Position numbers and translations under genes: made by a program
Source: Candidatus Saccharimonadales bacterium
Lineage (GTDB): Bacteria; Patescibacteriota; Saccharimonadia; Saccharimonadales; UBA4665
Direction: 5' to 3'
NCBI GenBank assembly: GCA_025450135.1
Contig: JANWHZ010000024.1
Span: forward strand, 1 to 39,745
Length of the DNA: 39,745 nt
Shown: piece after piece, positions 1-39,745 of the stretch
Numbering within the stretch: position 1 is the first letter of the stretch
Layout of the letters: each line of letters begins with the position of its first letter
Notes under the pieces: model-generated
Databases searched by the model: none
Seen by the model: the letters and a program-made list of their open reading frames with translations, nothing else
Told to the model about the DNA's origin: nothing

Positions 1-287
1 AGAAGGATAATTTTACTATCGGCAATCGCCCAACTCACCCCTTGCGCAACACCCATAAAATACTCTGATGCGTGACTACCAGGATGACTGCCCGGCAATG
101 TTATCCATAGATTCACTATCAGACCGGCAAAAAACTGAAGCATCAATAAACTAACCATTATTTTTGATAGTTTTCTAAAAAGTATGTTTTGCGAAGATAC
201 GATACTTTTGGGCGACTTTTTTATTGACCACACTACTAGATAAGTTATAGCTAGTACGGACACTGAGAATACTATTAACAGAGCCAT
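1..287 (-). CDS. Hypothetical membrane protein, C-terminal end cut by window edge
   Basis: An open frame of 95 codons runs leftward from an ATG at 287 and leaves the window with no stop. The product begins MALLIVFSVSVLAITYLVVW, a clear membrane span. A basic linker follows (IKKSPKS), then a second span around residues 45-65 (MVSLLMLQFFAGLIVNLWI). After that comes a polar stretch with two GSHxxS-like motifs (LPGSHPGSHASEYF) and the start of another hydrophobic segment. An in-frame TAG lies 10 codons upstream and ATG 287 is the only ATG after it, so the start is fairly secure. I do not recognise the family. The histidines just after a membrane span could bind a ligand, but that is speculation. 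The gene is transcribed away from the tRNA-Lys gene's 3' side. Confidence 0.6.
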   Translation of the reverse strand, partial: MALLIVFSVSVLAITYLVVWSIKKSPKSIVSSQNILFRKLSKIMVSLLMLQFFAGLIVNLWITLPGSHPGSHASEYFMGVAQGVSWAIADSKIIL

Positions 288-333
288 TATACTTATGATA
301 GTAGCAGGAGGGCTCTAATAATCATACGTGTAT

Positions 334-410
334 TGGAGGGCCCAGTGGGACTCGAACCCACGACAAGAAGCTTAAAAGGCTTCTGCTCTAACCAACTGAG
401 CTATGGGCCC
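334..410 (-). tRNA. tRNA-Lys (anticodon TTT), CCA encoded
   Basis: A full cloverleaf reads on the minus strand. The 7-bp acceptor stem pairs GGGCCCA with TGGGCCC. The D arm is GCTC-AGTTGGTTA-GAGC, the anticodon stem GAAGC/GCTTC holds the loop CTTTTAA (anticodon TTT), and the T arm is GTGGG-TTCGAGT-CCCAC. The 3' CCA is encoded at 334-336 and the discriminator position reads T, which is unusual for a lysine tRNA. It decodes AAA and AAG (by wobble). Confidence 0.96.
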
Positions 411-502
411 GGTATGTAATGACACGAATTGGCCGGCTTCTTTTTCCTGGGAGTACGGGAAAAACAGCTTACATTATCTGTTTTTTAAGGGGAAAAGTCA
501 AT

Positions 503-1000
503 CTAGCTCGACTTTTTATCGCTCGGCTCTTTGGCGTGCCTGGTGCGTTGCACCCACAAAAACAACAGGCTCACCAGTGCCCCGCCGCCGACGACGAGGT
601 CCTGTGCTCTCGACAAGCCTTGCCACAATGCAACATGCGTTATTGGTTCACGGGCCATACTTGGCAGCAACGGAACTACTAAAAGAGGGACCAAACCACC
701 GACCGCTGCCGCTGGTAGAATATTCAGCCAGTATCGTACGCCTTTCACTGAACGAACCATGAGCAATGTCGTAAGCAGTGCTGGCGCGAGCACAAGCCCA
801 ACTTTGAATTCATAGGGTGCAAGGTTAGCCTGCGGGAAAAATAGATTCGCAAAGTCCTCTATATCGTGCGCTAAAAATTGCGTCACCACCGCACCTAGAC
901 AAAGACTTAAAAAGACAAGTGTCGCGTTGGCATACAGCACCATAATCATGATGACTGGCACGATAATTAATGCGATCAACGCAATTTGGGGCGAACTCAT
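503..1000 (-). CDS. Hypothetical four-helix membrane protein
   Basis: The 165-residue product is strongly hydrophobic, with likely spans near residues 5-24, 26-46, 68-84 and 93-112 and a weaker one near 135-150. It ends in a short basic and polar tail (QRTRHAKEPSDKKSS), which is probably cytoplasmic. There is no signal peptide cleavage motif and no catalytic motif that I recognise. A TATACT box with an upstream TG (extended -10) ends 6 nt before the ATG, so the message is probably leaderless. It is separated from rimK by 45 nt and is therefore likely its own unit. Function unknown; it may be a lineage-specific Saccharibacteria membrane protein. Confidence 0.7.
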   Translation of the reverse strand: MSSPQIALIALIIVPVIMIMVLYANATLVFLSLCLGAVVTQFLAHDIEDFANLFFPQANLAPYEFKVGLVLAPALLTTLLMVRSVKGVRYWLNILPAAAVGGLVPLLVVPLLPSMAREPITHVALWQGLSRAQDLVVGGGALVSLLFLWVQRTRHAKEPSDKKSS

Positions 1001-1006
1001 GAGAGC

Positions 1007-1015
1007 AGTATAGCA
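1007..1015 (-). promoter_or_regulatory. Extended -10 promoter, leaderless type
   Basis: On the minus strand TGCTATACT lies with only 6 nt (gctctc) between the TATACT box and the ATG at 1000. With normal spacing transcription would start at the A of that ATG. No good -35 is seen; the TGn extension may compensate. Confidence 0.5.
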
Positions 1016-1045
1016 TGAGCACGATGTTAAGCAGCCGCGGTAGGA

Positions 1046-1951
1046 TTACGCGCCAACTTTATCTTTCTTATGGCGGGCCTTAGCGTTGTGCTCTATGTAT
1101 TCAATGATCGTTGTAGCCACATCGCGCTTGGTGAGCAGCTCGGGTGTTTTTAAACTTGCTGATGAATTAACTTCAAGTACCAGCGGGCCTTTTTCAGAGC
1201 GCATCATATCAACGCCACAAATAGGCAGGCCCATAGCTTTAGCTGCTTTGAGCGCTGTCTTCTCCTCTTCTTCAGTCAGTTTCACTCGCTTGCCGACGCC
1301 GCCTTGATGAGTGTTGGAACGGAAGTCTTCTGTCAAACTTTGGCGCATAATGCTCGCAACAACACGACCGCCAACTACCAATGCACGTATATCGCTACCG
1401 GCGGATTCTTGTACAAATTCTTGCACCACAAAGCTCACACTCTCAACATAGAATGCCTGCATTACTGCCTTAGCTGCTTTGCGCGTCTCCGCCAATACCA
1501 CGCCGTTACCGTGTGTACCTCGTGCAACCTTAATAATCACCGGCGTGCCGCCGGCAAGCTCAATGACTTCTTCAAAGTCTGCCGTCTCACGAGCAAAAAC
1601 TGTCTTCGGAACGCCCACGCCAGCTTTTGCAAGTAACTGATACGCCCGCAGTTTGTCACGGCTGCGGTTAATGGCAATCGAGCTCGACGTCGTAAAGACG
1701 CCCTGCATCTCAAATTGTCGTACGACTGCTGTACCGTATTTCGTCAGGCTTTGTGCTATACGCGGCACGATCGCATCGACGCCAGTCAGTTTTTCACCTT
1801 TGTAGTATACGACCGGGTTGCCCTTTTCGATGGTCATGTAGCACTTGGCATAGTTAACGACGCGTACTTCATGTCCGCGCACTAAAGCGGCTTCTTTGAG
1901 GCGCTTTGTTGTATAGTTCAAGGCCCCTTTGGATAGAATGACAATATTCAT
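1046..1951 (-). CDS. rimK: RimK-family alpha-L-glutamate ligase (ATP-grasp)
   Basis: The 301-residue protein matches the length of E. coli RimK (about 300) and shows its layout. There is an N-terminal pre-ATP-grasp domain (MNIVILSKGALNYTTKRL), a linker with SRDKLRAYQLLAKAGVGVPKT near residue 98, a nucleotide-binding lysine in PVIIKVARGTHGNGV (about 137-151), and the metal-binding end CGVDMMRSEKGPLVLEVNSSAS (about 245-267). RimK ligases add glutamates to a carboxyl terminus, classically that of ribosomal protein S6, or act on small molecules; the substrate here is not shown. An SD-like GAGAGG precedes the ATG. It is the last gene of a tight operon, 4 nt after the retropepsin-like gene. That pairing resembles the Rim (RimK/RimB) module. 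Confidence 0.88.
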   Translation of the reverse strand: MNIVILSKGALNYTTKRLKEAALVRGHEVRVVNYAKCYMTIEKGNPVVYYKGEKLTGVDAIVPRIAQSLTKYGTAVVRQFEMQGVFTTSSSIAINRSRDKLRAYQLLAKAGVGVPKTVFARETADFEEVIELAGGTPVIIKVARGTHGNGVVLAETRKAAKAVMQAFYVESVSFVVQEFVQESAGSDIRALVVGGRVVASIMRQSLTEDFRSNTHQGGVGKRVKLTEEEEKTALKAAKAMGLPICGVDMMRSEKGPLVLEVNSSASLKTPELLTKRDVATTIIEYIEHNAKARHKKDKVGA

Positions 1952-1955
1952 AACA

Positions 1956-2459
1956 TTACCTCTCGTTCTCTTGTTCTTGGCTAATATTCTGCATCTCTTC
2001 TGCGAGCCTCTGCATGCGTCTGTATTCTTGCTGTTTTAGTGGCTCGCCGGCTTCAACATCTACTAAAAATTTACCTTTCAGCAGGCGTCTGCCAATGAGA
2101 ATCGGATACAATTTTGAGCTTCGATTTGAAAGGGTAAAAGATGCCTTGATGCGGCGTCCCTTCAGCTCTATACGCAACTTTACCACATAGCGCAGCTCTT
2201 TTTCTCCAAACGAGCTGGCAATACGAGTCATATGATACTGACTCTTAGGAACAGTGACGACGTGAGCGGTATAATAACGGCTTGCTTTGTTAAACAGCGT
2301 AAATGTCAGTCCGGTATCGGTTGCTTGGATGTTGCTTGCCCACAGACTGCTGACGTCCGCACCCGTGTCGATTTTAGCTGGAATTAATATATCACCCAGT
2401 TCAGGAAAGCGAACGAGTTCCGCACGGCCGATGATCGTCTTGTGTCGTATGTTGGACAT
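1956..2459 (-). CDS. Retropepsin-like aspartic protease (RimB / PF05618 type)
   Basis: The key motif is AKIDTGADVSSLWA, the DTGA active-site loop of single-domain retropepsins, about 30 residues into the protein. A flap-like region follows and then the second hydrophobic strand YPILIGRRLLKGKFLVDV. This fits the family once annotated as ATP-dependent zinc protease, which includes RimB; RimB works with RimK to trim glutamate tails on S6. I chose ATG 2459 (167 residues) because the conserved domain starts soon after it. A TTG at 2504, directly after the upstream stop, would add 15 residues; neither start has a clear Shine-Dalgarno. The C-terminus is charged and helical (EYRRMQRLAEEMQ). It sits between two ATP-grasp genes, so its substrate is probably their product. 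Confidence 0.8.
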   Translation of the reverse strand: MSNIRHKTIIGRAELVRFPELGDILIPAKIDTGADVSSLWASNIQATDTGLTFTLFNKASRYYTAHVVTVPKSQYHMTRIASSFGEKELRYVVKLRIELKGRRIKASFTLSNRSSKLYPILIGRRLLKGKFLVDVEAGEPLKQQEYRRMQRLAEEMQNISQEQENER

Positions 2460-2504
2460 AGCTACGCTGTTTTGATCTTGTTTATTATAAACTATAAGGG
2501 TCAA

Positions 2505-3542
2505 TTAAGCAACAGCGTTTTGAAGAGATACTTCGAGGTAATCTAAATATCTCGATACAACATCCTGTGGGTTGCCTATGGTGGGCTGCTCATGGATAAA
2601 GAGTGCCGGGCATTTATTGATTTCGATGATTTTGGGCTGCAGTGCGGCAGCGGTGCCGCCTTTCGGCCTATCCGAAAGCAAGATGTCGACACCGCAGACG
2701 GGAAGCTCGGCTACTTTTGCTGCGGATTCTGCAAGCAAGCGTAGCCAATCTGGGATATCGTCGGTGACATCTTCCGTTTCTCCACCCGTGCCGACGTTTG
2801 CAGTGCCTACAACCTGAATGTCTACGCCATCAGGTGCAATTGCTGCAAGTTCGGCACCAAGGTACCGTTCCGCTAGCGCAATATCAATGCGGCCTAAAGT
2901 GCTCCTGTAGGCTTGGCCACGGTTCTCCTGCTGGTTCTCACGCTCAACCAGCTCCCGAATGGTATGCTTGCCATCTCCTTTTATGCGTGCTGGGTGACGG
3001 ATAAGAGCAGCTTGATAGGTATAACCGATACAGAGTACACGCACGTCAATCGGGTGCGCAATATATTCTTGCACAATAATACTGTCACTGAATTGTCGTG
3101 CAAATTGGGCGGCATCCCGCGCTTGATTCATTGTGGTGACAGCTACCGTTACACCGTTACCATGCCCAGCATCAAAAGGCTTAATGACAAAAGCGCGTTT
3201 ATGCGCTAAAAACGTCTCGGCGGCGGCGTCGATCTCAGCACCTTCAGTAACAAAATACGTTTCCGGAACTGGCAAGCCATGTGATGCAAACCGTTGATGC
3301 GTGGCATATTTATCATCTGCGCGATGCGCCGCAATATATGAAGTCTGTGGCGGAGTTGCACTGTAAATCTCAATAGCCTTGCCCGGCTCAATCGCGAGCA
3401 GTAAGTGCGAGCTGCCCGGATAATATTGATCGACTTTCCATCCGCGTTTTTTGGCTGCATCAGCAATCAGGCGCGCGGTCTTCATAAGATCGCTAAAGCG
3501 CACAGTTTCATCCTGGGCATCAGTCGACAATGGCATATACAT
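2505..3542 (-). CDS. ATP-grasp ligase related to cyanophycin synthetase/GshAB modules
   Basis: 345 residues. The N-terminal third holds a substrate-side domain with HLLLAIEPGKAIEIYSA. The ATP-grasp fold starts near residue 95: RFASHGLPVPETY, then AFVIKPFDAGHGNGVTV (nucleotide-binding Lys and Gly loop), IIVQEYI, and RVLCIG. The stretch IKGDGKHTIRELVERENQQ followed by RG closely resembles the hallmark DGxHTIxELI...N...RG region of cyanophycin synthetase and bifunctional glutathione synthetase. The metal site is CGVDILL...PKIIEINKCPAL. It probably forms an amide bond between an amino acid and a carboxylate. The start overlaps the upstream gene by 23 nt (or 17 nt from the second ATG at 3536), so the two are likely translationally coupled. 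Substrate not known. Confidence 0.78.
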   Translation of the reverse strand: MYMPLSTDAQDETVRFSDLMKTARLIADAAKKRGWKVDQYYPGSSHLLLAIEPGKAIEIYSATPPQTSYIAAHRADDKYATHQRFASHGLPVPETYFVTEGAEIDAAAETFLAHKRAFVIKPFDAGHGNGVTVAVTTMNQARDAAQFARQFSDSIIVQEYIAHPIDVRVLCIGYTYQAALIRHPARIKGDGKHTIRELVERENQQENRGQAYRSTLGRIDIALAERYLGAELAAIAPDGVDIQVVGTANVGTGGETEDVTDDIPDWLRLLAESAAKVAELPVCGVDILLSDRPKGGTAAALQPKIIEINKCPALFIHEQPTIGNPQDVVSRYLDYLEVSLQNAVA

Positions 3543-4794
3543 TTGATTCTATTTCTTTCACGGCTGCCATGTAGGCAGCAACATCTTCACTTGCGATAGC
3601 GAATTCCGCAAGAGCGTGGCCACCGTGCTTTGCAAATCGGCAGACATCTCCATGTTGGGCAACGATGCTGCTCCACACCAGCAGCGGGCTGGACGTGACA
3701 ATTTCTAGACCGTGAATTTCGCGCAGTTTTCCCTCGCTATGCGGGTAGATGCTATACGTTGCACACTGCCGTACTGCAGCAGTTGGTATACGCGGCTCGC
3801 GGCCGAGATGAATCAATATATCATTGAGCGAATGGTCAATGTCGTACGCCTGACGGTACATAGTATTGCGGAAGCGTCCAAGGCGCGGCCCTAGCTCGAT
3901 AATTTTCCAGCCCGCTCGCGTACGCACCAGCTCCACATGTGCTGACGAATACGTTAGCGCAATTGCAGAAAGGGCTTTACGGACTGTTTCGTTAGCAGCC
4001 GTTATCTCCTCGCTAGGCAGCTCAGTCGGCATAAACCGCTTATACAGAAAAAAGTCGTCAACGCCTAGCTGTTTGGCTGGTATATACGCAACAGGGGGGG
4101 TGTAATAGACGGCGTCAGAGTGCATAACATACGCGTCTACGGAGTAGAAGTCACCTTCTAGGTATTCTTCTACGATTACCTGTGGCTCGTCGATTCGGTG
4201 CTCCTGCTCGTACACTCGCTGGATTTCAGTAAACACAGTCTGAAGTGCATCGACGAGTTCTGCTTTGGTTGAACATTCATGTATCAGCAAGCTGGAGGCA
4301 AGATTGGCAGGTTTTACAATAACAGGATAGGTCATGGCTTGCTCTACTTCACGTATGGCGGCCTCGGCACTACTGCCTACTCGCACAAACTTAGGTGTAA
4401 TTTCCGGATATGCTTTCTGAAATGCTTCGCGCATTAAAAGCTTATTGGTGGCTTTAGTAAGCGCTTCAACTGAAGCAACCCGAACATGAGCCGGCAATAG
4501 CGGCACCACTTTCCGTAAATACTGTATGCGCTTATCGCCGCGGCAAACCACGCCAACGAGTTTCTCAAGGTAAGGTTTCAAGAGGGTGCGCAATGTTTCA
4601 GGGTCCTCAAAACTACACCTAGCCAACTCTACAGGTACTGACGAAGCCGCCACTAGACGCTCGTATCTTTGGGGTTGCCGCGTAAGAACATACAGCCCAC
4701 AGTCAGCAAATCCGGGCAACGCGCGTATTTTCACCATGCTTTGTAGGATGCTTGGCGGCAACGAATCTACCACAAGTATGTATTTCTGCTTCAT
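3520..4794 (-). CDS. ATP-grasp ligase, L-amino acid ligase/carbamoyl-phosphate synthase-like
   Basis: The 424-residue protein starts at the ATG giving MKQKYILVVDSLPPS; a longer frame exists, but its extra 33 residues are unconserved in appearance and would overlap a likely small upstream gene. An N-terminal Rossmann-like half is followed by the ATP-grasp core: LMREAFQKAYPEITPKFV, YPVIVKPANLASSL (about 163-176), QVIVEEYLEGDFYSVDAYV, and the metal and phosphate site HVELVRTRAGWKIIELGPRLG. The arrangement is that of dipeptide/L-amino acid ligases, not that of RimK. It is the third ATP-grasp enzyme in the operon and differs from the others in the core, so it probably acts at another step. Substrate unknown. 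Confidence 0.75.
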   Translation of the reverse strand: MKQKYILVVDSLPPSILQSMVKIRALPGFADCGLYVLTRQPQRYERLVAASSVPVELARCSFEDPETLRTLLKPYLEKLVGVVCRGDKRIQYLRKVVPLLPAHVRVASVEALTKATNKLLMREAFQKAYPEITPKFVRVGSSAEAAIREVEQAMTYPVIVKPANLASSLLIHECSTKAELVDALQTVFTEIQRVYEQEHRIDEPQVIVEEYLEGDFYSVDAYVMHSDAVYYTPPVAYIPAKQLGVDDFFLYKRFMPTELPSEEITAANETVRKALSAIALTYSSAHVELVRTRAGWKIIELGPRLGRFRNTMYRQAYDIDHSLNDILIHLGREPRIPTAAVRQCATYSIYPHSEGKLREIHGLEIVTSSPLLVWSSIVAQHGDVCRFAKHGGHALAEFAIASEDVAAYMAAVKEIESNVYAIVD

Positions 4795-4819
4795 AGACTT
4801 CTTGTTACCACTCTGATGG

Positions 4820-4942
4820 TTATGGCTGTACAGCCCGGACACGCAAGAACACAAGCGCAGCAATTGCAATAAAGATGAGGAGCAAGGTGACAATCGCGGT
4901 TACAATGCCGGACTGATGAGCGGGGTGCCTCATACGCGCCAT
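4820..4942 (-). CDS. Small single-span membrane peptide (40 aa)
   Basis: A 40-codon frame starts at ATG 4942 and stops 25 nt before the ATP-grasp gene. The product has a basic N-terminus (MARMRHPAHQSG), one strong membrane span (IVTAIVTLLLIFIAIAALVFL) and a short basic end (RVRAVQP). The clean span with flanking positive charges supports a real gene. The length and weak ribosome site keep this tentative. As first gene of the ATP-grasp operon it might be an anchor or a precursor peptide for the ligases; nothing in the sequence proves either. Confidence 0.45.
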   Translation of the reverse strand: MARMRHPAHQSGIVTAIVTLLLIFIAIAALVFLRVRAVQP

Positions 4943-5075
4943 TATCTAGCGCAATGCCTTGTTTTGCAAGGTGTAAACCTGACCGTAGACCTAGGCACTG
5001 TAATAAACTTAATCGTCGCGTGCGTAATACTATCATAAGCTGGTACTAGGTAACTTGGGGAGGAGACAAACGCAT

Positions 5076-5348
5076 ATGACACTATTAGTATCAATCGTTA
5101 TCGGCGCAATCGTCGGGTGGTTGGCATCGCAGATTATGGGGCGTAGCGAGGGCCTGGCAGCCAGCGTTATTATCGGCATCGTGGGCTCATTTATTGGTGG
5201 CTTGTTATCAACCATACTCATGGGCACAAACCAGTCATACCTTGGCTTCAGCTGGGCTGGCATACTATGGTCACTGATCGGATCGATCATACTCGTGGCA
5301 CTGCTCAACGCGTTCAGCGGCTGGCGCACCACGCAGCATCACGCTTAA
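5076..5348 (+). CDS. GlsB/YeaQ/YmgE-family membrane protein
   Basis: 90 residues with three glycine-rich membrane spans: LLVSIVIGAIVGWLASQIMG, ASVIIGIVGSFIGGLLSTILM and SWAGILWSLIGSIILVALLN. This is the pattern of the transglycosylase-associated (GlsB/YeaQ/YmgE) family, small stress-linked inner-membrane proteins with no settled biochemistry. I chose ATG 5076 because AGGAG lies about 10 nt upstream; an in-frame TTG at 5055 lies before that site and is unlikely. It is a single gene convergent with dnaJ and ends at a shared hairpin. Confidence 0.85.
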   Translation: MTLLVSIVIGAIVGWLASQIMGRSEGLAASVIIGIVGSFIGGLLSTILMGTNQSYLGFSWAGILWSLIGSIILVALLNAFSGWRTTQHHA

Positions 5349-5365
5349 CCATAGATTGCCGGATA

Positions 5366-5398
5366 GTAAACAGCAGCCTAACGCGAGCTGCTGTTTAC
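5366..5398. terminator. Bidirectional hairpin between convergent glsB-like gene and dnaJ
   Basis: A perfect 12-bp inverted repeat, GTAAACAGCAGC and GCTGCTGTTTAC, with a 9-nt loop lies between the stop of the GlsB-like gene and the stop of dnaJ. No long T tract follows on either strand, so termination strength is uncertain. Confidence 0.65.
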
Positions 5399-5401
5399 GT
5401 A

Positions 5402-6505
5402 TTAGAATAAGCCACGCTTTTTTTCAGGCTTTTGAAATTCCTGCAGCAGGTCTTGCTGATGTTTGGTGAGTTTTGTTGGCGTATCGACAAGAATGGTAAC
5501 GATGTGCGGGCCACGGGTCTCACCACGTAAGTGTGGCACACCGTGCCCGGAAAGTTTGAAGTCAGAGCCGCTTTGCGTCCCACCCGGAACTTTCATGGTG
5601 ACTTTACCATCGACCGTATCTACGTCGATGGTAGCACCGAGCGCAGCCTCAACCATATCGACGTGTTCTTTACTCAATATTAGATCACCCTCACGTGTGA
5701 ATTTCTTATGCGGCTTGACTCGAATATTGACGTATAAGTCGCCCTTCGGACCATTAGCAATGGCTTCGCCATGTTCGCGTAGCCGGATGGTTGCACCATC
5801 ATCGATGCCGGCTGGAATCTTTAGTTTAATCGTCTGCCTTTTCGCCTGCGTGCCCGTACCGCGACACTTTGTGCAAACTTTTTCCGGTATCTTGCCCGTA
5901 CCGCGACACTTTGGGCACACGCTTGCTTGCTGAATATTGCCGAAAATAGTGCGTGTGACGTTAATAACCTGCCCGGTGCCTTTGCAAATGTCGCAGGCTT
6001 TCAGTTCATACCCCGGCTCCACCGTCGTGCCCTTACAGTGTTCGCAAACGTCTTCCAGGTTTAATACGAGATCGGCTTCGGTGCCGAACACTGCTTGCTC
6101 AAACGTGATCTCGACTTGGGCCTCAACGTCACGGCCACGGGCTTGCCGACGTTGCTGCTGTCCGCCACCGCCAAAGAAACTGCCGAAAATATCGCCCAGC
6201 CCCAGGTCACCAAAATCGAAATGCATTTCCTGACCTTGTTGGCCAAAGCCATTAAATCCACCGTACCCACTACCGGCTCCATTGCCCCCGACTCCGGCAT
6301 GGCCAAACTGATCGTAGCGCTTGCGTTTTTCAGCATCCTTAAGAACTTCGTAGGCTTCGCCAATCTCTTTAAATTTCTCTTCCGACCCGCCTTGTTTGTC
6401 GGGATGATACTGCACTGCCAACCGACGGTACGATTTTTTAATTTCGTCCGCACTGGCGTTTTTGCCGACGCCTAACACTTCGTAATAGTCGCGCTTCGTA
6501 GCCAT
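5402..6505 (-). CDS. dnaJ: Chaperone DnaJ (Hsp40, type I)
   Basis: 367 residues with every domain of a type I DnaJ. The J domain (residues 1-70) carries the YHPDKQ motif that stimulates DnaK. A Gly/Phe-rich linker covers about 75-120. The zinc region (about 145-215) has four CxxCxGxG-type repeats: CEHCKGTT, CDICKGTG, CPKCRGTG and CTKCRGTG. The two-lobed C-terminal client-binding domain ends the protein. It delivers unfolded clients to DnaK in the cytoplasm. It lies 103 nt after dnaK in the same direction, so it is probably cotranscribed from the CIRCE promoter; a TAAAAT box 6 nt before its ATG may add a local promoter. No grpE is found beside it. Confidence 0.97.
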   Translation of the reverse strand: MATKRDYYEVLGVGKNASADEIKKSYRRLAVQYHPDKQGGSEEKFKEIGEAYEVLKDAEKRKRYDQFGHAGVGGNGAGSGYGGFNGFGQQGQEMHFDFGDLGLGDIFGSFFGGGGQQQRRQARGRDVEAQVEITFEQAVFGTEADLVLNLEDVCEHCKGTTVEPGYELKACDICKGTGQVINVTRTIFGNIQQASVCPKCRGTGKIPEKVCTKCRGTGTQAKRQTIKLKIPAGIDDGATIRLREHGEAIANGPKGDLYVNIRVKPHKKFTREGDLILSKEHVDMVEAALGATIDVDTVDGKVTMKVPGGTQSGSDFKLSGHGVPHLRGETRGPHIVTILVDTPTKLTKHQQDLLQEFQKPEKKRGLF

Positions 6506-6608
6506 GAGATTATTTTATCCTACTACACTACCGCTTAGGCACCAGATGGGCAAACCGAGCATCCGTCACGACTGCGACCGAAGACTCAAGTTCTCCCCAG
6601 ATACTCAT

Positions 6609-8510
6609 TTACTCTTTCGAATCGTCGATGACTTCACCTTCGACTGGACCATCTTCCTTGTTGTCAGATGAAGCACCCTCTTCAGGCTTAGCCTCCGCCT
6701 TGGCGCTTTGGTACATTTTGGCGCCGATCGGCATAATTTTGTCGTTCAGCTCTTTGGCAGCCGTCTCAAGCTTGTCTTTGTCATCGCTTTCATCACCTGA
6801 TACTTTCTTGGCAGCGTCGATGGCTTCATTCAGCGACTTCATGTCTTCGTCAGATAGCTTGTCTTTTGCCTCACTTTTCAGCTTCTCAGCTTGGTATATC
6901 GCAGAGTCAAGCAGATTGCGAGCTTCAACGGCTTCCTTCTTTTTCTTGTCTTCGTCTGCATGAGCTTCAGCTTCCTTCGCCATCTTCTCAACATCTTCTT
7001 TGCTCAAGTTACCAGAACCTTGGATGGTGATGCTCTGCTCTTTAGAGGTACCCTTGTCTTTCGCTGTCACATTCAGAATACCGTTCGCATCGATATTAAA
7101 GGTGACTTCAATCTGCGGAACGCCACGTGGGGCCGGAGGAATGCCATCCAAGATAAAGCGGCCGAGGCTCTTGTTGCCGGCTATCATTTCGCGTTCACCC
7201 TGGGCCACGTGAATTTCAACTTGCGGTTGGCTATCAGCGGCAGTTGAAAATACTTCTGATTTGCTCGTCGGAATCGTGGTATTGCGCTCGATGAGCTTAG
7301 TAAAGACGCCGCCCATGGTCTCGATACCCAGGCTCAGTGGGGTAACATCGAGGAGTAGTACGTCTTTTACGTCACCTTGCAATACGCCGCCTTGGATAGC
7401 AGCACCAACCGCGACCACTTCATCCGGGTTTACACCCTTCATCGGGTCTTTACCAAAGATCTGCTTCACTTTTTCTTGCACCGCTGGCATGCGAGTCATG
7501 CCACCAACAAGCACGACTGAGTTAATGTCGCTAGCTTTTAGCCCTGCATCTTTCAACGCCTTCTCACATGGCGCGGTGGTCTTCTCGATCAGGTCGCGGA
7601 CCAGATCCTCCAGCTTAGCCCTGGTCAGTTTGTGCTCAAAATGCTTGGGGCCTTCAGCATCAGCAGTCAAAAAGGGAAGGTTGACGTCAACTTCTTGTGC
7701 AGTTGAGAGTTCAATTTTAGCCTTCTCGGCTTCGTCACGCAGGCGCTGCATGGCTGCTTTGTCGGCCGAGATATCGATGCCGGACTCTTTCTTAAACTCG
7801 TCAACAAAGTAGTTGACGATTACCCGGTCGAAGTCGGCACCGCCTAGGTGTGTGTCGCCATTAGTGGACTTCACCTCAAACACGCCGTCGCCCAGTTCTA
7901 GTATGGAGACGTCGAATGTGCCGCCACCAAGGTCGTAAACAGCAATCTTTTCTTCGCTTTTTTGTTTGTCCAAACCATACGCCAGGGCAGCCGCTGTTGG
8001 CTCATTAATGATGCGGCGGACTTCGAGGCCGGCAATCTTACCAGCATCTTTGGTGGCCTGGCGCTGTGAGTCGTCAAAGTATGCAGGAACGGTAATGACT
8101 GCTTCAGTGACCTTATCGCCAAGGAAGCTTTCAGCATCAGCCTTGAGCTTGGCAAGGATCATAGCACTGATTTCCTCCGGACTGTATTCCTTGTCGCCCA
8201 TTTTCACCTTAACGCTGGTACCGCTCTTCACAATATCGTAGCCGAGCAGCTTGAGGTCGCGCTGGACCTCCGGGTCATCCCACTTGCGACCGATCAGGCG
8301 CTTTACTTCATAGATCGTATTCTTGGAGTTCGTCACCTGCTGCCGACGCGCCACTTGGCCGACAAGTCGCTCGCCACCCTTGTTCACAGCAACGACCGAT
8401 GGTGTCGTACGAGCGCCTTCGCTGTTGGCGATAATCTCCGGCTTACCGGATTGCATAACCGCCATTGCTGAGTTTGTCGTACCTAGGTCAATGCCAATAA
8501 TTTTGCTCAT
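6609..8510 (-). CDS. dnaK: Chaperone DnaK (Hsp70)
   Basis: 633 residues, the usual Hsp70 length. The N-terminal ATPase has phosphate loop 1 ([14 protein letters not shown]), the [16 protein letters not shown] segment, [13 protein letters not shown], phosphate loop 2 ([15 protein letters not shown]), and the adenosine motif [14 protein letters not shown]. The linker [19 protein letters not shown] leads to the peptide-binding domain and a lysine- and alanine-rich helical lid, ending in an acidic tail ([13 protein letters not shown]). It folds and protects proteins in an ATP cycle with DnaJ and GrpE. AAAGGG lies about 7 nt before the ATG. The promoter and CIRCE operators upstream indicate HrcA repression and heat induction. 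Confidence 0.98.
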
Positions 8511-8525
8511 CTATTTACCCTTTCG

Positions 8526-8552
8526 TTAGCAAGTAGCATATTAGAGTGCTAA
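8526..8552 (-). promoter_or_regulatory. Second, degenerate CIRCE element in the dnaK leader
   Basis: On the minus strand TTAGCACTC is followed by 9 nt and then ACTTGCTAA. The first half matches the CIRCE half-site TTAGCACTC exactly; the second keeps TGCTAA but differs in its first three bases. The 9-nt spacer is the CIRCE spacing. It lies in the transcribed leader, about 30 nt downstream of the main operator. Confidence 0.6.
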
Positions 8553-8561
8553 ACTGCTTCT

Positions 8562-8590
8562 AGCATATGAAACTAGCACTCAGGTGTCAA
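8562..8590 (-). promoter_or_regulatory. dnaK promoter (sigma70-like)
   Basis: A consensus -35 TTGACA (8590 to 8585) is followed by a 17-nt spacer and a -10 TATGCT (8567 to 8562). The -35 box is the spacer of the CIRCE dyad, so repressor binding would block polymerase directly. The leader before dnaK is about 45 nt. Confidence 0.85.
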
Positions 8591-8599
8591 GAGTGCCAA
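8573..8599 (-). promoter_or_regulatory. CIRCE operator (HrcA site) of dnaK
   Basis: On the minus strand TTGGCACTC, a 9-nt spacer and GAGTGCTAG match the CIRCE consensus TTAGCACTC-N9-GAGTGCTAA with one mismatch in each arm. CIRCE is the binding site of the heat-shock repressor HrcA. hrcA itself is not in this window. Confidence 0.88.
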
Positions 8600-8614
8600 T
8601 AGGACAGTGGGCCG

Positions 8615-9364
8615 CTACCCCACTGGGTGGGCGTGCGTGCCGAGGTAGCGCACCACGTCATTCAAGAGTTCTTGAGCAATCGCTCGCACGCTGCGTTCCT
8701 TAAACGGGTCATATTGCCCTGTCATAATCAGGCGGTCGATTTCCGCAATCGTGCCTTCGCGCGTATCGTTTAGGATAAAGCGGAAATAGTCGGCTCGGAG
8801 CGCAGTAGAGAGCTCCCGCTCGGCGCTTTCCATACGGCGCTGCAACTCATCAAGTGACATGCCGCCGCGCAAATGTAATCGCTCCATCCAGATATCAAAA
8901 CTGAGGGGCACCATAAAGATGAAAGTGGTGTCCGGCTTCAGCTTATGGATCTCCTGCGCGCCGACAATTTCGATATCGGTCAAGGCAATCTTGCCAGCAC
9001 TCTCGGCAGCCACGAGTTGATCACGGGGGATGCCGGACACTTGTTGATTGTGAATCACCGCCGCGCCGACCAGGTCACCTTTGTTGAGCTCAGTGAGCAT
9101 CTCGTCTTCGCTCAGGAACCAATATTCACGGCCATGCTGTTCTAAAACGCCGTTATTGATACGAGGTTCCCGGGTGGTATCCGTAATAAGCGGGAAATAG
9201 TGACCGGTCTTGACGAGCTCACCGATAATAGTATCGCGGCCAGTGCCGGTTGGAGCAACGAACAGTAACAGCCGCAGCCCGCCCAAGGTCTTGCGGACAT
9301 CGTCCGACGGTCGGTAATGTTCGAGGACTTTGCGGAACTCTTCGGCTTGGATTAGGGAACTCAT
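8615..9364 (-). CDS. Guanylate kinase-like paralogue with altered P-loop
   Basis: 249 residues, paralogous to the next gene and aligned with it almost end to end. The P-loop reads APTGTGRDT at 37-45: the Walker A lysine that binds phosphate is arginine at residue 43. The GMP-binding region TDTTREPRINNGVLEQHGREYWF is kept, as are IALTDIEIVGA and the lid helix with arginines (ELQRRMESAERELSTA). The loss of the P-loop lysine suggests a weak or lost kinase activity, or a new role. It lies 45 nt after the intact copy on the same strand; a TAAGCT box 10 nt before its ATG may give it a separate promoter. Guanylate kinases convert GMP to GDP with ATP. Confidence 0.75.
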   Translation of the reverse strand: MSSLIQAEEFRKVLEHYRPSDDVRKTLGGLRLLLFVAPTGTGRDTIIGELVKTGHYFPLITDTTREPRINNGVLEQHGREYWFLSEDEMLTELNKGDLVGAAVIHNQQVSGIPRDQLVAAESAGKIALTDIEIVGAQEIHKLKPDTTFIFMVPLSFDIWMERLHLRGGMSLDELQRRMESAERELSTALRADYFRFILNDTREGTIAEIDRLIMTGQYDPFKERSVRAIAQELLNDVVRYLGTHAHPVG

Positions 9365-9408
9365 GTACGTACTAAGCTTAGCAAGGAAAACAATAATAGG
9401 GCAAACAC

Positions 9409-10161
9409 CTAGACCCGCGCTGGCTGATGCGCAGCAATACTGAGCTTCAGGCTATAGGCTAGTGCGTTCGCCACTCGGTGCGCTGCTTCCTTCTCGGCGG
9501 TTTCCGGCTGGCCCGATGCAATTCGGCCCACTTCTGCTACGGCGTCCTCGAGTACGTTGTTAATCACAAACGAGAAGTACGGCGTACGTAGTGCATGCTC
9601 AATTTCTTGTAGAGCGGTAGCCATGCGTTTTTCGAAATCTGCTTGATCCATCGCGGCGCCATACCGTTTGGCAAGCCGGCTCTGCCACACCTCATAGTCC
9701 GGCGGTAGAATAAACACGGCTTTGGTGTTATTAGGATCGATCTTCATGTAATCGGCCACGCCTTGCACTTCCAGATCGGTAACCGCAATTTTGTGGGCAT
9801 CGTGCGCCGCCTGTACTTCAGCCGCGCTCGTGCCGTAGACGTTGCTACCATAAATATTTGCTTCAACGTAGGCACCATTGTCAACCATCCGTTCGGATTC
9901 TTCAAGCGTAATGAAGTGGTACTCGACACCATCTTGCTCCATAACCCCGTCGTTTTCGCGCGGGCTACGCGTAGTATGCGACACCAAGGTATAGTACTTT
10001 CCAGTTTTGAGCAGCTCATTGGTAATGCTGTCTTTACCCGCACCTGATATGCCAGCCAGTAGTAAGATTGGCGTCGACCGGACAAGCGTAATCGTTGCAG
10101 CCGAGGGCTGATATTTCTCGAGCTTTTCTTTCAGGCGGGCGTGGACTTCAGAGCCTTCCAT
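9409..10161 (-). CDS. gmk: Guanylate kinase
   Basis: 250 residues from the ATG giving MEGSEVHARL. That start places the P-loop GISGAGKDS at 37-45, exactly as in the neighbouring paralogue, and lies 6 nt after a TATACT box. The GMP site SHTTRSPRENDGVMEQDGVEYHF, the strand IAVTDLEVQG and the arginine lid (FEKRMATALQEIEHA) are intact, so this copy should phosphorylate GMP to GDP. Typical guanylate kinases have about 205 residues; this one has extra N- and C-terminal helices shared with the paralogue. It follows an IMPDH/GMP reductase-type gene, a fitting purine-nucleotide context. Confidence 0.87.
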   Translation of the reverse strand: MEGSEVHARLKEKLEKYQPSAATITLVRSTPILLLAGISGAGKDSITNELLKTGKYYTLVSHTTRSPRENDGVMEQDGVEYHFITLEESERMVDNGAYVEANIYGSNVYGTSAAEVQAAHDAHKIAVTDLEVQGVADYMKIDPNNTKAVFILPPDYEVWQSRLAKRYGAAMDQADFEKRMATALQEIEHALRTPYFSFVINNVLEDAVAEVGRIASGQPETAEKEAAHRVANALAYSLKLSIAAHQPARV

Positions 10162-10167
10162 GAAAGC

Positions 10168-10197
10168 AGTATACAGAGCGTAAACGGAATGATGCAA
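10168..10197 (-). promoter_or_regulatory. Promoter of gmk, leaderless type
   Basis: TTGCAT (10197 to 10192), an 18-nt spacer and TATACT (10173 to 10168) end 6 nt before the ATG at 10161. The predicted start of transcription is the start codon itself. The promoter ends just short of the stop codon of the upstream gene. Confidence 0.6.
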
Positions 10198-10202
10198 TGA
10201 GC

Positions 10203-11258
10203 TTAATTGGGCTTCACAAGACCGTGAGCCGTACTTTCAACCTGGCTGCTCGTAGAGACTTGCATGAAGACAGCCTTGTCGTGGAACTCCGCGACGGTGC
10301 GCGCACCGCTGTAGCTCATCGCTGATCGTAACCCCATAGCATACGATTTGACCACCGATTCTAGGCTGCCTACGTACGGTACAAGACCTGCCGCCCCTTC
10401 GACATACTCATCGGCGCCACCTTGATACGTCGGGTCGCTTTTCACGCGATCGAGTTTTGCCGCGCTGGAAGCCTCGCCCATATATAGCTTGAAGCGCTGG
10501 CCGTTGCGAATGATGAGTTCTGACGGGGCTTCATCGGTACCCACAAACATTTTGCCGGCCATGATGGCATGCGCTCCGGCGCCAATCGCCTTAGAAAAAT
10601 CGGCTGGCAATTTGATACCCGCGTCAGCAATCAATGTTACGTGCTTGCTCAAGCCTTGCACGCCGTCGAGTATGGCACTGAATTGCGGCACGCCGACGCC
10701 GGCGCTTATGCGTGTCGTGCACGCCGCTCCGGCGCCAACGCCAAATTTAATGGAGTCTGCGCCGGCTTGTATCAAATCGTGAACGCCTTCTTTTGTAGCC
10801 ACCGTACCGACAATCAAGGGTAGGCGAGGGAATGCCTGCTTTAGCTTCTTTGTTGCTTCAATCGCGTAAATGCTATGGGCGTGTGGCGTATCAATCGACA
10901 GCGCATCTACGCCCGCATCGGCAAGCGCCTTCGCCCGCTCATAGTAATCCTTCGTGGCACCCACTACCCCGATAACCTTAGCTTTCTTCGCTTTAATCGC
11001 CGTCAGCATTTCGACCTCTTTGTCGATGCTCTGAAATTGGTGAATCTGCGCAATACCGCCTAGCTCCCACAGCTTGGCCGCGAGTTCAACGGATATAACA
11101 GTATGCATACTTGAAGCAACTAACGGCACACGCAGCGTAATACCTTCCACGAGTTTGACCGATGTATCAACATCGTTACGTGAGCGGATGTCCGAGTATT
11201 GCGGCCGCAGAATAACATCGTCGTACGTTAGGCCGACTTGATCTAAAACCTTTGCCAT
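10203..11258 (-). CDS. IMP dehydrogenase/GMP reductase family protein without CBS domains
   Basis: 351 residues from ATG 11258, chosen because GAAGGG precedes it and the family's N-terminal motif LTYDDVILRPQYSDI starts 9 residues later; a longer frame adds 40 unlikely residues. The TIM barrel has the NAD-side loop VASSMHTVIS, the phosphate loop and catalytic Cys (GVGAGAACTTRISAGVGVPQ, about 190-209), LIADAGIK, and GAHAIMAGKMFVGT. The catalytic loop looks like IMPDH, but the length and the short flap (YQGGADEYVEGAAGLVPY) recall GMP reductase (E. coli GuaC, 347 residues), and the CBS pair is absent. Either IMP to XMP or GMP to IMP is possible; biochemistry is needed to choose. The neighbouring guanylate kinases show guanine-nucleotide context. 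Confidence 0.85.
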   Translation of the reverse strand: MAKVLDQVGLTYDDVILRPQYSDIRSRNDVDTSVKLVEGITLRVPLVASSMHTVISVELAAKLWELGGIAQIHQFQSIDKEVEMLTAIKAKKAKVIGVVGATKDYYERAKALADAGVDALSIDTPHAHSIYAIEATKKLKQAFPRLPLIVGTVATKEGVHDLIQAGADSIKFGVGAGAACTTRISAGVGVPQFSAILDGVQGLSKHVTLIADAGIKLPADFSKAIGAGAHAIMAGKMFVGTDEAPSELIIRNGQRFKLYMGEASSAAKLDRVKSDPTYQGGADEYVEGAAGLVPYVGSLESVVKSYAMGLRSAMSYSGARTVAEFHDKAVFMQVSTSSQVESTAHGLVKPN

Positions 11259-11570
11259 ATGTCCCTTCTTGGTAAGCAAATAATAACTTTTTGCCCGCGG
11301 CAAGACGAAACGCCCCCTGTTCATCTGCCGTGCTAAATTACCCGTAGCTATGCGGGCAACCCGGCCTTCATGCATCACGCCCTAACTGCTAGCCGATATC
11401 TACCGGCATCTGCCAGGGCACGATGTTGTAAAAGACCCGGAGAGATACTGTACGCCTAAATCGAGGTAGGTCAAGTACTTTCTCTAGGCTATGCGTACAA
11501 GCGCTCGTTACTACTATATTTTTTCTTACCTACACTCGCGATGCATACTGCCCACTAGAACCTCTGCCGT
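11259..11570. other. Intergenic region between guaB/guaC-like gene and peroxiredoxin
   Basis: About 310 nt without a convincing gene between two divergent genes. It holds an SD-like GAAGGG before the minus-strand gene, an imperfect hairpin around 11450-11498 (GTACGC pairing with GCGTAC, with an inner CTA/TAG), and an AT-rich stretch with a T run near 11520. I see no recognised riboswitch or RNA family. Confidence 0.4.
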
Positions 11571-11589
11571 CGTGTGATGGAATCACACG
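11571..11589. promoter_or_regulatory. Perfect 19-bp dyad, candidate operator
   Basis: CGTGTGAT and ATCACACG are perfect 8-bp inverted arms around GGA. The site ends 2 nt before the peroxiredoxin -10 box, so a bound dimeric repressor would block polymerase. It does not match the PerR box. Confidence 0.6.
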
Positions 11590-11591
11590 CG

Positions 11592-11597
11592 TATACT
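11592..11597 (+). promoter_or_regulatory. -10 box of peroxiredoxin gene, leaderless type
   Basis: TATACT lies 7 nt before the ATG at 11605, giving a predicted transcription start at about the start codon. No Shine-Dalgarno is seen. The -35 region lacks a consensus, so an activator or an atypical promoter is possible. Confidence 0.5.
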
Positions 11598-11604
11598 AGT
11601 AGCT

Positions 11605-12069
11605 ATGAGACCAGCACCTGATTTTTCACTTTCCGACCAACATGACGTTCGTCACTCGCTGGGCGATTATGCAGGGAAATGGCTCGTGCTGTACTTTTAC
11701 CCAAAAGACGATACGCCCGGCTGCACAACCGAGGCTTGCAACTTTCGCGATGCACGTGATGTCATCGCCCAACTCGGCAATGCTGAAGTTGTTGGCGTGA
11801 GTAAGGACTCCGTCTCGTCGCATAAGAAATTCTTAGACAAGTACCACCTCAATTTCACGCTTTTGAGCGACCCAGAGCACACCGTCATCGAGGCTTACGA
11901 CAGTTGGAAACCAAAGCGATTCATGGGCCATGACTACATCGGCACCCAGCGCAATACGTTTATCATTAGCCCTGAAGGCAAGATCGCCAAAGAGTATATC
12001 GGCGTCGATCCGCAGACGCACGTCATACAGATCATCAACGACCTCAAGGCGTTGCAGCACGCTGCTTAA
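11605..12069 (+). CDS. bcp: Peroxiredoxin, BCP/PrxQ type
   Basis: 154 residues, typical for bacterioferritin-comigratory protein. The peroxidatic site PKDDTPGCTTEAC places the reactive Cys at 40 and a second Cys at 45, the five-residue spacing of atypical 2-Cys BCP enzymes that form an intramolecular disulfide. The PxxxTxxC motif and the later VVGVSKDSVSSHKKF and RNTFIISPEGKI strands complete the thioredoxin fold. It reduces hydrogen peroxide and organic peroxides in the cytoplasm with thioredoxin as donor. It is a single gene whose end overlaps the lepA stop by 4 nt (convergent). A perfect dyad in its promoter suggests dedicated regulation. Confidence 0.95.
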   Translation: MRPAPDFSLSDQHDVRHSLGDYAGKWLVLYFYPKDDTPGCTTEACNFRDARDVIAQLGNAEVVGVSKDSVSSHKKFLDKYHLNFTLLSDPEHTVIEAYDSWKPKRFMGHDYIGTQRNTFIISPEGKIAKEYIGVDPQTHVIQIINDLKALQHAA

Positions 12070-13844
12070 TCGCGTTTGAGCATGACCGTAAACGCCTCGG
12101 CAGGGATTTCAACTTTGCCGAACATTTTCATGCGCTTCTTGCCTTTGGCCTGTTTCGCGAGCAGCTTTTTCTTGCGTGACACATCGCCACCGTACAAATA
12201 GCCCGTTACATCCTTGCGAAATGCCGAGATATCTTCACGCGCAATAAATTTGCCGCCAATGGCAGCTTGCAAGCTAACCTGAAAGTTTTGGCGGGGAATG
12301 ACGTCTTTTAGCTTTCCCACCGTCTCACGGCCAATGCGCTGCGCTTCGGAGCGATGTACCATAATACTTAACGCGTTAACTATTTCACCAGCCACATAGA
12401 AATCGAGCCGTACCAAGTCTTCAGCCCGGTAATCGTCGAGTTCATAGTTGAACGATCCGTAGCCGCTGGTGACACTCTTGAGCCGGTCGTAGAAGTCCGT
12501 TAGCAGATTTGCAAGCGGCGCTTCAAACGTTACCACAGCTTGGGTGTCTACGTAACTGACGTTTTTATGGATACCGCGCTCTCCTACTACCAGCTGAATC
12601 ACTTGCCCCACATACAGTTGCGGGACTACGATCTCGCCCTTGATCCAAGGCTCGCGTATTTCCTTAATTTGAGCCGGCTCGGGCAACTCTGCGGCTGACT
12701 TGATATCCATTTCTTCGCCACTAGTCATACTCACTTGATAGTCGGTTGATGGATTAGTGACGACGAGACTCAGATTATATTCCCGTTCCAGCCGTTCACG
12801 GACAATATCCATATGGAGCAAGCCGAGAAACCCGATACGCATACCAAAGCCCAAGACGGGCGAATTTTCAGGAGCGAAGTGCAGGGCAGAGTCACTCAAG
12901 CTTAACTTCTCTACTGCATCCTTGAGTTCTTGATAGTACTCATTACTTTCCGGGAAAAAGCCGGCGTAGACAAACGGCTTCACGTCACGGTAGCCGGCTA
13001 ACGGTTCAGTAGCCGCGTGTTTAGTACGTGTTACCGTATCGCCAACCTTAGCCTCGCGCGTGCTTTTCAGGTTGGTCACAATATAGCCGATCTCGCCGTT
13101 ACGTAGCGTTTGACCGGCAGCCATATTGGGCTTCAGTATCCCCACTTCCAACGCGATGCCATGAGCAGCTGTGGCCAGCATAGTAATTTGATCATTCTTG
13201 GCGAGTTCGCCGTCAAAGACGCGCACGTACAAAATTACCCCGCGGTAGTCATCGTAGTAGCTATCGAAGATGAGTGCCCTTGTTGCTTCGCCAGCAGGGG
13301 AGTTCGGGGCAGGGACGCGTGCTACAATCTGATCCAAAACCAGGTCAACTCCCTGCCCTGTTTTGGCTGAAATGTGCACTATTTCCTCCGGCTGGCAGCC
13401 GAGCAAGCTGACAATCTCCGCTGTTGTCTTAGGAATATCTGCCGCCGGCAAATCGATCTTATTAAGTACGGGGATGATGGCAAGCCCAGCGTCCATAGCT
13501 AGGTACAGGTTTGCAAGTGTCTGTGCTTGCATGCCTTGCGTAGCGTCTACGACGAGCAGCGCACCCTCACAAGCTTGCAAACTGCGTGACACTTCATACG
13601 AAAAGTCGACGTGTCCGGGTGTATCGATCAGGTTTAGCTCGTAGCCCTTGTATTCCATGCGCACCGGAGCGAGCTTGATCGTAATCCCCTTCTCTCGTTC
13701 GAGATCCATTTTGTCGAGGATTTGAGCTCGCATGTCGCGCTTCTCTACCGTACCGGTCAATTCGAGCAACCGGTCGGCCAGCGTCGACTTACCGTGGTCA
13801 ATATGCGCAACAATGCAAAAATTGCGGATGTGTGTTTGATCCAT
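12066..13844 (-). CDS. lepA: Elongation factor 4 (LepA)
   Basis: 592 residues from the ATG giving MDQTHIRNFCIVAHIDHGKST. A longer frame adds four residues, but its ATG overlaps the TATAAT box, so the inner start is favoured and matches the usual LepA N-terminus. The GTPase has G1 AHIDHGKST, G2 KGITIK, G3 DTPGHVDF and G4 NKIDL. Domain II, the EF-G-like domains (LGLLHMDIVRERLEREYNL) and the LepA-specific C-terminal domain ending KKKLLAKQAKGKKRMKMFGKVEIPAEAF are all present. It back-translocates or remodels stalled ribosomes and aids ribosome assembly under stress. Convergent with the peroxiredoxin gene. Confidence 0.97.
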   Translation of the reverse strand: MDQTHIRNFCIVAHIDHGKSTLADRLLELTGTVEKRDMRAQILDKMDLEREKGITIKLAPVRMEYKGYELNLIDTPGHVDFSYEVSRSLQACEGALLVVDATQGMQAQTLANLYLAMDAGLAIIPVLNKIDLPAADIPKTTAEIVSLLGCQPEEIVHISAKTGQGVDLVLDQIVARVPAPNSPAGEATRALIFDSYYDDYRGVILYVRVFDGELAKNDQITMLATAAHGIALEVGILKPNMAAGQTLRNGEIGYIVTNLKSTREAKVGDTVTRTKHAATEPLAGYRDVKPFVYAGFFPESNEYYQELKDAVEKLSLSDSALHFAPENSPVLGFGMRIGFLGLLHMDIVRERLEREYNLSLVVTNPSTDYQVSMTSGEEMDIKSAAELPEPAQIKEIREPWIKGEIVVPQLYVGQVIQLVVGERGIHKNVSYVDTQAVVTFEAPLANLLTDFYDRLKSVTSGYGSFNYELDDYRAEDLVRLDFYVAGEIVNALSIMVHRSEAQRIGRETVGKLKDVIPRQNFQVSLQAAIGGKFIAREDISAFRKDVTGYLYGGDVSRKKKLLAKQAKGKKRMKMFGKVEIPAEAFTVMLKRD

Positions 13845-13854
13845 ACGAACAGGC

Positions 13855-13860
13855 ATTATA
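13855..13860 (-). promoter_or_regulatory. -10 box of lepA
   Basis: TATAAT lies 10 nt before the preferred ATG at 13844, leaving a leader of about 4 nt. The -35 region is weak. Confidence 0.5.
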
Positions 13861-13890
13861 CCGGTTTACGCTTCGGAATAACAGAGGTGG

Positions 13891-14274
13891 TTAGAACTTG
13901 ATAATCTGGAGAAACCGCTGCCTAAGAAATAGGCCGGCGTCAACTGCCGCCGCACAGAGCAGCGCAACTAGCGGCTGCATAGTAGCGCCCAGGGCCAGAC
14001 CAAAGACCAAGAGCCCCACCACCGCTGCCGTATACCATTGGTAGAAGGCGGCACGTCGGCTGCCGGGCGGCGCAACACCCAGCGCCAGTGTTATAACTAT
14101 GTCTGCAACGAGCACGACCGTGGCGCCGACGAGTGCAAGAGCTAGTGCAATGGTGCTCGTACTTAGGCCGAGCACGCCGGCAAAGAATACACCTAGCGCA
14201 GCACTCAAGGTAAACGGAATGAGCGCTACATCGACTACGATATGGCCGATGACTCCAAATGTTTTCACTGACAT
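13891..14274 (-). CDS. Hypothetical four-span membrane protein
   Basis: 127 residues, almost all hydrophobic: likely spans at about 8-30, 37-60, 75-97 and 98-115. A short basic C-terminus (LRQRFLQIIKF) is probably cytoplasmic. The loop GVAPPGSRRAAFYQW separates the second and third spans. I do not recognise the family. AAAGAAG is a possible ribosome site before the ATG. It lies 27 nt after murJ on the same strand and is likely cotranscribed with it, so a link to envelope biogenesis is conceivable but not shown. Confidence 0.65.
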   Translation of the reverse strand: MSVKTFGVIGHIVVDVALIPFTLSAALGVFFAGVLGLSTSTIALALALVGATVVLVADIVITLALGVAPPGSRRAAFYQWYTAAVVGLLVFGLALGATMQPLVALLCAAAVDAGLFLRQRFLQIIKF

Positions 14275-14301
14275 GCTTCTTTTAGCCTAGCATAAGCGTG
14301 G

Positions 14302-15933
14302 CTAGGAGATATCTATATGGACTGGCTTGATCGTAATTCGCTTCAGCCGGTCAAATACCGGGCGGACCTCTTCGAGGCCGAATAGTCGGGAAACGAGAAT
14401 GTGCGTGGTAAGCACGACAAGTGCAATCATCAGCAGTTTGCCTCCGAGCGTGAAGAAGCCTTTATCCGTCAGTTCCAGCGGATAAAGCACCACCATGATA
14501 TAGCCGGCAATCAGGGTGAAGCCGCCTACCGAAATAATGCGTACGCAACCGCCCCAGAACTCAGGGTCAAGCAGCTTATGATCACGCCAGAGCATGATAA
14601 CGACAAGTGCCACTACCTGGGCTGTCATGGCGATCGACTGGGCAAGCGCCAAGCCCGCGATACTATAACTCGATGGCTGCGCGAGCAGGTATACCAGTAC
14701 AATATTGCCGATTATGGCAAACACCGAGACGAGGAGTGGCGTAATGGTATCTTTCTGGGCATAGAACCACCGCGAGACAAATGTATAGAGCGTACCGAAC
14801 AGGATGGTCAACGTCAGGTAGCCGAAGATAATGGCGATCTCTGGCGCATCCTTCGTGAAAATGAGGCGTGCAAGATAGCCGCGCGCGAAGTATGACACCA
14901 CGACGACTGGTAAAATGATCCAGATCATTGCCCGTAAGATGCGCAGGTAATCGCGGCGGAAGAGGTCAGGCCTACCCTGGCTCAATCGGGCGTTCAAGCG
15001 CGGAAATGCCGCAGTCGAAATAGCGGTACCGATGAGCAGGATTGGAGCCGTACTAAGAATATACGCATTGTTATAGTAGCTAATGTTACCTGGCCCTAAG
15101 TTGCGGGCAAAATGCGTCTCAACAATCGACTCCAGCTGGTCGATACCCTGGTCAAGCGACCTTGGGGGCAACTGCCGCAAGATCAGCCGGAAATCACTGC
15201 TCCGCCACTTGACGTGAGGGTGATACACAAAGCTTAGATTGCTCATGCCCAGCACGACGACTACGAGCTGTAGCACAGCGCCGACGAGCGCGCCGACTCC
15301 TAAGCCCACCAAGCCGATGTTATGCCGGAAGAGGTAAATACTCGCGATAATCGACAGGTTGTAAAACAGCGGCGCTACGGCGTAAAAGAAGAACCGGCCC
15401 ATCGTTTGCTGAATGCTCGTTAAAATACCGGAAATAGTGAACAGAAGCGGATTGAAGGCGATGAGCCGCATAATGGTCACGGTAGTATCAAGCTGCTCAG
15501 GAGTCATTTTTGGCGCCAAGATATACTGCACGAGCGGGCGGGCAAACACAAAGATGATAATGCCGACTAGCGCCATAACAATGGCCAGCAAGTTTAACAG
15601 GCTCGAGGAGATTTCCCACATGCTTTTGCGGTCACCGCGGTGCAGATGGTCAGATAAAACGGGCATGAATGCGACACCAAGGGCTCCGGCTGCGACAGTA
15701 AAAAAGAAGAAGTCCGGAATGTTAAACGCTGCAAAGTAGGCGTCGGTGCTATGCGGGCCTGTGGCTATAAAGTTGGCGTTCACGAGCTTTGTGCGCAAGA
15801 ATCCGAGTACTGATGTGCTCAGGCTGGTCGCCATCAGAAATGCAGCGACGCTTCCTAAGGATATACGCCGGGTTTTACGTGACGAAACGGGAGATACGCT
15901 CGGGTTCATTGGTTTTGCTAAATTTTCTGACAT
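14302..15933 (-). CDS. murJ: Lipid II flippase MurJ (MviN family)
   Basis: 543 residues with about 14 membrane spans. The MurJ/MviN signature is visible near the N-terminus: TSLSTSVLGFLRTKLVNANF, then STDAYFAAFNIPDFFFFTVAAGALGVAFMPVLSD. Later motifs include FYNLSIIASIYLF and ARNLGPGNISYYNNAYIL, typical of the family's seventh and eighth helices, and a basic C-terminal tail. MurJ flips undecaprenyl-linked peptidoglycan precursor across the membrane, so this organism builds its own wall. A TATACT box lies upstream of the ATG. It is followed by a small membrane gene. Confidence 0.93.
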   Translation of the reverse strand: MSENLAKPMNPSVSPVSSRKTRRISLGSVAAFLMATSLSTSVLGFLRTKLVNANFIATGPHSTDAYFAAFNIPDFFFFTVAAGALGVAFMPVLSDHLHRGDRKSMWEISSSLLNLLAIVMALVGIIIFVFARPLVQYILAPKMTPEQLDTTVTIMRLIAFNPLLFTISGILTSIQQTMGRFFFYAVAPLFYNLSIIASIYLFRHNIGLVGLGVGALVGAVLQLVVVVLGMSNLSFVYHPHVKWRSSDFRLILRQLPPRSLDQGIDQLESIVETHFARNLGPGNISYYNNAYILSTAPILLIGTAISTAAFPRLNARLSQGRPDLFRRDYLRILRAMIWIILPVVVVSYFARGYLARLIFTKDAPEIAIIFGYLTLTILFGTLYTFVSRWFYAQKDTITPLLVSVFAIIGNIVLVYLLAQPSSYSIAGLALAQSIAMTAQVVALVVIMLWRDHKLLDPEFWGGCVRIISVGGFTLIAGYIMVVLYPLELTDKGFFTLGGKLLMIALVVLTTHILVSRLFGLEEVRPVFDRLKRITIKPVHIDIS

Positions 15934-15996
15934 CCAGCTGTGAGTAAAGTATAGCGGAGGCTACTCCGTTAGAACACCCTTTTCTCACGAGGGGAC

Positions 15997-18492
15997 TTAT
16001 GACTTTTGCAGGTCGATTGTACCTTCAGTTTCTAGCGCGTGAAACCCGGATGGCATAGCTCCTGCTGGCTTGTGTTTGCGGTTTCGTTTGCGCTTGCGCT
16101 TCGACTTTGCGTCCCCGCTCTGCTCGGTCGTTGTTAGCGGCATATCGAGTGCGGGCACCGGTGTTTCTTGCAGCGGCCGAGCGGGTGCCGAATGTGGCGA
16201 CGGCTGCAAGAGGTAGTGCTCATTCACGTAGTGCTCCACGTACTCGCGGCTCGAGGCATACTGCGCCCGCGAGCGTTCGATAATCGTCGCTGTTTGGTCG
16301 GCCGCCAGCGGTGGTAAATTCAAGGTAATTGCCGAGAAGGCCGGCACCTTTTCCCCTTCGATCGTCATGTTGATCACGAAGTGACGATTGTGCATATGCA
16401 CCAAGTCGTATTCGGTGAACTTTGGCTCAAAGTAGCGGGTGAGTACCCGCGCATCATCGGCTGACATACGAAAGGCAATCATCGAGCCAACGTTGCCGAA
16501 TACGGCGTCTTTGACCGCCATCGACATTTGGGCAATATACTGATTAGCAACGGTCAAACTCAGACCATATTTGCGCGCTTCGGAGAGGATCGTGGCAAAA
16601 CTGTCGGTGGCAAAGTTCTGAAACTCGTCAACGTACAGATAAAACGGCTGGCGCTGCTCGGCCGGAATGTCAGCCCGGCTCATAGCCCCCAGCTGGATCT
16701 TAGTTACCAGCAGTGACCCGAGTAACGACGCATTGTCTTCGCCGATCAACCCCCGGCTAAGATTAACAATCAGTATCTTATGCTCGTCCATGATCTGGCG
16801 GATACTAAAACTGCTTTTGGGCTGTCCAATGATGTTGCGCACCAAGGGGTTAGCAGTGAATGCGCCCACCTTATTCAGCACCGGCGCCACAGCCTCCGCT
16901 GCAAACCGGTCGTTCCAGCTCGTAAACTCTATCTGCCAGAAGGCCCGCACTACAGGGTCGCTGACGTGCTTTAGCACTTCAGCTCGGAACCGCTTGTCGG
17001 TCAGCATACGCGTGATATCAAGCATGGTGGCGTTAGGGTAATCAAGCAAAGCGAGCAAACTGTAACGTAAGATGTACTCTAGCCGGGGGCCCCAGCTTTC
17101 AAACATTCGCTTTAGCACCCCGATCAGCTCGCTGGCGGTATGCATCTTCAGCTTCGGGTCAAGCACCTCCATGGGGTTGAAAGCCACCGGGTAATCGGTA
17201 TCTGCCGGGTTGAAGTAAACAACGTCCCCCGCCCGCTCCGGCGGAATCCGTGCCAGGACGTGCTGCGCGTAATCGCCATGGGGATCAACCACTGCAAAGC
17301 CGTAGGGGCTGTAAATATCTGAGATGGTCAGGAGCTCCAGCGTACCCGACTTCCCTGTCCCCGTCTGCCCGATGATATACAAATGACGGCTGCGGTCGAT
17401 CCGCGGCAGGCCGAACATAGTATTATGGCCTCTGAAGTTTGTGTTGGCGACCGGGCTCAGATCCTGGCGGTACACAGCAGTCACGACCGGTAAGCTCGCT
17501 GGCGGCTCGGCTGTTTGGGCACTTGCCCAGAGAATAAATGGCGTCTCAACATTAGTATGCGGCAGGTGGTACAGTGTCGCCATCTCTTCAATATTCAGGA
17601 GCAGTCCCTTCGAGACAAAGCCGCGCGCTTGGTATGCGCCAATCGATGAGAGGTCAGTAGCTATCCGCTTCTGAGTGAAGCCATTTAAGTACGTCGTGTT
17701 GAACTGCTTATAGCTGGCAACGATCGATTGCATCTGCAATTGCGCTTGTGGCAGCGGCACATTACCGCGATAGACGATGCGCACTAACGCTTCAAAAGCC
17801 AGTTTCTGGCTCTTGGCTTCAGCTGCTGAGGCCCGTACTTGGTCATACTCTGCCGGTTTGGGAGCCGCATCTTTTACTTCTGGCGGTGCCCACAGCACCG
17901 ACCAGAGACCGGTCATTTTCGGTCCTCCACCACGCTTAATCCCGGCGATATACCGTTCGCTTCGTTTGTGCCAGTTATCTGGCGCTGGTCGGGTTACTAG
18001 TTGGATCCACGCTTCCTCGTCATCGCCGAATTTAGCCAGCGTTGCGGTAATTGCCGCCAGCGGATCGACTTCAAAGCTCTGAAACGTCTTAATGGGCAAC
18101 ATTTCCGTCCCGGAGAACTTCAGCTCTGTAGACAGCGTGGTCATGTAGTCAACGTCTACTTGTTCGGCATAGTCTGGCACCTCAGATATTTGCACACTTG
18201 GGTACTGCGCGTAGATCTGCTCTTCAACAAAGCTCTTCAGATATTGTGGCACCCAGACGTAAAAACCGATCCGGCGTTTCAGTACTGCTACCTCGAAGCT
18301 GATGCGCTCTCGTTTCACCGGTGAGAGCATCCTGTTGGTCGGGACTGTTAACAGCCCATACAAGCTGGCAAACATTTGTTCCGCAGCCAGTTCTTTCTTT
18401 TCGTTCGTACGCGGTACTTGCAATAACAGCACCACGCCGCTTTCGTCATGCGGGGGATTTGCGTTGGAGTCAGAGGTAACTTGTTCTGCCAT
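15997..18492 (-). CDS. VirD4/TraG-like type IV secretion ATPase
   Basis: 831 residues. The C-terminal half is a RecA-like motor: Walker A IIGQTGTGKSGT at about 370, then VVDPHGDYAQHVL and FNPMEVLD, the Walker B segment FYLYVDEFQNFATDSF near 620, and a LTVANQYIAQM sensor region. This matches VirD4/TraD/TraG coupling ATPases and their HerA relatives. The N-terminal half (about 350 residues) is family-specific and without clear membrane spans. The tail is very basic (KSKRKRKRNRKHK) and may bind DNA or protein. Coupling proteins bring substrates to a type IV secretion channel or DNA to a conjugation pore. It is divergent from the lysine-poor island. Lysine content here is normal (about 39 of 831). 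Confidence 0.82.
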   Translation of the reverse strand: MAEQVTSDSNANPPHDESGVVLLLQVPRTNEKKELAAEQMFASLYGLLTVPTNRMLSPVKRERISFEVAVLKRRIGFYVWVPQYLKSFVEEQIYAQYPSVQISEVPDYAEQVDVDYMTTLSTELKFSGTEMLPIKTFQSFEVDPLAAITATLAKFGDDEEAWIQLVTRPAPDNWHKRSERYIAGIKRGGGPKMTGLWSVLWAPPEVKDAAPKPAEYDQVRASAAEAKSQKLAFEALVRIVYRGNVPLPQAQLQMQSIVASYKQFNTTYLNGFTQKRIATDLSSIGAYQARGFVSKGLLLNIEEMATLYHLPHTNVETPFILWASAQTAEPPASLPVVTAVYRQDLSPVANTNFRGHNTMFGLPRIDRSRHLYIIGQTGTGKSGTLELLTISDIYSPYGFAVVDPHGDYAQHVLARIPPERAGDVVYFNPADTDYPVAFNPMEVLDPKLKMHTASELIGVLKRMFESWGPRLEYILRYSLLALLDYPNATMLDITRMLTDKRFRAEVLKHVSDPVVRAFWQIEFTSWNDRFAAEAVAPVLNKVGAFTANPLVRNIIGQPKSSFSIRQIMDEHKILIVNLSRGLIGEDNASLLGSLLVTKIQLGAMSRADIPAEQRQPFYLYVDEFQNFATDSFATILSEARKYGLSLTVANQYIAQMSMAVKDAVFGNVGSMIAFRMSADDARVLTRYFEPKFTEYDLVHMHNRHFVINMTIEGEKVPAFSAITLNLPPLAADQTATIIERSRAQYASSREYVEHYVNEHYLLQPSPHSAPARPLQETPVPALDMPLTTTEQSGDAKSKRKRKRNRKHKPAGAMPSGFHALETEGTIDLQKS

Positions 18493-18582
18493 CTCAATCC
18501 ACTGATATGTGGCTACAGTTTATTTTCGCATTTTTGCAACCGTAAATACAACGAATAGCTCACTCACTATAGCGGACAGCAC

Positions 18583-18611
18583 TTGCATGTGTCCTTTTTT
18601 CAGAGTAATTT
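18583..18611 (+). promoter_or_regulatory. Candidate promoter of first island gene
   Basis: TTGCAT (18583-18588), a 17-nt spacer and TAATTT (18606-18611). It would give a leader of about 85 nt before the ATG at 18705. The rest of the 212-nt divergent gap holds no gene that I can see. Confidence 0.4.
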
Positions 18612-18629
18612 ATGTGACAAACGGCAAAA

Positions 18630-18651
18630 TAGTAAGAAAAATTACTTACTA
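18630..18651. repeat. Inverted repeat in leader of first island gene
   Basis: TAGTAAG and CTTACTA, 7-bp perfect arms around an 8-nt A/T-rich loop, lie between the candidate promoter and the gene. It could be an operator or an RNA hairpin. Confidence 0.4.
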
Positions 18652-18704
18652 GCTGCCCGCTTTCACGCTTAATACAACGGAACGTAATTTCTTGTGAGGC
18701 GCCT

Positions 18705-19643
18705 ATGGATCAGACAGGAGGTGGTGAACTCTCCTTCACGAGTGATATTGCTGCAGCAGACGAACACGGACGAACCGAAGAGTTGCCGGTTGGCGTGGAG
18801 GATCTGCACAGGACAGCCGGCCCTATTGCTGCCCTACTTGGCAGATTATCTATTGGTGGCGAGTGCGTCTCGGGTCTGCTTGCCGCTAGCCAAGCGCACG
18901 CCAAAGAGCTGCTCAATAGAGTCCGCCACGGCTCCATAGATGCTCCGAATGGCACCCCAGCGCTACAAGCGTTGGAGCAAGTAGAGGCCAACGTTTCTCG
19001 GGCCTTCCGTAAGAGTGGAGAGTTAGCCCGTAATGCGCCGCGGGCTATTGTCGACTACGCAGCAATCGGCGCCATGGCCATCCTTGCGCTGATGGGCGCT
19101 ACCGATTGGGACACCCAACGTGATCGGATTGAACGACAAACGCCCTCAGGGCAGCTGCCGTACCAGCGCCCCACATCCCAACATTGGGTCCGTCCACGGT
19201 CGGCATTAACTCTAGACGTTTACCAAGTACGTGGTGGTGGTACACAGCCGCCAGAGTGGGTGGAACGATTATTTTTGCAACAAGAGCCTGCGCAGACTCT
19301 ACCCGCTTCCCGGCGTGTTGTACCCCATGAGAAGGCTGCTGCCGCGGCGCCCATCGTTACGCAACAGCAGGCCGACCTCGCTACTCGATATCTTACAGAA
19401 TTCCTAAGCGCTGGGCCAAGCCCTTGGGATGTACCCGTGCCGAGCTTTGCTGCAATGGCACAACGCACCAATAAAACTGCTAACCTGCCCGCTCCCCAGG
19501 ACCACCGACGTATTCGGGTACGAGTTGGCTCAATGACCATGGCATTTTCCGGCCCGACTCAAGATATCTACGGCCGTATAGGCGCATGGCGAACAATGCA
19601 CCCGGACGCGGAAATCATCAGCGACGAACCATTGTTTGTCTAA
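18705..19643 (+). CDS. Unknown island protein A, lysine-poor, one membrane span
   Basis: 312 residues with no family I recognise. A helical N-terminal part (about 30-110) is followed by one likely membrane span (AIVDYAAIGAMAILALMGA, about 112-130). After it come a polar Arg/Pro/Gln-rich region and a compact C-terminal segment with alternating hydrophobics (RRIRVRVGSMTMAFSG). It has no Sec signal. Only 4 lysines and 1 cysteine occur in the whole chain, against about 20 arginines or more. GAGG about 6 nt before the ATG is a plausible ribosome site. First gene of the island, divergent from the VirD4-like ATPase. Confidence 0.7.
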   Translation: MDQTGGGELSFTSDIAAADEHGRTEELPVGVEDLHRTAGPIAALLGRLSIGGECVSGLLAASQAHAKELLNRVRHGSIDAPNGTPALQALEQVEANVSRAFRKSGELARNAPRAIVDYAAIGAMAILALMGATDWDTQRDRIERQTPSGQLPYQRPTSQHWVRPRSALTLDVYQVRGGGTQPPEWVERLFLQQEPAQTLPASRRVVPHEKAAAAAPIVTQQQADLATRYLTEFLSAGPSPWDVPVPSFAAMAQRTNKTANLPAPQDHRRIRVRVGSMTMAFSGPTQDIYGRIGAWRTMHPDAEIISDEPLFV

Positions 19644-19751
19644 GAGAGTAAGCCTCTCGATGTTCTTTGAAAACATAAAAGGAATTGGCGCGCTGTCATA
19701 AGCTGCCTTCCACCTCTGCACCTAATTCCCCGTATTGCCTATGTAATCATA

Positions 19752-19779
19752 TTGACAACTGCGGAAGTTAATGTATAAT
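19752..19779 (+). promoter_or_regulatory. Strong sigma70-like promoter of island gene B
   Basis: Consensus TTGACA (19752-19757), a 16-nt spacer and consensus TATAAT (19774-19779). The ATG at 19791 is only 11 nt further, so the leader is about 5 nt and there is no Shine-Dalgarno. Confidence 0.8.
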
Positions 19780-19790
19780 ATTACTACATT

Positions 19791-20297
19791 ATGGCCACAT
19801 TACCCGGCGCATATCTATCTAGCCCCGAGCGGCGGCGGCTGGGCACTAACCCTGACTTGGTCAGGGCGATTGCCGCTATGGGCGATCGCGCTGCGAAGGG
19901 GGGGGCTAGGTATATTCCTGGTCAACTTTCACAGTATCGTCTGGCGCATGGCGAACAAGATGATGGGTTTCAATATCTAAGAGGCGCAGTGGTTGATGCT
20001 GCACGCGAGCATCGTGCTGCAACGGTTCTTGTAATGCCGCAGCATTCGACTTTACGCGAGCGCAGGAGAGCCCAGGACGCTGATCAGCTTAGGCATCAGC
20101 AAGCAGCATTTGCAGCACAAGTAATCCTAGAAGAGCTTCTCCAAGCAAGCGCAGCAGCCACAGCGTCTTTTGGCGCTGATCGTGACGACACTCCGGCAGC
20201 ACATGAAGCAGCTTGGCAAGCTGGTTTTGATGTCTACCAGAGGCATCATCCAGAGAGCCCACGCTACGATTTAGGTGCTACTGACGGCCCGCGATAA
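19791..20297 (+). CDS. Unknown island protein B, lysine-poor, soluble
   Basis: 168 residues, predicted soluble and mainly helical, with one lysine and no cysteine. Features are RRR clusters at 14-16 and 89-92, a long Ala/Gln/His-rich helix (RRAQDADQLRHQQAAFAAQVILEE split by Arg) and an acidic-polar end (PESPRYDLGATDGPR). No signal peptide or membrane span. No family recognised. The start is set by the strong promoter just upstream and the absence of any other good ATG. It is the shortest island gene; a decayed transposase follows it on the other strand. Confidence 0.65.
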   Translation: MATLPGAYLSSPERRRLGTNPDLVRAIAAMGDRAAKGGARYIPGQLSQYRLAHGEQDDGFQYLRGAVVDAAREHRAATVLVMPQHSTLRERRRAQDADQLRHQQAAFAAQVILEELLQASAAATASFGADRDDTPAAHEAAWQAGFDVYQRHHPESPRYDLGATDGPR

Positions 20298-20418
20298 TAG
20301 ACACTGTTAACGAAGTGTTAGACCCACATCGTAGCTTGGCGAGATAGTAGTTGGGTCTGACTTATAAACGTATTAAGACGCTTGTGTCCAATGTAGCATT
20401 CTCGTAGCCAGGAATACC

Positions 20419-21345
20419 TTATAGGTATTCCACGGGCGTACGCATGCGGAGCATGCTATGCGGCCGGAAGAAGTTGTAATCCAAGCAGTCCTCAACGAGG
20501 AATGCTTGTAATTCTGCTTTCTGGTAGCTGTTGGTCGTCAGCTTCTTGTAGCTATCCTAGTCGACGCCGTGAGATCGCTCAATCTGACCATTGGGATGCG
20601 GGCTTCGGGGTGATATCCGGCCGTGATGGATATTGTTAGCGGTGAGCCACCGTTGTACGGCGGTCAAAGTGTCTGGCTTGGTTTGTGGCAACTGGTCGTA
20701 GACGAACTTCATGCCGTTGTCGGTCTGGATACAACGGAAGGAGAAAGCTGGGGCAAAGAAACGGATAGCATGCTCCAGGAATCCCACAGTGTAAACGGGG
20801 TTCACTCCCGGATATAGTCGCTTGTATTTAATCCTGGTAGCACAGTCAACAATGTCGTACTGGTACGCAGCATACTTCCAGTGTTTGACGTCCAGTTGGC
20901 CAACTTCATACGGTTGGTACTGGTGCTACTGAGCCGACGCTGGGTGTATGGCCTACGCGTTTTGGCACCGTAAGTTTTGCCCGGCGGAGAACACTACCAA
21001 CTGCATGCCGCGAGACGGCAATGCCGTAATCCCGGGCCAGTACCACGGCCAGCTTCGCTTCACCGTAGCCGAGACCTAGTCGCAACTGGACAATGAGGCT
21101 GGTCGTTTCATCACTCAAATCGGCTCTGTGCGATTTGGCGTTTTCGGCATGTCGTGCAAGCTGGTAAGTTTCTTGTTGTTGGCAAGCCAACGACTGTGCG
21201 AGTAGTAGTATTCACTCCTGGCAATGCTGTAGTGTTTGCAAGCTGCGGTAACACTGTCGAGTTCCTTGGCAGCCCGAAACCCAGCAAAACGGATACGAGC
21301 TCCATATACCTGAAGTTGTTTTCCGGTCATGACTCTTGTCCTCAC
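20419..21345 (-). pseudogene. Decayed IS481/IS3-like transposase (integrase core)
   Basis: Fragments of one transposase lie in order on the minus strand. The N-terminal part (21345 to 21115; likely start MTGKQLQVYG at 21330) is helix-turn-helix-like. A second frame (21190 to 20906) gives the linked HTH segment SLIVQLRLGLGYGEAKLAVV. A third frame carries the rve catalytic core: YEVGQLDVKHWKY (first Asp), RCIQTDNGMKF (second Asp) and SPHPNGQIERSHG (Glu). An in-frame TAG at 20557-20559 then interrupts it, after which reading continues (YNFFRPHSMLRMRTPVEYL) to a final stop at 20419. At least two frameshifts and one stop make it inactive. Clear terminal inverted repeats are not seen. Confidence 0.85.
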
Positions 21346-21415
21346 TTACACTCCTTTCTAATCTGGTAAAAGTGTCCAAGATGTACGGGATCGAATAATA
21401 TTCTATGCTAGTAAG

Positions 21416-21444
21416 TTGACTAATAATCTTATTTAGTTTAAAAT
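21416..21444 (+). promoter_or_regulatory. Promoter of island gene C
   Basis: TTGACT (21416-21421), a 17-nt spacer and TAAAAT (21439-21444). It is followed by a leader of about 45 nt with GGAGA at 21481-21485 as ribosome site. Confidence 0.75.
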
Positions 21445-21495
21445 AAAGGTTTTAGTGTTCACTGATACTCAGTAAGCAACGGAGAACAAAGTAAG

Positions 21496-23463
21496 ATGAG
21501 CAGAGGTGAAGGGTTACGTCCTTCTGGTGTAGTAGATGATGCATACTCCTCTTGGGAGTATGCATTGCCGTTGTCTGAAACCCTAGAACGCGGCGTAGGC
21601 TATGATGGTCCACGGACAGACAACGATACATTGGGCGCTAGACGAGCTGGCCGCACGGCCGTCTTGCATTATAAACGTGACGAAGCGGCAGTGCCTCCTG
21701 TCGCCTACATGGATAACCCTGGTGAGTTCGAAGAGGCTGCGCCTGAAAGAAGTGATGAACAAGGCCAAGTTCGGTTAGAAGGGCCTTATGGTACCTGGCA
21801 AGATTTGAGACAACAGCATGATCCCTATGAAGGGCTCACGCCTTGGCAGCGCGGCGCAGAAGATCGACAAAGTGCTTGGGGCGAGGTCCTCCAAGTCGCT
21901 AGCCGTGTTCTCCCTGAACGTATCCGACCTCACATTCGCTCTCGTTGGGACGCTACGCCTGGGATGGCCTGGGAAAGTGCGGTTTTCCTAACAGGAACGT
22001 ACGTAAAACATTTGTTTGATGTGGTTACATTCAGGCAACGTGTACCTCGTGAGGCTGCATGCCAAGAAGCCCCGCAGGCTCGCCGTGATCGTCCGCCAGT
22101 AGAACGTCGGCGCACAAGCGATGTGGTGAGCGCTGTGGTGGGTACGGCTGGTGATGTTGCCGCAGGATTCGCAGGTGTTGCCCTTAGCGCGGCTGACCGA
22201 GCAATCTCGGGCCTTGAATACGTCGTGTACAGCGCCGGACGACACCTTCGTAGAACAGGTAATCATATTGGTGAGACACGCGTCTGGCATGCCGCCGAGC
22301 AGGTCGCTGACACAGCCACCGGATACGCACTTTATGGTGTACTTGTGGGGGGCGCGGCTACGCTGCTCTTCCTCAGTAATCCGTGGTATTATATCGGTCC
22401 TGAAGGCCGTGCAGAGAGGCGCCGTGTACATGCTAGCTTGGATAATCTACGTTTCGGCTCAAGCGTTGCGGCTAGAGGTGAGGAATCTGCCCACGATGCT
22501 GCCCATACTACCTCGCTCCATGAATCTGACCGGCAGCTTGCAGCGCTTATAGATCGCCAACGCCGTCACGTAGAAATAGATAGTTCGTGGAGAAGTGACG
22601 ATTCCGTACCCACGCCTCAATCCTTATTTTCACAGACAGCATGGCCATTAGTCCGTGCCCACCTGGGTCGTATTAACCTTGGCGAAGCAGATAGCCCAGT
22701 ATTGGTCGCTACGCGAGAAACTATCGCGGCAGTTATACGGCAAATCTCAGATGAGCCTCAGGCATTTGCTGCAACTACTCACGTATATGCACTAGACATC
22801 TCCAAGAGCCTAGCTGCAATGTTCCCTGAGACAGAGTCGGGCTGTAAAGCGCGTGGCCTCTCACTGAAAGACGTGGTAGCCACTGTCCTGGAACGCTTAG
22901 GCGTGGGTGATACTGATATAGATCGTAGGCTAGATGTGCTTGCCCTCATGGCAGATCATCTCAGCCAATTTACATTACCTGACATGCCACCAGCCAGTAA
23001 CCCTCCAGTTGCAGGCAGTCCCGCGACTGCTATGGCACCTCGCTCAGCGCCCGAACATACGATAGTCAACGACGATTTCATTGTTCCGTTCATGAGAATT
23101 CTTGCCTATGACCAGCAAAGGCCAGCCAGTGCTAACGATGACTTGTGGCAGGGTGCGCAGCGGCATGCGGCAATCATACGTGAGGATCTTGTGGCAATGG
23201 GCTTCGAAACGATATTGACGGAGCTGGATGAGGTAACCAACGTTAACGACGCTATCGCAACTGCATTAGTTACTGAGGGCCTGGTCAGCAAAAAAGCTGT
23301 CGATGACGGTGACGTTTCAAGCATATTTTATGCAGGGACGTATAACACTGGCACTATTGACACGATAGCCGCGTGCCTACGAGCGTATCATTATTCGCGC
23401 GTATTCCTGAGCCGGTCTGTAAACGGTGGTTCCTCAGCCGAAGCAATTTTGCCTCAGGCCTAG
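21496..23463 (+). CDS. Unknown island protein C, lysine-poor, membrane segments
   Basis: 655 residues, no recognised family. The N-terminal 210 residues are polar and Arg/Glu/Asp-rich. A Gly/Ala-rich, weakly hydrophobic stretch (about 212-250, SAVVGTAGDVAAGFAGVAL) and a stronger hydrophobic segment (GYALYGVLVGGAATLLFLSNPWYYI, about 275-299) could insert in a membrane as a hairpin. The remainder is soluble and helical, with DIDRRLDVLALMADHL and DDFIVPFMRILAYDQQ. There are 7 lysines in 655 residues. No Sec signal is present. The GGAGA site 10 nt before the ATG supports the start. Confidence 0.75.
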   Translation: MSRGEGLRPSGVVDDAYSSWEYALPLSETLERGVGYDGPRTDNDTLGARRAGRTAVLHYKRDEAAVPPVAYMDNPGEFEEAAPERSDEQGQVRLEGPYGTWQDLRQQHDPYEGLTPWQRGAEDRQSAWGEVLQVASRVLPERIRPHIRSRWDATPGMAWESAVFLTGTYVKHLFDVVTFRQRVPREAACQEAPQARRDRPPVERRRTSDVVSAVVGTAGDVAAGFAGVALSAADRAISGLEYVVYSAGRHLRRTGNHIGETRVWHAAEQVADTATGYALYGVLVGGAATLLFLSNPWYYIGPEGRAERRRVHASLDNLRFGSSVAARGEESAHDAAHTTSLHESDRQLAALIDRQRRHVEIDSSWRSDDSVPTPQSLFSQTAWPLVRAHLGRINLGEADSPVLVATRETIAAVIRQISDEPQAFAATTHVYALDISKSLAAMFPETESGCKARGLSLKDVVATVLERLGVGDTDIDRRLDVLALMADHLSQFTLPDMPPASNPPVAGSPATAMAPRSAPEHTIVNDDFIVPFMRILAYDQQRPASANDDLWQGAQRHAAIIREDLVAMGFETILTELDEVTNVNDAIATALVTEGLVSKKAVDDGDVSSIFYAGTYNTGTIDTIAACLRAYHYSRVFLSRSVNGGSSAEAILPQA

Positions 23464-23503
23464 CTGTATCTGTAATATAAACATGAGCAGTAACATAATC
23501 ATC

Positions 23504-23532
23504 TTGACTTTTTGGGCAGTTGCTGCTAGTGT
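23504..23532 (+). promoter_or_regulatory. Promoter of island gene D
   Basis: TTGACT (23504-23509), a 17-nt spacer and TAGTGT (23527-23532). The -10 is weaker than in sister promoters. Downstream it shares the string TATTGTCATTAT with the start region of island gene E. Confidence 0.6.
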
Positions 23533-23581
23533 ATATGTATTGTCATTATCATAAGCGGAAATTATTAAAGAAGAGAATAAT

Positions 23582-25780
23582 ATGTCACAAGCAGCTCCTA
23601 ATCCACGTGATTTTCCTCAAGACGCTCGACAACAAACGAGAGAATGGGATGCGATTGCTGGCTTTGACGCGGAATTGGTTGATGCTGATCGTATTCCTGA
23701 CGCTGATACGTTTCCGCTATTGCAAGCTTACCGTGGAACTGCTGACCATGTAGGTCAACCTGGCCACAACGGACAACGTGATGGATTTGAACGTCGTGGT
23801 TCTGCAGATGGGCCAACCGGTCCACAACTTGCAGGCGGCGCTAGAAATGCTGATGGGGGCCAGCGTGCACCACATCCTAGACACCCATTTGCACAAAGAA
23901 CACCTCTGGGTGACCGCATTGGTCATAGAGCAGATGTCCGCGGTGACGATGAAGCTCCTGACCATGAGACCCCAGCCGTGCGTCCACAACACGGGCAACA
24001 TAGGGGCCAGGGCTCTGAACCACGGAGAGTGGGAACCGACACAAGCGAATACCCTGCCTTGCCAAGGCCTCCTCGACCCGCGCGTCGTCCAACTAGTAGA
24101 GGCAGTGATGGTGGTCGTGTCACCCCAGCCCAAGCTGAAACAGGACAACGAGCCCAACAAGTTAGAACAGGTGGCGAACAAAGTCCACCATGGGAAGATG
24201 ATGAAGAAGATCAAAGAATTGATCAACGTCCTACAGCCCCGCTACCTATAGCGCGCGCGCCACAACCTCGTGTAGACAGATTGATTAGACTAAGGCATGG
24301 TGCAGGTGCAAACCTAGCAAGAGTTGGCGTTGGGTTAGCACATGGACCAGAGGCTGGTAGGCAGGCACATGATCAGGTTTTGGCGCGCGGTGAAGCTGCA
24401 CGTCGGGAGGCTGATGCCCACGTGGGTGAACACTGGGCTAACATTAGGCGCTCTGCGGCTGCACGTTGGGCTGGAATGATGGCGCTAGCAGGCGGATGGA
24501 ATACTGGGAGCGGAAGATACAGGACTGAACGCCAAAGGCATGCTCATCTGAACCATATAGATATGGTCAACCGGATGGGTGGGAACTATGCTTATCCTTT
24601 CCCGGATACCCGCCCCGGCGGTGAACATGATCCTCATAGGCAATCTGATCAAGCTACAGACCCTAGGGATCCGATTATACTTAGCAGCCCCGTGTCTCTA
24701 CCTCATGAACACAGGGATAGAATACGCGCGGGACTTGCCAATGGAACTATCTTGCATAGGATCGGCGGTGATGGCGGTCATGAGTTCTACCAACGTATGC
24801 GATTAGGTGAAGCAGATGAACCGCACCCTCAGCAAGGGCGCAGCGAGGGCGCTGAAGGTGGACGTCCTGAAGGTCAACCTGATGACACTGCGCAGCGTCT
24901 CCTAGCTGCACCATCGGCCCGCGCTCAGAGTGAAGCTGCTGCACGGGATGACCGTCCTGAATGGATGCCCCAAGATGGAGGGAGACAATTCTACCTAGGT
25001 CGAGCCAGGTTAGAACTTAATGATCTCGTCAGACAATTGGGCCAGCCCACACGTGCTCAAGCCGAACAATGGATGGAGCAGCGAGCACGACAAATGTATG
25101 ATAATGATCGTGCAAGCGGTTATCCACGTTTGCGAGAACAGTACGAAAGAATGTTGGAAGCCCAGCGACAAGATCCTGCGTATCAACGTCGGCTGGCAGT
25201 CGAACGTAATGCAGCTCAGCGACATGAAGCAGCTCAGCGTGAAGCAGCATTAGCGAGCAGCACAGACCCTGATGTGATTGAGGCTAGGCGATTGTTTGCA
25301 CGAGATAAGCATCTCATCCCTGATGATCAGCAGCCTGGATGGGTTGAACGAACAAGAGCTTCCCTAGCATCACAACGTGAACTCGATCGTGAAGCTGCTG
25401 AAAGAGCACGACGAGCTCGCGAGGAGCAACAAGCTAGAGATTTAGCATATGAACGTGCCTACGTGCTGCGGCGGGCTAATGGCATTGCCGATATGTTTGG
25501 TGCACAGATGGGCGCAAAACGTGCTACATTCCCTCCTGAAACCGAACGTGAGACTATGCTAGCTGCACTGGATGCCGCTGAAGAATTTGTCGCAGATGCG
25601 GAAGCTAATAACAGGCGCTTGTGGCAAGCACGTCACTTAGATCAGCTTAGGCAGCAAATAGTACGCGCAGCAGCTACTACGATAGTTCGGGAAGGTATTA
25701 CCCCAACTGAAAGTAGATTGCTAGCGGGAGCCTTTGCTCGCGAACTATTCGGTATGCAACTGGATATAGGCACTCGATAA
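23582..25780 (+). CDS. Unknown island protein D, extremely lysine-poor, Arg/Gln/His-rich
   Basis: 732 residues with only two lysines (near the C-terminal third) and no cysteine. The first 230 residues are low-complexity and probably disordered, rich in Arg, Gly, Pro, Gln and His. A helical region (about 235-310: LARVGVGLAHGPEAGRQAHDQ, then WANIRRSAAARWAGMMALAGG) has amphipathic character. The C-terminal 270 residues are heavily charged and likely coiled-coil (EREYERM-like, QRHEAAQREAAL, DREAAERARRAREEQQARD). No signal peptide, no membrane span, no family recognised. Upstream AAGAAGAG is a ribosome site. A strong terminator follows. Confidence 0.75.
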   Translation: MSQAAPNPRDFPQDARQQTREWDAIAGFDAELVDADRIPDADTFPLLQAYRGTADHVGQPGHNGQRDGFERRGSADGPTGPQLAGGARNADGGQRAPHPRHPFAQRTPLGDRIGHRADVRGDDEAPDHETPAVRPQHGQHRGQGSEPRRVGTDTSEYPALPRPPRPARRPTSRGSDGGRVTPAQAETGQRAQQVRTGGEQSPPWEDDEEDQRIDQRPTAPLPIARAPQPRVDRLIRLRHGAGANLARVGVGLAHGPEAGRQAHDQVLARGEAARREADAHVGEHWANIRRSAAARWAGMMALAGGWNTGSGRYRTERQRHAHLNHIDMVNRMGGNYAYPFPDTRPGGEHDPHRQSDQATDPRDPIILSSPVSLPHEHRDRIRAGLANGTILHRIGGDGGHEFYQRMRLGEADEPHPQQGRSEGAEGGRPEGQPDDTAQRLLAAPSARAQSEAAARDDRPEWMPQDGGRQFYLGRARLELNDLVRQLGQPTRAQAEQWMEQRARQMYDNDRASGYPRLREQYERMLEAQRQDPAYQRRLAVERNAAQRHEAAQREAALASSTDPDVIEARRLFARDKHLIPDDQQPGWVERTRASLASQRELDREAAERARRAREEQQARDLAYERAYVLRRANGIADMFGAQMGAKRATFPPETERETMLAALDAAEEFVADAEANNRRLWQARHLDQLRQQIVRAAATTIVREGITPTESRLLAGAFARELFGMQLDIGTR

Positions 25781-25794
25781 TATATTTAATAATC

Positions 25795-25831
25795 AAGTAG
25801 AGCACCATAAAAAATGGTGCTCTACTTTTTT
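25795..25831 (+). terminator. Strong rho-independent terminator after island gene D
   Basis: A perfect 14-bp stem (AAGTAGAGCACCAT with ATGGTGCTCTACTT), loop AAAAA, and a T6 run. It isolates gene D from gene E. Confidence 0.93.
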
Positions 25832-25906
25832 GTGATGCAGAAAAATATGTGCACACGTATTTTTTTCGGTTCACCGTAGGTTGCAAAAGATTACAATGCA
25901 ACCACA

Positions 25907-25935
25907 TTGACTATCAGGCTTATTAGTAGTATAAT
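25907..25935 (+). promoter_or_regulatory. Promoter of island gene E, leaderless type
   Basis: TTGACT (25907-25912), a 17-nt spacer and TATAAT (25930-25935). The ATG at 25945 is 9 nt downstream, so the predicted leader is about 3 nt. Confidence 0.8.
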
Positions 25936-25944
25936 ATTGTCATT

Positions 25945-28035
25945 ATGGCTGCAGTGCAAGAACAAGTACTCGATGATTTACCAGAATTTCACGTCACAGA
26001 TGCTGGGCTACAAAGCCTTAGCCAAGCATTGGAACGAGTACATGCGACGGCTCAGCTCCGCCTTATGCCAGACACAGATCGAGCCGGCGCACAAGCAAGC
26101 GACGATCGTGGAGCCGCTGATGATCCCCTACCACATGATGAACATGAGGCACCAGCTGAACGTCGCACATTGGCAGCGCGTGGTTTAGGTGCAGCTGCAG
26201 CCAGTGACGTAGCACCACAAGCAAGTCGCACCCCAAGGCAACGTGAACATACCCTCGCGGATGCAGCTGATCCAAGTAGACGCAGGCGAACCCGTCGCGC
26301 TAGTACAAGCGGCGCTGATGAACATCGCGATCGCGATGTTTCTGATGGATCTGGCGCCAGCGCAGTCGCCGCTCTGCCTCGTACCACTAGAGGCTTTGCT
26401 GCGGTATCTCCTACAGCACCTGCTCACGCGAGTGGCGACATAGCCGAAGCACGTAGCTCAGATACACCTACGCTGCCACCAAGCGCTGGGTTATCACCTG
26501 CACACTTTGCACATATGGGAGACTTGTTCCTCACAGATGAAGAAGCTCGAGCCGTAGCTGATAGCCATAATAGAGCACACGGAATCTCACATAACGCTGA
26601 CAACCCCAGCGCCCCCCATTTCGCCCAGTTAATTGAAGCGGGAGCCAAGATTACTCTTGATACAGACCCCGAAATTCTTCACCAAGCATTGACATTGGTT
26701 GCGCTTAATCATCGTGACCCTGCAAGAGCATTACCCAACATTATTCGAGCTGACTTGCCAGACGATCAAGTAGCACACTTGATCGGCATAGCTTGCACAG
26801 AAGCAGCGAGTTTGCGCTCTAATGCTGTATTTGCGCTGCAAGGTGACCTCACGTCGATATCTCAATCAATCCAGCCCATAAGCCCAGACGAGTTGGGGCG
26901 AGCTCATGCTATGATCGGCCGCATCTCTGATAGAATCGTACTTGATCAACGCGCCCTTGCAGATTTCAGGTCGCGCATGCCAGGTGAACTTTACGAACGT
27001 ATTGCAATCGCAACGCGTATTGATCCTACAATAGCAGCAGCAAGGGCGCTTGAGTCGGCTACAACCGAATATCTCATGTGGCAGTGGCAACGAATTCAGG
27101 CTTCTCAACAAGCACCCAGCATTGCTACAGCTTCTTTAGTTGAATCACAAGCTACAGACAGACCCCAAGCAAGGAGACCTTTCCCAGCGCAATTGGGCGA
27201 GCGAAAGAGATTAGATCAAGAACAGCGGCATGCTCAAGAATTGGTAAGAACTCTTATACTTAGGCTACAGCGGTCACAGCATGAAGTAAGGGATGCTGAC
27301 GTTCCCCGACGTCAAAGACAAGCAGCATTGCGGGGTGCGGCACTTCAGCAACTCCGCCTGAATGATGCAGAGTGGGGTGATATTTCAGGCAGCGAAGAAA
27401 TGTGGCTCATTCACCGAACATTAGTTAACAGATTTGGAACTACTGAAGGTTACGATTATGAGGCGGTAGACAGTGCAGCGCAGGCACGTCTCGGCGTTAG
27501 TGTAGATGAATTAATTGCTGCGAGTATTAAAAGGACTCTCGGTTTACACGGTGACGTAGGCGCCATTATGACTGTTCTTAATGATTTCACCTTAAACGGC
27601 CTAGGTTACACTCCCGCCACGGCACATCCAAGGGATACTGGTATGAGACACCAGGCACGTATGTTGGCAGGTGGTGCGAGACGCAGGATGTTTGAGATGA
27701 TGCCGAGAAGCGAAGCCGTACGCCTTGAACAAGCTCGCCTTCAGCCACGTAGGCTTGGTGCACAACCACCTGCAGTGAATTTGGTAAGTCTGCACCAACG
27801 CACACTGCAGCAAGCTCAACAACGACGGTCTGAAGTACTAGGCGGCGCCAGCGAAACACCTCGTCGAGTAGCAGTGGCGGCAAGGCGTGTTAGACCTAGC
27901 TTAGGTAGCAACCCGGGTGACACAGGAGGCGTAAATGGTGGACGGCCTGCAAGTAGGAGCGCTGCCGCGTCTGAGACCCGCACAGCAAACGAGGCACTAG
28001 GACAAGATGATGATCCAGACGGGTGGATAAAGTAG
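25945..28035 (+). CDS. Unknown island protein E, lysine-poor, helical
   Basis: 696 residues with 4 lysines and 1 cysteine. The N-terminal 190 residues are Ala/Arg/Asp/Ser-rich and low-complexity, with an RRRRTRR patch. The middle (about 190-390) looks folded and helical (LSPAHFAHMGDLFLTDEEARAVA, LIGIACTEAASLRSNAVFAL, LYERIAIATRIDPTIAAARAL). A second helical region (about 420-610) follows, then a basic, Arg-rich tail (RRVAVAARRVRPS) ending in DDDPDGWIK. No membrane span or signal. No family recognised. Layout resembles protein D (disordered head, helical centre), and the strong promoter suggests high expression. Confidence 0.75.
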   Translation: MAAVQEQVLDDLPEFHVTDAGLQSLSQALERVHATAQLRLMPDTDRAGAQASDDRGAADDPLPHDEHEAPAERRTLAARGLGAAAASDVAPQASRTPRQREHTLADAADPSRRRRTRRASTSGADEHRDRDVSDGSGASAVAALPRTTRGFAAVSPTAPAHASGDIAEARSSDTPTLPPSAGLSPAHFAHMGDLFLTDEEARAVADSHNRAHGISHNADNPSAPHFAQLIEAGAKITLDTDPEILHQALTLVALNHRDPARALPNIIRADLPDDQVAHLIGIACTEAASLRSNAVFALQGDLTSISQSIQPISPDELGRAHAMIGRISDRIVLDQRALADFRSRMPGELYERIAIATRIDPTIAAARALESATTEYLMWQWQRIQASQQAPSIATASLVESQATDRPQARRPFPAQLGERKRLDQEQRHAQELVRTLILRLQRSQHEVRDADVPRRQRQAALRGAALQQLRLNDAEWGDISGSEEMWLIHRTLVNRFGTTEGYDYEAVDSAAQARLGVSVDELIAASIKRTLGLHGDVGAIMTVLNDFTLNGLGYTPATAHPRDTGMRHQARMLAGGARRRMFEMMPRSEAVRLEQARLQPRRLGAQPPAVNLVSLHQRTLQQAQQRRSEVLGGASETPRRVAVAARRVRPSLGSNPGDTGGVNGGRPASRSAAASETRTANEALGQDDDPDGWIK

Positions 28036-28068
28036 CTGCTACGGTCTTAGCGACAGCATTACTTTGTA

Positions 28069-28096
28069 TTGACTTTTCTGGTTTTTGTATTACAAT
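28069..28096 (+). promoter_or_regulatory. Promoter of island gene F
   Basis: TTGACT (28069-28074), a 16-nt spacer and TACAAT (28091-28096). The leader is about 30 nt and has the ribosome site GGGAAGAG directly before the ATG at 28133. Confidence 0.7.
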
Positions 28097-28132
28097 TTAG
28101 CGACACGTTTTAACCTGTCAGTGGGAAGAGAT

Positions 28133-29506
28133 ATGACGAGAGATTTAGGCGCAGGACGGTCTGGCCCAGCATCCCCAGAACTTACAGTTGAGCCCACTCA
28201 TGCTGATTTTGATACGGCCGAAGTAGATGACCTTACAGCCGAAATAAGCTTGACGAATATCGAAGGAGCGGCGGTTGTTCACGCGCTGGTAAATGGTGCA
28301 CTTGAACGACTGGAACAAGAGGCCGCTAAACCTGATGACATACCAGTTACCGGCAGAATGACCACCGCACAGGCTAAGCATCTTCTAAAAACATTACGGA
28401 GCCAATTTCCTTCAAGAGCCGAGCGAGAAGAAGTAGTTCTAGATGATCAGCAGTTAGATGGTATACCGAGTTTACCAGGTTTTAGACCGTTTGCGCGGGT
28501 CATACAAACCGAGACTATTGTGGCACTTGACGGGCGTTACGGTGAAGGATTCACGCGACAACAACTTGCTGAGCTTGTTAGACGCCGCGACCAGCGAGCT
28601 ATAACAGCCGGAACCGCGGGCCCATCTATAGTTGCGGCTACTCTAGAGGCTCCCGGAGCGATGTGTGTCGGCGATGAACAGGACCAATGGGCAGACACGC
28701 CTGATAATGAGTTTGGCTATAGGTGGCGAGACTTCCAACTGTATGTTGGTGACATCCCGTTTAATATCTGGTATAGCTTACTACATGGAGCAGCAGCTCG
28801 GTTCTTGCAGCAGCTCCGGAGCCAAGGTCAAACCGACCTGCCAGACGTGGCGCCTATCCACCCAAATGATCTTAGAGATCATTTGGCAGCAGCCAAAGCT
28901 GAAGGCAGGCCTCTTGTCATGAGGACTAGTACTAGGCTTCCAATCCTTACGAGCTGGGATACTGATCTGGACGTACGTGCGATAAATCGTACATTTCACC
29001 AGTTAGGCTACCCTGGAGACCGAAACTTTTTATACGATGCCTTGTACCCGGCACTTGAAGCAGCACCGCTTCGGCGTGGCAGGCTATGTGAACGAAGACC
29101 TATTCCAGCGCCTCATGTACCGGAGGGACGAGACCTCTGGGTTAGTATGGCTCAGGATACTTCTACTGTACTACGGAGGCATGAAGGGCATTTGGTGCTG
29201 TCTGAGAATGGTCCTACCGACACTACTGGCCTGGCTCGTTCTACAACAGGAGGTGCACCAGCCACAGCCAGTCGAGTTCCTCTAGAACCGGAATATGATG
29301 ACTATGACGAACCGGGGGGTGAAGAAGCTGAAGCTGAACCAATACTAAAACCAAGCGGTTATACGCTCGCCCGTATACATGCAATGAACGTTGCAATGGA
29401 CGAGACAGAGGGGCTACACGGCATGTGGGAATGGACAGGAATGTATTTTGTACAGCGCCCTTTGCTTGCAGGACTCTTCGTACTTCAGCGGGTCGTCAGG
29501 CGATAA
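28133..29506 (+). CDS. Unknown island protein F, lysine-poor
   Basis: 457 residues from ATG 28133; the ribosome site GGAAGAG just upstream and a promoter at 28069-28096 favour this over an in-frame ATG 48 nt earlier, which would lie inside the promoter. There are 5 lysines. It looks better folded than proteins D and E: repeated aromatic and Leu positions (FGYRWRDFQLYVGDIPFNIWYSLLHGAAARFLQQL, DVRAINRTFHQLGYPGDRNFLYDALYPAL). An acidic linker (YDDYDEPGGEEAEAEP) leads to a hydrophobic C-terminus (MWEWTGMYFVQRPLLAGLFVLQ) ending RVVRR, which might be a membrane anchor. No family recognised. Last gene of the island, convergent with ftsH. Confidence 0.7.
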   Translation: MTRDLGAGRSGPASPELTVEPTHADFDTAEVDDLTAEISLTNIEGAAVVHALVNGALERLEQEAAKPDDIPVTGRMTTAQAKHLLKTLRSQFPSRAEREEVVLDDQQLDGIPSLPGFRPFARVIQTETIVALDGRYGEGFTRQQLAELVRRRDQRAITAGTAGPSIVAATLEAPGAMCVGDEQDQWADTPDNEFGYRWRDFQLYVGDIPFNIWYSLLHGAAARFLQQLRSQGQTDLPDVAPIHPNDLRDHLAAAKAEGRPLVMRTSTRLPILTSWDTDLDVRAINRTFHQLGYPGDRNFLYDALYPALEAAPLRRGRLCERRPIPAPHVPEGRDLWVSMAQDTSTVLRRHEGHLVLSENGPTDTTGLARSTTGGAPATASRVPLEPEYDDYDEPGGEEAEAEPILKPSGYTLARIHAMNVAMDETEGLHGMWEWTGMYFVQRPLLAGLFVLQRVVRR

Positions 29507-29507
29507 A

Positions 29508-29525
29508 GCCTATTTGCCAGTAGGC
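29508..29525. terminator. Candidate hairpin between island gene F and ftsH
   Basis: GCCTA and TAGGC pair around an 8-nt loop in the 38-nt gap between convergent stops. A second, overlapping GC-rich pairing (GCC-TTTC-GGGC) lies just right of it. Short stems and poor T runs make this weak. Confidence 0.35.
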
Positions 29526-29544
29526 CTTTCGGGCTTAGGCGACT

Positions 29545-31413
29545 CTAGTACAGAGCGGCAGCTTTAGGCATGGTCGCGCCTTTGAACAGTAACTCTACTT
29601 CTTCGCCTTCGACGGTCTCTTTTTCGAGCAAGACTTCCTTGAGTGCTTTTAGGTGCGACATATTGGCTTTGATAACCGCACGAGCACGATTCGCGGCTTC
29701 AGTAATGAGCGCCTCGACTTCATCATCAATAACCTTGGCTGTTTCGTCGGAGTATTCCCGCTCATGCACCATACGCTCCAGCATCATCCCTTCGTCGACA
29801 TGAAACACCTGGTCGCGAAGCTTCTTACCCATACCTTGGTTGACCACCATATCTCGCGCAATCTCAGCCGCCTTCTGGAGGTCATTACCACCACCAGTAG
29901 TGATGCGATCAGCACCGTATACTAACTCTTCGGCAACACGGCCGCCGAGAGCGCGGGCCAACACGTCTTTGTATTCAACGAGCGACGTATAGACACGGTC
30001 TTCGGGCGGAAGGAACCAGGTCACACCGCCAGTGCCACCGCGTGGAATGATGGTAACTTTATGTACTGGATCGCTGTCAGGCAGCACGTGGCCGACAATC
30101 GCATGGCCGGCTTCGTGAAAGGCAGTCAGTTCTTTTTCCTTCTCATTCATAACGCGGCTCTTACGCTCCGGGCCAATAGCGACGCGCTCGAACGCATCTG
30201 TCACGTCGCTCTGACTGATCTGGCTATGGCCATTTCTGGCGGCAATGATCGCTGACTCATTAGCGATATTAGCCAGGTCCGCACCTGAGCTGCCGGCTGT
30301 TTTGGCAGCTAACGAGTCAAGGTCGACAGTCTTAGCCAGTGGCTTCTTCACAAAGTGTACTTTGAGGATTGCTTCACGGTCCTTGCGTTCCGGCAAGCCG
30401 ATGTCGACACGACGGTCGAAGCGGCCGGGTCGCAAGAGTGCCGGGTCGAGTACGTCGGCGCGGTTCGTCGCAGCCAGCACGATAACATTCTGCCCCTGCT
30501 CGAAGCCATCCATCTCTACCAGAATCTGGTTCAGCGTCTGCTCACGCTCATCATGCCCGCCCCCCATACCGGAACCGCGGCGGCGCCCAACAGCGTCTAT
30601 TTCATCAATAAAGATAATACACGGCGAGTTCTTCTTGGCTTTCGCAAACAGGTCACGAACGCGTGAGGCACCGACACCGACAAACATTTCGACGAACTCT
30701 GAACCGGAAATGCTGAAAAACGGGACATTGGCTTCGCCAGCCACGGCGCGGGCAAGCAGTGTCTTGCCAGTACCAGGAGGGCCGACTAGCAGCACTCCTT
30801 TCGGAATGCGAGCCCCCATCGCGGCAAACTTCTTGGGGTACTTTAGAAATTCAACGACTTCCTGCAGGTCCTGCTTGGCTTCGCCTGAGCCGGCAATGTC
30901 GCTGAAGGTCGCCTTCTTGTGCTCGTTGCCATACAGCCGGGCTCGGCTCTTGCCGAAGCTGAGCGCTTGGTTGCCCTGCCCTTGGGCGCTTCTGAGCATG
31001 ATGTACATCAAGCCGACAAAGAGCACCGGTATCACAATGTAGCTGCCGATCGTCAGCCAGGTGTCATAGCCCGATGACGTCGACTTGGCTTGAATCGCTA
31101 CTTTTGAGTAATTGAAGCCTTCGTCTTTTAGTGTGGCATTCGGCTCTGTAAATGTCTTCAGCGTGGCCGTTGGCTCACCTTTCTTGGTAATGTCGAGCTG
31201 ATTGCCGTCGACCACGATCTTGCTGTAATCTCCGGCGTTGGCCTCTTGCACTGCCTGGGTCAGCGGAATTTCTTTCAGGCTGGTCGATTGGTTGGTGACG
31301 CCGAGTAGGACAAGTCCGATCAGCGCCACGAGGGTGATAAAGACGATGTTCTTGAGCATGCGCGACCGGTTGCTGCCAGGACCGCTACGCTTAACGGGAA
31401 ATTTATTATCCAT
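29545..31413 (-). CDS. ftsH: ATP-dependent zinc metalloprotease FtsH
   Basis: 622 residues with the full FtsH plan. Two membrane spans (about 22-40, [16 protein letters not shown], and about 115-135, [16 protein letters not shown]) flank a small extracytoplasmic domain. The AAA module has Walker [19 protein letters not shown], the pore loop [18 protein letters not shown], Walker [14 protein letters not shown], and [14 protein letters not shown]. The protease has zinc site [11 protein letters not shown]. It degrades membrane and regulatory proteins in an ATP-driven hexamer. GGAAGG and a TATAAT box both lie within 18 nt of the ATG. It follows tilS by 37 nt, the common tilS-ftsH pairing in many bacteria. 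Confidence 0.98.
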
Positions 31414-31450
31414 AGGTACCTTCCATTATATAGTGTCAATTCCGAGATGG

Positions 31451-32335
31451 CTAGCGCTCACTGTGTTCGAGTGCCAGCGTATATTTGGCGACGCGTAAAC
31501 GAGCACCACCAATAAGATCAATTATAGCGCCTGGCGCCTGAGTTTTTACTGCGACTGTCACCCGTTCGAGCAAGGGCGTATCAAATTGCGTGATATCGTG
31601 CGTGCGCAGCCAGCTGGCGAGAAGCTCCCTGCTTGCAGCATGAGGCAGCTGGATAAACACGTGCCGGTCAAGGTGCCCGTCGGCCATAGGTAGCAGGAGG
31701 TCGCTTAGCACGGCATCCAGCGCTGTGTTATTTTTGCGTGTATGATCGGCGATCTCGAGTAGCGTTGCCTTAGCGTCAGGGCTCAGCCGCGGCACGAGGT
31801 GATGCCTAATATAGTTGCGGGTATAGCGGTCGTCTGCATTGGTGCTATCTTCGCGCCACTCTAGCTGATGGTTCTGGGCGTACTCAAGCAGCTCTTGTTT
31901 GGAGACAGCGAGCAACGGTCGCAGCACTGTCGGCCGATCGGTTAGCCCGGCCAGCCCCTTACGACCAGTACCACGCAGTACATTTAAAATGACTGTTTCT
32001 ATAAGATCGTCTTGATGGTGGGCGGTGATGATGGCACGCGCCCCTGTTTGCGCGCGCACGTGCTCCAGAAAATTGTAGCGAGCTTCCCTGGCGTGGGCTT
32101 CGCTCGTCTCAGGTCCCAGCTTGCCTTCCCTGTAGTAGAATGGCAGCTGATACGAGGCGGCTGTGGCTGCAACAAGCTTGCGATCCTCCTCCGCATCCGC
32201 CCTAATGCCGTGGTCGAAGTGTGCCACAATGAGTTCTACGTCTGGCCAGTGCCGTAGCAGCGCAAGCAGCGCCATTGAATCGACGCCGCCACTAACCGCC
32301 ACTACGTACCTGCCTGGCTGTACACTGAGCTCCAT
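31451..32335 (-). CDS. tilS: tRNA(Ile)-lysidine synthase TilS
   Basis: 294 residues from ATG 32335 (MELSVQPGRYVVAVSGGVDSM). A longer frame would extend into the divergent gene and past the likely promoter. The PP-loop ATPase motif SGGVDS at about 15-20 activates cytidine-34 of tRNA-Ile(CAU) for lysine transfer, letting it read AUA as isoleucine. Further family motifs are VAHFDHGIR, ARYNFLEHV, ITAHHQDDLIETVILNVLRGTG, and the RRDSxNxDxxYxRNxIRHxLVP-like ADDRYTRNYIRHHLVPRLSP. It is short compared with E. coli TilS (about 430), like the compact forms in small genomes. A TACAAT box lies 10 nt before the ATG. ftsH follows. Confidence 0.93.
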   Translation of the reverse strand: MELSVQPGRYVVAVSGGVDSMALLALLRHWPDVELIVAHFDHGIRADAEEDRKLVAATAASYQLPFYYREGKLGPETSEAHAREARYNFLEHVRAQTGARAIITAHHQDDLIETVILNVLRGTGRKGLAGLTDRPTVLRPLLAVSKQELLEYAQNHQLEWREDSTNADDRYTRNYIRHHLVPRLSPDAKATLLEIADHTRKNNTALDAVLSDLLLPMADGHLDRHVFIQLPHAASRELLASWLRTHDITQFDTPLLERVTVAVKTQAPGAIIDLIGGARLRVAKYTLALEHSER

Positions 32336-32381
32336 ATCTGTAATAATTGTATCAATCTGCTGCGATTTGCGAGCACTGTTT

Positions 32382-32897
32382 ATGAAACATTTGTATTTTG
32401 TTCGACATGGTCTAACCGAAATGGGCAAATCTGGCCTGCGCGCTGGCGCGGGCAGTGAGACCCTATTGGCTCCGGAGGGTCACGAGCAGGCTCGGTATGC
32501 AGGGCGCCATGCCAAAACACTCAATATCGACCACATTATCAGTTCACCGCAGAAGCGGGCTCATCACACGGCTCAAATAATTGCCCACGAGATCGGTTTC
32601 CCCGAGAAAGATATTGTTGTGAACAGCTTATTCATTGAACGGCACTTCGGCGAACTAGAGGGTCTAAAGTGGAAACCAGATATGAACATCGATGGCTTTG
32701 CCGACGTCGAAATGACTGACACCCTATTGCATCGTATGCATCTGGCCTATGAGTTCTTACGCTCGCTGCCCTTCGATAACGTACTTGTCGTCAGCCACGG
32801 CTCTACCGGACGAGCATTGCGCCATACCATTCATCCCGACATCCCCTTCCATGGCTCTGAACCATTTCAGAACGGCCAGATCGTCCAGCTGCTCTAA
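32382..32897 (+). CDS. Histidine phosphatase superfamily protein (phosphoglycerate mutase-like)
   Basis: 171 residues from the ATG giving MKHLYFVRHGLTEMGK; the frame upstream is antisense to tilS. The catalytic RHG is at 8-10 with the phospho-accepting His. SSPQKRAHHTAQII (about 57-70) supplies a phosphate-binding Arg, FGELEG the acid, and VVSHGSTGRAL the second His. All core residues of the branch are present. Substrate cannot be read from the sequence; small cobalamin, sugar-phosphate and protein phosphatases share this fold. It is divergent from tilS, with a 46-nt gap between the start codons. Confidence 0.9.
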   Translation: MKHLYFVRHGLTEMGKSGLRAGAGSETLLAPEGHEQARYAGRHAKTLNIDHIISSPQKRAHHTAQIIAHEIGFPEKDIVVNSLFIERHFGELEGLKWKPDMNIDGFADVEMTDTLLHRMHLAYEFLRSLPFDNVLVVSHGSTGRALRHTIHPDIPFHGSEPFQNGQIVQLL

Positions 32898-32979
32898 ACT
32901 AGCCAACAGAGGCAAAACCTGCTACAATCTCCCTGTAATTCTTTACCCTGCGACCACGGATCGGGGGGAAAGAGACCGC

Positions 32980-33056
32980 GGCAGGGTAGCTCAGTTGGTC
33001 AGAGCACAGGACTCATAAGCCTGGGGTCGCGAGTTCGAGCCTCGCCCCTGCTACCA
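32980..33056 (+). tRNA. tRNA-Met (anticodon CAT), CCA encoded
   Basis: Cloverleaf: acceptor GGCAGGG with CCCTGCT (G-T first pair), D arm GCTC-AGTTGGTCA-GAGC, anticodon loop CTCATAA, T arm GCGAG-TTCGAGC-CTCGC, then ACCA. It lacks the three GC pairs of initiator tRNA and looks like elongator Met. tRNA-Ile2(CAT) shares the loop and cannot be excluded, especially beside tilS. The closing pair of the anticodon stem is an A-G mismatch. Confidence 0.9.
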
Positions 33057-33070
33057 TCAAACACCAATAC

Positions 33071-33097
33071 ACTTCCCGCGTTGTCGGGGAGTTTTTT
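33071..33097 (+). terminator. Rho-independent terminator of tRNA-Met
   Basis: ACTTCCCG pairs with CGGGGAGT (one G-T pair) around a 6-nt loop, followed by T6. The 3' arm carries GGGGAG, also the likely ribosome site of the following gene. Confidence 0.8.
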
Positions 33098-33394
33098 ATG
33101 CCACACACTCACAGCCACGAAGATGGCCACCACCATAATCATAGCCACGATATACACACTCGTTCGGCTATAGCCGCGCTTGCGCTGCGCGCCGCACTAC
33201 TCATCTATCAGTTCAGCCCGGTTGGTTGCCCGGGCGACGATATCTGGGCTGCTCTCGCCGCCACCATCCCACAAGTGCCAGGGGGCACACATATCGTAGA
33301 TGTACGTGAGGCAGTGTTGCCTACGACGACGGGTATCGTTACGGAGATTGACGGTGTACAGGTTCCCTTTGAGCCCGAGCCCGAGGGGGAATAG
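33098..33394 (+). CDS. Small protein with histidine-rich N-terminus
   Basis: 98 residues. The first 20 contain eight histidines (HTHSHEDGHHHNHSH), a metal-binding pattern like that of zinc or nickel chaperones. A hydrophobic helix follows (SAIAALALRAALLIYQF), then a soluble part with one Cys and an acidic end (FEPEPEGE). No family recognised. The ATG directly follows the T run of the tRNA terminator, and GGGGAG in the hairpin arm could serve as its ribosome site, so expression would depend on readthrough or on folding. It is convergent with the receiver-domain gene. The gene call is moderate. Confidence 0.5.
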   Translation: MPHTHSHEDGHHHNHSHDIHTRSAIAALALRAALLIYQFSPVGCPGDDIWAALAATIPQVPGGTHIVDVREAVLPTTTGIVTEIDGVQVPFEPEPEGE

Positions 33395-33402
33395 ATGGCT
33401 CT

Positions 33403-33762
33403 TTAGTTGCTGCTCAGTAACCGCTCGATGACGAGCAGCACGTCTTGCAGCGAGACGTCACTCTTTAGCATCACCTCGGCCGCGCCGCAATTGCGCGCCT
33501 CAGCGGTGTCAGCGTCCTGACTCAGACTGGTGAGGACAATGACTGGAATGGCTGACACGGCCGGGTCCGCTTTCACTGTTTTCAGTACTGAAAAGCCATC
33601 TTGTTTCGGCAGGATAAGTTCTAGCAATACGACATCTGGGTGCAGCGCCAGTATCTGCCGGACTGCCTCATCGCCGTCTTCAGCAACAGCAACGATATAT
33701 CCGGCTTCTTCGAGGCCAGATTTATAGGCATGGATAATAAACGGCTCGTTGTCGGCCAGCAC
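33403..33762 (-). CDS. Response regulator receiver domain, phospho-site Asp replaced by Glu
   Basis: 119 residues from GTG 33762, a stand-alone receiver domain. Family landmarks are the acidic pair region LADNEPF (second Asp is Asn), PDVVLLELILPKQDGF, where the phosphorylated Asp is Glu, the Thr in PVIVLTS, and the conserved Lys in VMLKSD. Glu cannot be phosphorylated in the usual way and may mimic the active state. The frame stays open upstream and restores the first strand (NKTIVLADNEP); GGAGG lies 9 nt before an ATC at 33792, so an atypical start there is possible. No output domain. It is divergent from pilB, so a role in pilus control is plausible, not proven. Confidence 0.78.
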   Translation of the reverse strand: MLADNEPFIIHAYKSGLEEAGYIVAVAEDGDEAVRQILALHPDVVLLELILPKQDGFSVLKTVKADPAVSAIPVIVLTSLSQDADTAEARNCGAAEVMLKSDVSLQDVLLVIERLLSSN

Positions 33763-33838
33763 GATAGTTTTGTTTGACGGTGTGTTATCGATAGTGATGG
33801 TCCTCCAAGAGATAGGTCGATGCGTGTAAGACGAGGCA

Positions 33839-33847
33839 ATTATAGCA
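33839..33847 (-). promoter_or_regulatory. Extended -10 promoter of receiver gene
   Basis: TGCTATAAT on the minus strand, about 46 nt before ATC 33792, with weak -35. Confidence 0.6.
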
Positions 33848-33918
33848 TAACTCCTTGGGAGCGGTTCATGTTAGAATAGGCTTAAGCTTATAACAGAGAG
33901 TAACCGAGTGGGATTACG

Positions 33919-35616
33919 ATGGTATTGACCGACACGGAGCTAGCGCAGATCCTCAGTGACCTGAAGTACTTGAGCAGTGAAAAATTGCAGGCTGCCGAGA
34001 ATCAGGCTGCCGCTGGCAAGCAAACGCTATACGATACGCTTGTAGAGCACGACTACCTCGGTGAAGAAGAGCTGAGCAAGGTTATTGCGTACCACTACCA
34101 ACTACCATACGTGGCGCTGCGCAGTACGAACATCCCCGAGGACTTATTGCATCTTATCCCCAAGTCGGTTGCCGAAAAATACTTAACCCTCCCTTTTGAC
34201 CTTGACGAGCACGGCCTGCATATTGCCACAGCCAGGCCGGACTCGGCTGACCTGTATGCGATGCTCGCCAAGAAAGCCGGCGTCAAGCAGTACCAACTGT
34301 CGTATAGCCCCGAACCAGAACTGACCGCCGCGCTGCACCTCTATAAGCCGCAGCTGGCAAGTGTGTTAACTGGTTTGCTTGCACAGGCGTCAGGCGGCGT
34401 TCCTCCGATTAACGAATTAATCAACAAGCTCTTCGAGTATGCCTACGAGGCCCAGGCTTCAGATGTCCACATCGAACCGCAACTCGAACACACGGTCATT
34501 CGCTTCCGCATTGACGGTGTGTTGCATGACCAAGTAGCACTGCCGAAACACTTGCATGAGCAGCTGGTTGCACGGTTGAAAGTCATGGCCCGCCTCCGTA
34601 CTGACGAGCATTTAAGCGCCCAGGATGGCCGGCTGCATATCACCGACAAAGCCGATAACGACGAACTCACGGTACGCATCTCCGTGGTGCCTGTCATTAC
34701 CGGCGAGAAGGTGGTAATGCGCTTACTCGCCAAGCATGCCCGTCAGTACGGCCTCACTGAACTTGGCATGAGTGACGCTGACCTTCTAAAGCTCCGGCAT
34801 GGGTACAACCGGCCATTCGGCATGATCCTCTCTACCGGGCCGACCGGCTCAGGCAAAACCACGACCATTTATGCCGTGCTAAAGATGCTCAACACGCGTA
34901 ACCGCAACATTGCGACGATTGAAGACCCAGTTGAATACGTCATCGATGGGGTCAACCAAATCCAAGCCAACGTCAAAACCAATCTCACCTTCTCTGATGG
35001 CTTACGCTCGCTGCTCCGCCAAGATCCGGACATCTTGTTCGTCGGCGAAATCCGCGACCAAGAGACTGCCGATATTGCCGTCAACGCGGCAATGACCGGC
35101 CACTTGGTTCTTTCCACTATGCACACCAATGACGCTGTTACTACCCTACCGCGTCTTATTGATATGGGTATCGAACCGTTCTTGGCGGCATCGACAGTTA
35201 ATATCATCATTGGACAGCGTTTGGTACGCCAGATCTGCAGTCACTGCAAAACCAGCGTTGCACTGACCCAGACACCGCTCGGCTGGGCTGGCGACAGTGA
35301 GCAGGCCGCCCTGCTTACCAGCCTGGACCCGAAGCTCATCGTCAAATATTTCGGTAAGAAGACAAGCGTGCGCGTCTACTACGGTACTGGGTGCAGCGCC
35401 TGCCACAGCACCGGCTACCAGGGCCGCTTCGGCATCTTTGAAGTACTCGAACTCACGCCGAAAATGAGCGAGCTGATTAACGCCAAGGCCGATAGCCAAG
35501 TGCTTGCCGCACAAGCCGCCAAGGACGGTATGGTCACCATGCTCGAGGATGGCCTCGGAAAGGTGATTGCCGGCCGGACAACGCTCGCAGAAATCTTACG
35601 GGTGACCAGAGGCTAG
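33919..35616 (+). CDS. pilB: Type IV pilus assembly ATPase PilB (GspE/PulE family)
   Basis: 565 residues. The N-terminal MshEN-type domain (about 1-140) includes LPYVALRSTNIPEDLLHLIPKSVAEKY. The motor has ASDVHIEPQ, the Walker A GPTGSGKTTTIYAVLK (about 310), the Asp box region IATIEDPVEYVIDGVNQIQ, Walker B ILFVGEIRDQETADIA and the His box TMHTNDAVTTLPRL. A tetracysteine zinc site (CSHC and CSAC) follows. It powers pilin extraction from the membrane for pilus extension. It heads an operon; pilC starts 1 nt after its stop. Confidence 0.96.
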   Translation: MVLTDTELAQILSDLKYLSSEKLQAAENQAAAGKQTLYDTLVEHDYLGEEELSKVIAYHYQLPYVALRSTNIPEDLLHLIPKSVAEKYLTLPFDLDEHGLHIATARPDSADLYAMLAKKAGVKQYQLSYSPEPELTAALHLYKPQLASVLTGLLAQASGGVPPINELINKLFEYAYEAQASDVHIEPQLEHTVIRFRIDGVLHDQVALPKHLHEQLVARLKVMARLRTDEHLSAQDGRLHITDKADNDELTVRISVVPVITGEKVVMRLLAKHARQYGLTELGMSDADLLKLRHGYNRPFGMILSTGPTGSGKTTTIYAVLKMLNTRNRNIATIEDPVEYVIDGVNQIQANVKTNLTFSDGLRSLLRQDPDILFVGEIRDQETADIAVNAAMTGHLVLSTMHTNDAVTTLPRLIDMGIEPFLAASTVNIIIGQRLVRQICSHCKTSVALTQTPLGWAGDSEQAALLTSLDPKLIVKYFGKKTSVRVYYGTGCSACHSTGYQGRFGIFEVLELTPKMSELINAKADSQVLAAQAAKDGMVTMLEDGLGKVIAGRTTLAEILRVTRG

Positions 35617-35617
35617 T

Positions 35618-36673
35618 ATGAAGACGTCACATGTACAATTAAGCGGCAAGGATAAGTTGGCGCTTTTTACCGATATGTCGACGATGCTGACAGCCGGCAT
35701 CCCGATCCTCGACATTATTGAATCGCTCCGCCATGACGCCCGCGGCGATACCAAAGTGATCGTGGCGGCACTCCACCGATCGCTCGTGAATGGCGAGCCG
35801 TTGTCGCACGGCATGGCTGCCTTTCCTCGTACCTTTGACCCGGTGACATTAAATACCATGCGCGCGGCAGAGATAGGCGGTACACTTGAGGAAACGTTGC
35901 AAGACATCGTCCGGACGCTCAAGAAAGAGCTGGCCTTCAGCGATACCATCCATACTGCAATGATCTACCCGGCGTTTATCGGTGTCGTTTTCCTGGCCAT
36001 CATACTGTTGATGCTGACGTTCGTCATTCCCCGCATCAGCGAGGTATTTTCATCGCTGCGTGTCACGATGCCGCCCGTTACCCGGCTGATGATCGCCATG
36101 TCTAACTTTTTCGTTGCCAACTGGATACCGGTTATTGTTGTTACCTTACTTATCGCAGCAGGTATGACCGCATTCGTCAGAGCCAACAGCCGAGCAATTA
36201 TCCGCCTCATACTTATGCTGCCCGGTTTGAGGCGGCTCGGTACTAACATCGATCTGGCGCGCATGACCCGCAGCTTTGCCTTGCTTATTCGCACTGGCAT
36301 TCCGCTTGACGAAGCACTGGTGCTTTCTAAACGCGTAGTCCGTAAGCCCGAGATCTTGCGCGCGATTGAGCATATGCAGCGCAATATCGATGCCGGCCGG
36401 TCGCTCGGCAGTGACTTACGCGCCACGCAACCGGTGATCCCGCCGATTATGGCGCGGTCGATTGAAACCGCTGAGTCATCGGGCACACTCGAGCAAACAT
36501 TGCAGAACTTGGCCGAGTATTTTGATGAGCAGGTTGCAGACAGCGTAAAAGCTGCCAGTGCACTGCTTGAACCCGTTATTATTGTCGTCATCGGCGTTAT
36601 GGTCGGCGCGCTGATGGTGACCATCATTGCCCCGATTTACAACATGATTTCGCAGATCAGTTCCACGAAATAA
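35618..36673 (+). CDS. pilC: Type IV pilus inner-membrane platform protein PilC
   Basis: 351 residues with two T2SSF repeats. The first (about 15-135) has LALFTDMSTMLTAGIPILDIIESL and ends MRAAEIGGTLEETLQ. A membrane span follows (YPAFIGVVFLAIILLMLTFVIPRI), then another (NWIPVIVVTLLIAAGMTAFV). The second repeat has MTRSFALLIRTGIPLDEALVL and SIETAESSGTLEQTLQ, and the last span is IIVVIGVMVGALMVTIIAPIYNM. It anchors the PilB motor and guides pilins. Its stop overlaps the ATG of the next gene by one base, a sign of coupling. Confidence 0.95.
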   Translation: MKTSHVQLSGKDKLALFTDMSTMLTAGIPILDIIESLRHDARGDTKVIVAALHRSLVNGEPLSHGMAAFPRTFDPVTLNTMRAAEIGGTLEETLQDIVRTLKKELAFSDTIHTAMIYPAFIGVVFLAIILLMLTFVIPRISEVFSSLRVTMPPVTRLMIAMSNFFVANWIPVIVVTLLIAAGMTAFVRANSRAIIRLILMLPGLRRLGTNIDLARMTRSFALLIRTGIPLDEALVLSKRVVRKPEILRAIEHMQRNIDAGRSLGSDLRATQPVIPPIMARSIETAESSGTLEQTLQNLAEYFDEQVADSVKAASALLEPVIIVVIGVMVGALMVTIIAPIYNMISQISSTK

Positions 36674-37167
36674 TGAAACGGCAACCGGTTCCCGACCAGC
36701 AAAACATCGCGGGCTTCACGCTTATTGAGCTGCTTGTCGTATTAGCCATTCTTGCGGTGTTGTTTGGCTTGATCGGCATTAACCTCGGCCACCCGCAAAC
36801 CGTGGCCAGCGCTACCACGAGTGTAGATACATTGCTCGCTGATCTCAGAAGCCAGCAGCTGCTCGCCATGGTTGGCGGCACAAATAGCAGTGGATCGGTC
36901 CAACCCCATGGGATATATTTTCAGGCTACGGACTATACCTTGTTCGCTGATAGCAGCTATAACGCAGGCGATACCGACAATTTTGTTGTACAGCTAACGC
37001 CAGGGGCTCAGCTCACTACTACGCTACCCAGCGCCCAGGTCGTATTTACAGAAGGCACGGGAGAAGTTGCAGGCTTCGTGAGCGGTAGCAATACAATTAC
37101 GCTTACTAGCGGCGACATCAGCCGGACGATAACAATTAATCGCTTTGGAGCACCGACGGTCAATTAA
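36673..37167 (+). CDS. Type IV prepilin (GspH/FimT-like minor pilin)
   Basis: 164 residues. The prepilin peptidase site is AGFTLIELLVVLAILAVLFG: Gly at -1, Phe at +1 and Glu at +5, after a 14-residue basic leader. The rest is a short helix and a beta-rich globular part (SVDTLLADLRSQQLLAMVG, NTITLTSGDISRTITIN), as in FimT/GspH minor pilins that prime pilus assembly. No disulfide cysteines. It lies inside the pil operon, 2 nt before the next prepilin gene. Confidence 0.88.
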   Translation: MKRQPVPDQQNIAGFTLIELLVVLAILAVLFGLIGINLGHPQTVASATTSVDTLLADLRSQQLLAMVGGTNSSGSVQPHGIYFQATDYTLFADSSYNAGDTDNFVVQLTPGAQLTTTLPSAQVVFTEGTGEVAGFVSGSNTITLTSGDISRTITINRFGAPTVN

Positions 37168-37169
37168 CT

Positions 37170-38057
37170 ATGAAGCATGTAACTGCAAAGCAACGTGGGG
37201 CCAGCTTGGTTGAAGTACTCGTCGCCATTGCCCTTAGCAGTATTATGCTGCCGGCGTTTGCCGAGGCCGCGCTGACGGCACGGGCTGCCCAACCAGCCGC
37301 CGCACAGCACACGCAGGCGCTGAGCCTAGAACGCGAGGCCATGGAAGCCGTCCGCAGTGTCCGCGAACAAAGTTGGAGTACCGTGGCCAGCGATGGTACG
37401 TATCATCCGGTAATTAGCACCGACCATTGGACGCTTGCGGCAGGTTCAGAAGCGATTGGCAATCTGACTCGGCAGATTGTCATTAGCGATGTTAACCGCG
37501 ACAGCTCAGGAGCTATCGTGGCCAGCGGGGGTACGGCCGATCCGGCAACCAAGCTGGTGACGGTGACCGTCTCCTGGTCAACGCCAATCGCGAGTTCAAT
37601 TTCTACTGACACGTATCTGACCCACTGGACGGGTAACGCGTCGTGGGTGCAGACCACGCAAGCGGACTTTAACGCCGGTATCCTAGTAAGTGTCATTACG
37701 ACGAATACGAGCGGTGGCGAAGTTGAACTTGATAATGCCGGCAACCTGAATGCCAGTGGCACATATGAGTCACCGACATTTGACGCCGGTGCAGCTGCTG
37801 ACTTTAACGCCTTGACTTTTACCGCTGCGCAGCCGACAGGCACATCCGTTACTTTCCAAATTGCGACGAATAATGATAATGCTACGTGGAACTACGTCGG
37901 CCCTGATGGCACTGCCAGTAGTAGCTATTCGAGTCCTGGTGCTATTCCCCTCAGCGCGGCAGATGGTCGCTACTTCCGGTATAAGGCAACGCTCACAGCA
38001 ACGGGAACCATGAGCGTACCAGTTATTGATGACGTAACGATAGATTACTCATTATGA
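37170..38057 (+). CDS. Type IV prepilin with C-terminal beta-sandwich domain
   Basis: 295 residues. The leader MKHVTAKQRG is followed by ASLVEVLVAIALSSIMLPAF, a PilV-like N-terminus with Glu at +5. The middle region (about 50-180) is a usual minor-pilin head. From about 195 a second domain is seen, starting YESPTFDAGAAADFNALTF and ending FRYKATLTATGTMSVPVIDDVTIDYS. This pattern of a strand-rich module that ends in a conserved xVxIDY strand is common in bacterial adhesin and discoidin-like repeats. A tip-located adhesin is a reasonable inference. The stop overlaps the next start as ATGA. Confidence 0.82.
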   Translation: MKHVTAKQRGASLVEVLVAIALSSIMLPAFAEAALTARAAQPAAAQHTQALSLEREAMEAVRSVREQSWSTVASDGTYHPVISTDHWTLAAGSEAIGNLTRQIVISDVNRDSSGAIVASGGTADPATKLVTVTVSWSTPIASSISTDTYLTHWTGNASWVQTTQADFNAGILVSVITTNTSGGEVELDNAGNLNASGTYESPTFDAGAAADFNALTFTAAQPTGTSVTFQIATNNDNATWNYVGPDGTASSSYSSPGAIPLSAADGRYFRYKATLTATGTMSVPVIDDVTIDYSL

Positions 38058-38560
38058 GATACGTTTTAACACCTACTGCCCGGAGTCGAGGGTTCACGCT
38101 GGTGGAAGCCTTGATTGTGATGGCCTTACTGGCGGGTTTCCTGCTCATCCTCACCACCTTGTTGACGTCCGCGATCGACATCCAAGGCAGCTCCGAGGGC
38201 TATTCAGCCGTAATGACCGACGGTAGATTCCTTATGGCTCGGCTCAGTTACGACATCGCCCGCGCCTCGGCAGTGACTACTCCCGGTTCGCTTGGTGCGA
38301 GCGACTCCAGTCTGACACTGACCATAAGCGGCACGTCGTATACCTATGCGCTGAGCGGCGATAGCCTTCAGCTGACCGACGGCAGCGGCAGCGACAATCT
38401 CAATAGTAACGGCACCACGGTATCCAACCTTAGTTTCCAAGCCTTAGGTACCAGTGGCGGCAAAGAGACTATCCGCTATAGCTTTACACTCACGAGCACT
38501 GTGACACATACCAGCGGCAGTGACACCCAGACGTATACCAGTACTGAGGGACTTAGATGA
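38054..38560 (+). CDS. Type IV prepilin (PilW-like minor pilin)
   Basis: 168 residues. The signal is RSRGFTLVEALIVMALLAGFLL: cleavage after Gly 13, Phe +1, Glu +5. After the membrane helix is a Ser/Thr-rich beta region (SSLTLTISGTSYTYALSGDSLQLTDG, ETIRYSFTLTSTVTHTSG). It has no cysteines. PilW-like proteins join PilV, PilX and FimT in the priming complex. It overlaps both neighbours by 4 nt (ATGA), so the minor pilins are translated together. Confidence 0.85.
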   Translation: MRYVLTPTARSRGFTLVEALIVMALLAGFLLILTTLLTSAIDIQGSSEGYSAVMTDGRFLMARLSYDIARASAVTTPGSLGASDSSLTLTISGTSYTYALSGDSLQLTDGSGSDNLNSNGTTVSNLSFQALGTSGGKETIRYSFTLTSTVTHTSGSDTQTYTSTEGLR

Positions 38561-38940
38561 ACCGCCCAGCCCGTAGTGCCGGCCAGACCGTCGTCGCCCT
38601 GCTGATCTTCATGATGCTAGCGATGACCCTTACCCTTACCGCAACGATCGTGGTCATTGTAAATACCCAGAGCGATACGACCTACCAGCAGGGCGAACAA
38701 GCACTCCAGAACGCCCAAGCTGGGGTCGAAAACGCACTGCTACGCCTAGAACGAGACAATACCTATCCGGGCGAGACGATGTCACTCAGTAACGGTACTG
38801 CTACAATAACCATAAGCGGTACGAATCCGGTAACGATCACGTCCGCTGGTCGTGCGGGCAGTACGGTCCGAACGATTACTGCGGACGCGACCACAACAGG
38901 CGGCGTTATAACCTTGACGAGCTGGGACGAGACCCCCTAA
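38557..38940 (+). CDS. PilX-like minor pilin component
   Basis: 127 residues. The N-terminus MNRPARSAGQTVVALLIFMMLAM resembles a prepilin leader (Gly at -1), followed by a hydrophobic helix to residue 37 and a long amphipathic helix (QQGEQALQNAQAGVENALLRLERD). The usual Glu at +5 is missing (VVALL), which is also seen in some non-canonical pilins. The C-terminal half is Thr-rich beta (TATITISGTNPVTITSAG). Position after the PilW-like gene and similarity to PilX-type N-termini support the call. Stop and next start share one base. Confidence 0.7.
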   Translation: MNRPARSAGQTVVALLIFMMLAMTLTLTATIVVIVNTQSDTTYQQGEQALQNAQAGVENALLRLERDNTYPGETMSLSNGTATITISGTNPVTITSAGRAGSTVRTITADATTTGGVITLTSWDETP

Positions 38941-39491
38941 TGATATTCAAGCCAAACATCATCGTTTTTATGCAGCGCAATGGCATCTTAGTTGCCGGAC
39001 GGCGAATCAAGCCGGCTAAATTTGCTCTGACCGACGACCTGACTCATAATCTCGAAGTCCAAAACCGCACCAAGCTGGTAGATACCTGCCAGCAGTTCTT
39101 TACGGCTAACGGGCTGCATGGCAAGCGAGTGCTGCTGGTACTCGATTACAGTGTGGTATTTGAGAAGGCCATCAAGCTCGACCAGAGCGGGCAGCCGGAT
39201 AAGCTACTTGATGGCTTTTTGCAGGCGATGCCGTTCGCGGCTGGCCAGCGGGCGTGTGTTGGTATCGAGACGGGATCAGAGCTTCGCCTCTTTGCTACCA
39301 ATGCGGCGCTCTATGAAGCGGTGGCTGACGCACTCCGCGCCACCGGCGTCAGCAGCATCAGTGCCATTACGCCCATTGCCGCCTATAACCTTGCCGATAC
39401 CGAACGGACATTAAGTGCTGCCGCTGAGCGTATCCTGCGGGACGGGGCAACTGAAAAGCAAGCCAACTTCCAAGACGTGGTGCCGGCGTAA
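38940..39491 (+). CDS. Hypothetical pilus operon protein, possibly PilM/GspL-like
   Basis: 183 residues without signal or membrane span, so probably cytoplasmic. The pattern of an N-terminal beta region (NIIVFMQRNGILVAGRRI), a helix (NRTKLVDTCQQFFTANG) and then RVLLVLDYSVVFEKAI, with a later SELRLFATNAALYEAVADALRATGV, recalls the actin-like fold halves of PilM/GspL, in which conserved strands are followed by a catalytic-type turn. The match is structural impression only. The ATG overlaps the preceding stop (TAATG). Last gene of the operon before a separately promoted pilin. Confidence 0.55.
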   Translation: MIFKPNIIVFMQRNGILVAGRRIKPAKFALTDDLTHNLEVQNRTKLVDTCQQFFTANGLHGKRVLLVLDYSVVFEKAIKLDQSGQPDKLLDGFLQAMPFAAGQRACVGIETGSELRLFATNAALYEAVADALRATGVSSISAITPIAAYNLADTERTLSAAAERILRDGATEKQANFQDVVPA

Positions 39492-39523
39492 CTCGCCCAA
39501 GGGCGCACCCAAGGCTTTCGTTG

Positions 39524-39552
39524 TTGACAATACCGCTTATGTTTAGGATGAT
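39524..39552 (+). promoter_or_regulatory. Candidate promoter of the major-type pilin gene
   Basis: Consensus -35 TTGACA (39524-39529). The -10 is unclear; GATGAT lies at 17-nt spacing and TGATAC at 19. The leader before ATG 39589 is about 30 nt. Confidence 0.5.
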
Positions 39553-39588
39553 ACAAGCATACATAATTTAAAAGGGTGCGGAAACACA

Positions 39589-39745
39589 ATGAAACTACAG
39601 GCTAGAAAGATGTCGTCCCAGCGCGGCTTCACGCTTATTGAGGTACTTGTCGTTATTGGTATCTTGGCAATCTTGCTCGCGATTACCCTGATCGCGATTA
39701 ACCCGAATAAGCATTTCCAAGATGCTCGGAACTCGCAGCGCTCAT
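39589..39745 (+). CDS. Type IV pilin, major-pilin type, cut by window edge
   Basis: 52 residues are visible. The leader MKLQARKMSSQRG ends at the cleavage Gly, followed by FTLIEVLVVIGILAILLAIT with Glu at +5. The DARNSQR motif after the helix is typical of major pilins and of pseudopilin GspG. AAGGG lies upstream of the ATG and it has its own -35 box, unlike the minor prepilins. That is consistent with a separately and highly expressed subunit. The C-terminal head is outside the window. Confidence 0.9.
   Translation, partial: MKLQARKMSSQRGFTLIEVLVVIGILAILLAITLIAINPNKHFQDARNSQRS

Follow-up and report, generated by a model that had tools for sequence, protein, structure and literature searches.

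Ultra-small bacteria, their genomes reduced, have shed most biosynthesis, yet the class Saccharimonadia mostly retains a rim locus. In one Candidatus Saccharimonadales genome (829 kb in 58 contigs) this locus combines three ATP-grasp ligases with a retropepsin, raising the question of what such an operon might build, and on which molecule. The window analyzed here is a 39,745-nucleotide stretch of this focal genome. For comparison, 147 genomes of the class were surveyed, with prevalence being counted in 137 good genomes. Fetching the regions around RimK gave 114 loci with RimK, including the focal window, whose ORFs were classed by HMMs built from the window proteins.

The operon and its enzymes

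The operon lies on the reverse strand. At its head, an ORF at positions 4820 to 4942 encodes a 40-residue peptide with a single transmembrane helix, best described, from its sequence features, as mini-prepilin-like. It is followed by an L-amino-acid-ligase-like (LAL) ATP-grasp gene of the LAL-II clade (3520 to 4794; 424 residues from ATG, the listed ORF of 457 residues beginning at a TTG upstream), by CphL, a stand-alone ATP-grasp protein resembling the G domain of cyanophycin synthetase (2505 to 3542; 345 residues), by a RimB-like retropepsin (Pfam ID PF05618) with the motif K29-x-D31-TGA (1956 to 2459; 167 residues from ATG), and by the alpha-L-glutamate ligase RimK (1046 to 1951; 301 residues). 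The genes are as tightly packed as the preliminary description had stated: the junctions measure -23 nt (an overlap) between LAL and CphL, 45 nt between CphL and the retropepsin, reduced to 0 by an alternative TTG start at 2504, and 4 nt between the retropepsin and RimK. Its assignment of three distinct ATP-grasp subfamilies and one DTGA retropepsin is borne out by the domain matches.

On the same strand, 45 nt after rimK, lies a gene, overlooked in the preliminary description, for a multi-TM protein (503 to 1000; 165 residues), for which the Pfam search matched no family. Relatives of this protein are present in 79 genomes, in 76 of them within 4 kb of rimK and typically directly after it. 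The four operon genes have a G+C content of 0.47 to 0.51 against 0.525 for the window and thus carry no strong foreign signature. Elsewhere in the window, positions 8615 to 10197 hold a tandem pair of guanylate-kinase-like ORFs (249 and 262 residues) with P-loop-like sequences.

RimK matches PF08443 (2e-55) and Rimk_N (8e-37) and aligns over nearly its full length with the probable alpha-L-glutamate ligase of PDB ID 7qys (2.2e-89) and the ribosomal protein S6 modification protein of PDB ID 4iwx (4.9e-81). The score against TIGR00768, the family of RimK alpha-L-glutamate ligases, is 243.6 bits, above the cut-off of 143.4, while the S6--L-glutamate ligase equivalog NF007764 is matched over residues 1 to 295 with 317.0 bits, slightly under its cut-off of 331. 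The E-x-N metal motif is present as LEVNSS, aligned with the solved RimK structures.

The retropepsin, with DTGA at residues 31 to 34, passes PF05618 (61.3 bits against a cut-off of 27; E = 1.2e-16) and scores 63.4 bits against the RimB equivalog NF052261, far under the cut-off of 200. Its residues K29, D31, R90, and R113 are the equivalents of K46, D48, R114, and R137 of RloA, of which K46, R114, and R137 bind poly-Glu and all four matter for its cleavage (PMC12239564), and the same four columns hold K/R, D, R/K, and R in about 103 homologues. By this alignment, the focal retropepsin keeps the catalytic Asp as well as the poly-Glu-binding Lys/Arg residues. RimB is described to cut poly-Glu and to stimulate RimK (PMC11957791).

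CphL matches the cyanophycin synthetase model TIGR02068 in its ATP-grasp part only (about positions 157 to 470, 1e-57). With 194 to 196 bits against a cut-off of 850, it falls short of a full synthetase with G and M domains. The CphL family profile matches PDB ID 7lgn with 8.6e-69, and K78, K121, R168, E307, and N309, which include the E-x-N motif, are invariant in 23 aligned proteins. None of the 147 genomes of the class contains a full-length CphA above the cut-off, and the Mur-ligase match on contig C41 of the focal genome is of a type present in nearly every genome. Since CphL has no adjoining M domain, we reject full cyanophycin synthesis for the focal genome.

The LAL protein passes PF13535 (ATP-grasp_4; 66.7 bits against a cut-off of 27, E = 2.4e-18), with LAL_C2 at 19.3 bits remaining under its cut-off of 29.4. 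Its family profile matches BL00235 (PDB ID 3vot) with 1.4e-31, covering BL00235 residues 57 to 414, and BacD with 2.3e-24; the columns of K118, K161, E209, H286, E288, E300, and R304 are invariant. In the tree, the LALs fall into two deep clades. One is composed of 13 rim-adjacent LALs, and the other, LAL-II (support 100/100), includes the focal LAL, proteins of genomes G043, G065, and G005, and two paralogues from contig C45 of the focal genome. These paralogues form a tandem away from the rim locus, beside rplS-like and rnhB-like ORFs (L196:7477-10129). Scanning a contig collection with the focal LAL gave one remote match, on a Lachnospiraceae MAG contig (L098) without rim genes.

The rim locus across the class

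Of the 137 good genomes, 115 have RimK and 101 have RimB (PF05618). All 103 RimB homologues in RimK loci lie on the strand of RimK, 97 of them within 60 nt and 3 fused to it. The usual order is hrcA-grpE-dnaK-dnaJ, a variable cassette, rimB-rimK, DUF192, TM161, comEC, and yebC-ruvC. The RimB-RimK pair stands alone in 33 of the 114 rim loci, and half of them (57/114) hold at least one further ATP-grasp gene, being a RimK paralogue, CphL, or LAL. The operon is therefore neither a unique oddity nor a peculiarity of its lineage. The complete set of LAL, CphL, RimB, and RimK occurs in four loci, LAL being co-directional with the rest only in the focal one, and LAL and CphL are exchangeable, so a fixed four-gene unit is likewise rejected. 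The preliminary description had made its reading depend on the four genes keeping together in relatives; RimB and RimK do, while LAL and CphL come and go. Judged by gene content, the focal operon is an expanded and modular rim locus, richer than is usual for this locus in the class. Among the papers searched on Saccharibacteria or Patescibacteria, none describes such a locus in its title or abstract.

Further partners recur at these loci. A MATCAP/QEGLA metallocarboxypeptidase (PF08014 or TIGR02421, with HEx(2-3)H) lies near rimB in 33 rim loci, including L134, L136, and L173; the human relatives take Glu off tubulin tails (PMC10499314). In five RimK loci without RimB (L182, L185, L186, L187, and L188), rimK is immediately followed by a class-I GATase-like gene that may encode a substitute hydrolase. 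A GNAT gene adjoins the CphL neighbour in three cases. Genes of the CphA M-domain type (Mur-ligase half) are found near rimK in genomes G052, G081, G094, G096, and G141. In three rim loci, G-domain-like and M-domain-like genes form a split cyanophycin-synthetase-like pair (L088:8610-10945 in G096, L084 in G094, and L159 in G052).

The link between RimB and the ligases is also seen in fusions. RimB forms the N-terminal part of fusions with RimK (G088, G101, and G146) and with RimK paralogues (G059, G085, G093, G106, G107, G113, and G118), and the C-terminal part of fusions with RimK-like ligases (G007, G023, G032, G033, G044, and G131) and, in G090 only, with CphL (L164:8827-10335). Loci with RimB fusions include L081, L083, L114, L120, L142, L164, and L179. 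Such separate events indicate that the protease was repeatedly joined to ATP-grasp ligases. Beyond the class, other members of the phylum have the PF05618-type domain at the C-terminus of a TIGR02291-type ligase, and RimK- or CphL-type genes often lie beside this fusion (L280, L283, L285, L286, and L288 to L294).

Gene content, intact catalytic and poly-Glu-binding residues, linkage, and fusions can thus be read directly from the sequences. From them we infer substrates, step order, and target for a scheme to which we give roughly an even chance, in which RimK and RimB write and trim Glu-rich tails on S6, on free peptides, or on both, and the extra ligases add other residues. RimK would attach L-Glu at the C-terminus of ribosomal protein S6, of a free poly-alpha-Glu chain as it lengthens, or of both; the retropepsin would trim Glu runs and may stimulate RimK, as described in Pseudomonas. 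CphL and LAL, translated together with RimK and RimB, would work on a product of this same type: CphL may activate a peptide C-terminal carboxylate and add a residue, and LAL may couple small amino acids to form a dipeptide or a cap. The outcome would be a mixed tail or peptide instead of pure Glu. Enzyme families, linkage, RimB fusions, and recurring ligase and peptidase partners make the stepwise synthesis of a peptide or tail, as first proposed, plausible, with S6 as a candidate target. Counting against the scheme are the weak match of the retropepsin to the RimB equivalog and the LAL and CphL genes that are present where rimBK is absent.

Alternatively, the operon might unite two independent modules, RimBK editing S6 or poly-Glu while LAL and CphL make an unrelated small peptide, such as an osmolyte, a storage compound, or a bioactive dipeptide derivative. 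We regard this as possible but on the whole unlikely. LAL and CphL types do occur without rimBK, in G043, G065, and G005 and as paralogues on the focal contigs C45 and C52, and so need not share the rimBK substrate. G043 carries RimK paralogue-CphL-LAL at the same dnaJ-to-TM161 site, LAL-II lies beside other ATP-grasps in G005 and G064, and most rim loci lack both LAL and CphL. However, 19 of the 21 CphL matches lie within 6 kb of rimK, and one CphL is fused to RimB. Among strong LAL matches the count is 14 of 25, with about 1.3% being expected for random placement (binomial 5e-34 for CphL and 2e-20 for LAL, the true significance being lower because the genomes are related). Moreover, two LAL clades are present at such loci, suggesting that LAL was probably recruited there more than once.

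As to the target of the Glu-rich tails in the favored scheme, the focal S6 ends in SDSESEG, not in Glu. An S6 ending in EE is found in 24 of 46 genomes with both rimK and rimB against 4 of 31 others (Fisher p=6e-4), an association confounded by ancestry. A pair test on the S6 tree gave four supported independent pairs and no signal, these pairs being too few for power. S6 is thus a weakly supported candidate target of the focal operon.

The 40-residue peptide

The HMM family of the peptide is present in 29 fetched loci, at the cassette head and on the same strand, with the pattern [NQ]-[QE]-x-G-[FL]-[IV]-[PT]-[ML]...Y-x-R-V. Genome-wide, its profile finds 33 genomes with E<1e-11, essentially one copy each, a second copy in G112 lying at a contig end. 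These strong matches sit at the rim locus or with a LAL cassette. The next matches are at 1e-6 or weaker, and the eight readable ones are prepilin-like N-termini. In 33 genomes and at one locus, this is no chance ORF. Its conservation at the cassette head, together with its persistence beside the LAL cassette in G064 and G065, which have no rimBK, identifies it as a genuine part of the locus. Among the prepilin traits of the family are an invariant G12, a basic leader, and a hydrophobic helix, with E+5 in G101 and G146 only.

A further possibility is that the mini-prepilin, or another membrane or pilus protein, is itself the modified target, tailed by the ligases and trimmed by RimB (or, in relatives, by MATCAP). 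Its strict linkage to the locus, kept even with the LAL cassettes of G064 and G065, would fit such a role. Yet the C-termini are basic (KAQ, HH, VQP) and without Glu, and the largest family (f2) has rimBK but no clear peptide copy. Prepilins point their C-terminus out of the cytosol, and with such a topology the C-terminus of the peptide would be separated from the ATP-grasp ligases, which are cytosolic. We consider this explanation improbable. The presence of a small peptide gene, ATP-grasp enzymes, and a protease in one place also recalls a graspetide-like RiPP cluster, where a precursor peptide receives cross-links from ATP-grasp enzymes and is matured by a protease. However, the peptide forms a TM helix and has no acidic or Thr/Ser-rich core, the ligases match amino-acid-adding families while matches to maturase types are marginal, and the operon contains no transporter gene, so that we consider a graspetide cluster very improbable.

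In the favored scheme of written and trimmed tails, the peptide would instead probably anchor or regulate the system, or tie it to membrane or pilus machinery. Of the two roles first suggested for it, substrate and anchor, the basic and non-acidic C-terminus makes an anchoring, pilin-related, or regulatory role likelier than that of a RimK substrate.

A possible tail code and related systems

A bolder and quite tentative extension, which we think rather doubtful as a whole, is that Saccharibacteria use a modular tail code, linked to the mini-prepilin, by which S6 or some other acidic C-terminus receives chemically mixed tails, and that other forms of this code exist in the phylum at large. Around the RimK/RimB core, the writers would be RimK paralogues, CphA-like halves, and LALs, and the erasers the retropepsin, MATCAP-type, and possibly GATase-type hydrolases. 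The logic would be analogous to the editing of tubulin tails by TTLL, CCP, and MATCAP. If mixed ribosomal tails or oligopeptides are indeed made, Rim-type control would reach beyond poly-Glu, a single bacterial site would bring together the components of a tail code, and RimB-like retropepsins and bacterial MATCAP/QEGLA proteins would gain concrete candidate substrates.

Among known systems, MATCAP/TMCP and the QEGLA (DUF1704) proteins, which neighbor rimB in relatives, offer a possible second tail eraser that is absent from the focal genome. The focal LAL shares the ATP-grasp_4 fold and conserved catalytic columns with BL00235 and BacD but sits in a rim operon, and the LAL set of the class is only 23 to 33% identical internally. 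CphL corresponds to the ATP-grasp G domain of CphA1 (7lg5, 7wac), whereas the M domain is missing from the focal operon and M-domain-like genes near rimK are held by the five relatives named above. RloABC of Pseudomonas aeruginosa likewise combines a retropepsin and a cytoplasmic ATP-grasp protein in one operon, and related enzymes cleave poly-Glu (PMC12239564), but that operon encodes a secreted RloA and, as RloB, an inactive 7-TM transglutaminase, and the focal operon shows neither feature. Another parallel is the RimABK or RimBK hybrid of Pseudomonas and Desulfotalea (PMC11957791), which shares RimK with an adjacent or, in relatives, fused RimB-type retropepsin, the poly-Glu-binding residues being kept in the focal enzyme. 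In contrast to that system, the focal operon has a remote RimB sequence and no rimA but includes a mini-prepilin-like peptide and two ATP-grasp ligases besides RimK, and among its relatives RimB is also fused with RimK paralogues and with a CphA-like ligase.
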